This document shows positions 1-64,000 of a stretch of 64,000 bases of DNA, one piece after another. Each line of letters starts with the position of its first letter. Positions within the stretch are counted from its first letter, which is position 1. The notes beneath the pieces were generated by a model. That model did not search any database and was not told the DNA's origin. It saw nothing but the letters and a program-made list of their open reading frames with translations. Location: contig DYEC01000004.1 in assembly GCA_020725865.1 (NCBI GenBank), forward strand, positions 186,001 through 250,000, given 5' to 3'. Source of the stretch: Anaerolinea sp. Its GTDB lineage: Bacteria > Chloroflexota > Anaerolineae > Anaerolineales > Anaerolineaceae. The translations under genes were made by a program, and so were the position numbers.

Positions 1-81
1 AAACTGTTGGATTTTCCGCCTGTAAAGAAGGGACTGCTGTCCCTGTATGATGCAATTTTTCGTTGGTATTATGACCGATGA
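1..81 (+). CDS. C-terminal fragment of an upstream gene, product unknown
   Basis: An open frame enters the window at base 1 and ends at a TGA at 79-81, giving 26 residues ending in FRWYYDR. It lies 37 nt upstream of the next gene in the same direction, so it is probably the preceding gene of the glycan locus. The fragment is too short to assign a family. Confidence 0.5.
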   Translation, partial: KLLDFPPVKKGLLSLYDAIFRWYYDR

Positions 82-118
82 TGAAACAATACTAGTTTTT
101 ATAGAGGAATGAATAAGG

Positions 119-1558
119 ATGCCAAAACGCATTTTTATCAGTGCTGATCATGGTTTAGCCATCGTTTATTTTTTACAAAGCGAGGTATTGTCCACTATCC
201 TGAAGGCAGGAGTTGAAGTGGTTTTATTAACGGATGATGGTTTGAAAGACCGGATCGAAAAGCGTTTTGGTCAGCCGGGATTGATCGTCGAAGGTCTGCG
301 ACTGAAAGAAGCCCGCCGATATACACAGACCACCGCGCCAACGACGCAATGGTGGTTGCACTTTTTGCGTCGCGTGGGTGGTTCAAAGCGCATCAATACT
401 GAGGCAATGGACAGCCACATCTGGCAGGTGGACTATGAAGCCACCGGGCGCCGCAAAACAGTAATGCCGTTGATGAAATTATTGGTTGGTCTGCTTCGCA
501 ATTCAAAGGCTGCTCGGCAGGTGCTGGTTCGTTATCAAATGCGTTTTTCGCCACAGCTTTATACGGATTTGTTTGAAAAGTACCAGCCTGAATTGGTGGT
601 TGCCAGCACATTGGGATGGCGGTTGGATCGCTTTTTGCTACGGCAGGCAGTTCAGCGCGGCATCCCGACCGCCGGCGTCATCGTGGGTTGGGACAATCCA
701 AGTAGTTACAGTTTGCCCGGTGCGCCAGTGGATTGGGTGACCTGCTGGTCTGATATTCAAAAAGAGGAACTGGTGCTTGGTTCCGATTGGGACGCGCGGC
801 GGGTACATGTTGGCGGTATCCCTTCTTATGATGGGTATTTCCGCCGCGAGTGGGTGATACCGCGCGAAGAGTACTTCCGGTTGCACAACCTCGACCTACA
901 GCGCAAGCTGCTGGGGTATGCGTGTAGCTTTGTGACCTTTTCACCCAATTATCAGAATGTCGAAACATTGGCGCGTCTGGTATCGGGTAATCAACTATCA
1001 GCCCCGGCTCAGCTTTTGATCCGCCTGCATCCCAATCATTTTATGGATGAGCCGCTGTTTGCCGGCGAGCGCGAGAAAATTCGTCGGCTGGCGCGTGAGC
1101 TGCCTCATGTTCACGTAGTTGAACCGGTGCCGCTGGGTGGTGAACTGGGCTATTATTCTGGGGAAGACATGCCGGAAAAAACTTCGATGATGGCTTATTC
1201 AGATGTGTTTCTCACCGTTTATTCGACAATGGTGGTAGAAGCGGCAATCCATGACCGCCCGATTGTTAGCGTTTGTCTGGATGCACCGGGCGGCTGGAAT
1301 CAACCCGGTCGGTTTTCGCTGGCGTTGTCAAAGATTGGTGACTGGCCTACGCACCAACGTTTCCGTCAGGCGGGCGCCGGGCACGTGGCATTTAGTGAAG
1401 ACGAATTGCAGCAAGCGATTAACCTGTATCTTGACCACCCATCACTGGATCGGGAAAAGCGGCAGGCTTTTATTAAGGACGAAGTGACTTTTGTAGATGG
1501 CAGCGCTGGCAGGCGAACTGGAGAGTATTTGATTTCCAGGATAGGCAGACGCGCTTGA
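119..1558 (+). CDS. Capsule-type GT-B glycosyltransferase-like protein
   Basis: This 479-residue soluble protein probably transfers a sugar or sugar-acid during surface polysaccharide synthesis. Its C-terminal half has the layout of capsule-synthesis and CDP-glycerol-type GT-B enzymes: LLIRLHPNHF near residues 300-310, then VFLTVYSTMVVEAA near 360, where a conserved Ser/Thr-rich turn precedes a helix ending in a Pro-Ile-Val strand. A GAGGAA ribosome site (104-109) lies 9 nt before the ATG. It is followed at 50 nt by an oxidoreductase in the same locus. The fold assignment comes from motif pattern only. Donor and acceptor are unknown, and it is distantly like the other GT-B protein at 13847. 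Confidence 0.55.
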   Translation: MPKRIFISADHGLAIVYFLQSEVLSTILKAGVEVVLLTDDGLKDRIEKRFGQPGLIVEGLRLKEARRYTQTTAPTTQWWLHFLRRVGGSKRINTEAMDSHIWQVDYEATGRRKTVMPLMKLLVGLLRNSKAARQVLVRYQMRFSPQLYTDLFEKYQPELVVASTLGWRLDRFLLRQAVQRGIPTAGVIVGWDNPSSYSLPGAPVDWVTCWSDIQKEELVLGSDWDARRVHVGGIPSYDGYFRREWVIPREEYFRLHNLDLQRKLLGYACSFVTFSPNYQNVETLARLVSGNQLSAPAQLLIRLHPNHFMDEPLFAGEREKIRRLARELPHVHVVEPVPLGGELGYYSGEDMPEKTSMMAYSDVFLTVYSTMVVEAAIHDRPIVSVCLDAPGGWNQPGRFSLALSKIGDWPTHQRFRQAGAGHVAFSEDELQQAINLYLDHPSLDREKRQAFIKDEVTFVDGSAGRRTGEYLISRIGRRA

Positions 1559-1608
1559 ACTATTGCTGTTCAGCCTGCTAAAGGCATTTGCGCTGAAAGG
1601 AGTGAGCG

Positions 1609-2577
1609 ATGCGTTTCTTGATTGCAGGGTATGGTTCTATCGGGCGGCGTCATCTACGTAATTTGCTTGCACTTGGTGAACATGACATTGTTTTGTACCG
1701 CACGCGCCGCAGCACACTACCTGAAGACGAGATTTTTGGTGTTCCGGTGGAGACTGATCTCTCGGCGGCATTAGCCCATCAGCCGGATGCGGTGATTGTG
1801 GCAAACCCGACGGCGCTTCATCTGGATATTGCCATTCCCGCCGCTCGTGCCGGCTGTCATCTGTTTTTGGAAAAGCCGATTTCGCATTCACTTGCGCGGG
1901 TTGAGGAACTGAGCGAAGCGCTCAAAGCTGGCGGCGGAAAAGTGCTGGTGGGGTTTCAGTTCCGTTTTCATCCGGGTTTGCGGCAGGTAAAGAACCTGCT
2001 CAAAGAAAGCGCGCTTGGACAGCCGTTATCGCTGCGCTGTGAATGGGGTGAGTATTTGCCTGGATGGCATCCGTGGGAGGATTACCGTCAGAGTTATAGT
2101 GCGCGTGGTGATCTGGGTGGCGGTGTGGTGTTAACGCTGTGTCATCCGTTGGATTATTTACGCTGGTTCTTTGGTGAGGGTGAATTGCTCCACTCTTTTG
2201 TGGGTAAACTAAGCAATCTGGAAATTGAGGTGGAAGATGTTGCCGAAGTGCTGATGCGCTTTCCCGGTAATCTGCTTGCCAGTGTGCATCTGGATTACTT
2301 TCGCCGCCCGCCGGTTCACCGGCTGGAAATTACCGGGTCGAATGGATTGTTGACTTGGGATAATGCTGATGGCGCCGTTCGGCTTTACCGAGCTAATGCA
2401 AATGAGCCAGAGGTATTTTTGCCTCCGCAGGACTTCGAACGCAATACCATGTTTCTGGATGAGATGCGCCACTTTTTGGATGTTGTGAATGGGAGGGAAG
2501 AGCCTGCCTGCACATTGGAAGACGGCATTCGAGCTTTAGAACTGGCACTGCAAATTCTTGGCAGATTGCCGGCTTAA
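1609..2577 (+). CDS. Gfo/Idh/MocA-family NAD(P)-dependent sugar oxidoreductase
   Basis: This 322-residue cytosolic oxidoreductase probably acts on a nucleotide sugar or an inositol-like substrate. The N-terminus carries a Rossmann dinucleotide site, GYGSIGRRH at residues 7-15. The family's EKPIS motif, which holds the catalytic-region lysine, follows near residue 88. The C-terminal alpha/beta domain contains GVVLTLCHPLDYLRWFF, where the family histidine sits. AAGGAG (1597-1602) is 6 nt before the ATG. Its place among glycosyltransferases suggests it modifies a sugar precursor of the polymer. The exact substrate cannot be read from sequence. Confidence 0.85.
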   Translation: MRFLIAGYGSIGRRHLRNLLALGEHDIVLYRTRRSTLPEDEIFGVPVETDLSAALAHQPDAVIVANPTALHLDIAIPAARAGCHLFLEKPISHSLARVEELSEALKAGGGKVLVGFQFRFHPGLRQVKNLLKESALGQPLSLRCEWGEYLPGWHPWEDYRQSYSARGDLGGGVVLTLCHPLDYLRWFFGEGELLHSFVGKLSNLEIEVEDVAEVLMRFPGNLLASVHLDYFRRPPVHRLEITGSNGLLTWDNADGAVRLYRANANEPEVFLPPQDFERNTMFLDEMRHFLDVVNGREEPACTLEDGIRALELALQILGRLPA

Positions 2578-2600
2578 ACCTGGCCAACGGATGGTAAACG

Positions 2601-4409
2601 GTGAGTCAGACCAGTTCGATCACAAACGAAGCGCAAGATAAAAACCATACAGGCAGATTACGCTGGCTGCGGCTGAATGTTTCCCGTATGTCTTTATTAT
2701 GGGTGCTGCTATATTTCACCATATTTACGGTTGTAATGACCTGGCCTCTGGCATTACGTATGAAGAGCGAAATTGTCGGTCAAATCGGGGATAATATTTA
2801 TTTTATCTGGATGATTGGCTGGATTAAAAAAGCACTCTTTGAGCTGGGTGTTAACCCATTTAATGTATGGTTTTTGAACTATCCACAGGGCTGGAGCATG
2901 GCATATACTGAGATTACTCCGGTTATGTTGCTGATTGCCCTGCCTTTCAGCTTCATTGGGGGGGCTACGTTCGCTTACAACGCGGCGATGCTGCTCACGT
3001 TTATTCTTTCCGGATTGGGGATGTTCCTGTGGGTGCAGGCGCTGACAAGTAACCGTGCTGCGGCTCTGGTGGCGGGTACAATTTATGCCTTTCTGCCTTA
3101 TCACTTCGCCCATTTTCTGATCGGACATTTGAATTTGTCCGGTATTCAGTGGTTTCCGTTCTATTTCTGGGGTTTATTTGAAATCTTCCAAAAGCAAGAC
3201 AAAGCCAAACAGGAAAAGGGCTGGTGGAAACCGGCAATGTTGGCGGGTGTGATGCTGGGGCTAATCGGCTGGACATCGCAGTATTATCTTTATATGGCTG
3301 TGCTGGTTACTGGTTGGTTGGTGCTGGCTTATTTGGTGTTTTTTGAGCGCCTTCGCTGGCGTGAATGGGGTTTCTGGCGTCAGTTGTTGCTGATGGGGTT
3401 GGTGGCGCTGCCGCTGGTTGTGGTTGCAGTTGCGCCGTATGTAATGCTCTTCCAGCAAGGCGGGCTTCCGGACCGCAATATCAGTCTGGTGCGGATGTAT
3501 TCTGCCAGCCCGACGGATTTCTTACTGCCCTCTACCGATCATTTTCTGTGGGGCAAGTGGGTAGGCGAGCATTTCAACCGTCAAATGTGGGTGGAAGGTA
3601 CGCTCTATATCGGAGCAGTTTCACTTGCTCTGGCTGTGCTGGCATTTATCAAACGCCGCCGGATTGAAAATCGGCAGTTTCTTGCCCTGTGTGTCTGGGG
3701 GGCAGCATTTGCATTGGTGCTGGCGATGGGGATTGATTTGCACTGGAATGGGCAATCGGTGGAAATTCCGCTACCGGCTGTGGTATCTAACGCACTGGGT
3801 CGCAACGCTGTGCCAATTCCATTGCCAGGATATATCTTGTTCTATGTATTTCCTTTCTTTGCCAAGCTGCGCGCCCTGATGCGCTTTGGGGTATTTGTTT
3901 TGCTGTTTTTCAGCGTTGCGGCTGGGCTTGGGGCTGCTTGGTTGTTGGACAAAGTTCGTTCCAGCTTGAGAACCGTCCTAACGATAGTTTTGCTTGGGCT
4001 TGTGTTTTTGGATTTTTATCCGGGTGCTTATCAGGAATTTGCTCGAATACAGCCACGCTCTCTGGACTACTGGCTGGCACAGCAACCCGGACAGGGTGCC
4101 GTGATCCAGTTTCCATTTGAAAAGAGCGAGGATCAGGAACATACGTATTACACGCTGACACATGGCAAACCCTTTGTGGGCGGATTTTTCAATGCTTTTC
4201 CGCCGGAGCAGTATGCCCGTTTACGCCCCTTGATGGAAAATTTCCCAGATGAGCAGAGTGTCTCACTGCTGTCTGAGCTGGATGTTCAATATGTGCTGGT
4301 GGACAAAAGCTCGTACAGCGACCCAGATACGGTCCGCCGGAAGTGTGAAGCGTTAGGACTGAAATATGTACGGGAGATGGATGGGCAGATGGTGTTTTTA
4401 CACGAGTAG
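2601..4409 (+). CDS. Polytopic membrane protein, GT-C glycosyltransferase-like
   Basis: This 602-residue protein has about 11-12 hydrophobic helices (residues 30-470) and a soluble C-terminal domain of about 130 residues. The first long extracytoplasmic loop carries acidic residues (IGDNIYFIW near 60), as in GT-C enzymes that use polyprenyl-linked sugars. The GTG at 2601 is the only plausible upstream start and its ribosome site is weak. It is the first of several such proteins in this locus. Function as a lipid-linked sugar transferase, or as a flippase/polymerase-like protein, is an inference from topology and neighbours. Confidence 0.55.
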   Translation: MSQTSSITNEAQDKNHTGRLRWLRLNVSRMSLLWVLLYFTIFTVVMTWPLALRMKSEIVGQIGDNIYFIWMIGWIKKALFELGVNPFNVWFLNYPQGWSMAYTEITPVMLLIALPFSFIGGATFAYNAAMLLTFILSGLGMFLWVQALTSNRAAALVAGTIYAFLPYHFAHFLIGHLNLSGIQWFPFYFWGLFEIFQKQDKAKQEKGWWKPAMLAGVMLGLIGWTSQYYLYMAVLVTGWLVLAYLVFFERLRWREWGFWRQLLLMGLVALPLVVVAVAPYVMLFQQGGLPDRNISLVRMYSASPTDFLLPSTDHFLWGKWVGEHFNRQMWVEGTLYIGAVSLALAVLAFIKRRRIENRQFLALCVWGAAFALVLAMGIDLHWNGQSVEIPLPAVVSNALGRNAVPIPLPGYILFYVFPFFAKLRALMRFGVFVLLFFSVAAGLGAAWLLDKVRSSLRTVLTIVLLGLVFLDFYPGAYQEFARIQPRSLDYWLAQQPGQGAVIQFPFEKSEDQEHTYYTLTHGKPFVGGFFNAFPPEQYARLRPLMENFPDEQSVSLLSELDVQYVLVDKSSYSDPDTVRRKCEALGLKYVREMDGQMVFLHE

Positions 4410-4450
4410 CAGAACAGGAACTTAAAAAACTGTCTGATGAGCAAACAACA

Positions 4451-6082
4451 ATGAAACGGTTGATTTCAGAACTAGACGGGTTGTGGTTGCTTTTACTTCT
4501 GCCCGCGTTTGCGGGAATGACGGCACTGGTCTTCAGCACGCGGCAGGGCCCGGGTATTGGAGGGGATGCTACTATCTACATTACTTCGGCTCGCAATTTA
4601 CTGCTGGGGAAAGGCTTGGGGTTAATTACCGCTGGCGGTGAATTTCGGTTGATACCCTATTTTCCCCCGTTGTTTTCATTGGTCTTGAGTTTTTTGGGTT
4701 GGTTGGGGATTGAGTTGGTATCTGCAGCGCGCTGGTTGAATATCATTTTGCTGGGGGCTTTGGTGTTTTTGGCTGGCTGGACGGTGCGCCGCGCTGTTCA
4801 TTCCAGTCTGCTCGCTTTTGCAGCCGCAAGCTTGGTGGCTTTGTCGCCTGTGCTGGTTAATGTATATTCATGGGCAATGTCTGAACCGCTGGCAATATTT
4901 TTAGGTTTCTGCGGACTGGCTTGTTTATGGGATTATTTACAGAAACCGAACAGCCCCCGCTGGTTAATTTTGTCTGCCTTGGCGGGTGGGCTGGCAGTAA
5001 TTACGCGGTACAGCATGGCAGCGTTTGTCGGAGCGGGGGCACTGGGCTTGCTATTCTTAAACAGGGAAAATCGTAGAAAACGTTTGGTGAGGACAGCCAT
5101 CTATCTGGCAATTGCATTGACACCGTTGGCGGTATGGGTGTGGATTGATCTCTCCAGCACGGCAACCGTTTCTTCTCGTAGTATCCTTTCGGCAGCTGAA
5201 ATGCTTGAACGACTGAGCGGCTTCTGGTCAGGTATTGAGGAAGTGCTGTTATTCTGGCTCATTCCCGATTCCTGGATGACTGCTCCCAGGTTTTACCCGG
5301 TAATTCTCAATCGCTGGTTTGTACCGCTGGCAGGGTTATTGTTTGTGACATGGGTTGCTGTTTTGGGCTGGAAGCTTTCTAAAACGCGGAGTGAAACGCA
5401 AATCAGCGGACAACTGCGGCTGGCTGTCCTAATGGGGCTTGCTGCGCTGGCATATCTGGTAGTGACTCTGCTGGTTTATACCGTAACCTATCCACCTATT
5501 ACCATAGGAAGCCGCATGTATTCTCCGATGCAAACTGCATTTTTGGTTTTATTTGTATTATTGAGTGGCGTATCGCTGAAGCTATGGCGCAATACCCTCT
5601 GGGTGCGCTGGGCGTTAATTGGTATCTTGCTTGTCAGTATGCTCTGGTATGGCTGGCGCTCATTTCGTATTGTCCAACAGAACTATGGACAGGGGATGGG
5701 TTTTACTTCTGTTTACTGGGAGGGCTCGGAAACGGTGCAGGCAGTCAAAAGATTGCCAGCAGAGACCCAAATTGTCACCAACGAAGAAATGGCGGTGCTA
5801 TTTTTAACCGGTCGGACTTCTTACCCGCTGGCAGAAATTTATTTTCAAAAACCGCTGTCTGTTTTTTACCGCTATGGCGACGGCGACTTAACACAGGACG
5901 AGGCGCAGCGGGTCTTTCGAGAAGAAGGCGCGGTGCTGGTTTTGTTCGACTCGATTTCTGATCAAATGGCGTCGTTGTATGGTGATCGTACCGCTGAACG
6001 GATTGCGAGTTTGGTTGACGGATTGGAAGTGCTCTTCCGGGGAAACGATGGCGCGATTTACGTTTACCCGAAGCTCAGATAA
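4451..6082 (+). CDS. Polytopic membrane protein, GT39/ArnT-like, first of a tandem pair
   Basis: This 543-residue protein has roughly 11 membrane helices and a short soluble C-terminus. Right after the first helix is GDATIYITSARNLLLGKG (about residues 37-54), the acidic first loop expected of PMT/ArnT-like GT-C transferases. The next gene has the same layout, with NDSVLYIDGARNLLQGNG at the equivalent place and a similar C-terminal tail, so the two look like an old tandem duplication. The start ATG has only a weak GATGAG site. It probably adds a sugar from a polyprenyl-phosphate donor on the outer face; the substrate is unknown. Confidence 0.6.
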   Translation: MKRLISELDGLWLLLLLPAFAGMTALVFSTRQGPGIGGDATIYITSARNLLLGKGLGLITAGGEFRLIPYFPPLFSLVLSFLGWLGIELVSAARWLNIILLGALVFLAGWTVRRAVHSSLLAFAAASLVALSPVLVNVYSWAMSEPLAIFLGFCGLACLWDYLQKPNSPRWLILSALAGGLAVITRYSMAAFVGAGALGLLFLNRENRRKRLVRTAIYLAIALTPLAVWVWIDLSSTATVSSRSILSAAEMLERLSGFWSGIEEVLLFWLIPDSWMTAPRFYPVILNRWFVPLAGLLFVTWVAVLGWKLSKTRSETQISGQLRLAVLMGLAALAYLVVTLLVYTVTYPPITIGSRMYSPMQTAFLVLFVLLSGVSLKLWRNTLWVRWALIGILLVSMLWYGWRSFRIVQQNYGQGMGFTSVYWEGSETVQAVKRLPAETQIVTNEEMAVLFLTGRTSYPLAEIYFQKPLSVFYRYGDGDLTQDEAQRVFREEGAVLVLFDSISDQMASLYGDRTAERIASLVDGLEVLFRGNDGAIYVYPKLR

Positions 6083-6117
6083 CGGTTTATAATGGGATGC
6101 TTTGGGTTGAGCAAGTG

Positions 6118-7707
6118 ATGAGTGTAATGAAGGCTAGACAGAGTTTTCGGGAAAAATTCTGGGTAACAGCATTAGCAATGCTGGTTTTGCTGGCGTTGGT
6201 GTTGTTCTGGTTTTCCACGCCTCACGGGCTGGCGCTAGTCAACGATTCGGTACTGTATATTGATGGAGCACGCAACCTGCTGCAGGGGAATGGGTATAGC
6301 CGTCTGGTTGGTTGGGGCGGGACGGTGCCCATTACCAATTTTCCTCCGTTTTATTCGTTTGTTCTGGCATTGATCATGGCTTTAGGTATTGCGCCTATTC
6401 AGGCGAGCTGGTGGGTAAGTCTGGTTTTTCTTGCTGTCAATGTTGTGCTGGTCAGTCTGCTGGGGCGAGAAGTAACACAATCTGCCGCTTTCGGCGTTTT
6501 GGCGGGCGGGCTGGTTTTGATCAGTGATCCGTTTTTCCGCCATCATTTGTTCGCTCTAACCGAACCGGTGTTTCTCTTCTGTTATTTTCTGAGCCTGCTT
6601 TTGCTCGTTAGTTTTTTGCGGCAACGACACTGGTATCAGGTACTGCTAGCAGGAGTATTTACCGGATTAGCATACCTGACACGATATATCGGAATTACCT
6701 TATTTGCAACAGGGTTTCTCTTTTTGCTTGTATTTTTGCGGGAACGCAAAGTATGGTTGAAATCTGTGGGTATTTTTCTGGCGGGTAGTTTCCCATTCTT
6801 TCTGGTCTGGACAGTACGTAATCTTGTGATGGCGGGTAATCCGACAAACCGCCAGTTCATGTTGCGAATGCTTGCCGCCGATAAAATCCAGGAAGGAATC
6901 ACCAGCTTTTGGGGCTGGCTGCTGCCTGAACCGTATCAGCTAATTAGTCGGTTTATTGATTTCTGGGGAATTGCACTAGCCATCTTCCTGATCTTGTTTA
7001 CTGGTGGGTTCATTTATGCGGTCTGGCTTGCACTGCATAAAGTGGAATTGCGCGACCGCAAAAGCTTTCAGGCTGGGTGGTTGCTGGGACTACAAAGTTT
7101 GATTTACCTTATCACTCTAGCTGTGACAATTTTATTCATTGACTCGAGTGTTAACTTTGAAACCAGAGTTTTGATGCCCGCTTATGTTCTGTGGCTGCTA
7201 CTTTTTGTTGCTTTGCTAGCGTGGTTCTGGCGGCGCAGGCGCTGGGCAACAACTGTGCTGGCTTTGGTTCTGGTTGTTGGATTGAGCCTATCATTTGTCG
7301 AAGACACGCTGGATACTGTCCGGCAGTGGCGCCAGCAGGGGCAGGGGTTTGCCCATGAATCCTGGACGACTTCACAAACCATTGAGTTAGTAAAGCAATT
7401 GCCTAAGGTTAATATCTTTACTAATCGTCCACAAGCAGTTAACCTGCTGGCTCAGCGTGGTGCTTATATCCTGCTTTCGCCTGTTAACGCAGCCACACAG
7501 TTGCCTCGCGAAGGCTATCAGGAAGAACAGGTGCGTATTCGCCAGATGGTAATGGAAGGGAAGGCGGTTGTTGTGATCTTTGGTTTTCGTGACCTGATAC
7601 AGGACGTTGAAAACTCATGGATGCTCGAGCTGACAGCGGGGTTACCAGTGTTGTTTGAGTATGACAGGGATATTGTCTTTGGAGATTCGTCACTCATTCA
7701 GAGCTGA
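6118..7707 (+). CDS. Polytopic membrane protein, GT39/ArnT-like, second of a tandem pair
   Basis: A 529-residue membrane protein, paralogue of the gene just upstream. It has about 11 hydrophobic helices, the acidic loop motif NDSVLYIDGARNL after helix 1, and a C-terminal region ending in an extracytoplasmic strand-rich tail. ATG codons at 6097, 6118 and 6127 are all in frame. I chose 6118 because it puts a short basic stretch (KARQSFREK) directly before helix 1, but no start has a strong ribosome site. It lies 14 nt before a short-chain dehydrogenase. A role in decorating the surface glycan is inferred. Confidence 0.6.
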   Translation: MSVMKARQSFREKFWVTALAMLVLLALVLFWFSTPHGLALVNDSVLYIDGARNLLQGNGYSRLVGWGGTVPITNFPPFYSFVLALIMALGIAPIQASWWVSLVFLAVNVVLVSLLGREVTQSAAFGVLAGGLVLISDPFFRHHLFALTEPVFLFCYFLSLLLLVSFLRQRHWYQVLLAGVFTGLAYLTRYIGITLFATGFLFLLVFLRERKVWLKSVGIFLAGSFPFFLVWTVRNLVMAGNPTNRQFMLRMLAADKIQEGITSFWGWLLPEPYQLISRFIDFWGIALAIFLILFTGGFIYAVWLALHKVELRDRKSFQAGWLLGLQSLIYLITLAVTILFIDSSVNFETRVLMPAYVLWLLLFVALLAWFWRRRRWATTVLALVLVVGLSLSFVEDTLDTVRQWRQQGQGFAHESWTTSQTIELVKQLPKVNIFTNRPQAVNLLAQRGAYILLSPVNAATQLPREGYQEEQVRIRQMVMEGKAVVVIFGFRDLIQDVENSWMLELTAGLPVLFEYDRDIVFGDSSLIQS

Positions 7708-7721
7708 GGTGAAAATAGAGA

Positions 7722-8543
7722 ATGGATAACATTTTTGACAAATTCAAATTGACTGGACAAACAGCTGTGATTACTGGCGGTGCTGGTTTACTGGGGAAGC
7801 AGTTTTGCCGCACGCTGGCACAGGCAGGTGCGCAGGTGGTTGTGGCAGATTTGAATCTGGCGGCGGCAAAACAATTGGCGGATGCTCTCCAAGAAGAAGG
7901 CTATCCCGCTCTAGGGGTTGGGGTAGATGTTACCAGCCCCGAATCAGTTCAGGAATTGGTCAAAGCAACGCTGCAGAGTTTTCGCCGGCTGGATATTCTG
8001 GTATGCAGTGCGGCGATGGACCCGAAGTTTGACAGCAGTCATGCCGGACAGCACAGGAATACGTTTGAGGATTATCCTTTGGAAGCCTGGAAACAGGCGC
8101 TGGATGTCAACCTGACCGGCATGTTTCTGAGCGCTCAGGCTGCCGTCAAACCGATGCTGGAGCAGGATCACGGGGTGATTATCAATATTTGCTCGACATA
8201 CGGGCTGGTTGGTCCGGATCAGCGGATTTATGAAAAACCCGGTCAGCCCCGGTCATATAAACCCGTATTCTATTCGGTGACAAAGGCAGGAGTGCTGGGC
8301 TTGACGCGCTATCTGGCGACCTATTACGCTGGCAAGAATATCCGCGTCAATGCGCTGACGCCGGGCGGTGTGTATCATGGTCATGATGAGATTTTCACCC
8401 AGAATTACTCGGCGCGCACGGTACTGGGACGTATGGCGAATGAAGATGAAATGAACGGTGCGTTGCTCTTTCTGGCTTCAGAGGCGTCTTCCTACATGAC
8501 CGGGGCAAATCTGGTGGTAGATGGAGGATGGACAGCATGGTAG
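7722..8543 (+). CDS. Short-chain dehydrogenase/reductase, PtmA-like
   Basis: This 273-residue NAD(P)-dependent SDR has the cofactor site TGGAGLLG (residues 19-26), the catalytic serine in NICSTYGLVG, the active-site pair YSVTK (about residues 185-189) and the usual C-terminal VDGGW. The TGGAGLLG variant recalls PtmA-type oxidoreductases found next to CMP-nonulosonic acid synthetases. Here the next gene is such a synthetase, overlapped by a few bases, and neuB follows. It probably oxidises or reduces the acid sugar or its precursor. The exact step is not established. Confidence 0.8.
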   Translation: MDNIFDKFKLTGQTAVITGGAGLLGKQFCRTLAQAGAQVVVADLNLAAAKQLADALQEEGYPALGVGVDVTSPESVQELVKATLQSFRRLDILVCSAAMDPKFDSSHAGQHRNTFEDYPLEAWKQALDVNLTGMFLSAQAAVKPMLEQDHGVIINICSTYGLVGPDQRIYEKPGQPRSYKPVFYSVTKAGVLGLTRYLATYYAGKNIRVNALTPGGVYHGHDEIFTQNYSARTVLGRMANEDEMNGALLFLASEASSYMTGANLVVDGGWTAW

Positions 8544-9772
8544 AACGCCCGGAAGTACTGGCTATTATCCCGGCGCGGGGCGGGTCAAAAGGCATCCCAC
8601 GCAAGAATATCCGTCCTTTTGCTGGCTACCCGCTGATTGCGTATAGTATTGCGGCTGGTTTACAGGCGCAACTGGTTACGCGAGTGGTTGTCTCAACGGA
8701 TGATGAGGAAATCGCCGCGGTGGCGCGCCGCTGGGGTGCAGAGACGCCTTTCTTGCGCCCGGCATCACTGGCGCAGGATGACACGCTGGATTTGCCCGTT
8801 TTTCAACACGCGTTAAACTGGCTAGATGAATACGAAAGTTATCATCCTGATTTGGTGGTGCAATTACGGCCAACCTCACCCTTACGCCCGCCGACACTGG
8901 TGGATGATGCAATCCGCGTTATGCTTGCCAATCCTCACGCTGATTCGGCTCGGGGTGTTGTGCCGGCTGGACAAAACCCGCATAAAATGTGGCGGATTGA
9001 TCCCGAAAGCGGCATTATGCAGCCGTTATTAACTGTGGAGGGCATTCCCGAGCCGTACAATGCCCCGCGCCAGGTATTGCCGCCGGTGTACTGGCAAACC
9101 GGGCATATTGACGTGATCCGCCCGCGGGTGATCCTGCAGCAAAACACAATGAGCGGCAAGGTGATACTACCAATCCTGATTGACAGCCGCTATACGGTTG
9201 ATATTGATACGCCGTATGACTGGCTGCGTTATGAGTGGCTGGTGCATCATGGTGGACTGGAGATTGTGTCACCTGTACGCCGTCGGCCGCTGCCCGAAAA
9301 AGTTGCCATGATGGTGTTTGATTTTGATGGCGTAATGACCGATAATCGTGTCTGGGTGGATCAGGATGGACGGGAGATGGTTGCCGCAAACCGCAGTGAC
9401 AGTCTTGGTTTAAAACGTCTTCGCAGGCTGGGGGTGAGGATGTTGGTGTTGTCTACTGAAACAAACTCGGTTGTTGCCGCGCGCTGCCGAAAACTGGATG
9501 TTCCTGTGTTGCAGGGAATTGAAGATAAGGCAACGGTTTTGACAGCTTATTTGAGTGAGCAGGGTGTTAATCCACAGGAGGTTGTCTATGTTGGCAACGA
9601 TGTCAACGATTTGCCTTGTTTTCCGCTGGTGGGCTGTGCGGCTGTGCCTGCAGATGCCGAGGGCGAAGTTGTGCGTCATGCCGATCTGGTTTTGACGCGG
9701 CGCGGCGGCTATGGAGCAGTGCGCGAAATTTGTGACTTGATATTACAGCGACAGAAAAAATTGGGTAATTGA
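8537..9772 (+). CDS. neuA: CMP-nonulosonic acid synthetase fused to KdsC-like HAD phosphatase
   Basis: This 411-residue fusion has two enzymatic halves. Residues 1-230 are a CMP-sialate-type cytidylyltransferase with the nucleotide loop IIPARGGSKGIPRKN at residues 10-24 and the LRPTSPLR and DIDTPYDW motifs. From about residue 255 comes a HAD phosphatase of the KdsC type, with the nucleophile motif DFDGVMTD and the metal motif GNDVNDL. Such a pair could remove the 9-phosphate from a sugar acid and then activate it with CTP. An in-frame ATG exists at 8528, but GGAGG (8523-8527) is 9 nt before the ATG at 8537, so that start is preferred. It overlaps the SDR by 7 nt and precedes neuB by 13 nt. 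Confidence 0.88.
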   Translation: MVERPEVLAIIPARGGSKGIPRKNIRPFAGYPLIAYSIAAGLQAQLVTRVVVSTDDEEIAAVARRWGAETPFLRPASLAQDDTLDLPVFQHALNWLDEYESYHPDLVVQLRPTSPLRPPTLVDDAIRVMLANPHADSARGVVPAGQNPHKMWRIDPESGIMQPLLTVEGIPEPYNAPRQVLPPVYWQTGHIDVIRPRVILQQNTMSGKVILPILIDSRYTVDIDTPYDWLRYEWLVHHGGLEIVSPVRRRPLPEKVAMMVFDFDGVMTDNRVWVDQDGREMVAANRSDSLGLKRLRRLGVRMLVLSTETNSVVAARCRKLDVPVLQGIEDKATVLTAYLSEQGVNPQEVVYVGNDVNDLPCFPLVGCAAVPADAEGEVVRHADLVLTRRGGYGAVREICDLILQRQKKLGN

Positions 9773-9785
9773 AAGGAGACTTTTG

Positions 9786-10664
9786 ATGGCGAAGGCAGTC
9801 AAGATTGGCGAAAAATGGGTGGGCAATGAGTATCCCACCTACGTGGTTGCTGAAATTGGTATCAATCATAATGGTGATCTGGACATTGCAAAACGAATGA
9901 TCAAAGCGGCGAAAGAAACTGGTGTGGATGCGGTGAAGTTCCAGAAACGCACACCCGAGTTGTGTGTCCCACCAGAGCAGCGCAACGTCATGCGCGAAAC
10001 TCCCTGGGGCTATATTTCTTATCTGGACTATCGCCGCAAGATTGAGTTTGGCGAACAGGAATATGATGAGATTGACCGCTATTGCAAAGAGCTGGGCATA
10101 GATTGGTTTGTCTCGGTTTGGGATGAGTCTGCAGTTGATTTCATGGAAAAATATCAGCCAATTGCCTATAAGGTGCCGTCTGCGGCCTTGACCGATCATA
10201 GTTTGCTGCGTCACCTTCGAAGAACAGGGCGGCCATTGATCTTATCTACCGGCATGTCGACGATGGAGCAGATCCGAAAAGCTATCGAGGTGATTGGGCT
10301 GGAAGGGGTGGTCATTTGTCACACTACCAGCGCTTATCCCTGCGACCCGGATGAACTCAATCTGCGTATGATCCAGACGCTTAAGAGTGAGTATGATTGC
10401 CCGATTGGGTATTCCGGTCATGAAGTTGGATTAATTCCTTCGGTGGTGGCAGTTGCGCTTGGCGCCTGTCTGGTGGAACGACATTTCACGCTGGATCGCG
10501 CAATGTGGGGTTCGGATCAGGCAGCTTCGGTGGAGCCCGGAGGGTTCGAGCGACTGGTGAAGTATATCCGGGTAACCGAGATGGCACTTGGCGATGGTGT
10601 GAAAAAGGTGTACGACAGTGAAATCCCCATTCTGAAAAAGCTACGCCGTGTTCAGGATAGCTGA
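9786..10664 (+). CDS. neuB: NeuB-family sialic acid/KDN synthase lacking the SAF domain
   Basis: This 292-residue enzyme condenses phosphoenolpyruvate with a six-carbon sugar to make a nine-carbon acid. The TIM-barrel motifs are present: AEIGINHNGD at about residues 21-30, KFQKR, LSTGMST, GYSGHE and ERHFTLDR. The usual PGPDH-like motif is replaced by WGSDQAASVEP. The chain stops where family members of about 340-350 residues begin their C-terminal antifreeze-like SAF domain, which is absent here. AAGGAG (9773-9778) lies 7 nt before the ATG. With the fused CMP-synthetase/phosphatase just upstream, a KDN-type route from a sugar 6-phosphate is the simplest reading. Confidence 0.85.
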   Translation: MAKAVKIGEKWVGNEYPTYVVAEIGINHNGDLDIAKRMIKAAKETGVDAVKFQKRTPELCVPPEQRNVMRETPWGYISYLDYRRKIEFGEQEYDEIDRYCKELGIDWFVSVWDESAVDFMEKYQPIAYKVPSAALTDHSLLRHLRRTGRPLILSTGMSTMEQIRKAIEVIGLEGVVICHTTSAYPCDPDELNLRMIQTLKSEYDCPIGYSGHEVGLIPSVVAVALGACLVERHFTLDRAMWGSDQAASVEPGGFERLVKYIRVTEMALGDGVKKVYDSEIPILKKLRRVQDS

Positions 10665-10697
10665 GCATCCGGTGAATTTGTGTGATGGAGTCTGGAG

Positions 10698-10901
10698 ATG
10701 AAAATTTTAGTCAGCGGTTTTACATGGGTTTACCTTGATCCGGGGTCAGGCAGCTTTATCCTGCAAATTTTACTGGCTGCGCTGCTGGGAGGCGCATACG
10801 CTGTCAAGGTGTACTGGAAAAAAATCAAAGGGTTGTTCATCCGTTCGTCTTCGCAGGAGGATAAAGAAAGAATCAATGCGGATCGGGAGCATGACGAGTA
10901 A
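10698..10901 (+). CDS. Small single-helix membrane protein with YLDPGSGS motif
   Basis: This 67-residue protein starts with a short stretch and the motif YLDPGSGS at residues 12-19. One hydrophobic helix (about 20-40) then leads into a basic, charged tail (YWKKIKGLF and onward), which probably faces the cytoplasm. GGAG (10687-10690) is 7 nt before the ATG. From memory, small proteins with this motif recur beside NoeA-like methyltransferases and phosphatase/sulfatase-fold membrane proteins, as in the next two genes here. It could be a small partner or anchor in a glycan-modifying assembly. No function is known to me. Confidence 0.75.
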   Translation: MKILVSGFTWVYLDPGSGSFILQILLAALLGGAYAVKVYWKKIKGLFIRSSSQEDKERINADREHDE

Positions 10902-12270
10902 TCTTCATCAGGCATCTTTTCGTGACCCAAGCGGGTTTGTCTTCTGGCGGGATGGTATGCTGTTTCGTCAGGTGAATCGCATATACCAGAAGGATTACGA
11001 TTGCCTGATACGATCCGGACTATACTCATCTCTGGTGCGGGATGGGCTGATGGTTGGACATGAAGAGACACAGGAACCACCGGAACTTTCTGAGCTGGCT
11101 TATCGGGTTCTAAAGCCGGAAACCGTCAGTTTTATCTCCTATCCTTATGAGTGGTGTTTCAGTCAGCTCAGGGATGCGGCGTTGCTAACGCTGCGTATAC
11201 AGCGAAAAGCGCTTGAGCACGGGATGACCCTGAAAGATGCCAGCGCTTATAACATCCAGTTTTTCGGTTATCAACCAATCCTGATTGATACACTTTCTTT
11301 TGAGGAATATCGTGAGGGGGAACCCTGGGTGGCATACCGTCAGTTTTGCCAGCATTTTCTGGCACCATTGGCGTTGATGGCTTATACCGATGTGCGTTTA
11401 AGCCAGCTTTTGCGGGTATATCTGGATGGGATACCACTTGACCTTGCCAGTCGCCTGCTTCCATGGAAGACTCGTTTGAGTTTGGGTTTGGCGACTCACA
11501 TTCACCTTCACGCTTCAGCCCAAAAGCGTTATGCCGGTGAAAAGATATCCACAGCAGCCCGTGGCAAAATGGGAAAGATGGCTTTATTGGGGTTGATAGA
11601 CAGCCTTGAAGCGGCGATTAGATCGCTTTCCTGGAAACCGCGCGGCACAGAATGGGCTGATTATTATCGGGAAACGAATTACAGTGATCAGGCTTTTGAG
11701 GATAAGAAACAACGGGTGGAGGAGTTTGTTTCTCATGTTCATCCTTCTATGGTTTGGGATTTAGGTGCGAATACCGGGATATTCAGCCGGATTGCCAGTG
11801 GTCAGGGAGCAAAAACGATTGCATTTGACATTGACCCAGCGGCTGTTGAATTGAATTACCGGGAATGTGTCCGCGCAAAAGAAACGAATTTGCTGCCGTT
11901 GGTGCTGGATTTGACTAATCCCAGCCCGGGTTTGGGATGGGCGAACGCGGAACGTCAGGCTCTTGTTGAACGGGGCAAGGCGGACATGGTACTGGCGCTG
12001 GCGCTAGTGCATCATCTGGCGATATCGAACAATGTGCCGTTCCAGAGAATAGCCGATTATTTTTCCCAGATGGGCGAATGGCTAGTGGTTGAATTTGTGC
12101 CAAAAGATGATTCACAGGTACAGCGTTTGCTCGCCAGCCGGAAGGACATCTTTACGGAATATCATAAACAGAGTTTTGAGCGTGCCTTTAATGAAGTGTA
12201 TGAAATCCGTGCTGATCATCCAATCAGCTTCTCCGGGCGAATTTTGTACTTAATGCAACGCAGACAATGA
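10876..12270 (+). CDS. NoeA-like class I SAM-dependent methyltransferase
   Basis: This protein of about 464 residues has a helical N-terminal half (SYPYEWCFSQLRDAALLT, an ALEHGMTLKDAS-type segment and LIDTLSFE) and a C-terminal Rossmann methyltransferase domain with the SAM site VWDLGANTGIFSRIA near residue 300. This two-part layout matches NoeA-type proteins linked to nodulation-factor and surface glycan methylation. The gene overlaps the small membrane protein. ATG 10876 follows AGGAGG (10855-10860) at a long spacing of 15 nt, while ATG 10891 has GGGAG almost touching it, so the start is uncertain by five codons. The substrate is unknown, probably a sugar or lipid-linked sugar. Confidence 0.75.
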   Translation: MRIGSMTSNLHQASFRDPSGFVFWRDGMLFRQVNRIYQKDYDCLIRSGLYSSLVRDGLMVGHEETQEPPELSELAYRVLKPETVSFISYPYEWCFSQLRDAALLTLRIQRKALEHGMTLKDASAYNIQFFGYQPILIDTLSFEEYREGEPWVAYRQFCQHFLAPLALMAYTDVRLSQLLRVYLDGIPLDLASRLLPWKTRLSLGLATHIHLHASAQKRYAGEKISTAARGKMGKMALLGLIDSLEAAIRSLSWKPRGTEWADYYRETNYSDQAFEDKKQRVEEFVSHVHPSMVWDLGANTGIFSRIASGQGAKTIAFDIDPAAVELNYRECVRAKETNLLPLVLDLTNPSPGLGWANAERQALVERGKADMVLALALVHHLAISNNVPFQRIADYFSQMGEWLVVEFVPKDDSQVQRLLASRKDIFTEYHKQSFERAFNEVYEIRADHPISFSGRILYLMQRRQ

Positions 12271-12285
12271 CTTTCGTGGCGAAGT

Positions 12286-13836
12286 ATGGTAATTGAAAAT
12301 AAAAGAGAGTTCATCTTTCATCCTTTTTTGCTTAGCCTGTACCCAGTTGTAGCATTGCTGGCGCATAACATGGGCGAGATGAATCCGGTCTATGCATTGC
12401 GCCCACTGGTTTTTTCGTTGCTATGTGGTGTGTTGGTTTATTTTATGCTGACGCGCTTTTTATCGGTTCAGCGGGCGGCAGTTCTTTTCTTCTGGCTGGG
12501 AGTGCTGTTTTTCTCTTATGGACATGTTTATCAGTTGATTGAACGGGTGACTATTGGTGGTGTAGTCATTGGACAACACCGCGTCCTTGCGCCTTTTTGG
12601 ATCATTTTATTGTGTGCTGGAAGCTGGTTTATACTAAAACGCACCGGTGATTTGGCGACGTTGAACCGACTGCTTAATCTGGTGAGTGTTGTCTTGTTTG
12701 TGGTGCCTCTTTTCCAGGTAACGAAGTTTGAGATTGACCGGGCGCATGCCCAAAGTAACCGCCAAATTGAGACGGCATATCGTGACGATGTGGAATGGTT
12801 GCCGAAGGATGGGCAACTGCAGAGTGAAGCCCTGCCGGATGTTTATTACATCATTCTAGACGCTTATATGCGTGATGATATGTTGCGAAAATTTTATGGT
12901 CTGGATGTATCGCCATTTATTGATCGTCTGAGCGAAATGGGCTTTTATGTAGCGCTGTGCAGCCAGAGCAATTATGCTCATACGTCGCTGTCAATCCCTT
13001 CTGTATTGAACATGAATTATTTGCAGGAAGTTGCGCCCGAATTAATGCGGAACAATATGAGCTGGGCACACATGGGCGATTATGCAAAAAGAAGTCTGGT
13101 ATTGCAATTGTTTAAGCAGTTAGGTTATCGGATTGTGGTGTTTGATACTGGAAACGATCTGGATCGGATGGAAAACGCAGATGTTGTGATCTCGCGCGCC
13201 ACTTCTCCGTGGGTATTGTTGCTGGATTTTCGTCAGGTTGGCGAGTTTGAAATTCTTTTCTTGCGCACTACTGCACTACGACTGGTGGTTGAATTACAGC
13301 CGTATGTGTTACCCGATTGGAATGTGGTGCGGACACCGGAGCAAAATCATTATCAAACGATTTTGTATGGGCTGGATGAATTGGCTAAGGTGCCTGAATT
13401 GACCGGACCAAAGTTTGTTTACTGGCACTTAATCGCGCCCCATCCCCCGTTTGTTTTTGCGGAGGATGGCAGCTACTTGCTCACCGGTGAAGCAGACCCA
13501 GGCTATATCAATGAAATAAAATACCTGAATGTGCGTATCCTTGAGCTGATGCAAACGATTATACGAGAGTCAAGAACGCCGCCGGTGATTATTTTGCAGG
13601 CGGATCATGGGCTGGATACAGAAAACCGAATGGCGATTTTCAGCGCATATTATTTGCCGGGTAATCATGGTAAGTGGCTTTACCCAGAAATTACACCTGT
13701 CAATACCTTTCGAGTGGTATTCAATGAATTGTTTGATGCTGGGTATCCGTTGCTGAAGGATGTGAGTTATTTTTCAGAGCATGATACTCCCTACAATTTT
13801 ACAGAAGTGCGCTATCCATGCGAGACTGTGAGGTAA
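12286..13836 (+). CDS. Membrane-anchored sulfatase/alkaline phosphatase-superfamily protein
   Basis: This 516-residue protein has about four or five N-terminal membrane helices (residues 10-150) followed by an extracytoplasmic alkaline-phosphatase-fold domain. The domain opens with DVYYIILDAYMRDD, where the first metal aspartate lies. It continues with NYAHTSLSIPS, where Thr or Ser would be the nucleophile, and with HLIAPHPPFVF and LQADHGLD, which supply metal ligands. The family includes sulfatases and transferases that move phosphoethanolamine or glycerophosphate onto envelope glycans. It sits between a NoeA-like methyltransferase and a GT-B protein, so modification of the surface polymer is likely. 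Hydrolase or transferase cannot be decided. Confidence 0.75.
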   Translation: MVIENKREFIFHPFLLSLYPVVALLAHNMGEMNPVYALRPLVFSLLCGVLVYFMLTRFLSVQRAAVLFFWLGVLFFSYGHVYQLIERVTIGGVVIGQHRVLAPFWIILLCAGSWFILKRTGDLATLNRLLNLVSVVLFVVPLFQVTKFEIDRAHAQSNRQIETAYRDDVEWLPKDGQLQSEALPDVYYIILDAYMRDDMLRKFYGLDVSPFIDRLSEMGFYVALCSQSNYAHTSLSIPSVLNMNYLQEVAPELMRNNMSWAHMGDYAKRSLVLQLFKQLGYRIVVFDTGNDLDRMENADVVISRATSPWVLLLDFRQVGEFEILFLRTTALRLVVELQPYVLPDWNVVRTPEQNHYQTILYGLDELAKVPELTGPKFVYWHLIAPHPPFVFAEDGSYLLTGEADPGYINEIKYLNVRILELMQTIIRESRTPPVIILQADHGLDTENRMAIFSAYYLPGNHGKWLYPEITPVNTFRVVFNELFDAGYPLLKDVSYFSEHDTPYNFTEVRYPCETVR

Positions 13837-13846
13837 AAGGTTGGGT

Positions 13847-15466
13847 GTGATAGATTTACGAGCATTGGAGCAGCGAGCCTGGCGCAGATGGCGCAGAATG
13901 CGGGTGGATGCAGTCAACCGCCAGCATATTGCACGGCTTTTTCGGGATGTTGAAGCCAATTCCTTGACAAAACCCGATACCCGCCCGGTTCTGTTCTTTA
14001 ATGCCTCAACCCGGTTGAGTGGATTAAGTTTGAATGCTGCTTTTTCTTTGCTTTCCAGCCTGGCAGTGCGTTTGAGTGGTGTGCCGGTGATTTATCTCGT
14101 TTGCAATACTGGTCTGAAGCCCTGTGTTTTGGGGACAAACCGGCAGAATCCCGAATCACAGCCGCCCTGTCGGGAATGTCTGAGGCAATCTCGGGTAGCA
14201 TTTCCAACAAGTAATGTACATTGGTTCACTTATGAGCGGGATGACGCTCTGGAACACAAAATCGCAGCTCTGTCTCTCGCGGAACTGGAAAATGTGGAAC
14301 ATCAAGGAATACCGCTAGGCATTATGGTATTGCCATCACTGCGTTGGATTTTGCGCCGCCACCACTTGATAGACGATCAAAACACCCGTTACCTTTTTCG
14401 TCAGTATATCTTGTCGGCGTGGAGTCTGGCACAGCAAGCAGAAGAGCTTATTGGTTCTCTGCAGCCTCAGGCAGTCGTTGTTTTCAACGGCATGTTTTAT
14501 CCAGAAGCAATTGTTCGTTTTGTTGCAAAGCGCGCCGGTATCCGTGTGATCAGCCATGAGGTGGCATTGCGCCCCTTTACTGCATTTTTCACAACGGGAG
14601 AGGCAACCGCTTATCCAATTGAAATTTCGCCGGAATTTGAATTAACGCCTGAACAGGACCGGCAACTGGATGACTATTTATCGCATCGTTTTCAGGGCAA
14701 TTTCAGTATGGCAGGGATTCGTTTCTGGCCTGAGATGCGCAGCCTGCCGTCGCACTTCTGGGAACGGGTCAAGCCGTTCAAACAAATTGTGCCCGTCTTT
14801 ACGAATGTGGTTTTTGATACCAGCCAGGGTCATGCAAATGTGGTTTTTCCGCACATGTTTGCCTGGCTGGACACCGTGCTTGAGTTGATTCGGGCGCATC
14901 CTGAGACGTTTTTTGTTTTGCGTGCCCATCCAGATGAGACACGACCGGGGAAAGAGAGCCAGGAAAGCGTGGCGGATTGGGCAAAAGAGCGCGGCGTGTT
15001 GGAGCTTCCTAATGTAATGTTTGTCAGCCCAAATGAGTATCTCAGCTCATACGAACTGATTAGACATTCGAAGTTTGTCATGGTTTATAATTCCACGATC
15101 GGTCTGGAAGCCTCACTGCTAGGAGCGGCGGTTTTGTGTGGCGGCAAAGCGCGTTACACGCAGATACCGACGGTCTTTTTCCCACAAACGGTAGAGGCGT
15201 ATCGTCAGCAGGCAGAAGAATTCCTGTCTGCAAACCCAATATCCGTGCCATCTGAATTTGTGCGTAATGCGCGCAAGTTTTTGTATGTCCAGTTATTTCA
15301 CACCTCGATACCCTTTGACGAATTTCTGGAAGAAGATGGTATCCGGCAGGGATATGTGCGTCTGAAGGATTTTTCGTGGCAAGCTTTGACTCCGGAACGT
15401 TCAGCAACCATGCGCACGATTGTAGCGGGCATTCTGGAAGATAAACCTTTTCTGGTGAAAGAATGA
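13847..15466 (+). CDS. Capsule-synthesis-like (KpsC/KpsS-type) GT-B protein
   Basis: This 539-residue soluble protein has a C-terminal half that resembles capsule-synthesis GT-B transferases. It shows FVLRAHPDE near residue 360 and, about 50 residues later, FVMVYNSTIGLEASLLG with the Gly-Leu-Glu helix that binds the nucleotide in this fold. A CxxC pair lies in the N-terminal half (CREC in QPPCRECLRQ). AAAAGG (13835-13840) is 6 nt before GTG 13847, which I prefer to TTG 13841. The stop overlaps the next ATG as ATGA. KpsC/KpsS enzymes use CMP-Kdo; with CMP-nonulosonic acid genes nearby, a CMP-sugar donor is plausible but unproven. Confidence 0.55.
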   Translation: MIDLRALEQRAWRRWRRMRVDAVNRQHIARLFRDVEANSLTKPDTRPVLFFNASTRLSGLSLNAAFSLLSSLAVRLSGVPVIYLVCNTGLKPCVLGTNRQNPESQPPCRECLRQSRVAFPTSNVHWFTYERDDALEHKIAALSLAELENVEHQGIPLGIMVLPSLRWILRRHHLIDDQNTRYLFRQYILSAWSLAQQAEELIGSLQPQAVVVFNGMFYPEAIVRFVAKRAGIRVISHEVALRPFTAFFTTGEATAYPIEISPEFELTPEQDRQLDDYLSHRFQGNFSMAGIRFWPEMRSLPSHFWERVKPFKQIVPVFTNVVFDTSQGHANVVFPHMFAWLDTVLELIRAHPETFFVLRAHPDETRPGKESQESVADWAKERGVLELPNVMFVSPNEYLSSYELIRHSKFVMVYNSTIGLEASLLGAAVLCGGKARYTQIPTVFFPQTVEAYRQQAEEFLSANPISVPSEFVRNARKFLYVQLFHTSIPFDEFLEEDGIRQGYVRLKDFSWQALTPERSATMRTIVAGILEDKPFLVKE

Positions 15467-16428
15467 AACCAACCTGTTCGATTGTCATTCGATCCTATAA
15501 CGAAGAGAAGCATATTGCCCGATTGTTGACCGGTATTTCACAGCAGACAATCAAGGATGTGCAGACCATTCTGGTAGATTCGGGTTCGACAGATGCAACT
15601 GTAGAAATTGCCTCGCGTTTTCCGGTAGAGGTGGTCTCTATCCGACCAGAGGATTTTACTTTTGGGCGTTCATTGAACGTGGGTATTTCTCATGCCCAGG
15701 CGGATTTTGTGGTTATTGCCAGCGCTCATGTGTATCCAGTTTATCCGGACTGGCTGGAACACTTGCTTGCACCGTTTACCGATTCGCAAGTGGCTTTAAC
15801 ATACGGAAAACAGCGTGGCGCAGAAACCACAAAGTATTCCGAACATCAAATTTTCCGTCACTGGTTTCCGGAACATTCTCAATTGCGCCAATCGCACCCA
15901 TTTTGTAACAATGCCAATGCAGCTATCCGGCGTTCACTTTGGGAACTTCATCCATACAACGAAACATTGCCGGCATTAGAAGACTTGGCATGGGCACGCT
16001 GGGCTTTTGAGCAGGGACACGCGATTGCCTATGTGGCAGAAGCCGAAATCATTCATGTCCATAACGAAAGCTGGCAGGGAGTATTCAATCGCTACCGTCG
16101 TGAAGGAATGGCGTTCAAGCAGATTTACCCGCACGAGACATTTCGATTATATGATTTGGTTCGTCTATGGATCGCAAATGTATGGCATGACCTGCGCGCG
16201 GCGCGCCGGGAACGCGCCCGGGTAAAATGGCAGGATATTGCCCGCTTTCGCTGGATGCAGTTTTGGGGAACTTATCGTGGTTTCCATGAATCCGGACCAC
16301 TAACATGGCAATTGAAACAGGCTTTTTATTATCCGCGTTCACTGGATGCACTTCCCCGCCAACATTCATCCCGCAAGGTTACTCCAATCCAGTATGCTGA
16401 TACCACTCCCAAGCACACAAAGGGATAA
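15463..16428 (+). CDS. Family 2 glycosyltransferase
   Basis: This 321-residue GT-A enzyme opens with CSIVIRSYNEEKHIARLL and carries VDSGSTDATVEIA near residue 40, the classic nucleotide-sugar binding segment of GT2. AALEDLAWARWAFEQG near residue 175 supplies the acceptor-side acidic ED motif. No membrane helices are evident. It starts inside the stop of the upstream GT-B gene (4-nt overlap), so the two are translationally coupled. It probably adds one sugar during cytoplasmic repeat-unit assembly; the donor is unknown. Confidence 0.85.
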   Translation: MKPTCSIVIRSYNEEKHIARLLTGISQQTIKDVQTILVDSGSTDATVEIASRFPVEVVSIRPEDFTFGRSLNVGISHAQADFVVIASAHVYPVYPDWLEHLLAPFTDSQVALTYGKQRGAETTKYSEHQIFRHWFPEHSQLRQSHPFCNNANAAIRRSLWELHPYNETLPALEDLAWARWAFEQGHAIAYVAEAEIIHVHNESWQGVFNRYRREGMAFKQIYPHETFRLYDLVRLWIANVWHDLRAARRERARVKWQDIARFRWMQFWGTYRGFHESGPLTWQLKQAFYYPRSLDALPRQHSSRKVTPIQYADTTPKHTKG

Positions 16429-16431
16429 GAA

Positions 16432-17109
16432 ATGGAAAAGAAGATTGTTGCATTGGTGCCAATGCGCCATCATTCTCAAAGGGTGATAGGAAAGAATTAC
16501 CGCCCTCTGGCAGGAAAACCGCTCTTTCACCACATTCTGCATACCCTGCAAGCTGTGCCGGAAATCAGTCAGATTGTTGTAGATACGGACAGCCCGGAGA
16601 TTGCACAGGGATTGGCGGAGCACTTTCCAACGGTCGTATATCTGGAGCGCCCCGAATATTTACGCGCGGACACAATCCCGATGAATGAGATTTTGCTCTA
16701 CGATACCGCTCAGGTGCTGGCTGATTTGTATTTACAGACCCACAGTACGAATCCGCTTCTTCGCGCGGAAACAATTTCCAGAGCTATTCAAACTCTGCTG
16801 GCAAACTTCCCCGCATACGATTCACTGTTTTCGGTGACCAGAATGCGGACGCGGTTGTGGGATGCGCTGGCAAGACCGATCAACCATAATCCGAATATTC
16901 TGCTGCAAACACAGGACTTGCCGCCCATCTATGAGGAAAATTCTTGTATATACCTCTTCACACGCCAGACACTGGAACAGCGCCGTAATCGTTTGGGGGA
17001 ACGCCCATATCTTTTTGAGATTGACCGTGCTGAAGCCTGGGACATTGACGAAGAGCTTGATTTTCTGGTAGCCGATTTGCTACTCACGCATCGCTTGAAG
17101 TCACAGTAA
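16432..17109 (+). CDS. NeuA-like cytidylyltransferase, second copy, HHS-type loop
   Basis: This 225-residue nucleotidyltransferase is related to CMP-sialic acid synthetases. Its nucleotide loop is VPMRHHSQRVIGKNYR (residues 9-24) instead of the usual PARGGSKGIPRKN, but it keeps the GKN end. THSTNPLLRAETI matches the substrate loop and AWDIDEELDF the C-terminal metal/CTP region. Unlike the copy at 8537 it has no phosphatase domain. It lies 3 nt after a GT2 gene and just ahead of a D-2-hydroxyacid dehydrogenase, so the pair may make and activate a different acid. It is unlikely to be redundant with the first copy, given the divergent loop. Confidence 0.75.
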   Translation: MEKKIVALVPMRHHSQRVIGKNYRPLAGKPLFHHILHTLQAVPEISQIVVDTDSPEIAQGLAEHFPTVVYLERPEYLRADTIPMNEILLYDTAQVLADLYLQTHSTNPLLRAETISRAIQTLLANFPAYDSLFSVTRMRTRLWDALARPINHNPNILLQTQDLPPIYEENSCIYLFTRQTLEQRRNRLGERPYLFEIDRAEAWDIDEELDFLVADLLLTHRLKSQ

Positions 17110-17145
17110 GCGCAGTTTTATTTTTATTGATTGGAGTTTGGGATA

Positions 17146-18111
17146 ATGCCAACTGTATTACTTTCTGCACCGTATATGTTGCCCTTTGTTGACCGATTCC
17201 GTCCGGTGTTTGAACATTTTGGGATAGACCTGATCATTCCTGAAGTTCATGAGCGACTCTCGGAAGAGGAACTCCTCCGTTTTGCAGGCGCTTTTGATGG
17301 CGTGATTTGCGGCGATGACCGCTTTACCGAACCCGTTATTAAAGCCTGTCTGCCGCGGTTGAAAGTTATTTCGAAATGGGGGACAGGGATTGATTCGATT
17401 GACCGTCAGGCGGCGCAAAAGCTGGGGGTGCAGGTGCGCAATACCCCAAACGCTTTTACGCTGCCGGTGGCAGATACAGTGATGGGGTATATACTTGCGT
17501 TTGCTCGCCAGATTCCCTGGATGGATCGGGATATGCGCTCGCAGAAATGGGAGAAGCGCAGAGGAATTTCGTTGAGTGAATGCACACTGGGTGTGATTGG
17601 CGTGGGTAATATCGGTAAAGCAGTGCTGCGGCGGGCGCGGGCGTTCGGAATGAGACTGCTGGGAAATGATATTATATCGATTGCACCGGACTTTATCTTG
17701 GAAAACGGTGTTGAAATGGTTCCGCTGAAAGAACTGCTGGGACGGGCTGATTTTGTCAGCCTGAACTGCGACTTGAATCCGACTAGTTATCATTTGATCA
17801 ACGCAGAAACCTTGAGCTGGATGAAACACAGCGCGGTGTTGATTAATACTGCGCGCGGTCCGATCGTGGAAGAACCTGCTTTGATTGCGGCTTTGCAGGA
17901 TGGCTGGATTGCCGGGGCGGCGCTGGATGTCTTTGAAACTGAGCCGCTGCCTATTTCTTCGCCGCTCTTGCGTATGGACAATGTCCTGCTTGCCCCACAT
18001 AACTCGAATTCCAGCCCTGCGGCATGGGAGCGCGTGCACTGGAACACAATCCGCAATCTGCTGGAGGGATTAAATATTTCGACAGGCGATTTGCAGCTTT
18101 TTATGTCCTGA
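17146..18111 (+). CDS. D-isomer-specific 2-hydroxyacid dehydrogenase, phosphoglycerate dehydrogenase-like
   Basis: This 321-residue NAD-dependent dehydrogenase shows the cofactor motif GVIGVGNIGKAVLRRA near residues 148-163. It also has the family signature ending in INTARGPIVEEPAL, and catalytic Arg, Glu and His in the expected places (NTARG, FETEPLP, APHNS). GGAG (17133-17136) is about 9 nt before ATG 17146, so the upstream TTG at 17131 was rejected. It lacks the ACT domain of long serine-pathway enzymes. Its neighbour is a NeuA-like cytidylyltransferase, which suggests a role in making an acidic glycan precursor, not serine. Confidence 0.85.
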   Translation: MPTVLLSAPYMLPFVDRFRPVFEHFGIDLIIPEVHERLSEEELLRFAGAFDGVICGDDRFTEPVIKACLPRLKVISKWGTGIDSIDRQAAQKLGVQVRNTPNAFTLPVADTVMGYILAFARQIPWMDRDMRSQKWEKRRGISLSECTLGVIGVGNIGKAVLRRARAFGMRLLGNDIISIAPDFILENGVEMVPLKELLGRADFVSLNCDLNPTSYHLINAETLSWMKHSAVLINTARGPIVEEPALIAALQDGWIAGAALDVFETEPLPISSPLLRMDNVLLAPHNSNSSPAAWERVHWNTIRNLLEGLNISTGDLQLFMS

Positions 18112-18123
18112 GAGGAAATTTTT

Positions 18124-20028
18124 ATGCTGGAACATCAACAAAGGATGCTCTATCGAATATATGGGGTGCTCAATACAATTGAGGGTGTTCTGGTATTCTT
18201 TTCCTTATTTTGGGTCACTTCGGAGCAGGAAAGCGTGGTCTGGCTGGGACTTTCTCTGCCGCGTTTGATTTTGGCGGGGGGCGTTTTACTGGTGGTTTTG
18301 CTGTTTGCACTCTTATCGCTGAGGGTGTTTGTCAATGAGGAATGGATAGCGCGGCTGGATGCAAAACTCAGGCATCTGCTGGTCGTAGAAGGCTGGCTGT
18401 TGCCGCTGGCTTGCGCGCTGGTGGTAATGGTGCTATGGAGTGGATGGCTGCTGATCGTGTTTAACAGCGGTCTTTCTTACCCGCTGGGAATTGGGTTGCG
18501 TTCCATTTATGCCCGTTTGAAGTTTCTGCTGGTATGGGGTTTTCTTATTTCTCTCCAGACGTTTCTGGCAGTGGTTATCCTTAACTCCCGGCGGGTCTGG
18601 CTGGAGGCATGGAACAAACCTGCCGCCCGCTGGCGCAGCTTCCGTGTGGTGGTGCTGCTGGGCCTGCTGGTTGCCACAAAGGTTTATGCTGCCGATTTGA
18701 TTTTTCAAATTGATCTTTATCGCACTTTTTACGATTATTTTCTTCCGTTTACCCTGTTAATCGTTGTTTTTTCGTGGTTAGTTGAGTACCACCGCGATAA
18801 ACCATGGTATCGCTCTATTTTGATTGCCCTTGCTGTCTTCTTTGCAACGCTAGTGCTTTACCGTGCCACAACCTTTATTGTCGAGCGTCCAAATACGCCG
18901 GGCAAGGCATATTTCCATGAGTTGGCAGAGGCTTACTTGCATGGGCGGTTATATTTGGACGATCCCTCTCAAACCCATGATTTGACTTTCTACAATGGAC
19001 ACTGGTACGTTGCCAATCCTCCGCTGGTGGCACTGCTGATGATTCCATGGGTTGCATTGCGCGGGGCAAACACCCTCAATACAGTGGTTTTCTCGATCCT
19101 TTTCGGGGCGCTGAATACTGCCCTGATTTTTATGATCTTGCAGGAGGCGAGCCGGCGGGACTGGATTAAACTGCGTGTTTCAGACAACCTCTGGCTAACC
19201 CTGATGTTCGCTTTTGGCAGCGTACACTGGTATATTGCTATCATCGGCAAGATGTGGTTCATGAGCCAGATTGTGACCATCACCTTTCTGGCAATTGCTG
19301 TATTGCTGGCAATGGAGAAAGCCCCCGCATGGCTTTGTGGCGCTTCACTGGGACTAGCAATGATTGCACGTCCAAACATCCTGCTTGCTTTCCCTTTGCT
19401 ATTAGGGATTACTGCTCAGTTGATGCGCGATGAATTGGGAAAGCTAGCGTACAGAAAGCTTGCTGGCTGGGCCGCGTGGGCAGTTATACCGCTCTTTCTG
19501 ACGGTACTGGGTTTGCTGTGGTACAACTATGCTCGCTTTGGAAACCCATTCGATTACGGCTACATGAACGAAAATGTGGCAGACTTTATGGCAGGCGATT
19601 TGAAAAATTACGGCACGTTTCATCCCCATTTCATTTTGCGTAATTTGAAGGTGATGCTGCTGGGGTTGCCGGTCTGGAAACCCGAATGCGGAAAGTGGGC
19701 GCCACAGGTAACCGGAATGAGTATCTTTTTGACCACCCCGGCATTGCTTTATCTGGTCCGGAGTTTCCGGAAAACCCCTTTAGTGATTGGTGCCTGGAGC
19801 GCGGTTCTGCTGCTGGTCGGACTGCTGGCAAACTATTACAATACCGGTGCCTGGCAATTTGGTTACAAGTATTTGCTGGATTTCATCGTGCCGGTTATGA
19901 TCCTAATGGGAATTGCAGCTGGGCAGCGAGTGAGCTGGCTGATGCGAATCCTGATTTTGATTGGGGTTGGCATGAGTATCATTGGGATTTCCTGGTGGTT
20001 CGGCTTTTGGTGCAACGGAACACTATGA
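18124..20028 (+). CDS. Large polytopic membrane protein, GT-C-like
   Basis: This 634-residue protein has around 13 hydrophobic helices. A loop after the first six helices carries VERPNTPGKAYFHELAEAY and GHWYVANPPLVALLM, a pattern found in GT39-like bacterial membrane transferases, where aromatic and acidic residues bind the polyprenyl-phosphate sugar. A GAGAGG-type site (18110-18115) is about 8 nt before the ATG. The last codons overlap the next gene by 4 nt (ATGA), and that gene encodes another membrane protein. The role as an outer-face glycosyltransferase is inferred from topology and context. Confidence 0.55.
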   Translation: MLEHQQRMLYRIYGVLNTIEGVLVFFSLFWVTSEQESVVWLGLSLPRLILAGGVLLVVLLFALLSLRVFVNEEWIARLDAKLRHLLVVEGWLLPLACALVVMVLWSGWLLIVFNSGLSYPLGIGLRSIYARLKFLLVWGFLISLQTFLAVVILNSRRVWLEAWNKPAARWRSFRVVVLLGLLVATKVYAADLIFQIDLYRTFYDYFLPFTLLIVVFSWLVEYHRDKPWYRSILIALAVFFATLVLYRATTFIVERPNTPGKAYFHELAEAYLHGRLYLDDPSQTHDLTFYNGHWYVANPPLVALLMIPWVALRGANTLNTVVFSILFGALNTALIFMILQEASRRDWIKLRVSDNLWLTLMFAFGSVHWYIAIIGKMWFMSQIVTITFLAIAVLLAMEKAPAWLCGASLGLAMIARPNILLAFPLLLGITAQLMRDELGKLAYRKLAGWAAWAVIPLFLTVLGLLWYNYARFGNPFDYGYMNENVADFMAGDLKNYGTFHPHFILRNLKVMLLGLPVWKPECGKWAPQVTGMSIFLTTPALLYLVRSFRKTPLVIGAWSAVLLLVGLLANYYNTGAWQFGYKYLLDFIVPVMILMGIAAGQRVSWLMRILILIGVGMSIIGISWWFGFWCNGTL

Positions 20029-22055
20029 GAAAGCACTCTGGTTTTGAAACCAAAAAAGAAACAGGGTTGGCAATTATTGTAATCATTCTGGTAGCAGCGC
20101 TTACGTATCTGCCACTTGTCTTTCAACTTGGTTACTACTATGATGATTGGTTCCCCATTGTTTCCCGCGTGAGTGGTGTAAGTCTTTTTGAGATGCATTC
20201 AGTTGACCGCCCATTGATGGGTGTTGTGTATACACTCACCTCTTCCCTTCTGGGTGATTCTCCATTGGGTTGGCATATTTTGGGGTTTGTGCTGCGTCTG
20301 GCTGGGGCATTGGCGTTGCTATGGATGCTGCGTTTGCTCTATCCAGAAAACCGAAGCGCCATACTTGTGACCACGTTGCTGTTTCTGGTATATCCGGGTT
20401 TTCTTTTGCAGACCAATGCAAATAATTATTCCAATCATCTGTTGAGTCTGTTTTTAGGCATTTTTTCGCTGGCGCTGTCCGTTTATTCTTTTTGCCTTCA
20501 GCGTCGGATTTTACGTTGGGGTGCCGTGCTGGTTTCGGCAGGACTAATCTTGATTTATCCAAATATTTACGAAGGGATGATTGGGTTAGAGGCATTCAGG
20601 TTGATTTTGCTCTGGACGCTGAGTGCTTCAGAAGGGCAGCGCACTTTGTTGTTCCAGCGCATCCGGCGGCTGTTGCTTAGGTGGTTGCCTTACCTTTTGG
20701 TTTTACTGGCTTTCTTTGCGTACCGTTTTCTGATTTTTAAGAGTGCCAGAGCGGGAACAGATACTGCGGCTTTATTGAGTATGTATCGTTCTCAACCACT
20801 ATGGATGGCTCTGCAGATCGTATTTGAGTGGACAAAAGATATTCTTGAGACAACCCTTCTTGCATGGAGCGTTCCGTTAGGGGAACTGATAGTTTCTGCC
20901 CGCTATCTCGACCTGACACTGGCGGTGGTGTGTGCAGTGTTGGTGATAGTGTTGCTCTGGTGGTTTTGGAGGACAACCCCGGAAACAGAAATTGTGGTGG
21001 ATCATCGTTTCAGCCGCGAATTTTTCTGGATGGGTTTGCTGACGGTGATGTTGTCCCTGTTGCCGGTAACGCTTTCTGGTCGGGATGTGCGCTTCACGCA
21101 TAATCTGAATCGCTATACAATTCAATCCGCTGTGGGTGTTGCCATGCTTTTTACGGCGCTCATCTTTCGCCTTTCTGGATACAAGCGTCGTTTGGGGATA
21201 AGCGGGCTGTTGATTGGTCTGGCGGTGGTCACGCATTTTCTGAATGCGGCTTATTACCGCGATTTCTGGACGCTTCAAAAACAACTGTGGTGGCAACTTT
21301 CCTGGCGTGCGCCGGATTTAAAGGATGGTACAGTGGTGATGGCGCTACTGCCTGAAAAATACCGTCTGGCGGAGGGGTATGAAATCTGGGCTCCTTTGAA
21401 CCTGATTTACCGTCCGGGACGCACTGATCTTTCACTGTTGGGTGAAACCTTGAACCAGCAAACCCTGCTCAAACTCTTGCGGCAGGAGACAATGGGAAGA
21501 ACCAATCGCAAGATCACCTATAAGATTGATTTCAAGAACGTGTTGCTGGTTACACTACCCAATCCGAATTCGTGTTTGCATGTGATAGATGGACGAGAAC
21601 CGGAAATATCTCAAACTGAAGATACACTTGTCCGGCTAGCGGCGCCATTTTCCAGTCAGGACTGGATTGTGCCTGAAGGTCAGTCAGAAGAATTGCCGGC
21701 TGGGATTTTTGGCATTGAGCCGGCACATGACTGGTGTTATTACTACCAGAAAGCAGCTCTGGCACGCCAGCGTGGAAATTGGGATGAGGTGCTTCAGTTA
21801 GGGGATGAGGCGATGGCAAAGGGGCTTTCTCCATCAGATGTTTCGGAGTGGCTGCCGTTTTATGAGGCGTATGCGCACCGGCGGTTTGAGGATATCAACC
21901 GCATTGGTAATTTGCTGCGCTCGGATGATGAATTTTTGCGTTCATATTGTGCTTCCTATGGTAAGATAGACGCGCATGGGGATCCCGACGAAACATTGGA
22001 TGAGTTTATTGTCAAGAATCTCTGTGCAAATCCAGAAGATTATCAGGAGAAATAA
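20025..22055 (+). CDS. Polytopic membrane protein with C-terminal soluble domain, GT-C-like
   Basis: This protein of 676 residues starts at ATG 20025 inside the previous stop (ATGA). The open frame extends further upstream, but that part only overlaps the preceding gene. Helix 1 is followed by YYDDWFPIVSRV (about residues 39-50), the acidic pair typical of the first loop of GT-C enzymes, and then DRPLMGVVY. About ten helices end near residue 430. The last 240 residues are soluble and rich in charged helices (CYYYQKAALARQRGNWDEV), like a TPR-type repeat. The stop abuts the ATG of an SDR gene. It probably transfers a lipid-linked sugar outside the membrane. Confidence 0.6.
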   Translation: MRKHSGFETKKETGLAIIVIILVAALTYLPLVFQLGYYYDDWFPIVSRVSGVSLFEMHSVDRPLMGVVYTLTSSLLGDSPLGWHILGFVLRLAGALALLWMLRLLYPENRSAILVTTLLFLVYPGFLLQTNANNYSNHLLSLFLGIFSLALSVYSFCLQRRILRWGAVLVSAGLILIYPNIYEGMIGLEAFRLILLWTLSASEGQRTLLFQRIRRLLLRWLPYLLVLLAFFAYRFLIFKSARAGTDTAALLSMYRSQPLWMALQIVFEWTKDILETTLLAWSVPLGELIVSARYLDLTLAVVCAVLVIVLLWWFWRTTPETEIVVDHRFSREFFWMGLLTVMLSLLPVTLSGRDVRFTHNLNRYTIQSAVGVAMLFTALIFRLSGYKRRLGISGLLIGLAVVTHFLNAAYYRDFWTLQKQLWWQLSWRAPDLKDGTVVMALLPEKYRLAEGYEIWAPLNLIYRPGRTDLSLLGETLNQQTLLKLLRQETMGRTNRKITYKIDFKNVLLVTLPNPNSCLHVIDGREPEISQTEDTLVRLAAPFSSQDWIVPEGQSEELPAGIFGIEPAHDWCYYYQKAALARQRGNWDEVLQLGDEAMAKGLSPSDVSEWLPFYEAYAHRRFEDINRIGNLLRSDDEFLRSYCASYGKIDAHGDPDETLDEFIVKNLCANPEDYQEK

Positions 22056-22817
22056 ATGGAACGAAAGCGCGTTGTGCTGATCACCGGTGCTGCTGGTGGG
22101 ATCGGGCGGGCTACGGTCAACCTGTTTGCAGAACAAGGCTGGCGTGTTATTGGCGTTGATCGCAGCGCGTTTGGCGAGTCATTTCCAGTGAATGGACTTT
22201 TTATCCAGTCCGATATTGCGCAAGGTGGACAGATGCAGTCTATCTTTGAGCAGGTGCGGAATTTCACTGCCGTACTGGATGCAGTTATCCACAATGCAGC
22301 GCTACAAATCGCCAAGCCGTTTTTAGATACGACTATTGAAGAGTGGGATGAGGTAATGGCGTCTAATTTGCGCTCTGTATTTCTGGGGACAAAGCTGGCT
22401 TATCCGTTTTTGAAAGCTGCCGGTAGTGGAGCAATTGTTAATGTATCCTCGGTTCATGCAGTGGCAACTTCAGCGAACATTTCTGCCTATGCTGCGAGCA
22501 AAGGCGGGCTGCTGGCGCTGACACGTGCTATGGCAATTGAATTCGCTCCTGACAATATTCGTGTCAACGCTATTCTGCCCGGTGCAGTGGATACCCCCAT
22601 GTTGCGTGCAGGCTTGCAGCGAGGACACGTTTCAGGAGGAACAATAGAGGAACGGTTGGAAAGTCTGGCCCGCAAGACGGTGAATGGGCGAGTAGGGCAA
22701 CCAATTGAGATTGCGCGCGCCATCTATTTTTTGGCGGATAATGAACAATCCTCTTTTATGACTGGGCAGGCGCTGATTGTGGATGGCGGTGCGACGGCGA
22801 GGTTGAGTACAGAATGA
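22056..22817 (+). CDS. Short-chain dehydrogenase/reductase
   Basis: This 253-residue SDR has an intact classical layout: cofactor motif TGAAGGIG (residues 10-17), HNAAL near 87, catalytic serine in NVSSVHA, YAASK as the active-site pair, and PGAVDTP after it. AGGAG sits 7 nt before the ATG, which follows directly on the previous stop. It overlaps the following gene by 4 nt. It is only distantly like the PtmA-type SDR at 7722. A sugar or sugar-acid redox step is the likely role. Confidence 0.85.
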   Translation: MERKRVVLITGAAGGIGRATVNLFAEQGWRVIGVDRSAFGESFPVNGLFIQSDIAQGGQMQSIFEQVRNFTAVLDAVIHNAALQIAKPFLDTTIEEWDEVMASNLRSVFLGTKLAYPFLKAAGSGAIVNVSSVHAVATSANISAYAASKGGLLALTRAMAIEFAPDNIRVNAILPGAVDTPMLRAGLQRGHVSGGTIEERLESLARKTVNGRVGQPIEIARAIYFLADNEQSSFMTGQALIVDGGATARLSTE

Positions 22818-23626
22818 GCAAGATGCAACAGCGTATAAAAAATATACTGCCAGAATCAATATGGAATGCAGCGCGAGAGGGATGGGATTCATTGCATCGC
22901 TTGGGTGAGTGGCGTGAGGCAACGTTTCATCCCTGGCGTCGGGATTCCATTCACCGGTTAGCGGCATTGAAAGATAGTCGAAAAGGTGAGCGCTGCTTTA
23001 TCATCGGAAATGGTCCGAGTCTGAAGCATACTGATTTGAGCAAACTGCGCGGTGAATATACTATTGGAATGAACCGTATTTTCTTGCTCTTCCCGGAGCT
23101 TGGCTTTACTACCAATTATTTTGTTTCGATTAATGATCTGGTGATTGAGCAATCAGCGAATGACATTCAAAACCTTTCCATGCCTGTCTTTGTTTCATGG
23201 CGTGCCAGACGCTGGTTGAAACCTCAAGAAAACCTTTATTTCCTATACACCACCTATACCGGACCGGGATTTGGCAGGGATGCCCGCAAGCGGCTGTGGG
23301 AGGGGGCAACGGTTACTTATGTGGCACTGCAGCTTGCTTTTTATCTTGGTTTTGAGCAGGTCATTTTGATAGGCGTAGATCACAACTTTGTCACACAGGG
23401 TAGACCGAATACAACCATCGTCTCCGAAGGGGATGATCCCAATCACTTTTCTCCTGCCTATTTCGGTAAGGGTTTTCGCTGGCAGTTGCCCGACCTGGAA
23501 ACTTCTGAACGTGCTTATCGTATGGCGAAGACTGCTTATGAATCCGCCGGGCGTCAGGTGCTGGATGCGACGGTGGGAGGTAAATTGACTGTTTTTCCCA
23601 AAGTTGACTACGAAAGTTTATTTTGA
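22814..23626 (+). CDS. MptE/DUF115-like protein, candidate GT42-type acid-sugar transferase
   Basis: This 270-residue protein has CFIIGNGPSLKHTDLSKL near residues 61-78 and IGMNRIFLLFPELGF shortly after. This opening is shared by the MptE-like (DUF115) domain, by Maf flagellin glycosyltransferases and by GT42 sialyltransferases. Later VILIGVDHNFV supplies a histidine in the region where GT42 enzymes carry their catalytic base. Its place in a cluster that makes CMP-activated acid sugar favours a transferase over a pterin kinase. It overlaps the SDR upstream (ATGA). The resemblance is motif-level only. Confidence 0.6.
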   Translation: MSKMQQRIKNILPESIWNAAREGWDSLHRLGEWREATFHPWRRDSIHRLAALKDSRKGERCFIIGNGPSLKHTDLSKLRGEYTIGMNRIFLLFPELGFTTNYFVSINDLVIEQSANDIQNLSMPVFVSWRARRWLKPQENLYFLYTTYTGPGFGRDARKRLWEGATVTYVALQLAFYLGFEQVILIGVDHNFVTQGRPNTTIVSEGDDPNHFSPAYFGKGFRWQLPDLETSERAYRMAKTAYESAGRQVLDATVGGKLTVFPKVDYESLF

Positions 23627-23637
23627 GTTTTTGTTTT

Positions 23638-24621
23638 ATGCCCGATTTGCCACGTGTCACGATTATTACCCCCTCATTCAATCAGGGTATCTATCTGGAG
23701 AAGACGATTTGCTCTGTTTTGGAACAGGATTATTCTAATCTGGAGTATATGGTTGTGGATGGGGGTTCGTCCGATGACAGTCTGGATATAATCCGGCAAT
23801 ATGAGCACCGCCTTGCCTGGTGGGTTTCGGAAAAAGACCGAGGGCAGTCTGATGCAATCAACAAGGGACTGGCGCGTGCCAGCGGCGAGATTGTCGCCTG
23901 GTTAAATTCGGATGACTTCTATCTTCCTGGAGCGGTTAAGTCCGCAGTCGCAGCGCTGAAAGAGCACCCGGACTGGGGCTTGGTTTATGGTGACATGTTG
24001 GCAGTAGATGGTAAAGGGGCGTTATTGAACATTCAGCGTTTTGGTGATTGGGGACTGAATGACTTAATGTGTTTTCGTATTTTAGGACAGCCCTCGGTCT
24101 TCTTACGAAAGTCCGTGCTGGATCGTGCAGGGACTTTGGATACGCGATTCCATTATCTGCTGGATCATCATCTTTGGATACGAATAGCGATGCTGTCGCC
24201 AATAGGGCATATCCCGCAATTCTTGGCTGCGGCACGCTTTCATGCAACAGCCAAAAATGTGGCAAAGGCTTCCTCGTTCGGAGAAGACGCGTATGCCATT
24301 GTGCGATGGATGCAAACGCAACCCGAATTAGTCAACCGTTTTCGGCGTCTGCAGAGGAGCATCTGGGCTGGCGCGCATTGGATCAATGCCCGTTATCTTT
24401 CGGAAGGGGGGATGCCAGAGAAATCCTTGCAAGCTTTTTGGCGTAGTTTCCAATGTGATCCGAGAATAGTTTTGAGGGACTGGCGGAGATTATTGTTCAC
24501 AGCACTTTTATTATTTGGCGGTCAGGGTATGCGTTCTTTGTATCTTAAGTATCGCCAGAGACGGCAACTTCGTCAGCTTGATCCTGCAATAGTGACTCTA
24601 CTTCATCAGGAAAGACAATGA
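23638..24621 (+). CDS. Family 2 glycosyltransferase
   Basis: This protein of 327 residues has a GT-A domain at residues 5-230: VTIITPSFNQGIYLEKTI, VDGGSSDDSLDII, and AWLNSDDFYLPGAV, which carries the DxD-like metal motif. The helical tail ends near the membrane-like segment LLFTALLLFGG. TTG 23623 is in frame, but ATG 23638 is preferred as an ordinary start 11 nt after the previous stop. It is a close relative of the GT2 at 28503: both share the TPSFNQ opening, the DRGQ(S/T)DAINKG stretch and NSDD. The donor sugar is unknown. Confidence 0.85.
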   Translation: MPDLPRVTIITPSFNQGIYLEKTICSVLEQDYSNLEYMVVDGGSSDDSLDIIRQYEHRLAWWVSEKDRGQSDAINKGLARASGEIVAWLNSDDFYLPGAVKSAVAALKEHPDWGLVYGDMLAVDGKGALLNIQRFGDWGLNDLMCFRILGQPSVFLRKSVLDRAGTLDTRFHYLLDHHLWIRIAMLSPIGHIPQFLAAARFHATAKNVAKASSFGEDAYAIVRWMQTQPELVNRFRRLQRSIWAGAHWINARYLSEGGMPEKSLQAFWRSFQCDPRIVLRDWRRLLFTALLLFGGQGMRSLYLKYRQRRQLRQLDPAIVTLLHQERQ

Positions 24622-25427
24622 GTAGCGGTCCATCATGGTTTGAAACGTTGCGCTGTGATTTACAGAAACTGGTGGAGTATCTCCTGCTGCCGTTTATCTA
24701 CCCGAAACATTTTTTCCTGTTGGCTGGTTTGGTGTTAAGCAAACGAGCGCTGGTGCGCGAGCTGGCACACCTTACTTCTTACAGGTTATGGTTTACCCAT
24801 AGCGAGATTGGAACAGTGATTGACGTGGGCAGTTATATTGGTGCCTTTGCGTTTGCTATGCAAGTCATGCAAACAGGAGTGCGTCTATATGCGTTTGAAC
24901 CTTTAGAGGAAAACTTAAGGTACTTAAAACGTCATCTTAAGCGTTTTCCTAATTGCCAGATCTTCCCGGTTGCTTTAGGAGACCATTCTGGAGAGGTTGA
25001 GTTCTGGCGCAGCGAGTTTCCGGCTTCGTCATCCATGTTGCCAATGGGCGAAATGCACAAAACCGTGTTCCCGCATACAGCTGTTCAAACTAAAGAAATG
25101 GTCTATATGGCGAAATTGGATGACTATCTCCTGCACATGTCTCTTGAAGGTCGCGTGCTTCTCAAGCTGGATGTTCAGGGTTTTGAGAAACAGGTCCTTC
25201 AAGGTGCTTCAGAAACACTAAAGCAAGTGGATTATGTGCTAATTGAGGTGTCCTATCAACCTTTATACCAGGGACAGGCGCTGTTTGGTGATATTTATGA
25301 GTTTCTTCGATTGCGGGGTTTTGAATACGCAGGGAACTTTAGCACATTAACTTCGCCATTGGATGGAACCATCTTGCAGTCAGATGCGCTTTTTGTGCGT
25401 AGAGGAGAACCTTTTGAAAGTAGTTGA
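24618..25427 (+). CDS. FkbM-family SAM-dependent methyltransferase
   Basis: This 269-residue methyltransferase has the SAM-binding motif VIDVGSYIGAFAF near residues 69-81, YAFEPLEENLRYL after it, and the family's LLKLDVQGFEKQVLQGA near 180-196. FkbM enzymes methylate sugar hydroxyls in polyketides and surface glycans. It overlaps the GT2 gene upstream by 4 nt. A hydrophobic stretch near the N-terminus (LLLPFIYPKHFFLLAGLVL) may hold it at the membrane. It probably O-methylates a sugar of the polymer. Confidence 0.85.
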   Translation: MSSGPSWFETLRCDLQKLVEYLLLPFIYPKHFFLLAGLVLSKRALVRELAHLTSYRLWFTHSEIGTVIDVGSYIGAFAFAMQVMQTGVRLYAFEPLEENLRYLKRHLKRFPNCQIFPVALGDHSGEVEFWRSEFPASSSMLPMGEMHKTVFPHTAVQTKEMVYMAKLDDYLLHMSLEGRVLLKLDVQGFEKQVLQGASETLKQVDYVLIEVSYQPLYQGQALFGDIYEFLRLRGFEYAGNFSTLTSPLDGTILQSDALFVRRGEPFESS

Positions 25428-25473
25428 CGGATTCTTGATGCTGTGCTGCCGCCTCGAAGAGCATTTACCCACG

Positions 25474-26967
25474 ATGAGGTGGGGTAGATTTCGCTTCTGG
25501 CAGGTTGTTTTGCTGGCGCTGGTATTTCTGCTTGGGTTTGGCATTCGCATTTATGACCTAAAAGACCCCCCATTGGATTTTCATGCCAGTCGACAGTTAC
25601 GCTCGGCAATTATTGCGCGCGGAATTTACTATCAACTGAATACACAGGCCGAACCAGCCATTCGTCAGGCTGCTCAGGAGTTGGCAAAATTGGAAGTGTA
25701 CGAACCGCCAATTCTGGAAACCATTGTTGGTTTTACTGATTATCTACTGGGCGGGGAATATTTCTGGCTAGGAAGAATTTACAATGCACTTTTCTGGTGT
25801 GTCGGCGGTCTGGCAATTTTTTTGCTAGGTAACAGTTACGTTAGCTTTCCGGCGTTACTGGCTGGGCTGTCGTTTTACTTCTTTCTACCGTTCAGTGTGG
25901 TTGCCAGCCGTTCTTTTCAACCAGACCCTTGGATGGTGATGTGGATTTTGTTGTTTGCGTTGGCACTCTATCGCTGGTCGGTTACCCCTAGCTGGAAGTG
26001 GGCTATTCTGGCTGGAATGTTTGGCGGGATTGCAATGTTGGTAAAGGTGATGGCGGGTTTTTTTGTGGCAACAATATTTTTGTGTGTGATATTCTCTATG
26101 CTTCATTTTCACAATCTTTTCCGTACCGTTATGCCTTGGGTGACGGCTGTGCTGGCGGCTCTCCCTTCGGTATTGTATTACTTGCTTTCTCATACACAGC
26201 GCTCTGCGGAATTTTTTTCATTTTGGGTGGTATCTCTATCCGGGCTGGTGCTCAATTCGAATTTTTATGCTGACTGGCTGGCAATGCTTAAGGGGTTGAT
26301 GGGATTGACCACTGTGCTGGTTGCACTGGTAGGGGTATTGTTGACGGAAACGCGCGCTCGCTGGTTACTGGTTGGTGGTTGGGCGGGGTATGTGTTGCAC
26401 GGTTTGGTGTTGCCGTATCAGTTTATCACGCATGAGTATTATCATTTGCCGCTGGTGGCACTAGTGGCACTGTCTATGCTGGCGGTTTTAGAGGTTATTT
26501 TTTCAGCGTTATCCAGACAGGGTTGGTTATGGCGGCTATTGGCAGTGTTGACGTTTGTTTTTGCTGGTTTTTACGGCTTATATGTATCGCGCTCTATTTT
26601 ATATGCGGCAAATTACGCCCTTGAACCGGCTAGCTGGCAACGGGTAGGGCAAGCAATTCCTGAAGAGGCATCCTTTGTAGCTTTAACTGCTGATTATGGC
26701 TTGCGGCTGAATTATTATGGCTGGCGTTCAACATCGGCTTTCTGGCCCTCCAGCGCAGATTTAAAGCTGTTTTCTCTCAGTGGTAATGATCCCATGAGTT
26801 ATGAGAAGTACTTCAAAGAAGTTACCGCAGGCAGGCGATTCTTCCTCGTAACGGCATTTTCCGAACTGGATGCCCAGCCAGAACTGAAGCAGATTTTAGA
26901 CCGCTACCCCATCTATGCGGAGGGGAATGGCTTCCGGATATATGATTTGACACAGGCAAAACCCTGA
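25474..26967 (+). CDS. Polytopic membrane protein, GT39-like, first of a second tandem pair
   Basis: This 497-residue protein has about 11 helices. After helix 1 comes YDLKDPPLDFHASRQLRSA, which matches YDLTDLPLDFHPTRQLHSA in the next gene. The two also share VASRSFQPDP and (A/T)HEYYHLPLV-like segments. ATG 25474 gives a start equivalent to the paralogue. An in-frame TTG at 25414 has a better ribosome site (GGAG, 25404-25407, 6 nt away) and would add 20 residues and overlap the FkbM gene, so the start is uncertain. It is probably a lipid-linked sugar transferase acting outside the membrane. Confidence 0.65.
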   Translation: MRWGRFRFWQVVLLALVFLLGFGIRIYDLKDPPLDFHASRQLRSAIIARGIYYQLNTQAEPAIRQAAQELAKLEVYEPPILETIVGFTDYLLGGEYFWLGRIYNALFWCVGGLAIFLLGNSYVSFPALLAGLSFYFFLPFSVVASRSFQPDPWMVMWILLFALALYRWSVTPSWKWAILAGMFGGIAMLVKVMAGFFVATIFLCVIFSMLHFHNLFRTVMPWVTAVLAALPSVLYYLLSHTQRSAEFFSFWVVSLSGLVLNSNFYADWLAMLKGLMGLTTVLVALVGVLLTETRARWLLVGGWAGYVLHGLVLPYQFITHEYYHLPLVALVALSMLAVLEVIFSALSRQGWLWRLLAVLTFVFAGFYGLYVSRSILYAANYALEPASWQRVGQAIPEEASFVALTADYGLRLNYYGWRSTSAFWPSSADLKLFSLSGNDPMSYEKYFKEVTAGRRFFLVTAFSELDAQPELKQILDRYPIYAEGNGFRIYDLTQAKP

Positions 26968-28493
26968 TGATGGAACCCGGTTCATTCTTTGCAGAAAAAA
27001 AGTGGCAGTTGTTTTTGGTGCTGGCTTTGCTGTTTGCTGCCGGTCTTGCAGTGCGGTTGTATGACCTGACGGACTTGCCGCTCGATTTTCACCCAACCCG
27101 TCAGTTGCACTCGGCATTGATGGCGCGAGGAATGTATTATCAGAGCGCGCCGCAACCTATTCCAGACTGGCAACGCGAAATGGCGGTGAAACAGTGGAAA
27201 CTGGAGGCAATCATTGAACCACCTTTCATGGAGTGGCTGACAGCGCAAACCTATCGGCTGATTGGTAGCGCAGATTTATGGGTGGCGCGATTGTACTCTA
27301 TCTTATTCTGGATGACGGGTGGCATTGGATTGTTTCTACTTGCCCGGCGAATGGCAGGAGCGGATGGCGCAGTGTTTGGTTTGGCATATTACTTAATTTT
27401 GCCCTTCGCAGTTATTGCTAGTCGCTCTTTTCAGCCTGATCCTTTGATGACTACATTGATTGTTTTCTCATTCTGGGCAGCTCTGCACTGGCAGGATAAG
27501 CCGGGATGGAGACGGGCAGTGTTGGCAGGTGGATTAAGTGCGCTGGCGATTTTATGCAAAGCAGTGGCTGCCTTTTTTGTTGGTGGTGCCTGGTTGGGTT
27601 TGATTTTACTGGATATAGGACTGCGTAACGCTTTGCGCAATCGCTGGCTCTGGCTGATATCGGTGCTTGCGGCGCTTCCCTATGGAATATATCACTTCTA
27701 TGGTATCTATGTCTCAGGTTTTCTGGTGCCTCAATTGAGCGGTCGGTTTTTCCCCAAACTATGGTTTTCGCCAGCTTTCTACTTGGGGTGGACCGCGAAG
27801 ATCGAAAGCACTGTTGGACTTGGCTGGGTGTTAATGGCAATTTTAGGATCGTTTGTTATCTGTGGCCGTTCTTCGCGTGCTTTGGTGTTGGGTGGTTGGT
27901 TGGGTTATACAGTTTATAGCGTGGTGCTTCCGCATCATACAATGACCCACGATTACTATCAGCTTCCTTTGGTGGTGCTGGTCGCTTTGGGAATGTCGGG
28001 GACTTTTTCTGGCATTGCTCGTCATTTGAAAGGGCCGCGTCCGTTGCTGTTGGTTATTGTACACTTTGTGCTGGTTACTGGTGTGGCATTGAAAGGTTAT
28101 CAGGCTTATTCTACGCTCAAGAAAGTTGATTATCGGGGTGAAGTAGCTTTTTGGCAAATGTTGGGGGATAAGGTTGGGCATGACACGCGCGTCACGGCAT
28201 TGACACCGGATTACGGTACGCGACTGGCTTACTGGGGATGGGTGATACCGAATAATTGGCCTTCTCTTGCTGACCTTAAATATCAGGGTTTGGATCAAAT
28301 CAGTGATTTTGCCAGTTTCCTAAACAGTCAGACGGAAGGACGGGATTATTTTTTGATTACGATGCTGGATGAACTGGAGCGCCAGCCGCAGCTCAAAGAA
28401 CTACTCACTGCCTGGTATCCTATTGCCGATCAGGGCCCAGGGTATATAATTTTTAACACAAGAAATCCGTTGCCTTCGGCAGAAGGCTATTAA
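26967..28493 (+). CDS. Polytopic membrane protein, GT39-like, second of a second tandem pair
   Basis: A protein of 508 residues, paralogue of the gene before it. The stop and start overlap by one base (TGATG). It has about 11 helices, the loop motif YDLTDLPLDFHPTRQLHSA after helix 1, IEPPFMEWLTAQTYR, and IASRSFQPDPLMTT. The DFHP/RQ loop probably contains the acidic residue that activates the acceptor, as in PMT/ArnT-type enzymes. The soluble C-terminus is short. Duplication followed by divergence suggests that the two proteins add different sugars or use different acceptors. Confidence 0.65.
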   Translation: MMEPGSFFAEKKWQLFLVLALLFAAGLAVRLYDLTDLPLDFHPTRQLHSALMARGMYYQSAPQPIPDWQREMAVKQWKLEAIIEPPFMEWLTAQTYRLIGSADLWVARLYSILFWMTGGIGLFLLARRMAGADGAVFGLAYYLILPFAVIASRSFQPDPLMTTLIVFSFWAALHWQDKPGWRRAVLAGGLSALAILCKAVAAFFVGGAWLGLILLDIGLRNALRNRWLWLISVLAALPYGIYHFYGIYVSGFLVPQLSGRFFPKLWFSPAFYLGWTAKIESTVGLGWVLMAILGSFVICGRSSRALVLGGWLGYTVYSVVLPHHTMTHDYYQLPLVVLVALGMSGTFSGIARHLKGPRPLLLVIVHFVLVTGVALKGYQAYSTLKKVDYRGEVAFWQMLGDKVGHDTRVTALTPDYGTRLAYWGWVIPNNWPSLADLKYQGLDQISDFASFLNSQTEGRDYFLITMLDELERQPQLKELLTAWYPIADQGPGYIIFNTRNPLPSAEGY

Positions 28494-28502
28494 AAGGTCA
28501 GG

Positions 28503-29273
28503 ATGCTGGTATCTATTGTCACCCCTTCTTTTAACCAAGCGCGTTTCCTTGAGGATACTATTCGCTCGGTCCTGTCGCAGGATTATCCGAACATTGAATA
28601 TATTATTGTGGATGGCGGCTCAACAGATGGCAGCGTTGAGATTATACGACGTTATCAGGATCAGTTGGCAGCTTGGGTGTCTGAACCAGACCGCGGGCAG
28701 ACGGACGCCATCAACAAGGGTTTTTCGCTGGCTCATGGAGAGATTCTGGCGTGGTTGAATTCCGATGATACCTATGAACCTGGCGCGGTGACAGAAGCAG
28801 TAGCTTTCTTGCATGCCCACCCTGAAGCGGGGCTGGTTTATGGCGATGCTAATTTCATCAATGAAAAGGGGCAGGTGATTGGTCGCTTTCCCGCAGCGCA
28901 AACCAGTTATAAAAAATTGCGTCGCGGGTACGTGCATATTCCTCAACAAGCAGCATTTTTCAGGGCGGCGCTATGGCAAGAAGTCGGACCGCTAGATGTT
29001 TCCTTTTACTTTGCGATGGATTACGACCTCTGGGTTCGGCTGGCTGCCAAAGCCCCTTTGGTTTATGTCCGGCGTACATGGGCGAACTTCCGGTTGCATG
29101 GGGATGCTAAAACTATTCTTTCGGACGACCGTTGTTGGCCCGAGATGATTCGTGTACATCGCCGGGATGGCGGCTCGTATTTCTCCATTATTTACGCCAA
29201 ATATCTGCTCCGTAAGGTGGTTGCTCCGCTGATCAATATGCGCCGCCGCAGGATGGTTGAACGTAACCAATAA
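28503..29273 (+). CDS. Family 2 glycosyltransferase
   Basis: This 256-residue GT-A enzyme opens with VSIVTPSFNQARFLEDTI, with VDGGSTDGSVEIIRRY near 37 and AWLNSDDTYEPGAV near 84. It is a paralogue of the GT2 at 23638 and lacks that protein's long C-terminal tail. AAAAGG (28492-28497) is 5 nt before the ATG. It is the last gene of the long glycan locus: a 93-nt gap follows and then metabolic genes begin. No clear terminator is seen after it. Confidence 0.85.
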   Translation: MLVSIVTPSFNQARFLEDTIRSVLSQDYPNIEYIIVDGGSTDGSVEIIRRYQDQLAAWVSEPDRGQTDAINKGFSLAHGEILAWLNSDDTYEPGAVTEAVAFLHAHPEAGLVYGDANFINEKGQVIGRFPAAQTSYKKLRRGYVHIPQQAAFFRAALWQEVGPLDVSFYFAMDYDLWVRLAAKAPLVYVRRTWANFRLHGDAKTILSDDRCWPEMIRVHRRDGGSYFSIIYAKYLLRKVVAPLINMRRRRMVERNQ

Positions 29274-29302
29274 ATAATTACATGTGGAACTGGTCGGTGA
29301 AG

Positions 29303-29325
29303 CAAACTGTCACTACGATAGTTTG
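29303..29325 (+). repeat. Small inverted repeat upstream of the SCP2 gene
   Basis: CAAACT (29303-29308) and AGTTTG (29320-29325) form a 6-bp inverted repeat with an 11-bp spacer. It is directly followed by a TATAAA hexamer at 29326-29331 that could be a -10 box. I see no good -35 match. It may be an operator for the SCP2/alcohol dehydrogenase/AOR genes, or chance. Confidence 0.25.
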
Positions 29326-29366
29326 TATAAAAACTCTGTACATCTATTCTTTCACAGGAGGTCAAT

Positions 29367-29777
29367 ATGTCTATTCCTTTTCCATCGGATGCCTGGATTA
29401 AAGCCATGATGGAAGACCTGAACAACAGCCAGGCGTATTTGGATGCAGCCAAAAATTGGGAAGGTGACTTTTACTTTATTATTGAACCAGATGGCGTTTT
29501 AGATCATACGGTTATTCTGTATATGGACTTGTGGCATGGTAAGTGCCGGGAAGCGCTCGAGGTAACCGATCCGAACTTGAAATCGCCGGCCTTTCGCCTA
29601 TCTGGCCCGGTCTCGACCTGGAAGAAGGTAATGACCAAAAAACTTGATCCTATGCAGGCAATGATAACGGGACAGCTTAAGTTACAGGGAAATATGGCGA
29701 TGGTGATGAAAAATGTGCGTGCTGCCAAGGAACTGGTGGAAAGCTGTACCCGCATTCCCACAGAGTTTCCCGTATAA
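29367..29777 (+). CDS. SCP2 sterol-binding-domain protein
   Basis: This 136-residue protein looks like a single SCP2-type lipid-binding domain. GDFYFIIEPDG opens the beta sheet, followed by the amphipathic helix region around MDPMQAMITGQLKLQGNM, where the family's GKLKxxGD-like turn occurs. No signal peptide or membrane segment is present. A consensus AGGAGG (29357-29362) precedes the ATG. It stands just ahead of an iron alcohol dehydrogenase and an aldehyde:ferredoxin oxidoreductase, so it could bind a hydrophobic aldehyde, alcohol or acyl substrate. That link is inference. Confidence 0.75.
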   Translation: MSIPFPSDAWIKAMMEDLNNSQAYLDAAKNWEGDFYFIIEPDGVLDHTVILYMDLWHGKCREALEVTDPNLKSPAFRLSGPVSTWKKVMTKKLDPMQAMITGQLKLQGNMAMVMKNVRAAKELVESCTRIPTEFPV

Positions 29778-29841
29778 TCACAAATCAGTTGGGTAACTAA
29801 ATCTCGCACTTTGCGCGGGCAAGTTCTTTTTGGAGGTTATC

Positions 29842-31008
29842 ATGTGGTATTTCTCCAGTCCTAACATTGTGTTCGGAGAAGGGGCGCTAAGCCATCTCGA
29901 AAAGTTGCAAGGCAGACTGGCTTGTATTGTCAGTGATGAAAACTTATTGCAATCAGGGTTTATTGAGCAGGTCCGTTCTTTTCTTCCCTCTGATATTGCT
30001 GTTCAAATATTCACAGAGGTTGAGCCGGATCCTTCATTGGAAACCATTAGGCAGGGGGCAATGTTTCTCCAGCAGTACCAACCGGATTGGATTATTGCGG
30101 TGGGGGGCGGGTCGGTTTTGGATGCGGCAAAGGGAATGTGGATTCTTTATGAATCCCCTGATGTTGATCCATCGGCGATTAATCCAATTGAAACTTATGG
30201 ATTGCGCCGTAAGGCTCGCTTTGTTGCAATACCAACTACCGCTGGTACGGGTTCGGAAACAACATGGGCAATTGTACTGCGTGACACGGCTGAGCGCCGA
30301 AAGCTGGCTTTAGGCAGTCGTGAGGTTATACCGGATTGGGCAATCCTTGACCCAGAGATGATACTGGAACTTCCGCCTCGTCTGACAGCCGATACTGGGC
30401 TGGATGCTCTAACCCATGCAATTGAGGGTTTTACAAGCACTTTTCATAACGACTTCACAGATGGATTATGTCTTCATGCGGTAAGGTTAATATTTGAGTA
30501 TTTGCCGCGTTGCTATCAGAATGGTTCAGATTTTGAGGCGCGACAGCACATGCAGAATGCTGCTGCAATTGCCGGGCTGGGCTTTGGGAATTCAATGGCA
30601 GCACTAGCGCATGGGCTAGGCCATTCATTGGGGGCTGTATTTCGTGTGCCACATGGGCGTGCTGTTGCATTGTTCTTGCCTTATACAATTGAGTATTGTG
30701 CTGGCGGTGACCCGCAAACGTTACGCTATGTTGAATTGGTACGTGCACTAGGGTTGCCCGGGGAAACCCAAAATGCAGCCGCACATTCCCTAGCCCATGC
30801 AATTCGCGATCTGGAAAAAGCTCTGGAACAGCCCTTAAACCTTCAGGAGCTGGGTATTTCGCGAGAGGCTTTGGAACGGGAAATGGATTTACTGGTGGCA
30901 AATGCTTTGAATGATACCCAAACTATCATGAGTGTACGAGTGCCGGATGAGAACGATTTGCAACAGTTGTTCTGGTCAGCTTTCGAAGGCAAGTTGGTGA
31001 ATTTTTGA
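29842..31008 (+). CDS. Iron-containing alcohol dehydrogenase
   Basis: This 388-residue enzyme of the Fe-ADH family interconverts alcohols and aldehydes with NAD(P)H. The cofactor segment VGGGSVLDAAKGMW lies near residues 91-104. TTAGTGSE follows near 135, and the metal-binding part contains DALTHAIEGFTS and AHGLGHSLGAVFRVPHG with its conserved histidines. GGAGG (29831-29835) is 6 nt before ATG 29842, so TTG 29830, which overlaps this site, was rejected. It is 15 nt ahead of an AOR gene. Together the two could convert acids, aldehydes and alcohols. Confidence 0.9.
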   Translation: MWYFSSPNIVFGEGALSHLEKLQGRLACIVSDENLLQSGFIEQVRSFLPSDIAVQIFTEVEPDPSLETIRQGAMFLQQYQPDWIIAVGGGSVLDAAKGMWILYESPDVDPSAINPIETYGLRRKARFVAIPTTAGTGSETTWAIVLRDTAERRKLALGSREVIPDWAILDPEMILELPPRLTADTGLDALTHAIEGFTSTFHNDFTDGLCLHAVRLIFEYLPRCYQNGSDFEARQHMQNAAAIAGLGFGNSMAALAHGLGHSLGAVFRVPHGRAVALFLPYTIEYCAGGDPQTLRYVELVRALGLPGETQNAAAHSLAHAIRDLEKALEQPLNLQELGISREALEREMDLLVANALNDTQTIMSVRVPDENDLQQLFWSAFEGKLVNF

Positions 31009-31023
31009 ACATGAGGGATGGCA

Positions 31024-32850
31024 ATGTTTGGCAGACTTCTTAAGGTTGACTTAACAGACAGGATGGTTACGAAAGAGAGCATTCCACCTGAATATTGCTG
31101 TGATTTTATTGGCGGCGGTGGGCTTGCAGCTCGATTGTTTTGGGATTTATTTGATCCAGCTTGGCATCCGCTTGACCCGCGTAGCCCTCTCCTGTGGGTT
31201 ACTGGTCCTCTAACCGGTAGCGCGGGTCCGACTACTGGGCGTTTTACCATCTGTGCCCGTTCGCCGCAAACTGGTCTTTGGGGTGAATCGAATATTGGTG
31301 GGTTTGTCGGACCTGAGTTACGCTTTGCTGGCTATGATGTTTTGGTAGTCATTGGGCGGTCTGTGGAACCCGTTTATCTCTGGATTAATAATGACGAAGT
31401 GGAAATTCGTCCCGCAAGTCATTTGTGGGGCGTGGTGGATACCTATCAGACGCAAATAGCTATCCGCGAAGAAACTGATTCTCGAGCAAAAGTTGCATGT
31501 ATTGGCAGGGCTGGGGAGAATCAGGTGCCATATGCGCTTATTTTGTCTGATCACGGCAGAGTAGCTGGGCGAACAGGTATGGGTGCAGTGATGGGTTCAA
31601 AGAATCTGAAAGCGGTGGCTGTTCGTGGTACCGGAAAACTCCCATTGAAATCCCCGCAGCTTTATCAGAATCTGAGAGTAAGGTCCAACAAACGCTTGCT
31701 TGAACAAAACATGACTGCTATCTTGCACCAAACAGGGACTTCGGGTTCGGCCGACTTTTTCCAATATGTTGGGGATATGCCACAAAAATACTGGACTCAG
31801 GCAACTTTCGAGGGCGCTGGCAAGATAAGTGGTGCTGCGATGGCAGAAACCATCTTAACAGGGAGTAGTGCCTGTCAGGGTTGTGTGATAAGGTGCGGGC
31901 GTGAAGTGACCATTACAGAAGGTCCTTATGCAACAAATGGAGCTACCAAAGGTCCAGAATATGAGACGATTTGTTCTTTTGGCCCTCAGCTTCTCGTGGA
32001 CGATTTGGCAATCATCACTGCTTTAGGAGGCCTGTGTGACCGTCTTGGGTTAGATAGCATAAGCGCAGGGAACACAATAGCCCTTGCGTATCTGTTATAT
32101 GACAAAGGATTGATTGATGAGAACGATACCGGTGGGCTGGTATTGCGGTGGGGAGATGCTACGCCTTGTTTTGAATTATTGGATCTTATTGCCAATCGTA
32201 ACGGGTTTGGTGCGCTGTTAGCTCAAGGTAGCCGAATGTTGGCTTCGCACTATGGGGTTGAGGAACTCGCGGTTCAGGTGAACAATCTGGATGTGCCAAT
32301 GCACGATCCGCGCGCCTTCAGCGGCATGGCGCTTTCCTATGTGACTTCTCCGCGCGGCGCTTGCCATAACCAGAGCGATTTTTTTATGGTGGAATTAGGG
32401 GGCTCGTTGGAAGAGATTGGTATTCCCATGACAGATCGCTTTGCGAATACGGGCAAAGCGTCTTATGTCGCTCGGCATCAACACTGGCGTACTGTTTGCA
32501 ACAGTCTGGTGACCTGCTTTTTTTCGGTGATCTCTCCGTCGGAGTTGGCTGAGTTGCTTGAAGCGGCAGCAGGATATGGCTTAAGTCTTGACCAATTGGT
32601 GTGCGCAGGTGAACGTGCCTGGAATCTCAAGCGGATGATTAATCTCCATTTGGGGTGGACACGCGCTGGCGAAAAGTTGCCGTATTTACTTGTACAACCT
32701 TTGCCGGATGGTGGTCAGGAAGGTTACGTGCCTGATATGGAGACTCTGTTGCACGAATATTATGTTGCCAGTGGATGGGATGAAAACACAGGTAGCCCAA
32801 CAAAAGCGAAAATAAAAGAGCTGGGTTTAGAGTTCGCAGAGAGAAAGTAG
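31024..32850 (+). CDS. aor: Aldehyde:ferredoxin oxidoreductase (tungsten/molybdenum pterin enzyme)
   Basis: This 608-residue enzyme oxidises aldehydes to acids with ferredoxin, or works in reverse. It opens with MFGRLLKVDLTDR, as AORs do. The [4Fe-4S] cluster is bound by CQGCVIRC (Cys near 284, 287, 291) plus a late cysteine in NSLVTCFF near 498. The pterin-binding parts TGPLTGSAGPTTGRF and VMGSKNLKAVAVRG are present. GAGGG (31013-31017) touches ATG 31018 but is 6 nt from ATG 31024, so the second start is chosen. The ferredoxin link and metal imply a strict anaerobe. It probably works with the alcohol dehydrogenase upstream. Confidence 0.92.
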   Translation: MFGRLLKVDLTDRMVTKESIPPEYCCDFIGGGGLAARLFWDLFDPAWHPLDPRSPLLWVTGPLTGSAGPTTGRFTICARSPQTGLWGESNIGGFVGPELRFAGYDVLVVIGRSVEPVYLWINNDEVEIRPASHLWGVVDTYQTQIAIREETDSRAKVACIGRAGENQVPYALILSDHGRVAGRTGMGAVMGSKNLKAVAVRGTGKLPLKSPQLYQNLRVRSNKRLLEQNMTAILHQTGTSGSADFFQYVGDMPQKYWTQATFEGAGKISGAAMAETILTGSSACQGCVIRCGREVTITEGPYATNGATKGPEYETICSFGPQLLVDDLAIITALGGLCDRLGLDSISAGNTIALAYLLYDKGLIDENDTGGLVLRWGDATPCFELLDLIANRNGFGALLAQGSRMLASHYGVEELAVQVNNLDVPMHDPRAFSGMALSYVTSPRGACHNQSDFFMVELGGSLEEIGIPMTDRFANTGKASYVARHQHWRTVCNSLVTCFFSVISPSELAELLEAAAGYGLSLDQLVCAGERAWNLKRMINLHLGWTRAGEKLPYLLVQPLPDGGQEGYVPDMETLLHEYYVASGWDENTGSPTKAKIKELGLEFAERK

Positions 32851-32876
32851 CCGAATCTTTTCCTGTTTATTACGCT

Positions 32877-32906
32877 GCGGTTGGTGCAATTTTATTCACT
32901 AACCGC
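32877..32906. repeat. 10-bp inverted repeat after the AOR gene
   Basis: GCGGTTGGTG (32877-32886) and CACTAACCGC (32897-32906) pair over 10 bp with one G-T wobble and a 10-nt loop. There is no T-run after it, so it is not a clear intrinsic terminator. It lies between the AOR gene and lspA and could be a weak terminator, an mRNA stabiliser or an operator. Confidence 0.4.
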
Positions 32907-32976
32907 AACACGGCTTTATGGAAGCAGATGAAAAAAAGTAAGGTAAAATAAGGAGATATTATCCCTGGAGGAACAC

Positions 32977-33516
32977 TTGAAGCGCTTCTTACAGGCTTAT
33001 GGTTTTCTATTCGTATTATCTGGTGCTGTTATTGTATTGGACCAAGTTAGTAAGTATTGGGTGCGCGCCAACATTCCTTTGGAAGGTATATGGTCACCTT
33101 GGCCCTGGTTAACACCTTATGCCCGATTGGTTCACTGGTATAACACTGGTGTGGTTTTCGGTTTATTTCAAGGGAAAGGGGATATTTTTGCAGTCCTGGC
33201 GATTATTGTCTCTATTGCTATCGTTTATTATTTTCCTCGAATTTCCCCTAGAGATTGGCCCTTGCGTATTGCTTTGGGTTTGCAGCTTGGCGGTGCAATT
33301 GGAAATTTGATTGATCGCATTGTGCTTGGGCATGTAACCGATTTTATTTCCATCTGGACATTTGCGGTTTTCAATATCGCAGATGCCAGTATTACAATGG
33401 GAGTGATAATATTGATTGCAGGGATCATTGTAGAAGAGCGTCAGCGCCGAAAACCTATCCAGGGTCATGTTGCAGTTTCATCAGAAACCGGCTCAGGAGA
33501 AGGGCTGGCACGATGA
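32977..33516 (+). CDS. lspA: Lipoprotein signal peptidase (signal peptidase II)
   Basis: This 179-residue membrane aspartyl protease cleaves the signal peptide of lipidated prolipoproteins. It has four hydrophobic helices. Both active-site motifs are intact: GGAIGNLIDRI near residues 107-117 and FNIADASITMG near 130-140, each with its catalytic aspartate. The start is a TTG with GGAGG (32968-32972 region) close upstream. The charged C-terminal tail is a little longer than usual. It overlaps rluD by 4 nt, a common pairing in bacteria. Its partner Lgt is encoded at 39928. Confidence 0.93.
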   Translation: MKRFLQAYGFLFVLSGAVIVLDQVSKYWVRANIPLEGIWSPWPWLTPYARLVHWYNTGVVFGLFQGKGDIFAVLAIIVSIAIVYYFPRISPRDWPLRIALGLQLGGAIGNLIDRIVLGHVTDFISIWTFAVFNIADASITMGVIILIAGIIVEERQRRKPIQGHVAVSSETGSGEGLAR

Positions 33517-34469
33517 GTGATCGCGTGTTTCATTTCACCTATAACGGTGACGAGAAACAGCGGCTGGATAAATTTTTGGTGGCGTGTCTGCCAGACCTTT
33601 CCAGGTCAAGGCTACAGGGGCTGATTAAGGATGGCTTTGTTTTTGTCCAGGAACGAGTTGCTACAAAAGCTGGACTATTGCTGGAATACGGACATAAGGT
33701 ATCCGTACGGATTCCACCTCCTGAACCGGTGGAATTATTGCCAGAAGAAATTCCCCTTGATATTGTTTTTGAAAATGAGGATGTCCTGGTGATTAATAAA
33801 CCGGCAGGGATGGTGGTTCATCCTGCTGCGGGACATACCAGCGGAACGCTGGTTCATGCAACGCTTACTCGTTTACCACTGGATGGCGGAATCAGTGGTG
33901 AGCTTCGCCCCGGAGTAGTACATCGTCTGGATAAAGATACTTCTGGATTGATTATTTTGGCAAAAAATGACCGCGCTCATCAGTGGCTGCAAAACCAGTT
34001 CAGACAGCGACGGGTGAACAAAATCTATCTGGCTTTAGTGGATGGCAAGCCGCCTACCCCAACGGGGCGGATCGAAGCACCCATTGCTCGCGACCCTGCA
34101 CATCGCAAACGTATGGCGGTTGCACCCCTCGGCAAAGGACGTGAAGCGGTCACTGAATATTTCACTCAAGAAAATTTCCCACATCACACACTGTTGAAAG
34201 TGCATCCCCTAACCGGACGTACTCATCAGATACGAGTTCATTTATCATTTTTAGGGTGTCCGATTGTTGGTGACACGGTATATGGGCATCGAAAACCCAC
34301 CGTCATAATCGGGCGCCATTTCTTGCACGCTGCTTTTCTTGCTATTCGTTTGCCGGGGGAGCGAACAGAATCAACTTTCGAAGCTCCTATGCCAGAGGAG
34401 TTGACTGGTGTTTTAGATGAATTGCGCATGAGGTCAGGGAACAAATCTTCTGGTATAGGGGGCAAATAG
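33513..34469 (+). CDS. rluD: RluA/RluD-family 23S rRNA pseudouridine synthase
   Basis: This 318-residue enzyme isomerises uridines in rRNA. An S4 domain comes first (RLDKFLVACLPDLSRSRLQ, residues 16-34), followed by the catalytic domain with HRLDKDTSGLIILAK near residues 137-151, which holds the catalytic aspartate, and GRTHQIRVHLSFLGCPIVGD. Its length and S4 domain fit RluD better than RluA. The start overlaps the lspA stop (ATGA). It is assigned by motif and context, and the target uridines are inferred from the family. Confidence 0.9.
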   Translation: MSDRVFHFTYNGDEKQRLDKFLVACLPDLSRSRLQGLIKDGFVFVQERVATKAGLLLEYGHKVSVRIPPPEPVELLPEEIPLDIVFENEDVLVINKPAGMVVHPAAGHTSGTLVHATLTRLPLDGGISGELRPGVVHRLDKDTSGLIILAKNDRAHQWLQNQFRQRRVNKIYLALVDGKPPTPTGRIEAPIARDPAHRKRMAVAPLGKGREAVTEYFTQENFPHHTLLKVHPLTGRTHQIRVHLSFLGCPIVGDTVYGHRKPTVIIGRHFLHAAFLAIRLPGERTESTFEAPMPEELTGVLDELRMRSGNKSSGIGGK

Positions 34470-34508
34470 AACTGTTTGAGTCATAAACTTTGTAATAGGG
34501 AGTTCGGG

Positions 34509-35543
34509 ATGGAAGAAATTGATTTGCGTTCAGATACTGTTACACACCCCACTCCGGAAATGCGGGAAGCAATGGCACGCGCAGAGGTGGGAGATGATGT
34601 GTTGAGAGAAGATCCTACTATCAACCGCCTGCAGGAAATGGCTGCGGCGATGATGGGCAAGGAAGCCGGGCTTTTTGTGCCCTCTGGTACAATGGGCAAC
34701 CTGCTGGCTGTTTTGACCCACTGCGGCAGAGGGGATGAGGTCATCATGGGTGATCTGGCGCACACATTTTTGTACGAGGCTGGTGGTGTGGCAGCTCTGG
34801 GTGGAGTGATGCCTCATACTATTCCTAATCAGCCGGATGGCACTTTGAAGCTAGAGGATATCCGGGCGGCAATTAGACCGGATGATGTTCATCATCCTGT
34901 ATCTCGTCTGGTGGTGCTAGAGAACACACACAATCGCTGCGGCGGCGTGCCCTTGACCGTTGAGTACACTTGTCGGGCAGGTGAACTGGCTCACAGGCAT
35001 GGGTTGTTGCTTCATCTGGATGGCGCCCGTATTTTTAACGCTGCCGTGGCGCTGGGCATCAGGGCAGCCGAGTTGGCAACGCCGGCTGATTCGGTTACAT
35101 TTTGTTTGAGTAAAGGTTTGTGTGCGCCGGTCGGTTCAGTACTGTGTGGGACGGTTGAGTTCATCGAAAGGGCGCGGCGCATTCGCAAACAACTGGGTGG
35201 CGGGATGCGGCAGGCGGGCGTACTGGCGGCGGCGGGAATTGTGGCGCTTACCAAAATGATTGACCGTCTTGCTGAAGATCACCAACGGGCGCGGATGCTG
35301 GCTGAGGGGTTGGCAAATATCTCGGGTTTAAGGTTGGATCATCCTGTTCCAGCTACCAATATGGTGTTCGTAAGCCTTGCAGATAGTGTGTCTTATTCTG
35401 CTGCTCAGATAGCCGAACGCTTGCGGAGTGATGGGGTTAAGATTGGTGTCGTGGGTGAGCGACGCTTTCGATTGGTGACTCATTATTGGATTGACGATCA
35501 AAAAGTTGAAAAAACTATTGAAGCTTTTAGAAGAGCAATCTAG
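34509..35543 (+). CDS. ltaE: Low-specificity threonine aldolase
   Basis: This 344-residue PLP enzyme of fold type I cleaves threonine to glycine and acetaldehyde. It starts with [19 protein letters not shown], the hallmark opening of the family. [16 protein letters not shown] carries the PLP-binding aspartate and [13 protein letters not shown] (near residue 200) the Schiff-base lysine. AGGGAG (34497-34502) is 6 nt before ATG 34509. An upstream ATG at 34476 is rejected because the 11 extra residues are not typical. The gene stands 39 nt after rluD. Confidence 0.93.
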
Positions 35544-35551
35544 GCACGGTT

Positions 35552-35609
35552 ACAGGGCTAGGTCATTGATTCCGCTGAAAAAACAGGACTTGCGCTGGGT
35601 AGCCCCTGT
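35552..35609. repeat. Imperfect inverted repeat after threonine aldolase
   Basis: ACAGGGCTA (35552-35560) and TAGCCCCTGT (35600-35609) are complementary apart from one extra C, with about 39 bases between. There is no T-run downstream, so a terminator is not supported. This is the only structure I see in the gap before the DUF169 promoter. Confidence 0.3.
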
Positions 35610-35746
35610 ACTGGAAACGACCACAATTGAAAAATCGTTTTGCTCCATTGCTAATTGCTTTTAAAAATTATTTGGCTTTCGATAGTGAAAAACTGCGGTG
35701 CCCCGGAATGTGACATTATTCACTGATAGACTCGCAAGAAGTCAGA

Positions 35747-35774
35747 TTGAGAGTTTGTTTTTTTATGCTATAGT
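35747..35774 (+). promoter_or_regulatory. Promoter for the DUF169 gene
   Basis: TTGAGA (35747-35752) and TATAGT (35769-35774) form a sigma-70-type pair with a 16-bp spacer that includes a T-tract. The predicted start of transcription is about 35 nt before the ATG at 35817. The next ribosome site is a full AGGAGG (35801-35806). Confidence 0.6.
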
Positions 35775-35816
35775 ATTTGCGGGGAGGCATATTTATGATC
35801 AGGAGGCAAAAAAATC

Positions 35817-36587
35817 ATGTCCATTGAAGAGTTTATGGCAAAAGGCATGGAGCTGAAAAATGCAATTGCATTGCAAAGATTGGTGGGATTAAAGTTTTGC
35901 AAAGACCAGGATGAAATTCCACCCAAAGCCCGTCGTCCCATGCGGGATTTCAAGTATCACATGCCTATCTGTCAGGCAATTGCTCAAGCTCGCACCATAG
36001 GATTGACTCTCGGGTTGGCTATTGAAGATAATTTCTGCCTGCCTGGAGCCTCTGTCTTCGGCTTGACCAAATTTGCTTATTCCTTCTATCCGCATCATGT
36101 CAAAGACCAGGAAGCTGCCAGCAAACTGGACGCTGTGTTCAAGGAACGAGATTCTCTCATTCCTCTAGGAACTTATCAGGCTATTGTAATTTCCCCCTTT
36201 GACCGGCTTCAGATAGAACCGGATGTGATCATTGCCTATGGCGTCCCGGGGCAAGTAGGACGTATTGCAAAAGCCTTCACATGGTTTGGCGAGCTTGTCC
36301 CTGCACTCTATTTCGGAGGCTTGGGCTGTTCGGCGATTGTCCTTTCACATGTAAAACAACAGCCTGTTTTGTGCGTTCCTGCCGGCGGAGAGAAGGTCCT
36401 TGCTGGAACCAATGATTTTGAGATGTCAATTGTCTTTCCCGCAGGGCAATTAGATAAGGCCCTGGAAGGCTTCTACGCAACACAACGTATCCTGCCTTAT
36501 CCAACTGTTTGTACAACAATGATGAATGAGCCTTCCGTTCCAGAAGATTATCGCATTACATACAAAGAACTTACGAAGACAAATTGA
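35817..36587 (+). CDS. DUF169 family protein
   Basis: This 256-residue cytosolic protein matches the DUF169 pattern as I recall it: KFCKDQDEIPPKARRPM in the N-terminal part, a cysteine-containing MPICQAIAQAR segment, and toward the end CVPAGGEKVLAGTNDFEMSI. Cysteines recur (residues near 23, 56, 75 and 180), which may bind metal. The family is frequent in anaerobes and has no firm function. It has its own promoter and an AGGAGG ribosome site 10 nt before the ATG. A 466-nt noncoding stretch follows. Confidence 0.75.
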   Translation: MSIEEFMAKGMELKNAIALQRLVGLKFCKDQDEIPPKARRPMRDFKYHMPICQAIAQARTIGLTLGLAIEDNFCLPGASVFGLTKFAYSFYPHHVKDQEAASKLDAVFKERDSLIPLGTYQAIVISPFDRLQIEPDVIIAYGVPGQVGRIAKAFTWFGELVPALYFGGLGCSAIVLSHVKQQPVLCVPAGGEKVLAGTNDFEMSIVFPAGQLDKALEGFYATQRILPYPTVCTTMMNEPSVPEDYRITYKELTKTN

Positions 36588-36827
36588 TTAAGAAGTTAGA
36601 GTTTACTAAAGCCTTCCTTCCTTGTGAGTGAGGTGGCAATTTTTCTTACAGTTAGGGTTGGGGTATCAATACAAACCATACAAAAAAAGAATAAAACATA
36701 TATAAACCTTGGGCAGCAGTTGATTTGAGCAAGTTTATAAGCCATTTGTAAAGATCGTCCCTAGCTGCGTTTCTGAGCCTGCCCGAAGTTGCTTAAACCC
36801 ACCTCCAGAACGTTCATCAAGTCACTG

Positions 36828-36872
36828 GGTTGTGGAAATGTGGACAACAAACTACCATGCGTTTCCACAACC
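36828..36872. repeat. Perfect 11-bp inverted repeat with DnaA-box-like sequence
   Basis: GGTTGTGGAAA (36828-36838) is repeated in reverse as TTTCCACAACC (36862-36872), separated by 23 bp. Directly inside the left arm is TGTGGACAA (36839-36847), the complement of TTGTCCACA, a known DnaA-box variant in high-GC Gram-positives. Each arm also contains a looser CCACA-type match. It may be an operator or DnaA-binding cluster. There is no dnaA or dnaN in the window. Confidence 0.5.
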
Positions 36873-37025
36873 TCTACGATGACTCAATTGATTATGAGCT
36901 GTCCTTCCTTAAGTTCTTGCAGAAAGAAAATTATTCCTCGGTAACGTTATTTTTTGTTTAACCATTCCCCCCTCTGTAACATTTTATGAGCTCGACTACG
37001 GGCAATCCCGCTATTCAAAAACTCG

Positions 37026-37034
37026 TGCTATAAT
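37026..37034 (+). promoter_or_regulatory. Extended -10 promoter for the HNH gene
   Basis: TGCTATAAT (37026-37034) is a perfect TGn-TATAAT extended -10 element, 19 nt before the ATG at 37054. No convincing -35 box lies at the usual distance, as is normal for extended -10 promoters. The leader would be very short. Confidence 0.6.
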
Positions 37035-37053
37035 CTCGCGGGGTGTATTTGTG

Positions 37054-37554
37054 ATGAATGCCGTTCTTGTTTTGAACGCCAACTTTGAACCTATCAATGT
37101 CTGTGATGTGCGGCGCGCCATCGGGTTAATCTTGACAGAAAAAGCCTCACTGGTGCTTAACGGACGCGGAGAAATTCACACAGCCAGTGCCACTTACCCG
37201 CTGCCCTCCGTCATCCGCATCCAGAATATGATTCACCGCCCCAGAGTTCGAGTCAGACTTTCCCGCCGTGAGGTATTCCGACGTGATAATTACACCTGCC
37301 AGTATTGTGGAAAGACTTCAGGATCGCTGACGATTGACCACGTCATTCCCCGTCATCTGGGTGGTGAACACGCCTGGACGAATGTAGTTACAGCCTGTTC
37401 AGCCTGCAATCATCGAAAAGGAGGGCGTACTCTTGCAGAGGCAAATATGCACCTGCTACGTCTCCCGCAGGAGCCTCCCAGTTCCGCCTATTATGTATTT
37501 GGGCATCACCTAACCAAATACGCTGAATGGGAACCATTCCTGACCGGATGGTGA
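37054..37554 (+). CDS. HNH endonuclease domain protein
   Basis: This 166-residue protein starts with a small beta domain (VLVLNANFEPINVCDVRRA). It then carries an HNH nuclease motif: RRDNYTCQYCGK with a CxxC zinc site near residue 87, LTIDHVIPRHLGG with the catalytic DH pair, and TACSACNHRKGGRT with the second CxxC. Stand-alone genes of this size are widespread in bacterial chromosomes, and their role is unclear. ATG 37054 is preferred to the overlapping GTG at 37051. No methylase or restriction partner lies next to it. It converges on an ABC transporter gene 16 nt away. Confidence 0.88.
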   Translation: MNAVLVLNANFEPINVCDVRRAIGLILTEKASLVLNGRGEIHTASATYPLPSVIRIQNMIHRPRVRVRLSRREVFRRDNYTCQYCGKTSGSLTIDHVIPRHLGGEHAWTNVVTACSACNHRKGGRTLAEANMHLLRLPQEPPSSAYYVFGHHLTKYAEWEPFLTGW

Positions 37555-37570
37555 CTTGAAACACTTCCCC

Positions 37571-38986
37571 CTATTTAACTAACAATAAAGCCAGACGCGG
37601 CGTAATCCAGGCTTCAATTGCCGCTGCCAGCAACAACATTGGAATCACAACTCCAGCCATGATCTTTGTCCAGATTGCGATTGACTCGATCCATACTTCC
37701 CCAACGGTGCGGTCAGGTGTTGGCGTACCCATGATCACCCCCGCCCGCAGAATTGCAGCAGTGGCAAGTATCGCCGCTGGAACCTCTATCACTGCATGTG
37801 GTAATATAAATGCCAGTGTCGTGACCGCCGGTATCCCGTTCACTGTTAACAATGCCATTAGATAACCCACCGCGCCCATAGATGCCATCAGCGGTAAAAC
37901 TCCGAGGATGCTAAAGGAGAATGTACCCAGAACCATCGCCAAAATCAAAACCCGCACATTTTGCCACCAGATTGACATAACCGGTTTGACAGCAAACACG
38001 GGCCAGGCTTTCACAAGCAAACCAATTCTCTCATCCAGCTCAGCCAATGACTCCTGATCCAGCGGAATAAAAAATTGATGGATCAAATCCGCTCCCAGTA
38101 GTATTCCCACCAAAGCCAGCACAAAGGTGATCAAAATCGAAATCCGCATGCTTCGGATTGTTTTGGATATTTCAAACCGGTACCAATCTGCCAAAGAGCG
38201 CACGTCGCCCCAGAAAGATTTTTTGAAAACACGCCATATCCAACGCGCATTCAACACATCGATCTCCCGTCCAAGCAATTCTTCGCGTTGAAAGTGAGCA
38301 AGTCCTACTCGAACCAGCAAAGCAGCCATCACCATCAAGCCAAATACAGCCCACCAGAGTGTCGAATACGTTCCCCAGAACATCAATATACTCTCACCCT
38401 GTATCAACAAAGCTACAGGAATGACAATGAAACTTGCCAGGAGATTAGCAGCCCGAACAGAAGTTGCCTGACAAGAAACTACCACCGCGCCACTAACCAT
38501 AACAATTGCTTGAACAATTGTAAGCAGTACAATTAAGATCATCATTGGTGTTTCGGGCCAGGGAATATTCTGAATTCGCAAGCCGCCCAAATACACCGCC
38601 ATACCCAAAAAGCTTGAGGTGAGCGGTGGTACAGTTGAGGACAACAACTTTCCCAGATAAAGTTGCCAGTCTTGCAACGGTGTATTAAGAAGTGGCTCGA
38701 TGCTCCCGCGTTCTTTTTCACCGACAAAACTTTCCAGTGCGATTACCAGCGAAACTGAGATCGGGAAAAAACCGACAATCATCAAGAGAAATGGCACGAG
38801 ACGCTCCCCAACGATCGTCGCGCCATACTTTTGAACAAATCCCAGCATTTGCTGCGCAGTGAAGTTCATCAGGAATGGGAAGAATAATGTCAAACCAACA
38901 ACGGGGAAGATAATACGCCAATCGCGTAGCTGATCGCGTATCTCGCGCGAGGCAATAATAAAAACTGGACGCAAATTATTGAGCAA
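37571..38986 (-). CDS. ABC-2 type transporter permease
   Basis: This 471-residue membrane protein has about 9-10 helices and an N-terminal cytoplasmic segment IIASREIRDQLRDWRII, typical of NatB/ABC-2 permeases. EKERGSIEPLLNTPLQDWQL near residue 95 matches the conserved family loop. On the minus strand AGGAGG lies 6 nt before a TTG at 38986, so I start there; the upstream in-frame TTG at 39001 would place the ribosome site inside the gene. It overlaps the ATPase gene by 11 nt, so the pair forms one exporter. The substrate (ion, drug or lipid) is unknown. Confidence 0.82.
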   Translation of the reverse strand: MLNNLRPVFIIASREIRDQLRDWRIIFPVVGLTLFFPFLMNFTAQQMLGFVQKYGATIVGERLVPFLLMIVGFFPISVSLVIALESFVGEKERGSIEPLLNTPLQDWQLYLGKLLSSTVPPLTSSFLGMAVYLGGLRIQNIPWPETPMMILIVLLTIVQAIVMVSGAVVVSCQATSVRAANLLASFIVIPVALLIQGESILMFWGTYSTLWWAVFGLMVMAALLVRVGLAHFQREELLGREIDVLNARWIWRVFKKSFWGDVRSLADWYRFEISKTIRSMRISILITFVLALVGILLGADLIHQFFIPLDQESLAELDERIGLLVKAWPVFAVKPVMSIWWQNVRVLILAMVLGTFSFSILGVLPLMASMGAVGYLMALLTVNGIPAVTTLAFILPHAVIEVPAAILATAAILRAGVIMGTPTPDRTVGEVWIESIAIWTKIMAGVVIPMLLLAAAIEAWITPRLALLLVK

Positions 38987-39914
38987 GATTTCCCTCCTCA
39001 ATTACTGCCCGTCGCATAACCTCCAGATATGCCTTTTCAAGACTACGGGGTAATTCCTGAAAGGTAACCATTTCCATTCTGGCAGACAACATACGCAATA
39101 ACTCTGGGTTTGTTCCTGGCGGGTCTTGCACTCGAAACCGTAACCAATTTGCTCCGCGTTCTGTTAAAACCACACCCTCCGGCAAGTCTGCACTCCAGCC
39201 GTCTAGGGACTTTGAAAATGTTGCTTGAAACTCAGCAGGACCGAGAACATTTTGCTTAATATTTTCAAGAGTATCGCTCAGGATTATTCTCCCGCGGCGA
39301 ATAATAGCTACTTGATCGGCAAGCTCCTCTGCCTCTGATAGATTATGGGTGCAAAGCATGATGGTACGATCACCAGAACGAAGGCTGGCAATTGCATCAC
39401 GCACTGCACGAGCGCTTTCCGGATCCATCGCCGAAGTTGGTTCATCAAGAAGCAATACTGGAGGGTCATGAAGCAAAGCCCGAACCAAAGCCAGCTTTTG
39501 CCGCATACCCTTTGAGAATTCTCCAAGCCGTCTGAAACGGTCCTCGAAAAGCCCAAACCGGTGTAACAACTCTTCTGCCCGCCGGCGAATTTGCTTTAAT
39601 TCCAGGCGGTATAGCTTCCCAAAAAATTCCAAGTATTCCTGTGCATTCATGCGAGCGTATAGCCCGTGATGCTCGGTCAAAACCCCAATATTAAAACGCA
39701 CCTGTTCAGCTTCTCGCTCAACGTCATACCCTGCAACCAGTGCACGTCCGCGCGTAGGTTTCAAAACAGAGGTTAACATACGCACAGTAGTGGTCTTCCC
39801 TGCGCCATTCGGACCAAGCAATACCAACACCTGACCGGGAAAAACTTGTAAATTCACCCCATCCACAGCCAAGAAATCGTCAAACTTTTTAGTCAGATTT
39901 TCTGCACAGATCAT
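38976..39914 (-). CDS. ABC transporter ATP-binding protein
   Basis: This protein of 312 residues energises the permease encoded just downstream. Walker A is GPNGAGKTT (near residue 36), the signature is FSKGMRQKLALVRALLHDP, Walker B is VLLLDEPTSAMDP, and CTHNLSEAEELADQ carries the switch histidine. A C-terminal domain of about 100 residues follows, as in NatA/CcmA-like exporters. The frame is open further upstream, but ATG 39914 gives the normal ICAENLTKKF opening and leaves a 13-nt gap after lgt. Confidence 0.9.
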   Translation of the reverse strand: MICAENLTKKFDDFLAVDGVNLQVFPGQVLVLLGPNGAGKTTTVRMLTSVLKPTRGRALVAGYDVEREAEQVRFNIGVLTEHHGLYARMNAQEYLEFFGKLYRLELKQIRRRAEELLHRFGLFEDRFRRLGEFSKGMRQKLALVRALLHDPPVLLLDEPTSAMDPESARAVRDAIASLRSGDRTIMLCTHNLSEAEELADQVAIIRRGRIILSDTLENIKQNVLGPAEFQATFSKSLDGWSADLPEGVVLTERGANWLRFRVQDPPGTNPELLRMLSARMEMVTFQELPRSLEKAYLEVMRRAVIEEGNLAQ

Positions 39915-39927
39915 CTGATAAAACCCA

Positions 39928-40737
39928 CTATCCCTCGACCGTCCTGTTCGACTGGTCATTTTTATGCCGATAAACAAAAACGAAAGCCGAAAACAGGACA
40001 ACGCCAACCATCAGTGCCTGATTGACATTCAACCCGCCAACGAGAGAAGCATCCAGCCGCAGGAACTCAAGCGCAAAACGCCCAACGCCGTAAATCAGCA
40101 TGTATAAAAGAAATACATCACCATTTTTTAGGCGTTTTTGGTATTTATTACCGAACCACAGTAAAAAGCCCATATTTAGAAAATTCCAGATTGACTCATA
40201 AAGAAACAACGGATGATAATATGCCTGGTCAGCAAACCCTGGAAGGCGATGTCTTTCATCGATGAAAATTGCCCAGGGTAGATTTGTGGGTGCGCCATAT
40301 AATTCTTGATTGACAAAATTTCCCCAACGGCCAATGGCTTGTGCCAGTGCCAGACCCGGGGCAATGAAGTCCATCCACATCCTGAAATCCTGTCCACGCT
40401 TACGCGCATAAAGATACACGACAATCACTCCTCCCATTACCGCTCCCGGAATACCCAATCCTCCTTTCCAGATCATTAAGGCTTCTAAAGGATGCTGAAA
40501 ATAATATGCCGCTGTAATTCCCTGCGATTGTGTTGGTGTCAAAACGTGCCATAAGCGCGCGCCAACTACGCCGCCGATAACGACCCACGGTAGCATATCC
40601 CAGACATATTCGCTATGCTGACCGTGTTTCTTTGCCAGCCAGTATGTCATCCATGCGGCCGCTACAACACCCGTCATCAAGATAATTCCATAAAAATGAA
40701 GACACAACGGTCCAATTTGCAATCCCACACATTCCAT
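39928..40737 (-). CDS. lgt: Prolipoprotein diacylglyceryl transferase
   Basis: This 269-residue membrane enzyme moves diacylglycerol from phosphatidylglycerol to the cysteine of prolipoproteins. It has about seven helices. The signature is GRWGNFVNQELYG near residues 141-153, with the essential arginine and asparagine. HPLFLYESIWN and YGVGRFALEFLR follow. AAGGAA is about 8 nt before the ATG. It works before LspA (32977). A CDP-alcohol phosphatidyltransferase gene, which may help make its lipid donor, is just upstream. Confidence 0.93.
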   Translation of the reverse strand: MECVGLQIGPLCLHFYGIILMTGVVAAAWMTYWLAKKHGQHSEYVWDMLPWVVIGGVVGARLWHVLTPTQSQGITAAYYFQHPLEALMIWKGGLGIPGAVMGGVIVVYLYARKRGQDFRMWMDFIAPGLALAQAIGRWGNFVNQELYGAPTNLPWAIFIDERHRLPGFADQAYYHPLFLYESIWNFLNMGFLLWFGNKYQKRLKNGDVFLLYMLIYGVGRFALEFLRLDASLVGGLNVNQALMVGVVLFSAFVFVYRHKNDQSNRTVEG

Positions 40738-40789
40738 AATTTATTCCTTTCATTAAAACAATGGCAAGTCGCAGTGATCTTATATTCTT

Positions 40790-40817
40790 ACAATCATTTT
40801 ACTTCTGTAATGATTGT
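40790..40817. repeat. Perfect 9-bp inverted repeat over the stop of the phosphatidyltransferase gene
   Basis: ACAATCATT (40790-40798) and AATGATTGT (40809-40817) are perfect complements with a 10-nt loop. The hairpin spans the stop codon at 40799-40801. There is no T-run on either strand, so it is not a classic terminator; it may affect read-through into lgt or mRNA stability. Confidence 0.45.
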
Positions 40818-41425
40818 TGAGCATATGCTTGGCGTCGAACATAAGCAATCCGCTGAAGCGCGGTAAAATTTGCCAGCACGCCGATTATCCACACAGCTAT
40901 GGCTGGAATGTTGAACAACAAACCGGGCACCAAGACAATGTAACGTTCCAGCCGTGATAAAACCCCAATTTTTACAGAATACCCTAAACTCTCACCGCGA
41001 GCCCTGACATAGGAAACCATTACCGAACCAATCACTGCTAATGCGACACCAATGCAAGAAAACAAGTCTTGTCGTTGGTAGAAATAAAACATCACTGCAA
41101 AAAACAGGACAAACTCTGAATAGCGATCAGTCACTGAATCCACAAAAGCCCCAAATGAGCTCGATTCCCCTCGCAGGCGTGCCATACTGCCGTCCAGAAA
41201 ATCAAGCAGCCCAGAGAACAGTGTAACTACACCAGCCCAGATAAGAAACCCGCGAATAACCAGATAGGCCGCAAACAAATGACCTAGAAGCCCCAAAAAT
41301 GTTACTGTGTTTGGTCGTAATCCTAAATGATTCAAGAAACCCGCCGCCGCATCTGCATAATCTTTCAGGTAAAAACGGGCATAATCTGACAATGTTTCAG
41401 GTTTACTATTTTCAGTACTTTGCAT
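40799..41425 (-). CDS. CDP-alcohol phosphatidyltransferase
   Basis: This 208-residue integral membrane enzyme makes a phospholipid from a CDP-activated lipid and an alcohol or alcohol phosphate. The full family signature is present at about residues 65-94: LDFLDGSMAR, then eight residues, then GAFVDSVTDR, giving DGxxAR and GxxxD...D. About six helices are predicted. A near-consensus promoter lies 44-72 nt upstream. The product could be phosphatidylglycerophosphate or an inositol lipid; the sequence does not decide this. It is followed by lgt, which uses phosphatidylglycerol. Confidence 0.85.
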   Translation of the reverse strand: MQSTENSKPETLSDYARFYLKDYADAAAGFLNHLGLRPNTVTFLGLLGHLFAAYLVIRGFLIWAGVVTLFSGLLDFLDGSMARLRGESSSFGAFVDSVTDRYSEFVLFFAVMFYFYQRQDLFSCIGVALAVIGSVMVSYVRARGESLGYSVKIGVLSRLERYIVLVPGLLFNIPAIAVWIIGVLANFTALQRIAYVRRQAYAQQSLQK

Positions 41426-41468
41426 GGCTCACTCCAACGATCGATTTATTATTTCAAAGAACCGCTTT

Positions 41469-41497
41469 ATGCTATCCTACCAAAACTAAACTGTCAA
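41469..41497 (-). promoter_or_regulatory. Strong promoter for phosphatidyltransferase-lgt-ABC genes
   Basis: On the minus strand, TTGACA (41492-41497) is followed after exactly 17 bp by TAGCAT (41469-41474). The -35 is perfect and the -10 has two changes. It lies in the 135-nt gap between ftsK and the phosphatidyltransferase gene and faces the latter. Confidence 0.75.
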
Positions 41498-41560
41498 GAA
41501 GTGCCCCAAAAGAACACGCTACTATAGTCTATCATCGTCCAATGCCCAAAATATTAAGGA

Positions 41561-43777
41561 CTAATCTGTTTCTTTGCCCTCATCAGAATCCCCCTCTTCA
41601 CCTAGGTCTGCGTCATTAGGTGACCAAAGCACTTCGCGCTCGCGTCCTCCCCCTTGTGCGGGACCCACGACGCCCAATGCTTCTAATTCATCAATCAAGC
41701 GCGCGGCGCGCGGATAGCCAATCCGCAGACGGCGCTGTAAAAATGAAGCACTCGCCCGTTGTGTCTGGCGAACAAGCGCAATAGCCTGCTGCAATAGTTC
41801 GTCACTACCTTCCTCTTCATCTTGCAGATATTCTTCCCATGGTGCGGGAATATCTTGGGCAGGGGACGTGCGTTGCCAAAAACCCACCACACGCTCAATC
41901 TCATGATCGGTTACTAGGACACCTTGGGAACGTAAAGGTGTTCCCACTTCTGGGTTAAGGAAAAGCATGTCGCCACGACCCAGCAAGTCTTCAGCGCCAT
42001 TGCTATCCAATATCACACGCGAATCAACCGAAGTAGCCACATTGAAGGAAATACGCGCGGGAAAATTGGCTTTGATTAATCCAGTTACTACATCCGTGCT
42101 TGGACGTTGAGTTGCAAGCACCAGATGGATACCTGTTGCACGCGCCATCTGAGCCAAACGAATCAAACTATGTTCAGTCTGATCCGGTGCAGTCATCATT
42201 AGATCAGCCAGTTCATCAATGAGAATGACAATGCGCGGTAGCACAGGTTGTTTACGACGTTCAGCCTTACGATTGTAACCATCCAAATCCCGGGCGCGCG
42301 CCGCTTCCAGGATGCGGTAACGATTATCCATTTCGGCCAACGCCCAGCGCAACACTGCCAGCATCCGTTCGGGTTCGCTCTCAACCTGCCCAAGAAGATG
42401 CGGCAACCCGTTAAACCGGGCAAGTTCAACCATTTTAGGGTCCAACATCGCCAAGCGCAATTCCTCTGGACTATTATTCATGACCAAACAAATGGTGAGT
42501 GCAGCAATGCAAACAGATTTACCCGAACCGGTTGTTCCAGCAATCAAGAGGTGTGGCATACGCGCCAGATCAGCCACAACCGGCAATCCTGAAACATCTC
42601 GTCCAAGCGCCAGCGCCAGAGGGGAGCCCAATCTTTGAAAAGATTCTGATTCTAGCAGAGGCCGCAATCTGACCACAGCGTTCTTGCGGTTTGGCACCTC
42701 AATGCCAACAAACGAATGTCCCGGTACTGGTGCTTCGATACGCAGTCGCTCGGCAGCAAGCGCACGTGCCAGATCACGTTGTAATGCAGCAATCTGAGAC
42801 ACGCGCACCTTCTGACGCACCAGCTTCCCATCCAATCCTGGTTTTTCAGTGTATCCCGGTTCCACAGCAAACTGGGTGACGACCGGTCCAACACGAAAAC
42901 CGATAACCCGCGTCGGAACACCCAATTCCAACAGAGTTTTTTCTATTAAGGCCGCCGTTGCCTGAATACTTTCCTCGTCCGGGTTGTTGTTTTGATCCTG
43001 AAGCAAAAGGTTTAATGGGGGCAATCGCTCGTCTCGTCTGGAAACCGCCCCGGAGTCAATTGCCTCACTATGAGGCACTTCTGTCAAGTTGCTTGGGGGA
43101 ACTATGTATTGCCTGGAAGTGCCAGTATCCCTTTGCTTCTCTTCAGTCATGCCACTCACAGGTTGATCACCGCGCAGTAACCACTGTTCAAATAATCTAA
43201 CACTCCATTCCCAAAAACCCAAGCCATAAAAAACCAGGAAGATCAGCACAAAAATGGTCAGGAGCGTACTCCAGGGCGGCGGCAGGACCATATCAAGCAA
43301 AGCTGCCAGTCCCCATCCGACCAAACCGCCATGCTCTCCCTGAGAAGCTTCGGTCAGGGATAAGCCGCTGCGAATCGCCAGAAAAGTGATCAAAGCAAAC
43401 CCAGCCAGCTCTAATGCCAGAATCCTGCTTAAGCGGGGACGCGAAAGTCGAGAAAAATGTTGCCGCAAAACAAAAAGACCCGTAACAGCTAATCCCAGAC
43501 TGACCAGATAACTTCCCAAACCCAGCCAGCGCCGCAGAAACCAGACCCATAAACGTATCAATGCGCCAGTGGTTAATCCGAGTAATCCCAATAATGTTAA
43601 GAAGGCGATAGCCAAAAGCGATACGCCGATAATATCTTGAGCAAAGCGGTTGAAATGCATCCACCACCCGCCTAGCTGATCCAGCCAGGCGGGCGAAGAT
43701 GATTTTTCCTCAGATTTCGGTTGTTCAGGTTTTTTTTGTGAGGACGAACCCTGCGTCCTTCTGGTAGATGAGGACAT
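41561..43777 (-). CDS. ftsK: FtsK/SpoIIIE DNA translocase
   Basis: This 738-residue septal DNA pump clears chromosomes from the division site. Four or so membrane helices occupy residues 45-190, then comes a short linker. The alpha/beta motor runs from about residue 265, with Walker A AGTTGSGKS at 413-421 and Walker B RIVILIDELADLMM. The C-terminal winged helix (RASASFLQRRLRIGYPRAAR) is the gamma domain that reads KOPS-like sites. It follows the S1-domain gene by 6 nt and is the last gene of the operon. Confidence 0.95.
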   Translation of the reverse strand: MSSSTRRTQGSSSQKKPEQPKSEEKSSSPAWLDQLGGWWMHFNRFAQDIIGVSLLAIAFLTLLGLLGLTTGALIRLWVWFLRRWLGLGSYLVSLGLAVTGLFVLRQHFSRLSRPRLSRILALELAGFALITFLAIRSGLSLTEASQGEHGGLVGWGLAALLDMVLPPPWSTLLTIFVLIFLVFYGLGFWEWSVRLFEQWLLRGDQPVSGMTEEKQRDTGTSRQYIVPPSNLTEVPHSEAIDSGAVSRRDERLPPLNLLLQDQNNNPDEESIQATAALIEKTLLELGVPTRVIGFRVGPVVTQFAVEPGYTEKPGLDGKLVRQKVRVSQIAALQRDLARALAAERLRIEAPVPGHSFVGIEVPNRKNAVVRLRPLLESESFQRLGSPLALALGRDVSGLPVVADLARMPHLLIAGTTGSGKSVCIAALTICLVMNNSPEELRLAMLDPKMVELARFNGLPHLLGQVESEPERMLAVLRWALAEMDNRYRILEAARARDLDGYNRKAERRKQPVLPRIVILIDELADLMMTAPDQTEHSLIRLAQMARATGIHLVLATQRPSTDVVTGLIKANFPARISFNVATSVDSRVILDSNGAEDLLGRGDMLFLNPEVGTPLRSQGVLVTDHEIERVVGFWQRTSPAQDIPAPWEEYLQDEEEGSDELLQQAIALVRQTQRASASFLQRRLRIGYPRAARLIDELEALGVVGPAQGGGREREVLWSPNDADLGEEGDSDEGKETD

Positions 43778-43783
43778 TCAGAA

Positions 43784-44737
43784 TTATACCTTCACTAACC
43801 CCAAACCCAATCTGCGCCGTTCACAATCAATGTGCAAAATCTGCACCTGAACCATCTGGCCAGAATACAAATACTGATCCAGGCGCTTGTTTTCGGGTAA
43901 TGATTTAATTGACGAAATATGAATCAATCCTTCAACACCCTCTTTTAATCGCGCAAAAGCACCAAAGTGCATAATGGCTGTGATTGTAGCGGGTACGATA
44001 TCCCCTGGCTGATAAATATTGCATAGGGTTTCCCAGGGATTTGGCGATAATCGTTTCAGACTAAGTGCAATGCGAGAATTTTCTTCAGAAACCTGCAAGA
44101 CCAGTGTACGAACTTTCTCGCCCAGTTGTAAAATCTCTTTGGGGTGTTGCACTCGTCCCCAGGAAAGCTCAGAAACATGGATCAAACCTTCGACCCCACC
44201 CAGGTCAACAAACACGCCAAAGTCGGTGATATTAGTTACCACACCCTCAACAACTTTTCCTGGGGACAACGTACAGAAAAGTTGTTTCCGTTTTCCTCGC
44301 CCGGCCTGCGCCGCCCGTTCCGATAACACGACGCGATCCGCACTCGGTTCACACTCAATCACTTTCAATTCCAGAGAGCGACCAATGTACCCATTAAGAA
44401 GTGCCTGACGTTCTTCATCGCTGATTGTTGTAGGAACATCAATCAGGTGAGAGACCGGAACAAAACCTTGGATCCCATTCGCCTGAACCAGCAAACCGCC
44501 GCGGTTGCATCCGTAAACTTTTAAGATAACGACATCGTCTCCTTCAAACAATCTTTCAACGTAACCCCAATCATTTGTCTCGGGGGCTTCCGGAGTTGAG
44601 TCAGTTAAGAGAAATGAATCCTTTGCTTTTGGACACGGTTGAAAAGCTTCCTCATCTGCCAGAACAGAAGCCCACCATCCCTCATCCAATTCGGGTAGTT
44701 GTTCCTGAGAAGACGCCTCAGCGCTCTTTGACAGCAT
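43784..44737 (-). CDS. S1 RNA-binding-domain protein, ribosomal protein S1-like
   Basis: This 317-residue protein is built of three S1 OB-fold repeats. The first (about residues 55-130) contains GGLLVQANGIQGFVPVSHL, the second (about 150-220) GVVTNITDFGVFVDLGGVEG, and the third (about 235-310) ATITAIMHFGAFARLKEGVEG. The first 50 residues are acidic and unstructured-looking. It is shorter than E. coli S1 and closer to the three-repeat S1 proteins of other phyla. GGAAGGA is about 6 nt before the ATG. It probably binds mRNA on the ribosome or in decay. Confidence 0.88.
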   Translation of the reverse strand: MLSKSAEASSQEQLPELDEGWWASVLADEEAFQPCPKAKDSFLLTDSTPEAPETNDWGYVERLFEGDDVVILKVYGCNRGGLLVQANGIQGFVPVSHLIDVPTTISDEERQALLNGYIGRSLELKVIECEPSADRVVLSERAAQAGRGKRKQLFCTLSPGKVVEGVVTNITDFGVFVDLGGVEGLIHVSELSWGRVQHPKEILQLGEKVRTLVLQVSEENSRIALSLKRLSPNPWETLCNIYQPGDIVPATITAIMHFGAFARLKEGVEGLIHISSIKSLPENKRLDQYLYSGQMVQVQILHIDCERRRLGLGLVKV

Positions 44738-44774
44738 ATGTATCCTTCCCTATAATTTCAATTTTGTATACTGG

Positions 44775-46700
44775 TTATTCCGAGACTTCCAGACTCTTTG
44801 ATGCTGACCTGGCTTGCATTTCCATATCGTAAATAGCCTTTGCAACAGCCTCAATTGCCAGGCGTTGTTTCCGATATAGATCAGCTTCCGACATTGCCAG
44901 TCGCATTGCAACTTCGCGCACCTTCTTGCCTTCGAGAAATTTCATCTCCAAAATATTATACAATATCCAATCAGCTGTAAAACGACGTTCACCTTCTGGA
45001 CGTACCTGGTTTACTGCCCTGCGTAAGATCGCACGCAGTGCATTTGTATAATTCCCTTCATGTTCATCCAGCGAATCCCTGACTATTTGCAGTTTCATCA
45101 GTGGGTTGTCCGTAAATTTCGGCCCACCCCAGTAATGCACCAATGCGTCCTTTACCCACTGCGCCCAATCAGATTCAAATTCAGATGTTTCGTTCAACAA
45201 CAATGGATCGCTGATATAGCGTCCTGAAGCACGGGCGCTTTGAATATAATCCATTTCTGGGGAAAGCATTTGCAGTGATTGTAAAGCCACTTGTTGAGCG
45301 TGGCGGTCATGTAATGCTCTTGCGGCACGCTTGCTCAATGTTCTTAGGGCATCCAGTTGTTCTACGTCCAGTGGATTCCCAGCGATACCCGATGCGCCCA
45401 ACAAGCCAATCATGTGGCAATCTTGTTCATCTTCCTCAAATAATGGGACAATATAATCATTGCCCCATTGGAACAGATCTGTCTCTTGTTCCTTGCCCAG
45501 AATCATCTGTTCAACGCGCTCTGAAGCCTTCTTTTCATCGAAATTGCTGTCCCCGATTTTCACGATCAATTCCATACCTTCTCCATTTAGTGCAGCAATA
45601 TACGCCCCAGGAGCACGCAAACGGTCGCATATAGCAGCTAACAGCAATTCCAGATATTGCTTGAGGTCATTACGTGTTAGCAAGCGATTCCCAAATTGAC
45701 GCAGAGAATCAACATCAGAGCGGTCATTGCCAAAGAACAACCAGCGTTCCCATGTAGTATGGAAGAGTGTGATTGAGTACTCGCTTAGCAATATTGTAAC
45801 TACCATGACGATTGGAACCAGCGCGGAGTAGTCAACCTCAAAAGCAACTCCTATACGTCGAACGATGGTGGTGATTCCTAATGTAAAAATGGCAGTCACC
45901 GGGCCGCGCATAATCCATTCAAAAAGACGGCTCTTCACCACCCGATCCGGCCAGGAAACGCCAAAGAAAGCCACGGCATAAGACATGACTACCACCAATC
46001 CCCCAACCAGCAGATTACTGAAAACAGCAATCACCCAAAACAGAAGGGGAGAACGAGCGGCGAAGTCAGAGCTGAAGAGCAAGAAGGGAAAAGAACCGAG
46101 CGAGGGCGCCAACGACCCAACCAATAAGTAGAACATGCGTCTGCGGCTGGTCGGCGTAATGGTTCTGCGATAAGCTCGGACAAAGTTGTACCATGACAAA
46201 AACATGGATAAGAGATAATAAAAAGTGAAAATATCTGTGATTAGTGTGGGCTGAAAATGCGGTGCGGGAGGTTGATCTACGATAAGTGGGCCGACCAATT
46301 CATCCAGCGCCAGAGAAACTAGAAAAGCCAGCGACAGGAGGTAAGATACTCTTACAGCCCAAATGCGCCGCCAGCGACTTGGTTTGCCAGTTGTTGCCAA
46401 CAACGCATCTGAAAAATGCAAATACGTGGGTGGCAGTAATACAATCCCTACCCATTGAACCTTTAACCAAAAATTGATCTGCTTAAACACAGTTGCTGTA
46501 CTGCCTAGCGCTTCCCCTGTAAATGCAATGACAACACAGATCAGTATCAATGCAAAAGTGCGCGCCACACGATCACGCAGGTTAAAAGTAAGAGCGTATA
46601 GCAATAAAGAAAATGCAGTAATAGCTATCCCCGCTGTCAATATTTGACTGATAGTTCTAAAAAATAATAAAAGTCCTGTTTGCCAACTATATGCGATCAT
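44775..46700 (-). CDS. 7TM receptor with GAF-like domain and C-terminal helix-turn-helix, no kinase
   Basis: This 641-residue protein begins with about eight membrane helices (residues 10-310), in the style of the seven-helix sensor region of histidine kinases. A GAF-like domain follows (about 335-465, starting FGNRLLTRNDLKQYLELL). Instead of a kinase there is an all-helical end. Its last part, FLEGKKVREVAMRLAMSEADLYRKQRLAIEAVAKAI (588-622, shown here in part as KKVREVAMRLAMSEADLYRK), looks like a DNA-binding helix-turn-helix. It could be a membrane-bound one-component regulator. No H-box or ATP motif is seen. It lies in the punA-ftsK gene run. Confidence 0.6.
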   Translation of the reverse strand: MIAYSWQTGLLLFFRTISQILTAGIAITAFSLLLYALTFNLRDRVARTFALILICVVIAFTGEALGSTATVFKQINFWLKVQWVGIVLLPPTYLHFSDALLATTGKPSRWRRIWAVRVSYLLSLAFLVSLALDELVGPLIVDQPPAPHFQPTLITDIFTFYYLLSMFLSWYNFVRAYRRTITPTSRRRMFYLLVGSLAPSLGSFPFLLFSSDFAARSPLLFWVIAVFSNLLVGGLVVVMSYAVAFFGVSWPDRVVKSRLFEWIMRGPVTAIFTLGITTIVRRIGVAFEVDYSALVPIVMVVTILLSEYSITLFHTTWERWLFFGNDRSDVDSLRQFGNRLLTRNDLKQYLELLLAAICDRLRAPGAYIAALNGEGMELIVKIGDSNFDEKKASERVEQMILGKEQETDLFQWGNDYIVPLFEEDEQDCHMIGLLGASGIAGNPLDVEQLDALRTLSKRAARALHDRHAQQVALQSLQMLSPEMDYIQSARASGRYISDPLLLNETSEFESDWAQWVKDALVHYWGGPKFTDNPLMKLQIVRDSLDEHEGNYTNALRAILRRAVNQVRPEGERRFTADWILYNILEMKFLEGKKVREVAMRLAMSEADLYRKQRLAIEAVAKAIYDMEMQARSASKSLEVSE

Positions 46701-46718
46701 TTGTTACCAGTCATGACA

Positions 46719-47258
46719 TCAGCGAAGTAGATAGGCAAAAAAAAGCGCGATGTCCTGATTCTTGTAATAATATTCATTATAACCGCAGAATTTATAGCCT
46801 AATTTGAGCATCAGGCAAATTGCAGGAAAATTTTTTGACTGCATTTCACAAATCACGCTTCGAAAGTCTTGCGCACTCGCCCATTCTTGAGCTGCCAGTA
46901 ATAAAGCAGTTGCTATCCCTTTGCGGCGCAAATCGGAGTGAACAGCCATATCCAGAACCCACGCAGCGCCGGGTAGCACACTCTCGCTCATGCGAAGATA
47001 CCCGACAGGTTCATTAGCCAGAGCTGCTACAAGAACACGGTTTCCATCTGTCAATTTTTGCTCTGATAAGCCAACCGGACGCGGATATTCCACCAGCACG
47101 GTGCGGGGAAGGCGAGTTTCACGAAAGCTGACACGCACCTGAGCTACATCCACATGACGATCCATCTGCCAGACATGATCTGTTTGATATGAATGATCAA
47201 TCGTAGCAAGAACGGTCAAATCACTGGCTGTCGCGGGTCGAATCTCAATCTCGGGCAT
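46719..47258 (-). CDS. GNAT family N-acetyltransferase
   Basis: This protein of 179 residues has a standard GNAT fold. EIRPATASDLTVLATID opens it, and the acetyl-CoA loop appears as HSDLRRKGIATALLLAA near residue 117, with the RxxGxA pattern. LMLKLGYKFCGYNEYYY closes it. ATG 47258 is preferred, but GTG 47267, three codons upstream, directly abuts the previous stop and may be used for coupled translation. The substrate (protein N-terminus, amine or antibiotic) cannot be predicted. Confidence 0.8.
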   Translation of the reverse strand: MPEIEIRPATASDLTVLATIDHSYQTDHVWQMDRHVDVAQVRVSFRETRLPRTVLVEYPRPVGLSEQKLTDGNRVLVAALANEPVGYLRMSESVLPGAAWVLDMAVHSDLRRKGIATALLLAAQEWASAQDFRSVICEMQSKNFPAICLMLKLGYKFCGYNEYYYKNQDIALFFAYLLR

Positions 47259-47267
47259 ATTCAGCAC

Positions 47268-47948
47268 TCATTCAGGAGCTGTCGTCACTCTGACCAGAAT
47301 CTCACAAGCAGGTAATGTCTGATTCTGCGTGTTATAAACGATTAATCGCAAGCGGTAGTCCCCCGCCGCTAAACCTGAGGTATTCCATGTTCCCAACACT
47401 TCATCCACTTTCTTCATGTTTCCACCAGCCAGCGTTGTCCAGGTGTCACTTCCTGGTTGGCTGAATTCATATTTATAAAAAGCAAGGTCTGGCAAGTTTA
47501 CTGTGCCACGCAATTCTATACTTCCGCTGATTTCCTCACCTGGTTGCGGTGATGTCCATTCAACCTGCCCTGCCATACATCCCTGCGAAGACAGATTTGA
47601 ATTTGAGGCTTTATTTACAGGTTCTGGTGACATTCCCAAACCGCTTGTCAATGTTGGGGTAGTAAGGATATTCAAAGTTGGAGTGGCAGCTACAAAGGTT
47701 TGAGGATATAACGGAACGACAAATGAAACCAGCACAAATTCCGAAACCGCAAATAATGCTAGCACAATCGTCACTGAGAGTGCCATGCTAAAGCGGCGTT
47801 GTGCGTTCTCGCGTTCCAGACCAAATACTGTCGAATGCCATTCTCTCCACGCGATGATCAGTCTACGTAAACAAATAACCCCAGCTCCCCCCAGCAGTAT
47901 ATAAATCCACAGCTCGTATGTTGCCAGGAATCGGAGCAATTCTTCCAT
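47268..47948 (-). CDS. Membrane-anchored protein with extracytoplasmic Ig-like domain
   Basis: This 226-residue protein has two hydrophobic helices: residues 10-30 (ELWIYILLGGAGVICL) and 55-80. An outside region of about 130 residues follows. The outside part has a Thr/Pro-rich linker (ATPTLNILTTPTLTSG) and then a beta-rich fold (IELRGTVNLPDLAFYKYEF) ending in GLAAGDYRLRLIVYNTQNQ, like Ig-type or fibronectin-like modules. It lies 12 nt after punA and just before a GNAT gene. I do not recognise a named family. Confidence 0.65.
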   Translation of the reverse strand: MEELLRFLATYELWIYILLGGAGVICLRRLIIAWREWHSTVFGLERENAQRRFSMALSVTIVLALFAVSEFVLVSFVVPLYPQTFVAATPTLNILTTPTLTSGLGMSPEPVNKASNSNLSSQGCMAGQVEWTSPQPGEEISGSIELRGTVNLPDLAFYKYEFSQPGSDTWTTLAGGNMKKVDEVLGTWNTSGLAAGDYRLRLIVYNTQNQTLPACEILVRVTTAPE

Positions 47949-47960
47949 AAGGGTTAAACG

Positions 47961-48803
47961 TTAATCAGATAAACGTTCCAACGCACCCAAAACAATTGCT
48001 TTCAATTTTGGAACCATGATCCGACCCGCTTCTAATACTTCCTCATGCGTGGTCACAGCACTACCATCCAAGTTGGCTTTATTGGTAATACCAGAAATTC
48101 CTAAAACTCGCATACCGCCATGTTTGGCAACAATGACTTCCGGAACCGTTGACATTCCTACTGCATCGGCTCCAATAACACGCAAAAAACGCAAATCAGC
48201 CGGCGACTCATATGATGGTCCAGACAAACCAGCATACACACCTTCACGTACTGGGATTTGTTTCTCTCTTGCAATCTCGCGGGCAAGGTTCAATAACTGG
48301 CGATCGTAAGGCTCGCTCATATCAGGAAAGCGAGGACCCAGCTCATCCAGATTGGGTCCCCGCAACGGGTTGAATCCCGGAATACCAACTAGGTTTATAT
48401 GGTCCGTAATAAGCATTAAGTCACCCGGCAAATAGTCGGGGTGAATCGCGCCTGCGGCATTGGTGACAATCAAATATTTTGCACCTAAGCGTTGCATCAC
48501 CCGAACAGGTAATGTCACTTGCTGCATACTATACCCTTCATAAAAGTGTATGCGCCCTTGCATGACTAATACGCACTGCCCAGCCAGTCTACCGATGACC
48601 AGACGACCTTTATGCCCCTCAACAGTGGATTGAGGCCAGTGTGGGATATCAGCAGTAGAAATAATGGTCGCATCTTCTACAGCCTCTGCCAAGTCACCCA
48701 AACCAGACCCCAAGATCATGCCGACTTTTGGCACAACTGAAATCCGTCTTCTAACAGCATCGGTAGCTTCATCAATCTGAGCCAACGTGATAAACTCTTC
48801 CAT
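47961..48803 (-). CDS. punA: Purine-nucleoside phosphorylase
   Basis: This 280-residue enzyme splits purine nucleosides with phosphate into base and ribose 1-phosphate. It has the trimeric-class motifs: MILGSGLGDLAEAV (phosphate loop, residues 29-42), MQGRIHFYEGY, TNAAGAIHPDY, GLSGPSYESPAD and GMSTVPE, and a late TN pair in ISGITNKA that contacts the base. AAGGAGG is 7 nt before the ATG and an extended -10 promoter lies about 120 nt upstream. It heads the operon that ends with ftsK. Confidence 0.93.
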   Translation of the reverse strand: MEEFITLAQIDEATDAVRRRISVVPKVGMILGSGLGDLAEAVEDATIISTADIPHWPQSTVEGHKGRLVIGRLAGQCVLVMQGRIHFYEGYSMQQVTLPVRVMQRLGAKYLIVTNAAGAIHPDYLPGDLMLITDHINLVGIPGFNPLRGPNLDELGPRFPDMSEPYDRQLLNLAREIAREKQIPVREGVYAGLSGPSYESPADLRFLRVIGADAVGMSTVPEVIVAKHGGMRVLGISGITNKANLDGSAVTTHEEVLEAGRIMVPKLKAIVLGALERLSD

Positions 48804-49123
48804 CCTTGCCTCCTTCGCGAATTTTGACCGTGTACAGAGATCAGCTACGCTAGTATTGTTTCGATAAAAAATTGGCTCTCCGGCAGAAAAAGTAAACTTC
48901 AGACAAAGTCTCGCAAGGATTTATTATATCAGAAATGCGATACGCCAATTTGTTCATTAGTCTGACACGAGGGAACCCCGAATTATCGGAATAGAGCTGT
49001 ATGTCCTGTATGTCCAAACCTTTTAGAATTTCAGCTTTGGTTGTTTTTTAGGCGGTAAAATAAATTATGCTGTCAATGTGTTTCACTCCTGACATCTCTC
49101 TAATTCTGGGAAGGAGTCACAAG
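48804..49123. other. 320-nt divergent intergenic region
   Basis: This gap separates punA (minus) from the Mth938-domain gene (plus). It holds the punA promoter (48923-48931). Near 49053 there is a TAAAAT that could be the -10 of the rightward gene, with no good -35. I see no RNA gene, long repeat or open frame other than an N-terminal extension of the rightward frame, which lacks a ribosome site. Confidence 0.5.
48923..48931 (-). promoter_or_regulatory. Extended -10 promoter for punA
   Basis: On the minus strand TGATATAAT (48931 to 48923) is a perfect TGn-TATAAT element. Transcription would begin about 110 nt before the punA ATG. A TTGGCG lies upstream but at a short 14-bp spacing, so the extended -10 probably carries the promoter. 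Confidence 0.55.
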
Positions 49124-49486
49124 ATGAAACCCAAAATAGATAAGTCCAGTTTTGGTTCCATCACAATAGCAGGGGAGAGATATTCTTATGATGTACTAAT
49201 CCGATTGAGCGGCAATGTAGAAAAACGCAAGAAAAAGCTTTCCAGGGAAATATTTGGAACATCACATATTATCTCACTGGCTGAAGCTGAATATGTATAT
49301 GAAAAAGGTGCAGATTGGATTATTATTGGCACCGGTCAATCGGGAATGGTAAAACTATCCGATGAGGCGGAGGAATTTTTTGAGCAAAAGGGTTGTCAGG
49401 TAATTGCCTTGCCCACACCGGAAGCTATGCGGTGTTGGAATGAAGCCAAAGGAATGGGAATTGGTCTTTTCCATGTGACCTGTTAA
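49124..49486 (+). CDS. Mth938-like (DUF498) domain protein
   Basis: This 120-residue protein matches the Mth938/AAMDC fold pattern: IDKSSFGSITIAGERYSYDV at the start, ADWIIIGTGQSGMVKLSDEA in the middle (the GTG turn), and a closing strand GLFHVTC. AAGGAG (49111-49116) lies 7 nt before ATG 49124, so the longer frame from 49067 is rejected. Members occur fused or linked to respiratory complex assembly factors, but no function is settled. It is 112 nt ahead of an unrelated epimerase gene with its own promoter. Confidence 0.75.
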   Translation: MKPKIDKSSFGSITIAGERYSYDVLIRLSGNVEKRKKKLSREIFGTSHIISLAEAEYVYEKGADWIIIGTGQSGMVKLSDEAEEFFEQKGCQVIALPTPEAMRCWNEAKGMGIGLFHVTC

Positions 49487-49536
49487 GGTTTCATCCGTGT
49501 ATTTTTTCCACTATAGTATCCAGGTAATACAAATGG

Positions 49537-49566
49537 TTGCTTCTTACTCTATCGAACTGATATAAA
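49537..49566 (+). promoter_or_regulatory. Promoter for the TIGR01777 epimerase gene
   Basis: TTGCTT (49537-49542) and TATAAA (49561-49566) are spaced by 18 bp. TGA directly before the -10 gives an extended element (TGATATAAA). The leader to ATG 49599 would be about 26 nt. Confidence 0.55.
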
Positions 49567-49598
49567 TATGCATAAAAACGGATCTTTGTGAGGGAAAC

Positions 49599-50501
49599 AT
49601 GCGTGTTCTGGTTGCGGGTGGTAGTGGATGGATTGGGTCGGCACTGGTTGCCAAGCTAGTCGAGGATGGGCATTCTGTTTTGATATTGTCCCGTCGCCCA
49701 GATGCTGTGCAGTCGCGGGCGGGAATCAGTGTTGCAGGCTGGGACGGGCACACTTCACAAGGGTGGGAGCATCTGGTCGAGGAAGCAGATGCCATTGTCA
49801 ATTTGGTTGGCGAAAATTTGGGTGCCGGCCGTTGGACGGCCAGACGAATGCAGCGCATTGTATCCAGCCGCCTGAATGCAGGTAAAGCAATTGCAGCAGC
49901 GGTTGAACGGGCTAGCCGCCGACCACATGTTTTGATCCAATCTTCAGCGATTGGTTATTATGGTGTTCTGGATGACCAAATCCTCACCGAGAGCTCGCCG
50001 GCAGGGACAGATTTTCTGGCGAGACTCTGTGTGGATTGGGAGGCTTCTACCCAGTCAGTAGAAAATTTGGGCGTTCGGAGAGTGGTTGTGCGGACAGGTC
50101 TTGTGCTTTCTCCGACGGGAGGGAGTTTGCAGCGCTTGCTGTTGCCCTACCGATTTTTTGCTGGTGGACCCTTGGGTAATGGTAAGCAGTGGTGGTCCTG
50201 GATCAGTATGGAAGATGAAGCGCGGGCTTTGATGTTCTTGCTGAAGAATGATGCGGCTTACGGCGCATTTAACCTGACAGCTCCTAACCCGCTACGGATG
50301 AAAGAGTTTGGCAAAATTCTCGCAGAAGTACTCCATCGCCCCTATTGGCTTCCTGTTCCGTCTTTTGCATTGCGTTTATTTTTAGGTGAGATGAGCATGC
50401 TGGTATTGAAAGGTCAGCGGGTTGTTCCGCAGCGGTTACTGGATCTAGGTTTCCAATTTCAACATGCACATCTGAGGCAGGCGCTGGAAGCAATGCTTTA
50501 A
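49599..50501 (+). CDS. TIGR01777-family NAD-dependent epimerase/dehydratase
   Basis: This 300-residue extended SDR has the cofactor site VLVAGGSGWIGSALV at residues 3-17 and NLVGENLGAGRW near 66, a hallmark of the TIGR01777 (YfcH/SDR39U1) family. SSAIGYYG follows, with the active-site tyrosine, and then FNLTAPNPLRMKEF. The C-terminal domain ends in LLDLGFQFQHAHLRQALEAM, as usual. Members bind NADP but have no settled substrate. GTGAGGG (49588-49594) precedes the ATG. Confidence 0.9.
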   Translation: MRVLVAGGSGWIGSALVAKLVEDGHSVLILSRRPDAVQSRAGISVAGWDGHTSQGWEHLVEEADAIVNLVGENLGAGRWTARRMQRIVSSRLNAGKAIAAAVERASRRPHVLIQSSAIGYYGVLDDQILTESSPAGTDFLARLCVDWEASTQSVENLGVRRVVVRTGLVLSPTGGSLQRLLLPYRFFAGGPLGNGKQWWSWISMEDEARALMFLLKNDAAYGAFNLTAPNPLRMKEFGKILAEVLHRPYWLPVPSFALRLFLGEMSMLVLKGQRVVPQRLLDLGFQFQHAHLRQALEAML

Positions 50502-50524
50502 TCTGTTACCCGGGCAAAAGTGGC

Positions 50525-50551
50525 TTGTACGGGCAAATTTTCCGTTATAAT
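50525..50551 (+). promoter_or_regulatory. tyrS promoter
   Basis: TTGTAC (50525-50530) and a perfect TATAAT (50546-50551) are separated by 15 bp. A perfect inverted repeat overlaps the -10 (separate entry). The leader to the tyrS ATG at 50621 is about 63 nt, too short for a T-box. Confidence 0.55.
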
Positions 50552-50556
50552 TTGCC
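50532..50556. repeat. 8-bp inverted repeat overlapping the tyrS -10 box
   Basis: GGCAAATT (50532-50539) and AATTTGCC (50549-50556) are perfect complements with a 9-bp centre that contains most of the -10 hexamer. The dimensions fit a dimeric repressor site. No regulator is identified. Confidence 0.45.
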
Positions 50557-50620
50557 GCTGATTGGGCTTAAGGTTTTACTTTTATTTGCTCAGATATGGT
50601 TAATTTACCGGGAGGTGGAA

Positions 50621-51835
50621 ATGAATATAGATGAACAAGTTGCGCTGCTGATGCAGGGCACCGAGTATGGGGATGAAACACTGAAACAAATGATGGCAAA
50701 TGAGCTGCGAGAGCGATTAATCGAATGCCAGCGCGAAGGGCGCCCTTTGCGGGTATATTGTGGATACGACCCGCGCACGACCGATTTGCATCTGGGGCAC
50801 ACCGTTACCATGCGCAAACTTCGACAGTTTCAGGACCTTGGTCACGAAGTGACGTTCTTAATTGGCACGTACACCTCCTTGATTGGTGATCCATCGGATA
50901 AAGATAAACTGCGTCCACAACTGACGCCGGAGGAAGTGGAAGCGAATGCACGGACGTATGCAGAGCAAGCATGGCGGGTTTTAGATCCCCAAAAGACAAT
51001 CGTGCGTTACAACGCTGAATGGTTATCCAAATTGATGCTGGCGGATCTGATCAAACTGGCTTCTAATTTCACCCTACAACAGTTCTTAACGCGCGAGAAT
51101 TTCAAGTTACGCTGGGAACGTGGAGATGCAATTTACCTGCATGAAACCTTTTATGCCATTATGCAGGGTTATGACGCGTATGCCATGCGTAGCGATGTCC
51201 AGGTAGGCGGAACCGATCAGTTATTTAATATTGTCACGGCGGCACGAAAGGTAATGGCTTTTCTGGGTGAGAAACCCAACATTGCAATCATTCTGGGCAT
51301 CCTGCCGGGGACGGATGGTGTGGTCAGGATGAGCAAGTCATTGGGGAATCATATTCCTCTAAATACTACTGCGGATGATATGTATGGCAAGGTAATGAGC
51401 ATACCCGATTCAGCTATGCCTTCCTATTTTCGCCTGACCACACGTTGGACACCTCCACAGATTGAGGAGATCGAGAAAGAAATATCTTCGGGTAAACTAC
51501 ACCCGCGGGATGCGAAAATGATGTTGGCGCACGAAATTGTCAGTGCGTTTTATTCAGAAGCTGAGGCTGATCAGGCACAAGAAAATTTTGTCAAAGTACA
51601 TCAGCGCAAAGATATTCCAGACGAAATGCCAGAGTATCATCTAAAGGATGACCAGACAATCCTGGATGTATTGGTAGGGAGTGGTCTGGTGAGCAGCAAG
51701 AGCGAAGGTCGTCGTCTAATTGATCAGAAAGGTGTCCGATTGGATGGCGAAGTAATCGCGGAGGCAAATCAACCTTTTCCACATCCTGGTGTGTTACAGA
51801 TCGGGAAGCGGCATTTTCTGCGTGTGGTCAAATAG
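50621..51835 (+). CDS. tyrS: Tyrosyl-tRNA synthetase
   Basis: This 404-residue class I aminoacyl-tRNA synthetase charges tRNA-Tyr. The HIGH-type motif is HLGH near residue 57 (in TTDLHLGHTVTMRKL). The tyrosine pocket segment QGYDAYAMRSDVQVGGTDQ follows, and the KMSKS loop is VRMSKSLGN near 231. A C-terminal S4 RNA-binding domain starts near residue 340 (LDVLVGSGLVSSKSEGRRL). GGAGG (50610-50614) is 6 nt before ATG 50621, so the longer upstream frame is rejected. It converges on the RodA::PBP gene, leaving only 15 nt. Confidence 0.95.
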   Translation: MNIDEQVALLMQGTEYGDETLKQMMANELRERLIECQREGRPLRVYCGYDPRTTDLHLGHTVTMRKLRQFQDLGHEVTFLIGTYTSLIGDPSDKDKLRPQLTPEEVEANARTYAEQAWRVLDPQKTIVRYNAEWLSKLMLADLIKLASNFTLQQFLTRENFKLRWERGDAIYLHETFYAIMQGYDAYAMRSDVQVGGTDQLFNIVTAARKVMAFLGEKPNIAIILGILPGTDGVVRMSKSLGNHIPLNTTADDMYGKVMSIPDSAMPSYFRLTTRWTPPQIEEIEKEISSGKLHPRDAKMMLAHEIVSAFYSEAEADQAQENFVKVHQRKDIPDEMPEYHLKDDQTILDVLVGSGLVSSKSEGRRLIDQKGVRLDGEVIAEANQPFPHPGVLQIGKRHFLRVVK

Positions 51836-51850
51836 AGAAATTATCTTCAG

Positions 51851-54472
51851 TTAATGAGTGATTGTATCTTTCAGCATTTGCTGACCAATTTGCTCAATTT
51901 TTGCTGGGTTATCTTCTTCCAGTAGTACAACGAGAGCAAGGGGAATACCTCTCCACTCTGCACGAGTACCACCTATGTACCAAGTAATTACACCATGGTC
52001 GGTTTTTGCGCGCCCAACTGTCTGCCAGATGGGCAGGCTTGGATAGCCAAGGTAGCGGGCAGCATCAAATGCCGCTTTTTCAGATAAGACGGGGGATTGG
52101 GAAGACATTCCCAGAATCACCCAACCTTCCTGGGGTGTGTGAATGGCGTTGACCAATAGGGGTTTGGACAGATTACCTCGAGCGCTCAACAAAGCGGCTG
52201 CTAGAGCCATTTGCAAGGGTGAAACCTTGATTTCACTCTGACCAAGTATTGCCAGTTGTGGATCAGAAAAAGCATCTATAGCGCTCGAAGAAGCTACTGG
52301 CAATGGAATGGATGGGGGATCCAACCATCCTAATTTTTTATATAGATCTAATATCTGTGATGGTTGAAGATTCTGACCCAACTCGAGTAGAGCACCCGGA
52401 CATCCATTCTTAATCACTGGACCCCATTCATTCCTTTCATCAGGCATCTGTGCACAGCCCCAAAATATACCATTTAGCCTTGTTGCCAGCTCTTGCGGTG
52501 TTTCTAATGGCAGGCGGCGGTCAAGAATTTCCGCGAGCAAAAATGGGCCGAATGCTGTGCCCGGTGAATATAGTCCCTGGGTTGCGCGGTTTACCAGTGG
52601 CGAACGTGTATCGCTTAGCCATCCTTCAAGTTTTTCTTCCACTGCGTTCGCATCGTAAAAAGGATGTGAAGCCATTGCTAGAATTTCGCCTGTCTCTGCG
52701 TTTAGCAATACCAGGGCTCCGCTATGATTAGAGAGTAGCTCATCTGCTTTTTCCTGAAGGGTAAGGTCAATGCTCAAACGGACATCTAGGCCGGGAGGTG
52801 GTGTTCCGTAGATCATTTCATTTAGCCAAACGGTGGAAGAAGGGATGCCCTGTAAACCGCTTAGATAAGCGTCGAGAGAACGTTCGAGTCCCGCTTGTCC
52901 ATAAACCGGGTGGGTATAACCGGTAACGTGTGAAAGTGCTGGATAAAGAATCTGTCGGCTATATTTTCCGGGCTCTCCAGTACTAATACTGATCGGTCGG
53001 TTATTGCGATCCAGAATAGCCCCTCGTTTAACATATAAACTGGCAATTGAACGACGAAGGTTGTCTTGTCGACTCAGCAAATCATCTGCACGCACAATAG
53101 ACCACCAACCGTTAATTAGACCCAACACTGCCAGTGATGTCAGGGTAACTGCTCCTAGAAACAGGTAAGGGCGGCTTTGGGGGAGGGGGGCAGGTTGCAG
53201 TTCTGAATGGCTGCTGATCCGGCTCAGGATCAGGACGCTCAGAAAAGCTGTAAGTAGCGAACTGCCGCCATAGGACACAAAAGGTAATGTGACACCAGTG
53301 AGTGGAAACAGGCGGTTCGTTCCGCCAATAATCAAAATGCCCTGTGTTGCAAGGTAAGCGGACAGACCAGCTGCCAGGTAGCGTTGATAATTGTTGGGTG
53401 CTTTTAGCGCAATGAGGATTCCTCTTATGGTAAGGATGCCTAATAATAACAAGATTCCCAGACTGCCTGCCAGACCGCTCTCTTCAGCAATGGCTGCAAA
53501 AATGAAATCTGAGTGCGATATTGGCACCAATGCAGGATTACCCAACCCTAATCCACGTCCGAATACTCTGCCTGCTGCCATTGCCAGAATGGATTGAACG
53601 ATCTGGTATGAGCGTCCGCTTGGGTCAAGCCATGGATTGATCCAAGCCTCAATCCGCAAGCGGATTACGTCGAACATTAAAAATCCAGCTACTCCGGCAA
53701 TCATCAATGTTATCAGTCCGAGTAGTAAAACGCGCCAGCTTCCGGAAGCCAGGTAAATAATAATAAAGTACAACACGAGGAAAAGAGATGCAGTACCCAG
53801 GTCGCGTTGTGCCAGTAGAATCAATAATGCAATCCCAACTAGAACCAGGGTTGGTATAAGTAACTGAGCTAAATTGAAACTGATTGGAAGACGGTCTGCC
53901 AAATAAGCAGCCAAATAGATAATGAGAAGAAGTTTAAGGGGCTCAGAGGGTTGAAGGTAAATGCCGCAACAACCTAACCATAAGCGTGGGCCAATGCCTT
54001 CCGGATAAGTGCCAAAGAGAAATGTCAATGCAGTTAGAAGCAATCCACTGGTCAGCCAGAGGTATTTATAGCGGCGAAGGAGGATCAATAAATTGGGAAT
54101 TCTCAATCCGGCCCATATTGCTAAAAGGCAAATTCCCAGCCAGAGTGTTTGACGCCAGCCAAAGTTGTTGTCCAAACGCCAGATTGTTAACAATCCCCAG
54201 CCACTGAGCATGGCACAAACAGGTAAAATGTAAGGGTCTCGCTCAGGAATTTTTCTGGAAAATAGGCGATGAATCAAACTAAACCCGACCAACCAAACCG
54301 TAAAACCAAGCCAATGCGCCCAGCGGTAATCAACATCCCAGGAATGTAATCGAACACTGGGTGATAGCGTTAAAACAATGGCATTCAGAAACAAAAAAAA
54401 GCCTGCCAATCGTAAAAGATGGCTCTGAATACGATCTTTTGGTAGTGCAGTAGCGGGGAAAAATAAAATCAT
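51851..54472 (-). CDS. RodA/FtsW-type SEDS polymerase fused to degenerate class B PBP
   Basis: This 873-residue fusion joins two cell-wall enzymes. Residues 20-420 form a SEDS glycan polymerase with its motifs intact: QPSEPLK (174-180), QRDLGT (222-227), HSDFIFA (320-326) with the conserved aspartate, and PFVSYGGSS (397-405). A further helix (436-458) leads into a PBP domain (YVKRGAILDRN at 480). In that domain the SxxK motif, normally in a PPGSTFK context, reads SPGTAFG (636-642). The SxN site aligns as GCP (690-692) and KTG reads KTD (823-825). The polymerase should work, but the transpeptidase looks inactive. It overlaps mtnP by 4 nt. Confidence 0.88.
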   Translation of the reverse strand: MILFFPATALPKDRIQSHLLRLAGFFLFLNAIVLTLSPSVRLHSWDVDYRWAHWLGFTVWLVGFSLIHRLFSRKIPERDPYILPVCAMLSGWGLLTIWRLDNNFGWRQTLWLGICLLAIWAGLRIPNLLILLRRYKYLWLTSGLLLTALTFLFGTYPEGIGPRLWLGCCGIYLQPSEPLKLLLIIYLAAYLADRLPISFNLAQLLIPTLVLVGIALLILLAQRDLGTASLFLVLYFIIIYLASGSWRVLLLGLITLMIAGVAGFLMFDVIRLRIEAWINPWLDPSGRSYQIVQSILAMAAGRVFGRGLGLGNPALVPISHSDFIFAAIAEESGLAGSLGILLLLGILTIRGILIALKAPNNYQRYLAAGLSAYLATQGILIIGGTNRLFPLTGVTLPFVSYGGSSLLTAFLSVLILSRISSHSELQPAPLPQSRPYLFLGAVTLTSLAVLGLINGWWSIVRADDLLSRQDNLRRSIASLYVKRGAILDRNNRPISISTGEPGKYSRQILYPALSHVTGYTHPVYGQAGLERSLDAYLSGLQGIPSSTVWLNEMIYGTPPPGLDVRLSIDLTLQEKADELLSNHSGALVLLNAETGEILAMASHPFYDANAVEEKLEGWLSDTRSPLVNRATQGLYSPGTAFGPFLLAEILDRRLPLETPQELATRLNGIFWGCAQMPDERNEWGPVIKNGCPGALLELGQNLQPSQILDLYKKLGWLDPPSIPLPVASSSAIDAFSDPQLAILGQSEIKVSPLQMALAAALLSARGNLSKPLLVNAIHTPQEGWVILGMSSQSPVLSEKAAFDAARYLGYPSLPIWQTVGRAKTDHGVITWYIGGTRAEWRGIPLALVVLLEEDNPAKIEQIGQQMLKDTITH

Positions 54473-55338
54473 GCGGGCAGATACTTATTCACCAGAAGGT
54501 TGAGCTTTTTACGTGTTTCAAGGGAAATTCGGTCAGGACTGGTAATAATCGCTTTTTCCAGGGAATGTCGGCAGGCACAGTCGTCTTCCTGCGGCAGAAT
54601 TTCAATCAGCTTGCGGATCGATTCCTGAATGATGCTTGTGTTTCGATTCAGTGTTTGGATGACCGTTTCGATTGTAACGGGCTCTTCAATGGCATGCCAG
54701 GCATCATAGTCTGTCACATGGGCGATACTGACATAACACATTTCTGCTTCACGTGCCAGGAAAGCCTCGGGGCAGGTGGTCATGTTAACAATAGAACCCC
54801 CCCAAGCACGGAATAGATGTGATTCGGCTCTTGTAGAGAAGCGTGGCCCTTCAATCGTGATTGCAGTGCCACCCTGATGAGTAATCACTTCGCATTGTGT
54901 CAGTGCTTGGTATGCAAGACTGGATAGACTAAGACAGAAAGGGTCTGCCATACTGACATGAGCAACAAGACTTTCTCCAAAGAATGTGCGGCTGCGTTGT
55001 CGGGTAAAGTCAACAAGTTGGTCAGGGATCACAACATGGCCAGGGGCATAATCGTCACGTAATGAGCCACAAGCACTGACGCCAACGACACGCTCTACTC
55101 CCAGACTTTTCAGAGCATAAATATTGGCAAGGTAATTGACTTCTGATGGCATGATATGATGACCAATGCCGTGTCGTGCCAGGAAAACTACTTTTTTGTT
55201 TGTCAGGTAGCCTGTTACTAGGGGAGCACTTGGACGGCCGAAAGGCGTGTCTATTTCAAGCGCCTGAATTTCTTCAAGTCCTGCAAGCTGGTAAAGACCA
55301 GTTCCACCAATTACGGCAATGACGGGTTTTTCAGTCAT
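54469..55338 (-). CDS. mtnP: S-methyl-5'-thioadenosine phosphorylase
   Basis: This 289-residue enzyme recycles methylthioadenosine from polyamine and SAM metabolism. Motifs of the trimeric MTAP class are clear: IGGTGLYQ near residue 10, RHGIGHHIMPSEVNYLANIY at 55-75, TIEGPRFSTRAES near 175 and NMTTCPEAFLAREAEM, where the base- and methylthio-binding residues lie. DYDAW holds the adenine-binding aspartates. GGAG is 8 nt before the ATG. It is an unexpected member of an otherwise morphogenesis-type operon and overlaps the SEDS-PBP gene. Confidence 0.92.
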   Translation of the reverse strand: MTEKPVIAVIGGTGLYQLAGLEEIQALEIDTPFGRPSAPLVTGYLTNKKVVFLARHGIGHHIMPSEVNYLANIYALKSLGVERVVGVSACGSLRDDYAPGHVVIPDQLVDFTRQRSRTFFGESLVAHVSMADPFCLSLSSLAYQALTQCEVITHQGGTAITIEGPRFSTRAESHLFRAWGGSIVNMTTCPEAFLAREAEMCYVSIAHVTDYDAWHAIEEPVTIETVIQTLNRNTSIIQESIRKLIEILPQEDDCACRHSLEKAIITSPDRISLETRKKLNLLVNKYLPA

Positions 55339-55353
55339 GGAAGCATCTCCTTT

Positions 55354-55776
55354 CTATCGGAAAGTGACCTCAAAGTTAACCCGTCCGCAGCGGATTTCAT
55401 CCCCTGAAATAATGACCGTTGCGGTTGAAATTGGTTCTTCGTTTAGAAAAGTGCCATTGGTTGAGTTGAGATCTTCTAACCACCATTGCTTGTGGTGATA
55501 ACTAAGGCGGGCATGATGCGCTGAAACCGTCTCGTCTGAAAGGATGCATTCGCACGAAGGATCGCGCCCAATGATAATTTCACTGGTTTTATATTCCCGC
55601 TGATCATGTTCCTCATTATCAAGAAAAGTGATCGTCAGGGTTGGCACAATTTGGGATGTAAGCAATGCACTGCTCAGTTGAAGATCACGCCAGATTGTAT
55701 AAAGTGCCCATGCCAGAAAGGCATACAGACAAATTGTAATTATTATTCTCAGGGCGAGAACAAGGATTCCACTCAT
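55354..55776 (-). CDS. fhaB: FhaB-like membrane protein with FHA domain
   Basis: This 140-residue protein has one N-terminal helix (residues 5-27, LVLALRIIITICLYAFLAW) and a cytoplasmic FHA phosphothreonine-binding domain. The FHA core has IIIGRDPSCE, SAHHARLSY and DLNSTNGTFLN, all typical. One helix plus one FHA domain is the layout of FhaB/FipA of actinobacteria, which links protein kinases to cell-wall synthesis. It lies 3 nt after an FhaA-like gene. No Ser/Thr kinase is encoded in the window. Confidence 0.82.
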   Translation of the reverse strand: MSGILVLALRIIITICLYAFLAWALYTIWRDLQLSSALLTSQIVPTLTITFLDNEEHDQREYKTSEIIIGRDPSCECILSDETVSAHHARLSYHHKQWWLEDLNSTNGTFLNEEPISTATVIISGDEIRCGRVNFEVTFR

Positions 55777-55779
55777 CTG

Positions 55780-56565
55780 TTATTTGTCTTCGGTTGATTG
55801 CATACCCGGTCCAGGAGGAAAGTTACTGGTGTCCTCTAAAGACTGCGGAGCGTCTTCGCCATAAATTACAGGAATGCCGGCCAGAGATATGACGTCACCG
55901 GGCTTAAGAACGTGTTGGGTAATTCGAGTACCGTTCACAAAGGTACCGCCTGTGGAACCAAGGTCGAAAATCACGTAGCGACCACGACTGGCACGCAATT
56001 GAGCATGATTACGCGATACACGGGGATCGTCAATGATGATGTGGTTATCGGGACGCCGTCCAATGTTGATTACCAAATCGCGCAGGGGATAGGTTTGAGT
56101 GTTGTTGATAATCAGAAAAGCGTGTAGCGAGCGAGCATCGCGGGTGTCTTCGGCATCATTGCGAGGAAGCGTTAAAACAGCAGTTTCATCTACCGACCGC
56201 TGCGGCTGGGCAGCGCTGACGCGAATTTCATGCTGGGGAAGTTGAGCATCTTGAGCAAGTTCAATGGTCGGGGGACGTGTGAAGGTAATACCATTTTCAA
56301 GCGCAGCTTCTTGAAGTACACCTGCCAAGGTCTCTAATAAAAAGGGTTCGCTTGACCAGATGGAATAATCATCTGGTGGAAGGGAAATAATAAAGTGGGT
56401 TGTTGAGATGATCTGCTCGCTGATCTCTTCCGAAAGTACATTTTTTAATGCAGTTACCAGCCGATTGGCAAGCTGATGCTCGTAGCTGTGCCATGGCAAG
56501 AGTTGAGCACTTCCCTCAATTAAAGCCCGTAACCGCGACTCAATTCGATCTAATTGAGATTTCAT
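55780..56565 (-). CDS. fhaA: FhaA-like protein, DUF3662 plus FHA domain
   Basis: This 261-residue cytosolic protein starts with RIESRLRALIEGSAQLLPWH, the opening of the DUF3662 domain found in FhaA (residues 1-115). A linker rich in Thr and Asp follows, which may be phosphorylated. The FHA domain (about 150-240) has INIGRRPDNHIII, VSRNHAQLR and DLGSTGGTFVNG. In actinobacteria FhaA docks to a lipid-II flippase partner and regulates the cell wall. The pairing with fhaB and a RodA/PBP gene matches that setting. The ATG lies 35 nt after the YbaK gene and has no strong ribosome site. Confidence 0.85.
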   Translation of the reverse strand: MKSQLDRIESRLRALIEGSAQLLPWHSYEHQLANRLVTALKNVLSEEISEQIISTTHFIISLPPDDYSIWSSEPFLLETLAGVLQEAALENGITFTRPPTIELAQDAQLPQHEIRVSAAQPQRSVDETAVLTLPRNDAEDTRDARSLHAFLIINNTQTYPLRDLVINIGRRPDNHIIIDDPRVSRNHAQLRASRGRYVIFDLGSTGGTFVNGTRITQHVLKPGDVISLAGIPVIYGEDAPQSLEDTSNFPPGPGMQSTEDK

Positions 56566-56600
56566 ACGTTGTTATTATACAACGACAATCTCTTGCTATT

Positions 56601-57080
56601 TTACATAGTCTGTGGGTTACTGATTTTAGCAAGGCGAGCGTTCGTCAGCTTGATGAAAGCATTAACCGGTAAACGAATGTTTACCCCGCGTTGTCCACCC
56701 GATATGTGAATGTACTCATGCTGTCTGGCAGTTTCATCTAAAAGCACAGTGAAACCTTTGTCTAACAAAGCAAGTGGCGAGATGCCACCTGCAAGAAGTC
56801 CGGTCAATTTTTCTGCTTCGCGTTGGGTCGGTAGATGGACTTTCTTTTCGCCCATGAAGAACGCAACGGCTTTCAGGTCAACTACACTGTCTCCAGGTAT
56901 GACAGCCAGTATAGGCTTGCCCTTGTCCCGAGTGATTACAATAGTCTTGAACATCAAGTATACGGGGATATTGAGTAGCCGTGCCGCTTCCAGCGCACCA
57001 ATTTTTTCTTCAGGAAGCTCAAACACCTCAAAAGGAATCTTGCGAGCAGTCAAGAATCGAGTGACATTATTGGTGATCAT
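56601..57080 (-). CDS. ybaK: YbaK/EbsC-family aminoacyl-tRNA editing protein
   Basis: This protein of 159 residues is a stand-alone editing domain that probably hydrolyses mischarged Cys-tRNA-Pro. Motifs are FEVFELPEEKIGALEAA at the start, MFKTIVI with the catalytic-region lysine near residue 45, and LLAGGISPLAL near 95, matching the family's GGxSPxG turn. It overlaps the PHP gene by 4 nt and lies in the operon with fhaA. The substrate is inferred from the family. Confidence 0.88.
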   Translation of the reverse strand: MITNNVTRFLTARKIPFEVFELPEEKIGALEAARLLNIPVYLMFKTIVITRDKGKPILAVIPGDSVVDLKAVAFFMGEKKVHLPTQREAEKLTGLLAGGISPLALLDKGFTVLLDETARQHEYIHISGGQRGVNIRLPVNAFIKLTNARLAKISNPQTM

Positions 57081-58147
57081 GGCTCTCTAACATAAATGGG
57101 ATTGCTGAAGATCCAACCCCGTTCAAGTCCTAAAAACTGGATATAGCACTCCACGCGATATACTCCGGGCTGACTGGCAATATAAGTACAAATTTCCTGT
57201 TTTTTCCAGCGTTTGATGACTTCACCGTCTTTTATTAAGCGACATTCGGCGTTCGCCGAAGGAATTTTTATTTGAAATGTCACGCCGCCATTTAACAGGA
57301 TTGTATCACCCAGGATGGCAAGTTGTTCCTTACTTTGGGCGCTGAAACGAAAACCTTTCGTTGAAGCGGGCAGATCATAACCGATGAACGCATGACCCTC
57401 TTGCATAGCCTGAAGGATCATACGACGATCGTTAACCAAATCACCGCTCAGCGGGTTGGGTACAATCAGGTGCGTGTTAATGGTGCGAAAGTGGAACTCA
57501 TAAGGAAAGACAATGCGCTGAATAGGTCCGAGATGTCTGAGCAGGGCATGTGCGTCTGTTCCTCCAATTGCAACCACTCGCAAGCCTTTGGTGAGAAGCT
57601 CATCCCATTTTTGAAGAGTTGCATTTGCCGGTGAGCGGGCAACAAACTGAGGAAAAAATGCATAGAAAATGGCCTCGAGACTGGAGTGGATGACACTTTT
57701 AAACTCGCTGAAACCGTTCCAGAGTTCGATGCCGGTATAACCCTGGACATTCCAATCAACCCATGATATGTCTTCTTCCCCAAAAATCGGCAAGGGCACT
57801 TCAAATGGGTGTGCGATAAACGTTAGTCCTCCCAGAGCAGCTGCCTGATCTATCAACTGTTGCGGGTGGGTAGCGTATTGCGATAACTCCTGGCCTGCGC
57901 CAAAGACCAGGAGATGATTTTTTTGTGATTCCCGGCACGGATCGTGTATTTCTTCCCCTGTCATGAGCAAAACACATCGGGTATCATTTTTATAATATTG
58001 ATCCAATCCGTTGACGAGCACATTATGGTCGGTCACGATTACCGCGTCTATCCCGGCTTTCAGGGCAGCCCGACCAATATCTGCATAGGTGCCGCTGCCG
58101 TCTGAGTAAGTACTGTGCATGTGAAGGTTGAGGATTAGTTCATGCAT
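57077..58147 (-). CDS. PHP-domain phosphoesterase-like protein
   Basis: This 356-residue protein has a PHP metal-dependent hydrolase domain: NLHMHSTYSDG near residues 7-17 with the HxH motif, VTDHN near 40, GEE near 65, FIAHPFE and GGTDAHALL with further metal ligands. A C-terminal beta-rich region of about 90 residues follows (VTFQIKIPSANAECRLIKDG). ATG 58147 gives the usual short lead-in; ATG 58183, 12 codons upstream, is in frame and would run into the secG promoter. It begins the operon that includes ybaK, fhaA and fhaB. The substrate is unknown. Confidence 0.82.
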   Translation of the reverse strand: MHELILNLHMHSTYSDGSGTYADIGRAALKAGIDAVIVTDHNVLVNGLDQYYKNDTRCVLLMTGEEIHDPCRESQKNHLLVFGAGQELSQYATHPQQLIDQAAALGGLTFIAHPFEVPLPIFGEEDISWVDWNVQGYTGIELWNGFSEFKSVIHSSLEAIFYAFFPQFVARSPANATLQKWDELLTKGLRVVAIGGTDAHALLRHLGPIQRIVFPYEFHFRTINTHLIVPNPLSGDLVNDRRMILQAMQEGHAFIGYDLPASTKGFRFSAQSKEQLAILGDTILLNGGVTFQIKIPSANAECRLIKDGEVIKRWKKQEICTYIASQPGVYRVECYIQFLGLERGWIFSNPIYVREP

Positions 58148-58150
58148 CGG

Positions 58151-58180
58151 TTGACGATTTGCATGTTCAAAAGGTATAAT
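58151..58180 (+). promoter_or_regulatory. secG: secG promoter
   Basis: TTGACG (58151-58156) and a perfect TATAAT (58175-58180) are spaced by 18 bp, among the best matches in the window. The leader would be about 27 nt to the GTG start. The box lies between the divergent PHP gene and secG. Confidence 0.8.
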
Positions 58181-58213
58181 CATATGGCTTTTGAAAAAAT
58201 CTGGAGGATGAAA

Positions 58214-58444
58214 GTGTCTCTACAAGGATATTTTGATATAGCTTTGATTATAACGTCAATTGCTCTGATTGCCAGTGTGATTCTTCAGAATAAAGGCGTA
58301 GGCTTGGGTGGCTTGACGGGAAGCGACTCGGGAAGCATATTCACTGCCCGGCGTGGTATTGAAAAGACCTTATTCTGGATAACTGTGGGTGCCAGTATTG
58401 TATTTTTCATTCTGACGCTGGCAACTGTTATTATCAGCAAGTAG
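58214..58444 (+). CDS. secG: Preprotein translocase subunit SecG
   Basis: This 76-residue membrane protein of the Sec channel has two helices (about residues 5-24 and 52-73). Between them is QNKGVGLGGLTGSDSG, the conserved glycine/serine loop that lies in the channel mouth. GGAGG (58203-58207) directly touches ATG 58208 but is 6 nt from GTG 58214, so GTG is the likely start. It has its own promoter and is followed by an intrinsic terminator, so it appears monocistronic. Confidence 0.9.
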   Translation: MSLQGYFDIALIITSIALIASVILQNKGVGLGGLTGSDSGSIFTARRGIEKTLFWITVGASIVFFILTLATVIISK

Positions 58445-58467
58445 GTAAAGCAGTAAAAGTTTACAGG

Positions 58468-58500
58468 GGCGACCTACCCCCTGGGGAGGGCGCCTTTTTT
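58468..58500 (+). terminator. Rho-independent terminator after secG
   Basis: A GC-rich hairpin (arms at about 58468-58479 and 58484-58494, with one mismatch and one bulge) is followed by six T's (58495-58500). It stands 23 nt after the secG stop and just before the solute-binding protein gene. This is the clearest intrinsic terminator in the window. Confidence 0.8.
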
Positions 58501-58507
58501 AATCATT

Positions 58508-60205
58508 ATGAAAAAACTTCGCTGGCAGTTAATGATCATCTTTCTCACCGGTCTGGTGGTGGGAATTCTGTTGTTAAGTGAGCAACCCAGAAATTTACAG
58601 TCATTATCACCGGAACCGGCTCGAGGGGGAACCTATGTTGAGGCTCTAACCGGCAACCTGCAACGATTGAATCCTGTATTGGATTTTTATAATTCCGTAG
58701 ACCGTGATGTTGATCGGTTAATCTTCAGCGGTCTGATCCGCTTTGACGAAAGGGGGGTTCCTCAGCCAGATCTGGCGGAGTCATGGGGAATCTCCAGAGA
58801 TGGCATGATTTATAATTTTGCTTTACGTCCCAATATCAAGTGGCATGATGGTGAACCACTGACCAGTGACGATGTTTTATTTACAGTTGACCTGCTGCGA
58901 GAAGGTGGGGATGTTGTTCCCGCTGATCTTCAGTCTTTTTGGAAAGATATTGAAGTCATTGCGCTGGACCAGAACAATATCCAATTCCGCCTTCCAGAGC
59001 CGTTTGCTCCGTTTCTGGATTACCTTTCTTTTGGTGTCTTACCCAGACACTTGCTGGGGGATATGGATTTTCAGGAGATTGTTAATGCTCCTTTCAATAT
59101 TCAACCGGTTGGTACTGGACCTTACCGTTTTGATCGTTTGATAATAGAGAATGATCAGATTCAAGGGGTTGTTTTATCGGTGTTTGATCAGTATTACGGT
59201 GCTCGTAAACCCTATATCGAACAGATTATTTTCCGGTATTATCCCGATTCCAGTGCGGCTTTGGCGGCATATCGTCAGGGTGAAGTTGAGGGGATAGGGA
59301 ATGTTACCACAGATATTCTTTCAGAAGTTCTAAATGAACCCGACCTGGCGGTATATACGGGTCGCAAACCTGAAATAACGTTTGTGTTTTTGAATCTTGA
59401 TAACCCTCAGGTTGCGTTTTTTAAGGATAGAGCAGTTAGAAAAGCGCTGCTTATCGGACTAAATCGCCAGTGGATTATTGATCGTTTGCTCAATGGTCAG
59501 GCTATTCTGGCAAACGGGCCCATTTTGCCTGGTACCTGGGCGTATTACGACGGCATTAAACCAGTGCGTTATGATATGCAGGCAGCGGTTGAGAATCTCA
59601 AACAAAACGGCTACGTCATCGCGGCGGAAGGAAGCAGTATTCGTGAAAAAGATGGCATTGCGCTAAGCTTTAAGTTAGTCCATCCACAAGATGAGTTATA
59701 TACAGCGATTGCACAAAGTATTCAATCTGATTGGGCAAAATTGGGAGTTCAGGTGGAGCTTGAGCCATTGCCGTATGAGGAATTGATTAATGGCCGTTTG
59801 GTACCTCGGGATTATCAGGCGGCTTTAGTGGCTCTGAATTTGACTCGTTCTCCGGACCCGGATCCTTACCCGTTTTGGGACCAGGCGCAGGCTACCGGCG
59901 GACAAAATTATTCCCAATGGGATAATCGTACTGCCAGCGAATATCTGGAAGAGGCGCGCGTGACAACCGACCTCGCTGAGCGAGCACGTTTATACCGGAA
60001 TTTTCAGTTAGTTTTTGAAGAGGAAACCCCTGCGCTCCCGCTATTTAGCCCCGTTTATACCTGCGCGATTAGCCGTGAAGTGCAAGGGGTGAGTGTTGGT
60101 CCTCTGTTTGATAGCAGTGATCGTTTCTCTACGATCATGAATTGGTATTTGATCGCTAGAGTCCCTTCAAGGCAAGATACTGCTCCTACAGCTTCAGGAC
60201 AATAA
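58508..60205 (+). CDS. ABC transporter substrate-binding protein, family 5 (peptide/oligopeptide type)
   Basis: This 565-residue exported binding protein has an N-terminal hydrophobic signal or anchor (QLMIIFLTGLVVGILLLS) with no lipobox cysteine. Then comes ARGGTYVEALTGNLQRLNPVL, the opening of the mature family-5 domain. The PDLAESWGIS and WHDGEPLTSDDVLFT motifs near residues 90-125 are classic. No permease or ATPase gene lies beside it. It may feed a transporter encoded elsewhere or act as a sensor. The first bases lie just after the secG terminator, so promoter control is unclear. Confidence 0.88.
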   Translation: MKKLRWQLMIIFLTGLVVGILLLSEQPRNLQSLSPEPARGGTYVEALTGNLQRLNPVLDFYNSVDRDVDRLIFSGLIRFDERGVPQPDLAESWGISRDGMIYNFALRPNIKWHDGEPLTSDDVLFTVDLLREGGDVVPADLQSFWKDIEVIALDQNNIQFRLPEPFAPFLDYLSFGVLPRHLLGDMDFQEIVNAPFNIQPVGTGPYRFDRLIIENDQIQGVVLSVFDQYYGARKPYIEQIIFRYYPDSSAALAAYRQGEVEGIGNVTTDILSEVLNEPDLAVYTGRKPEITFVFLNLDNPQVAFFKDRAVRKALLIGLNRQWIIDRLLNGQAILANGPILPGTWAYYDGIKPVRYDMQAAVENLKQNGYVIAAEGSSIREKDGIALSFKLVHPQDELYTAIAQSIQSDWAKLGVQVELEPLPYEELINGRLVPRDYQAALVALNLTRSPDPDPYPFWDQAQATGGQNYSQWDNRTASEYLEEARVTTDLAERARLYRNFQLVFEEETPALPLFSPVYTCAISREVQGVSVGPLFDSSDRFSTIMNWYLIARVPSRQDTAPTASGQ

Positions 60206-60207
60206 GC

Positions 60208-60792
60208 ATGTCAGCTTCGCGGCCGCTGGAAGTAGATTGGGTTTTCCTGGAGCAGGCAGTAGATGATTTGCAGGATTATCTTCTTTCTCCCGAATTGTAT
60301 TGGACCCTCAGTGGCGAATTTCGCAGTGGCAAATCAGCGTCCTTACCGCGCCTGATACTGGGCAATTTATTACTTAGCCTGAAAAGGTTGAAAGCTTATC
60401 CTTGGGAAGCCGGGCAATACAGAGTTCTCAATACTTTGGATGACCGTATCTATTCGGTTCGTGAGCGATGGTTGCACCACTGGCAGGAGAAGGTTAAGAG
60501 AGAAATTCCATTGCGCTTATCTGTTTGGGAAAACTACCTGAATGAAGTTGTGGAGCATGGGATTAGCATTGCAGAATATAAATATCAGGTGCGTTCTCGT
60601 GTGATTTTGTCTTTACTGAAAAATGAAGGGGTTGTTTGGAAACCAGCTGAGATATCCAGGCTTGAACTTATGGATGGTCTTCTGACCACACTCATATCCC
60701 CTGGACCATTTATTTGGGAACCAGAGCTACAAAATGGTTTTCCAAAAGCAGAATTTCCGTTTTTATATGTTTCGTTTGAAAGGGGTGCTTAA
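60208..60792 (+). CDS. Hypothetical protein, mostly helical
   Basis: A 194-residue cytosolic protein that I do not recognise. It is rich in aromatic and charged residues, with predicted helices WVFLEQAVDDLQDYLLSP, LILGNLLLSLKRLKAYPW and LSVWENYLNEVVEHGISI. No cysteine pairs, nucleotide motif or membrane segment are seen. It begins 2 nt after the solute-binding protein gene and ends 9 nt before a cobalamin adenosyltransferase gene, so the three are probably co-transcribed. Clean codon phase and tight spacing argue that it is real. Confidence 0.7.
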   Translation: MSASRPLEVDWVFLEQAVDDLQDYLLSPELYWTLSGEFRSGKSASLPRLILGNLLLSLKRLKAYPWEAGQYRVLNTLDDRIYSVRERWLHHWQEKVKREIPLRLSVWENYLNEVVEHGISIAEYKYQVRSRVILSLLKNEGVVWKPAEISRLELMDGLLTTLISPGPFIWEPELQNGFPKAEFPFLYVSFERGA

Positions 60793-60801
60793 GATATTGA
60801 T

Positions 60802-61353
60802 ATGAGTTCCTTTTATACAAGAAATGGTGATGATGGCTTTACAGGTTTGCTAGGCGCCGGCCGGGTCGCAAAATCTGATGATCGGATAGAAGCCTTGGGA
60901 GCGATTGATGAAGTGACCTCTGTGTTAGGACTGGCACGAAGTCTATGCAAAACTCGCGAAAGTGCCAGATTGCTGGTTCAGGTTCAACATGACCTGTATT
61001 TGCTAATGAGCGAAGTTGCCGCTACACCAGATAATGTAGAGCGTTTTCGCAGGTTAGATGCACAGCGTATCGTCTGGCTGGAAGAACAAATTAATCAACT
61101 GCAAAATGTGGTGAACATTCCGCAAGAATTTATTATTCCCGGTGATACCCCATCATCGGCAGCGCTAGATATAGCACGCACGGTGACAAGAAGAGCAGAA
61201 CGACGAGTGGCAAAACTCTGGCACGAAGAACAGCTTAGCAACCAGAATATATTGCGATATCTCAACCGATTGTCATCTTTCTGCTTTATTTTGGAATTAT
61301 ATGAAAATCAGCAATCAGGACTCGAGCATCCGACTCTGGCAAAGAAAGAATGA
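60802..61353 (+). CDS. Cob(I)alamin adenosyltransferase, PduO type
   Basis: This 183-residue enzyme adds the adenosyl group of ATP to corrinoid to make coenzyme B12. Markers are YTRNGDDGFTGLLG near residues 5-18 (ATP site), ALGAIDEVTSVLG, RTVTRRAERRV near 130 and the closing LNRLSSFCFILELYEN. It implies use of B12 enzymes in the cell. It is the last gene of a rightward run and converges on the tandem-GNAT gene with a 28-nt gap and no obvious terminator. Confidence 0.92.
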   Translation: MSSFYTRNGDDGFTGLLGAGRVAKSDDRIEALGAIDEVTSVLGLARSLCKTRESARLLVQVQHDLYLLMSEVAATPDNVERFRRLDAQRIVWLEEQINQLQNVVNIPQEFIIPGDTPSSAALDIARTVTRRAERRVAKLWHEEQLSNQNILRYLNRLSSFCFILELYENQQSGLEHPTLAKKE

Positions 61354-61381
61354 ATCATCCTGAGCAAATTTTGAAACAGTT

Positions 61382-62269
61382 TTATCCTTTTGTAAAGTTG
61401 TAGAGGTACACGGGATATTTTTCGCCAGTTAGCTGGAATCCTGTTTTTTGGTATAAACTCAGAGCGACTTGGTTGTAGCTATGTGTGTTCACGGTTATTG
61501 TTTTAATGTGATGATGGACTCTATAATACCGGATCAAGTCGTTGAGTAGTTTTTTCCCCAAGCCAATCCCTTGAAATTCAGGAAGAACTGCCAGGCGCGA
61601 AAGATGTGCCTGGATGGCGGTGCTGCTGGACATCTGGTAAGCGATCACTTGACCTTTCCATTCAAGAACTGTTGCATAGCTTGCATGTTGCATAGCTGCC
61701 GTCAAACCCTCCGATGAGAGTTGCCAGATTAAATCAAAGGCTGCTTCATCAACTTTTTGGACTTCAGACAAATCCTTTTCAGACATCACTCGCAGGGAGA
61801 ATTCGGATTGCTCACGCGCGGCTGGTAGCGGTTCTGGTACTCCGTCATATCGAAGCCAGACCAGTTCATGGTTTTTTTCAAATCCTTTTTGCTCCAGCAA
61901 CTTTACATACCAGTCTGAAAGTGCAACCGACGCAATGATTGGCTGGTTTTCACCTAACAATTCCAGCAACTTCGAAAAGAGTATATCCCAAACTTCTTGG
62001 CGATTATAACCATGCCGAATGACAAACAACTTAACCCATGCAACACCAGGCGGATCCTGTGGGCATACCAGTATTGAGATCAACTTATGCCACTTGTTTT
62101 CAAGTACCAGAAAGTTAGGGGTGTCCAGCCAATCTGTGAGATTTCTCCAGTCGAGATGGCGATTCTCGTAGTGCAAATCCCAATACATCTCTTCAATCAG
62201 AGGCTGGTCTTTTCGGGTGGCGCTACGAATGTTGGTTTGCAATAACAGGTTGACTGTGTTGCCTGTCAC
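61382..62269 (-). CDS. Protein with two tandem GNAT domains
   Basis: This 295-residue protein consists of two GNAT-like halves. The first (about residues 10-135) keeps the fold outline but its acetyl-CoA loop is weak (IRHGYNRQEVWDILFSKLL). The second (about 150-295) has a good loop, LPEFQGIGLGKKLLNDLI, and the ending YNQVALSLYQKTGFQLTGE. The start is a GTG just 4 nt after the TPR gene stop, with AGG 8 nt upstream. The target is unknown. Two-domain GNATs often have one inactive half. Confidence 0.82.
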   Translation of the reverse strand: MTGNTVNLLLQTNIRSATRKDQPLIEEMYWDLHYENRHLDWRNLTDWLDTPNFLVLENKWHKLISILVCPQDPPGVAWVKLFVIRHGYNRQEVWDILFSKLLELLGENQPIIASVALSDWYVKLLEQKGFEKNHELVWLRYDGVPEPLPAAREQSEFSLRVMSEKDLSEVQKVDEAAFDLIWQLSSEGLTAAMQHASYATVLEWKGQVIAYQMSSSTAIQAHLSRLAVLPEFQGIGLGKKLLNDLIRYYRVHHHIKTITVNTHSYNQVALSLYQKTGFQLTGEKYPVYLYNFTKG

Positions 62270-62273
62270 CGCT

Positions 62274-62810
62274 TTACCTGATTAACCTAAAAGGAAGATT
62301 AAGGAGTTTCTTGAGTAGTCGTTCTTTCAGGGTTAGTTTTTTTGTAGAACTGAGAGCTTCGCTCATGCTTGCCAGGGCATTGAATTGCTTCCCCATACGT
62401 ACATATAGGGCAGAGATGCTACGTAAGACATAGCTGCGCATTTCTTGGTCATTGCATTGTTCAAACAAATCAGAAGATTGCCGAAAGAGTTTCAAAGCTT
62501 GCTCGAGTTGACCAAGCTCTTGTAATGCTGAAGCTTGGTTACTCAGTGCAATAGCCTGACGATGCTTATCGCCAGCCTGGGCAAATATCTCTTCTGTTCC
62601 GGCTACTGCTTTGAGGGCGCTTTCTGCCTCCCCTGCTTTCAAGAGCGCAACACTGCGGTTATTTGCCATTTCCGCGGCATCAAGCCTGTTACCGATTTGT
62701 TCAAAAGCTGCTCTTGCCTCCTCAAAGACCTGCGCAGCTTCTAAAAATTGACCGGATTGAAAAGCAGTTTTACCTTGTTGTGCCAATTGTTGTGCAAAGC
62801 TTTCCATCAT
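62274..62810 (-). CDS. TPR-repeat protein
   Basis: This protein of 178 residues is made of about four tetratricopeptide-like helix pairs, seen as repeated GKTAFQSGQFLEAAQVFEEA, ALSNQASALQELGQLEQAL and SYVLRSISALYVRMGKQF. These form a protein-binding scaffold. It overlaps the double-HTH regulator gene by one base (ATGATG pattern) and is followed by the tandem-GNAT gene. It probably works with the regulator or links it to a ligand, by analogy with HTH-TPR proteins where both parts are in one chain. Confidence 0.82.
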   Translation of the reverse strand: MMESFAQQLAQQGKTAFQSGQFLEAAQVFEEARAAFEQIGNRLDAAEMANNRSVALLKAGEAESALKAVAGTEEIFAQAGDKHRQAIALSNQASALQELGQLEQALKLFRQSSDLFEQCNDQEMRSYVLRSISALYVRMGKQFNALASMSEALSSTKKLTLKERLLKKLLNLPFRLIR

Positions 62811-63490
62811 CAGTAAGTAATCTCCAATAATCCTTCGGCGACAGCACGCAACTTTTCAACAGAAAGATTACTCAGACGAATTGCCAGTTCAAGATAAGGA
62901 CGATTGACGGGTTTGCAGACAAAGTCTCGCAGCTCCTGAGGTAATTCACTGAATTGTTCTCTGGCTTCGATCTGGTGCCGCCAGTTTGCAATCGGCCCCT
63001 TTTGGTCAAGGAGATCTTCCGGGCGCAGTGCAAGGGATGAGGCAAGAATTTCCAATTGAGGTAGAGGGATTGGTGACTGTCCTGTTTCCCAAGCAATAAT
63101 TTCTGCCTCTGGTAGCCCGCTTTTCTGAGCCAGTTCAGAAGTGGTTAAGTTAAGACGTGTGCGTTCCTGGCGCAGCCGGGTTGCAATAATTCGATTGCGT
63201 AACCGAAGTAATTGTTCAGCCTGGAGTAGTTTATTGGTTTTGGGCTTTTCCGAGAGTGATTGGTTACCCCAGAAGTGTTGTAGGGGGATGTTCAGAAAAT
63301 AGGCGAGTGCTTCCAGTTCGGGTAATGAAGGAGCTTGGCGGCCTTCTTCATAGGCGCGATATTGATCGATGCTGATTTTCATTGCCCGTGCACAATTTTT
63401 TGCGCTTTGGTGTGCAGCCAGGCGGGCATCATAAATCAGTACGCCGAGTTTTTTAGTACGTAACTGGATGAGTTGTTTATTTTTGTCCAT
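62810..63490 (-). CDS. XRE-family regulator with two helix-turn-helix domains
   Basis: This 226-residue DNA-binding protein has two HTH units of Cro/CI type. The first spans about residues 12-75 (RAMKISIDQYRAYEEGRQAP), the second about 97-160 (LRQERTRLNLTTSELAQKSG, then ETGQSPIPLPQLE). A helical C-terminus of about 60 residues follows. GGAG is about 9 nt before the ATG and an extended -10 promoter stands 45-50 nt upstream. The target is unknown; the TPR and GNAT genes behind it are likely in the same transcript. Confidence 0.85.
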   Translation of the reverse strand: MDKNKQLIQLRTKKLGVLIYDARLAAHQSAKNCARAMKISIDQYRAYEEGRQAPSLPELEALAYFLNIPLQHFWGNQSLSEKPKTNKLLQAEQLLRLRNRIIATRLRQERTRLNLTTSELAQKSGLPEAEIIAWETGQSPIPLPQLEILASSLALRPEDLLDQKGPIANWRHQIEAREQFSELPQELRDFVCKPVNRPYLELAIRLSNLSVEKLRAVAEGLLEITY

Positions 63491-63534
63491 AATAGTTTTC
63501 TCCAGTAATCAAGGAGATACCGAAAGACACTCTC

Positions 63535-63543
63535 ATTATAGCA
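63535..63543 (-). promoter_or_regulatory. Extended -10 promoter for the XRE-TPR-GNAT genes
   Basis: On the minus strand TGCTATAAT (63543 to 63535) is a perfect TGn-TATAAT element about 45 nt before the ATG of the regulator. No good -35 is present at normal spacing. The adjoining GCCCGGGC (63546-63553) is an 8-bp palindrome that may be an operator. Confidence 0.55.
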
Positions 63544-63574
63544 TTGCCCGGGCAGACTGCATTGAACGATTCGT

Positions 63575-64000
63575 TTAGCGCCGTCTTCCCAGCATTTCGC
63601 TCAAGTTCGCCCCGAAGATTTCTGCTCCAAGCCTGAAACCTGCTGCTTCCAGACGTGGTGTGAAAAGAGGACGAATACCAGTTGGTCTGAGCTCTCCCAG
63701 AATTCTACCCTCTTTATCAATACCAGTCTGTTCAAATTTAAAGATATCTGTCATTACAATCGTATCGCCTTCCATACCTGCCACCTCAGTAATCGAGGTG
63801 ACCTTGCGACTTCCGTCACGCAGCCGCGAGGTTTGGATAATGAGATCAACAGCTGAGGCAATTTGTTCCCGTATAACGCGCACTGGAAGTTCCATGCCTG
63901 CCATCATTACCATTGTTTCCAGACGTGAGATGGCGTCGCGAGGCGAGTTCGCATGTAAAGTGGTTAATGATCCGTCATGCCCGGTATTCATTGCCTGCAG
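63575..64000 (-). CDS. cpaF: CpaF/TadA-type secretion ATPase, C-terminal part
   Basis: The gene runs off the right edge of the window; 141 C-terminal residues are visible. [19 protein letters not shown] is the conserved histidine-box part of type II/IV secretion ATPases of the CpaF family, and [20 protein letters not shown] and [16 protein letters not shown] follow as expected. The Walker A site would lie beyond the window. The protein powers a tight-adherence (Flp) pilus or a related machine. It ends 84 nt before the regulator gene. Confidence 0.92.

Follow-up and report, generated by a model that had tools for sequence, protein, structure and literature searches.

A conserved membrane microprotein adjoins NoeA-like and NoeB-like genes in Anaerolinea sp. 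and many other bacteria, in a possible envelope-modification module

Introduction

noeA and noeB are classical nodulation genes, and in the alfalfa symbiont nodL-noeA-noeB forms a host-range operon (nod box n5). Their host-specific nodulation role is known only for rhizobia and is not expected of Anaerolinea sp., in which a 64,000-nt stretch (contig DYEC01000004.1 of assembly GCA_020725865.1, positions 186,001 to 250,000; hereafter the window) carries genes resembling noeA and noeB directly after a gene for a 67-residue microprotein. What do these enzymes do in such a bacterium, and what is the role of the microprotein? The initial annotation suggested that the three genes may be a conserved, unnamed envelope-modification system in which the microprotein could anchor or activate a methyltransferase.

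Results

Layout of the module

The features are listed in Table 1. Both spacings described in the initial annotation were confirmed on the DNA: the small gene overlaps the next one, and the ATG of the NoeB-like gene (12286) lies 15 nt past the end of the NoeA-like gene (12270). The microprotein gene is upstream of noeA in 76/77 loci, and the distance from its stop codon to the conserved SFRD codon has a median of 20 nt and is 70 nt or less in 71/76 relatives. This overlap and spacing suggest translational coupling.

Table 1. Positions of the module features within the window
Feature	Coordinates	Strand	Basis
DPG microprotein gene, 67 aa	10698..10901	+	ATG 10698, stop ends 10901; motif, one membrane helix, basic stretch
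Conserved motif codons YLDPGSGSFILQ (microprotein residues 12-23)	10731..10766	+	alignment of 49 sequences
Microprotein/NoeA-like gene overlap, 11 nt	10891..10901	+	microprotein stop and next ATG
NoeA-like kinase-methyltransferase fusion, 459 aa	10891..12270	+	homology; model mean pLDDT 91.4
Kinase-like N-terminal domain, residues ~1-250	10891..11640	+	invariant R26, D116, N121, D133; fold from PMC9758233
Class I SAM methyltransferase domain, residues ~251-459, motif D290-x-G-x-N-x-G	11641..12267	+	Pfam Methyltransf_23; VIA-align
NoeB-like inner-membrane protein, 516 aa	12286..13836	+	Pfam Sulfatase E 2.2e-7; model pLDDT 88.3
Alkaline-phosphatase-fold domain, residues 181-516	12826..13833	+	D192, T233, H381, H386, D440, H441

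The microprotein

The microprotein has the motif Y-L-D-P-G-S-G-S-x3-Q, the family form of which is Y-x-D-P-G-[ST]-G-S-x3-Q. Among 49 aligned microproteins, Y12, S19 and Q23 are found in 49/49, D14 and G18 in 47/49 each, and G16 in 46/49. In these sequences K and R residues average 0.08 before the helix versus 4 after it, and the protein is predicted to cross the membrane once, with the motif facing the periplasm and the basic tail facing the cytoplasm. The earlier description as a single-helix protein holds for the window protein, while 46/77 relatives carry an additional hydrophobic N-terminal extension. This extension resembles a signal peptide, with small residues at -1/-3 in 40 of those 46. 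The dN/dS of the micro-ORF was about 0.24-0.26 when two rhizobia were compared, and its median was 0.12 over 12 Chloroflexota loci.

Searches of Pfam and NCBIfam with the microprotein gave only scattered single-member matches (E 0.02-0.1) and no family, and neither PADLOC nor PHROGs yielded one. A PDB profile match to cytochrome P450 6g71 (E 0.0078, 21 residues) was weak and is taken as chance. A literature search on the motif, judged by titles and abstracts, returned nothing related. In plasmids, tblastn with the microprotein missed even known rhizobial copies and is uninformative because the sequence is too short and divergent. A search for a wider DPNAGS-type family beside sulfatases in 299 genomes gave credible matches only in the genome G322, described below, and in genomes already known to carry the module.

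The NoeA-like enzyme

The name "NoeA-like", given before any search, proved correct: tblastn against S. meliloti 1021 pSymA aligned 98% of the window protein at 37.0% identity (E 2e-68). The term methyltransferase fits its C-terminal half, which VIA-align places at Z 16-18 to many SAM methyltransferases, but not the kinase-like N-terminal ~250 residues, so that the protein is not a plain methyltransferase. PMC9758233 describes the N-terminal half of the NoeA/Lani_1194 family as a kinase fold in which Arg replaces the catalytic Lys and no ion-pair Glu is identifiable. All 47 aligned sequences, and S. meliloti NoeA too, have R26, D116, N121 and D133, which, if the fold is taken from that source, would correspond to Lys72 (as Arg), D166, N171 and D184 of PKA. 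Sequence searches with the kinase-like domain gave no Pfam or PDB match, and a RIO1 match in 3/25 members (best E 0.055) was not significant. The fold-search matches of the NoeA model cover the methyltransferase half only; the absence of kinases among them is uninformative because that one domain took up all the matches.

The NoeB-like enzyme

The NoeB-like model has five membrane helices and an alkaline-phosphatase-type domain predicted to be periplasmic, and it matches EptA, MCR-1, EptC, YejM and sulfatases (Foldseek, VIA). A profile built from relatives of the window protein matches rhizobial NoeB with E 3e-77. In the catalytic set, D192, T233 and H381 are conserved in 42/43, H386 and D440 in 43/43, and H441 in 36/43 sequences. 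T233 is likely the nucleophile, as judged from its place in the Pfam Sulfatase match rather than by superposition, and the column presumed equivalent has Thr in 42/43 and Ser in one. Formylglycine sulfatases convert a Cys or Ser nucleophile to formylglycine, whereas NoeB has Thr in this presumed column, as do EptA/LtaS-type enzymes. The sulfatase family assignment of the initial annotation stands for the fold, but as a name for function it is likely misleading, the likely nucleophile being that of phosphoethanolamine/phosphoglycerol transferases. Like NoeB, the EptA/EptC/MCR and LtaS-type enzymes combine membrane helices with a periplasmic alkaline-phosphatase-fold domain; identity to them is about 9-14% over the aligned parts, and the Z-scores are tied with those of sulfatases.

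Recurrence of the three families

Among the full-length NoeA-like genes examined, practically all adjoin the microprotein gene, and most also come with a NoeB-like gene. In Chloroflexota, NoeA was found in 25/201 genomes and adjoined the microprotein in 25/25; the same was seen for 7/7 full-length NoeA genes among 299 genomes from the phylum to which G201 belongs and for 6/6 among 218 genomes from that of G202. The seven exclude G212 and G380, where the match covers only the methyltransferase part (E 2e-6 and 7e-6), and seven DPG matches at E 0.004-0.01 in the 299-genome sample were treated as chance. The microprotein is present in 77/80 related contigs, whose labels span many phyla; the three misses are at contig edges, and none of the 80 loci has a second profile match at E <= 1e-3. 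Apparent exceptions dissolved on inspection: the microprotein was present in G195 and G586 when the DNA was read, and the match in G184 (L023) was a false one inside a transporter-like ORF. G096 has a split NoeA and a broken microprotein, and only a NoeB fragment was found there. The initial annotation had suggested that such a microprotein stands beside both partners in unrelated bacteria. A lack of recurring co-occurrence, which would have refuted this, is clearly contradicted: the profile search and neighbourhood check found the three families recurring together.

A NoeB profile match was obtained in 23/201 Chloroflexota genomes, all 23 of which have NoeA (Fisher p 3e-28, genomes counted without correction for kinship; 11/133 genera each). 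NoeB of G112 and G168 was missed by the genome-wide search and found by a local profile in the fetched neighbourhoods; since that profile was run on NoeA genomes only, 23/201 is the symmetric figure. In 30 of the 39 loci flanked on each side by 3 kb or more, NoeB is within 5.5 kb. It is encoded away from the microprotein-NoeA pair in G064 and G080, and no NoeB turned up in the 18 kb of G334 or the 16 kb of G541 that were fetched. Two microproteins have no NoeA next to them, one in G322 and a second copy in G101, and both adjoin a NoeB-like gene; the neighbour in G322 may be an ordinary sulfatase. In a distance-matrix test of co-evolution over 53 loci, the NoeA-NoeB correlation was weak (Spearman 0.23, p 0.014), and those of the microprotein with NoeA (0.09, p 0.12) and with NoeB (0.11, p 0.14) were not significant.

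Genomic setting

The module in the window is located in a nonulosonate/capsule-type locus, which makes a role in envelope modification plausible. Across loci no neighbour is constant: the 111 flanking genes scanned (a simple ORF caller had given 122, of which 11 were left out) contain 98 Pfam families, the commonest in 5/111. A fixed glycan locus was thus rejected as the setting, and the neighbours do not point to one fixed glycan substrate. Seven Chloroflexi-type loci that lack an adjacent NoeB have, after NoeA, a conserved gene of ~335 aa for which no family was found; this may be mere synteny. A phage origin was rejected, with no phage match for NoeA and no PHROGs family, and so was a defence origin, the only PADLOC match (MADS mad2, E 3.3e-5, NoeA residues 276-398) being read as general methyltransferase likeness.

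Discussion

Three rhizobial noe operons share the layout of the module. In S. meliloti a 71-aa YLDPGTGS ORF lies between nodL and noeA and overlaps noeA, and noeB starts 6 nt after the noeA stop; the gene order is that of the window. In S. meliloti nodL stands in front and the operon serves nodulation host range, whereas the surroundings of the window module are of the nonulosonate/capsule type. The annotation of this small S. meliloti gene does not go beyond "hypothetical protein", and the published noe passages available do not mention it. Of the words "conserved, unnamed", the first is borne out, but the system is not wholly unreported, noeA and noeB being classical nodulation genes. Conserved neighbours of the NoeA/Lani_1194 family were also published in 2022 in a paper whose available part treats the Legionella Lani proteins as possible effectors (PMC9758233). 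There, Lani_1194 is a kinase-methyltransferase fusion with an alkaline-phosphatase-fold neighbour, resembling the pair in the window. Of 816 neighbourhoods, 65% contain a homologue of Lani_1193 and 38% one of Lani_1195; by gene position alone, Lani_1193 would fit the microprotein. WbdD of E. coli O9a also joins kinase and methyltransferase in one chain and acts on a membrane lipid-linked glycan (PMC3482155, available part). Its domain order is reversed, with the methyltransferase at residues 11-212 versus 251-459 in NoeA, and the WbdD order of methyltransferase, kinase and coiled coil is not that of the window protein. Neither a NoeB partner nor a microprotein is mentioned in the available part of that paper.

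We tentatively favour, at somewhat under an even chance, the reading that the three genes form one envelope-modification system spanning the inner membrane, in which the microprotein bridges NoeA and NoeB. In the cytoplasm, NoeA would use ATP in its kinase-like half and then SAM in its methyltransferase half, so that a membrane-bound substrate, in the window probably a lipid-linked surface glycan, is phosphorylated and then methylated. NoeB, EptA/LtaS-like and active on the outside of the membrane, would then transfer or remove a phosphate-containing group, and the microprotein would hold NoeA at the membrane in register with NoeB. A more specific version, in our estimate a long shot, is that NoeA makes a methyl-phosphodiester lipid (the methanol analogue of phosphatidylethanolamine), that the microprotein hands this lipid over, or presents it, across the membrane, and that NoeB, in the manner of EptA, transfers methyl phosphate to a surface glycan or to a secreted signal, for example a Nod factor. 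If true, this would be a previously unrecognised and very widespread surface modification.

The microprotein could instead serve NoeA alone as its anchor or activator, with NoeA capping a lipid-linked glycan with methyl phosphate like WbdD and NoeB being optional. The nearly total microprotein-NoeA pairing and the adjacency of NoeB in only part of the loci agree with this, and the WbdD methyltransferase domain, MePCE and BCDIN3D are among the structural matches (Z 16.6, 17.5 and 16.9). These Z-scores are, however, tied with those of dozens of unrelated methyltransferases, and no Chloroflexota genome of the sample has NoeB without NoeA, therefore NoeB is not a loose companion. The microproteins lacking an adjacent NoeA also adjoin NoeB-like genes, so the partner may be NoeB, or both; such pairs are likewise what a bridge between the two enzymes predicts. 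We consider the NoeA-only explanation unlikely, though the likeliest of the alternatives. If the microprotein were a subunit of a NoeB phosphotransferase, its motif completing or positioning the NoeB active site, its place beside NoeA would reflect co-expression only. In line with this, the invariant residues are predicted to face the periplasm and both NoeA-less copies adjoin a NoeB-like gene; but these exceptions are only two, one of them with a doubtful neighbour, and the microprotein stays directly upstream of NoeA even where NoeB is encoded elsewhere, which leaves this alternative slightly less probable still.

A pseudokinase or substrate-binding domain as the N-terminal half of NoeA, with the system only methylating and NoeB acting on an unrelated bond, is improbable. 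The lack of sequence matches to known kinases points in that direction, as do two features reported in PMC9758233, an Arg at the position of the catalytic Lys and the lack of an identifiable ion-pair Glu, but the invariance of R26, D116, N121 and D133 exceeds what a dead site would need. An explanation by chance, with a non-coding or accidental small ORF in a coincidentally syntenic cluster, is barely credible: small ORFs are easily over-read and nothing positive supports the idea, whereas the motif stays constant among contigs whose labels span many phyla, the dN/dS of the ORF is 0.12-0.26 and none of the 80 loci has a second profile match.

In conclusion, we found a third, overlooked gene between nodL and noeA in the S. 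meliloti operon, and the module to which it belongs occurs far beyond rhizobia, in many bacterial groups. Its chemistry is therefore open to study in simple free-living bacteria. Being tightly tied to the enzyme across these groups, the microprotein is well suited to studying the way in which membrane enzymes are organised by small membrane proteins.

Results

In the window, the microprotein, NoeA-like and NoeB-like genes lie head to tail, all on the + strand, and are embedded in a same-strand gene run with the appearance of a surface-glycan locus. It contains an SDR, a fusion of cytidylyltransferase and KdsC-type phosphatase, and NeuB; then come a capsule-synthesis-type glycosyltransferase, a family 2 glycosyltransferase and a second cytidylyltransferase. 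The fusion gene immediately precedes NeuB and forms a compact nonulosonate activation gene.

Coordinates of genes in the window and in related loci (L)
Feature	Location	Strand	Remark
Microprotein gene, 67 aa	window 10698-10901	+	
NoeA-like gene, 459 aa	window 10891-12270	+	11-nt overlap with microprotein gene
NoeB-like gene, 516 aa	window 12286-13836	+	starts 15 nt past NoeA-like gene
Cytidylyltransferase-phosphatase fusion	window 8528-9772		PseF-like residues 11-238; KdsC-type phosphatase 257-412
YIDPNAGS microprotein gene	L182 (G322) 7749-8003		genome without NoeA match; convergent with sulfatase-like gene
~335-aa membrane protein gene	L074 2498-3493		
~335-aa membrane protein gene	L075 8441-9424		
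~335-aa membrane protein gene	L079 8438-9436		
~335-aa membrane protein gene	L085 8402-9451		
~335-aa membrane protein gene	L097 4428-5432		
~335-aa membrane protein gene	L113 8496-9497		
~335-aa membrane protein gene	L119 8437-9456		

The middle gene encodes a NoeA homologue (37% identity to rhizobial noeA across 98% of its length). A class I methyltransferase makes up its C-terminal half, and R26, D116, N121 and D133 in its N-terminal half are invariant in 47 aligned sequences and S. meliloti NoeA. PMC9758233 assigns a protein-kinase-like domain to the N-terminal half of the Legionella homologue Lani_1194 and finds this pair of domains in 94% of roughly two thousand homologues. Of 816 neighbourhoods surveyed in that paper, 65% contain a homologue of the neighbour Lani_1193 and 38% one of the neighbour Lani_1195. 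Our Pfam and PDB sequence searches gave no significant kinase match for the N-terminal half, and the structural matches covered the methyltransferase half.

The microprotein is under purifying selection and carries the motif Y-[LIV]-D-P-G-[ST]-G-S-x3-Q, in which Y, S and Q are invariant (49 aligned sequences). Since basic residues in these sequences average 0.08 ahead of the helix versus 4 behind it, the motif should be on the periplasmic side and the tail on the cytoplasmic side. A hydrophobic N-terminal extension is present in 46 of 77 relatives, and 40 of these 46 have small residues at -1/-3 just ahead of the Tyr, a signal-peptide-like arrangement. The gene overlap suggests that microprotein and NoeA are produced in a coupled way; among relatives, a median of 20 nt separates the stop codon of the microprotein gene from the first conserved codons of NoeA.

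The initial annotation had suggested that small DPGSGS proteins of this kind occur beside the same two partners in unrelated bacteria, and this recurrence was borne out in three phylum samples. NoeA was found in 25 of 201 Chloroflexota genomes. The microprotein search also matched 25 genomes, including one false match (G184), and missed one genome that has the microprotein (G195), so that the corrected count is 25/25 NoeA genomes; no credible match was found outside NoeA genomes in this sample. NoeB matched in 23 of the 201, all of them NoeA genomes, at times on a separate contig. In the second sample (299 genomes, presumed Pseudomonadota), the microprotein was present in 7/7 genomes with full-length NoeA, and NoeB adjoins the module in six; the microprotein also occurs in one genome with no NoeA match, G322. 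In the third (218 genomes, centre labelled Bacteroidales), five of six NoeA genomes matched the microprotein profile and the sixth has a diverged YNDPGSMS version, giving 6/6; NoeB adjoins the module in five.

Among the best 80 loci of at least 440 relatives in genome_contigs, a set leaning to close relatives (53-63% identity), 77 carry the microprotein; at the other three (L063, L076, L134) the contig extends only 0-163 bp ahead of the NoeA frame. Labels in this set span many phyla (Omnitrophota, Zixibacteria, Aminicenantes, Armatimonadota, Desulfobacteraceae, Bacteroidota, Isosphaeraceae and others), but nearly all of the records are MAGs, whose labels can err. The same layout occurs in non-MAG records of Singulisphaera, Sinorhizobium/Ensifer and Rhizobium, and variant layouts in Gemmatirosa and Deltaproteobacteria bacterium Smac51. 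Seven loci without adjacent NoeB have a conserved membrane protein of ~335 aa, without a Pfam family, directly 3' of NoeA, which may be an alternative partner or mere synteny. In one genome (G096; L025, L053, L054, L214) NoeA is split, the microprotein broken and NoeB found only as a fragment, which may reflect shared decay of the module or a poor assembly.

A YLDPGTGS ORF of 71 aa separates nodL from noeA, and overlaps the latter, in S. meliloti 1021, Ensifer canadensis and Rhizobium sp. T136; both annotated records label it a hypothetical protein.

In the predicted structure of the NoeB-like protein (mean pLDDT 88), five membrane helices accompany a domain of alkaline-phosphatase fold. Its two best Foldseek matches were full-length EptA and full-length MCR-1; VIA-align gave EptC (Z 21.5, rmsd 3.8, 279 aligned); YejM and sulfatases scored just below, as near ties. 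T233 and the candidate metal ligands are nearly invariant. Thr instead of Cys/Ser, placed by column equivalence rather than superposition, argues for phosphate chemistry over a formylglycine sulfatase. NoeB-like genes are present in several copies in places, with seven matches in genome G021 and tandem pairs at loci L088 and L103.

Discussion

The NoeA-NoeB association, with one conserved neighbour per side, is already in print (PMC9758233), and our literature search, which did not extend to the 1995 noe operon paper, returned no account of the microprotein family or of its motif, topology or near-obligate pairing with NoeA. According to PMC4053727, strain M162 has a truncated noeA and fails with 17 of the 27 M. 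truncatula genotypes; PMC9048898 relays the hypothesis that NoeA and NoeB modify the Nod factor.

The microprotein might serve only as an anchor for NoeA, or it might bridge the inner membrane between NoeA and NoeB. Two microproteins have no adjacent NoeA, that of G322 and a second copy in G101, where NoeA and its own microprotein sit on another contig. Because both adjoin a NoeB-like gene, we prefer the bridge on grounds of gene neighbourhood; co-evolution tests, however, were weak or null. The YIDPNAGS protein of G322 possibly hints at a wider microprotein family. Flanking genes are too diverse to name a fixed substrate.

In the probable mechanism, NoeA would be a cytoplasmic enzyme using ATP and SAM, the microprotein the membrane-crossing element, and NoeB a phosphotransferase-like enzyme facing the periplasm. 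This arrangement suggests a modification that would start inside the cell and be completed outside.

Follow-up and report, generated by a model that had tools for sequence, protein, structure and literature searches.

What is a class B penicillin-binding protein (PBP) for when it is joined to a SEDS polymerase and has lost the motifs of a transpeptidase (TP)? The question is raised by an 873-aa open reading frame in the window, by which we mean the whole 64,000-nt stretch of Anaerolinea sp. DNA that was analysed. The initial annotation had placed this frame at 51851-54472, where it does exist, on the minus strand (read from 54472 down to 51851); the plus strand of that interval is full of stops. 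Pfam matched FTSW_RODA_SPOVE (PF01098) at residues 102-423 with 237.8 bits against a gathering score of 26.4, PBP_dimer_2 (the PbpA-type dimerisation or pedestal domain) at residues 483-561, and Transpeptidase, weakly, at residues 585-790 (57 bits, cut-off 22.1). The initial annotation had also called for a structure prediction; run with AlphaFold (mean pLDDT 90.2, pTM 0.82), it gave a complete SEDS and PBP fold, with the best PDB matches of the TP fold being E. lenta 4mnr and M. tuberculosis PbpA (3upo/3un7; TMt 0.74-0.78), PbpA being the nearest. With its PBP_dimer_2 pedestal and transpeptidase fold, the C-terminal half has the architecture of a class B PBP of the PbpA type. The features are collected in Table 1.

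Table 1. The fusion gene, its modules and former active-site positions, and the genes upstream of it (window coordinates)
Feature	Position	Strand	Basis
SEDS polymerase - pseudo-class B PBP fusion, 873 aa	51851..54472	-	ORF, Pfam, AlphaFold model
SEDS (RodA/FtsW) module, residues 10-423	53204..54445	-	Pfam PF01098; alignment to E. coli RodA 8tj3; catalytic columns invariant in dead and intact clades
PBP transmembrane helix, residues 434-460	53093..53173	-	AlphaFold helix H434-460; final PBP part retained in shortest relatives
Pedestal (PBP_dimer_2), residues 461-570	52763..53092	-	Pfam, alignment, dN
Pseudo-transpeptidase domain, residues 571-873, TP fold kept, motifs lost	51854..52762	-	Pfam, AlphaFold, PDB matches
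Former SxxK site TAFG, residues 639-642	52547..52558	-	Alignment
Former SxN site GCP, residues 690-692	52397..52405	-	Alignment
Former KTG site TVG, residues 818-820	52013..52021	-	Alignment
C673, probable partner of C691 (52400-52402), across former SxN loop	52454..52456	-	Cys co-occurrence
Purine nucleoside/MTA phosphorylase-like gene	54469..55338	-	ORF, Pfam; adjoins SEDS-PBP gene in most relatives
FhaB-like protein (TM + FHA domain)	55354..55776	-	PF00498 72.6 bits; synteny
FhaA-like protein (FhaA_N + FHA)	55780..56565	-	PF12401 34.6 bits, PF00498 81.3 bits; synteny

The two halves of the protein have fared differently. The SEDS module keeps QPSE (174-177), QRDLGT (222-227), HSDF (320-323, within the HSDFIFA first noticed) and PFVSYGGSS (397-405), as had been read from the sequence, and when aligned with E. 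coli RodA it has the catalytic residues of a SEDS glycosyltransferase, D322, E177, K180 and D224. Residues E177, D224, R273, Q290, Q293 and D322 are invariant in relatives with and without transpeptidase motifs. In the PBP half, a column alignment with intact relatives shows SxxK replaced by T639-A-F-G642, SxN by G690-C-P692 and KTG by T818-V819-G820. The SPGTAFG (636-642) and GCP (690-692) singled out by the initial annotation indeed occupy the columns of PGSTFK and SCN in intact relatives; its loss of KTG also stood, with the location moved, KTD 823-825 lying five residues downstream of the true site, at columns where intact relatives have no KTG. The claim that all three PBP motifs are gone was thus borne out by this alignment and by the survey of 148 loci below, and we regard the loss of the transpeptidase active site as near certain from the aligned sequences. 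As SxxK, SxN and KTG are absent here (and in 107 other sampled loci), the protein is not a bifunctional SEDS-bPBP synthase with both halves catalytic; it appears to be a descendant of such synthases and not a working member of the class.

The pedestal is retained, and the altered state is shared by a large clade and not peculiar to one copy. The homologue search covered 121 genomes of the same order; none of the 67 aligned homologues has SxxK in the frame NRAxQGxYPPGxxxxP, and in about 36 of the 121 genomes, some of them incomplete, a clear orthologue was not seen, so that the protein seems dispensable in places. Relatives from other Chloroflexota classes keep PGSTFK, SCN and KTGTA in the identical columns, with PBP and SEDS mostly encoded by separate neighbouring genes. 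Among 148 sampled Chloroflexota loci, picked among the better matches so that proportions are not natural frequencies, 108 lacked all three motifs (dead, for short) and 40 had the complete set; no locus was mixed. The dead loci comprise 76 fused, 27 split and 5 with the SEDS gene outside the stretch; the intact ones are split (33) or have SEDS outside the stretch (7). A second set from named genomes, gathered with a narrower alignment and sharing some organisms with the first, held 63 fused loci, none with the motif set; its strays were SALK in L231 and KTG in L266, each without the other two motifs. Dead fusions occur in the type-strain genomes of Levilinea saccharolytica (L214), Bellilinea caldifistulae (L215) and Thermanaerothrix daxensis (L256).

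Fusion and motif loss are separable. In another class, L299 (G241, 1156-4056, minus strand) is an in-frame SEDS-PBP fusion that keeps all three transpeptidase motifs, which, together with the unfused dead members, rules out that fusion always means loss. Two changes account for the dead state on a 102-row tree built from SEDS plus pedestal, against a shuffled mean of 24.1. One falls on the branch leading to an Anaerolineae clade of 74 rows, the other on L128 (G128), an independently fused and dead SEDS-PBP protein of 887 aa from another class. A SEDS-only tree sets the intact rows apart (98% SH-aLRT), with L128 as the sole dead row among them; both trees are quick ones, with SH-aLRT as the only branch support. 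An AU test disfavoured tracing L128 and the other dead forms to one origin (p-AU 0.019, on a thinned set and tested after the tree had been seen). On the trees, the pseudo state arose once near the base of the large Anaerolineae clade, with an independent origin in another class.

Has the dead domain simply been abandoned? Among dead fusions, 16 close pairs gave a mean dN of 0.077 for the SEDS module, 0.075 for the pedestal and 0.157 for the TP-like part, while in 10 intact pairs pedestal and transpeptidase were alike (0.164 and 0.145). The pedestal is under tighter constraint than the TP-like part in dead pairs, and this difference is absent in intact pairs. Pedestal residues R468, N471, R473, R483, G484, R506, G518, E530, L537 and G539 are invariant. 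At the same time, the dead TP-like part has a median dN/dS of 0.15, which indicates that it is still selected and is no neutral pseudogene. Its cysteines C673 and C691 are both present in 80 of the 84 dead members that retain any of the region and in 9 of 40 intact members, and both are gone in 24 short forms; since they occur together or vanish together, a disulfide across the former SxN loop is probable.

Relatives of the fusion have lost more than the motifs. Some lack about residues 645-705, and these short forms, without about 60 residues, are still predicted to fold as transpeptidases, one of them matching the PbpA fold. L356 (G117) retains no more of the PBP than the helix with its juxtamembrane RGPDILNRSDNPR; in L348 and L351 the protein stops after a C-terminal hydrophobic (TM) helix, and in L349, L350, L353, L354 and L361 it stops with the SEDS module. 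A tyrosyl-tRNA synthetase gene begins within about 170 bases after the SEDS gene at L349, L350, L353, L354 and L356, leaving no room there for a PBP gene, and no PBP-like frame was recognised downstream of L348, L351 and L361 when the open reading frames were read by eye. These genomes may still contain a diverged PBP that has moved to another place. The PBP-less rows nest within the dead clade of the SEDS tree, where well-supported branches require the PBP to have been lost at least three times. The sequences can be arranged in what looks like a graded series, from an intact separate PbpA to a dead PbpA, a fused one, a shortened one, the PBP TM helix only and, finally, no PBP. Tentatively, and with a chance slightly below even, a SEDS series that sheds its transpeptidase in this way might represent a natural minimal SEDS activator and a third cell-wall synthase that polymerises without crosslinking.

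L351 (G026, SEDS at 1909-3201, plus strand) forms a long branch on the SEDS tree, and its QPSExxK reads QPAAFFK; the SEDS polymerase of this PBP-less lineage may be losing catalysis itself.

The genome that carries the fusion has other potential means of crosslinking. A search for further SEDS and class B PBP genes, as the initial annotation had suggested, found three SEDS genes in all, the two others near FtsI-like and PBP2-like genes, and three other class B-type PBPs with intact motifs. The same genome thus still has the canonical FtsW/FtsI and RodA/PBP2 pairs, their PBP motifs intact; the intact PBPs are the FtsI-like, the PBP2-like and a third class B-type protein, plus one class A PBP, and there are five matches of the YkuD L,D-transpeptidase type. 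Crosslinking by other enzymes, which had been proposed from the sequence, is plausible with such a set. The fusion gene itself lies in an fhaA-fhaB-rodA-pbpA type locus: adjacent FhaA_N and FHA genes (55354-56565) and the MTA phosphorylase-like gene are directly upstream on the same strand, in an order kept in most fused relatives. The phosphorylase-like gene, whose last 4 bases are also the first 4 of the SEDS-PBP gene, keeps its place between fhaB and the SEDS gene across the order. The genome has 12 Ser/Thr kinase matches, and the synteny makes phospho-control of the SEDS-PBP protein via the FHA proteins possible.

We consider it likely that the protein is a third, FHA-operon-linked SEDS peptidoglycan synthase in which the dead bPBP acts as activator or scaffold and other enzymes crosslink. 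It would have originated from the RodA-PbpA pair of the fhaA-fhaB locus, the class B PBP losing transpeptidase catalysis in the ancestor of a large Anaerolineae clade and becoming covalently joined to the polymerase in the present lineage. The SEDS half would still polymerise lipid II, its active and regulated conformation maintained by the PBP helix and pedestal. The dead TP domain would serve as a scaffold that is under weaker constraint and sometimes shortened or lost, and to crosslink the strands the cell would rely on its intact FtsI, PBP2, class A PBP or L,D-transpeptidases. We infer the activator or scaffold role because the natural series matches a published hierarchy, with catalysis lost first, then parts of the TP domain, and the helix last. 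The residual activity of RodA is stimulated by the PBP2 TM helix alone, as it is in a full E. coli RodA-PBP2 fusion (PMC10449877); RodA is activated, both in vitro and in vivo, by changes in the PBP2 pedestal (PMC6207328), and opening of PBP2 promotes RodA polymerisation (PMC10257715). The non-enzymatic activator of the initial annotation thus gains support, from the erosion down to a TM helix and from the published in vitro data (PMC10449877). What counts against it is that some lineages have lost the PBP entirely: their SEDS orthologues would manage without even an activator, unless the SEDS protein has changed, as in L351. The polymerase itself should escape acylation by beta-lactams; such insensitivity had been predicted and follows from the missing serine, but it allows no conclusion on the whole cell, in which the target site persists in the other PBPs.

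A dead PBP half might instead be a docking platform that recruits a separate active transpeptidase (FtsI, PBP2 or a class A PBP) in trans and is no SEDS activator. Its TP fold and surface are under purifying selection, catalytic PBPs are available in the genome, and B. subtilis PBP 2B/PBP 3 provides a precedent for an inactive bPBP with catalysis in trans (PMC5656894); we nevertheless find docking unlikely, considering that the TP-like part evolves fastest and has been shortened or lost in several lineages while SEDS stays. It seems similarly doubtful that the SEDS machine makes an uncrosslinked glycan, or polymerises some other lipid-linked saccharide, so that a transpeptidase is needless. 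Two complete canonical SEDS-bPBP pairs are present, which could free the third, and some lineages have dropped the PBP altogether, but SEDS catalytic residues identical to those of intact relatives make lipid II the parsimonious substrate.

Acylation by the C-terminal half through another residue, e.g. C691 or T639, could be argued from the conservation of C691 and C673 in the long forms; however, C691 goes back to the SCN version of the motif and its pairing with C673 fits a disulfide, the short forms lack both cysteines, and in dead members the former catalytic Ser position is T, G, A, L, N or P and the former Lys position Q, G, A, E or L, without pattern. On these variable positions and the cysteine pattern we rejected an alternative nucleophile as very improbable. 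Missing motifs, taken alone, could also come from an assembly or sequencing error or a decaying pseudogene. The initial annotation had raised the caveat that homologues with intact motifs might expose such an error; intact homologues do exist, yet the same all-or-none loss is seen in 108 of 148 loci, in many families and in named type-strain genomes, and dN/dS is well below 1, which leaves an error or pseudogene with a negligible chance.

The fusion has partial counterparts among known systems. The actinobacterial RodA and PbpA of the fhaA/fhaB locus (3un7, 3upo) likewise have a PbpA-type pedestal and fold, a RodA-type SEDS protein and FhaA and FhaB as neighbours, whereas here the two are fused and SxxK, SxN and KTG are gone; M. 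tuberculosis PbpA is, going by the titles of entries 3upo and 3upn, acylated by penicillin and imipenem. B. subtilis PBP 2B S309A supports division, with PBP 3 supplying catalysis (PMC5656894), and likewise separates a structural role of a bPBP from its catalysis, but it is a laboratory point mutant, while the loss here is natural, clade-wide and of three motifs. E. coli RodA with the PBP2 TM helix (PMC10449877) also has no TP domain and an architecture like L356, the former being a laboratory truncation stimulated by the helix and the latter a natural gene. Natural SEDS-PBP fusions, with SEDS and bPBP in one reading frame, have already been noted (PMC10449877); here the bPBP half is dead. The fusion itself is therefore not new, and in the part of the literature searched we met no description of a naturally dead bPBP as the partner of a SEDS protein, which hints that the clade-wide dead bPBP with graded loss may be the new part.

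These observations bear on how far a class B PBP serves SEDS as an activator as against a crosslinker. The large clade amounts to a natural deletion experiment, in which catalysis and then domains were dropped and the polymerase residues stayed fixed, and it suggests that in a large group of filamentous bacteria the lasting job of the dead PBP half is to switch the polymerase on, not to crosslink. The cultured type strains of Bellilinea, Levilinea and Thermanaerothrix make the activator idea testable. The clade also offers a SEDS polymerase joined to a PBP that beta-lactams should not recognise. For such proteins the automatic label 'penicillin-binding protein' is probably incorrect.

A class A PBP-like protein encoded by the same genome but outside the window, L009 (G000:C9:213434-215494, ORF from 175, plus strand, 1027 aa), has two sites that both look dead: its GT51 Glu motif reads VLALYDPGFWGHPGFD, where the sister L007 has ATEDKEFYNHPGFD, and its SxxK, SxN and KTG read PGSLLTP, ANDY and KLG. 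About 25 relatives in the order share these losses, whereas L341, L342, L343, L345 and L346 (families f3, f4 and f10) are intact. By its motifs, the L009 group looks like a second pseudo-PBP family in these bacteria.
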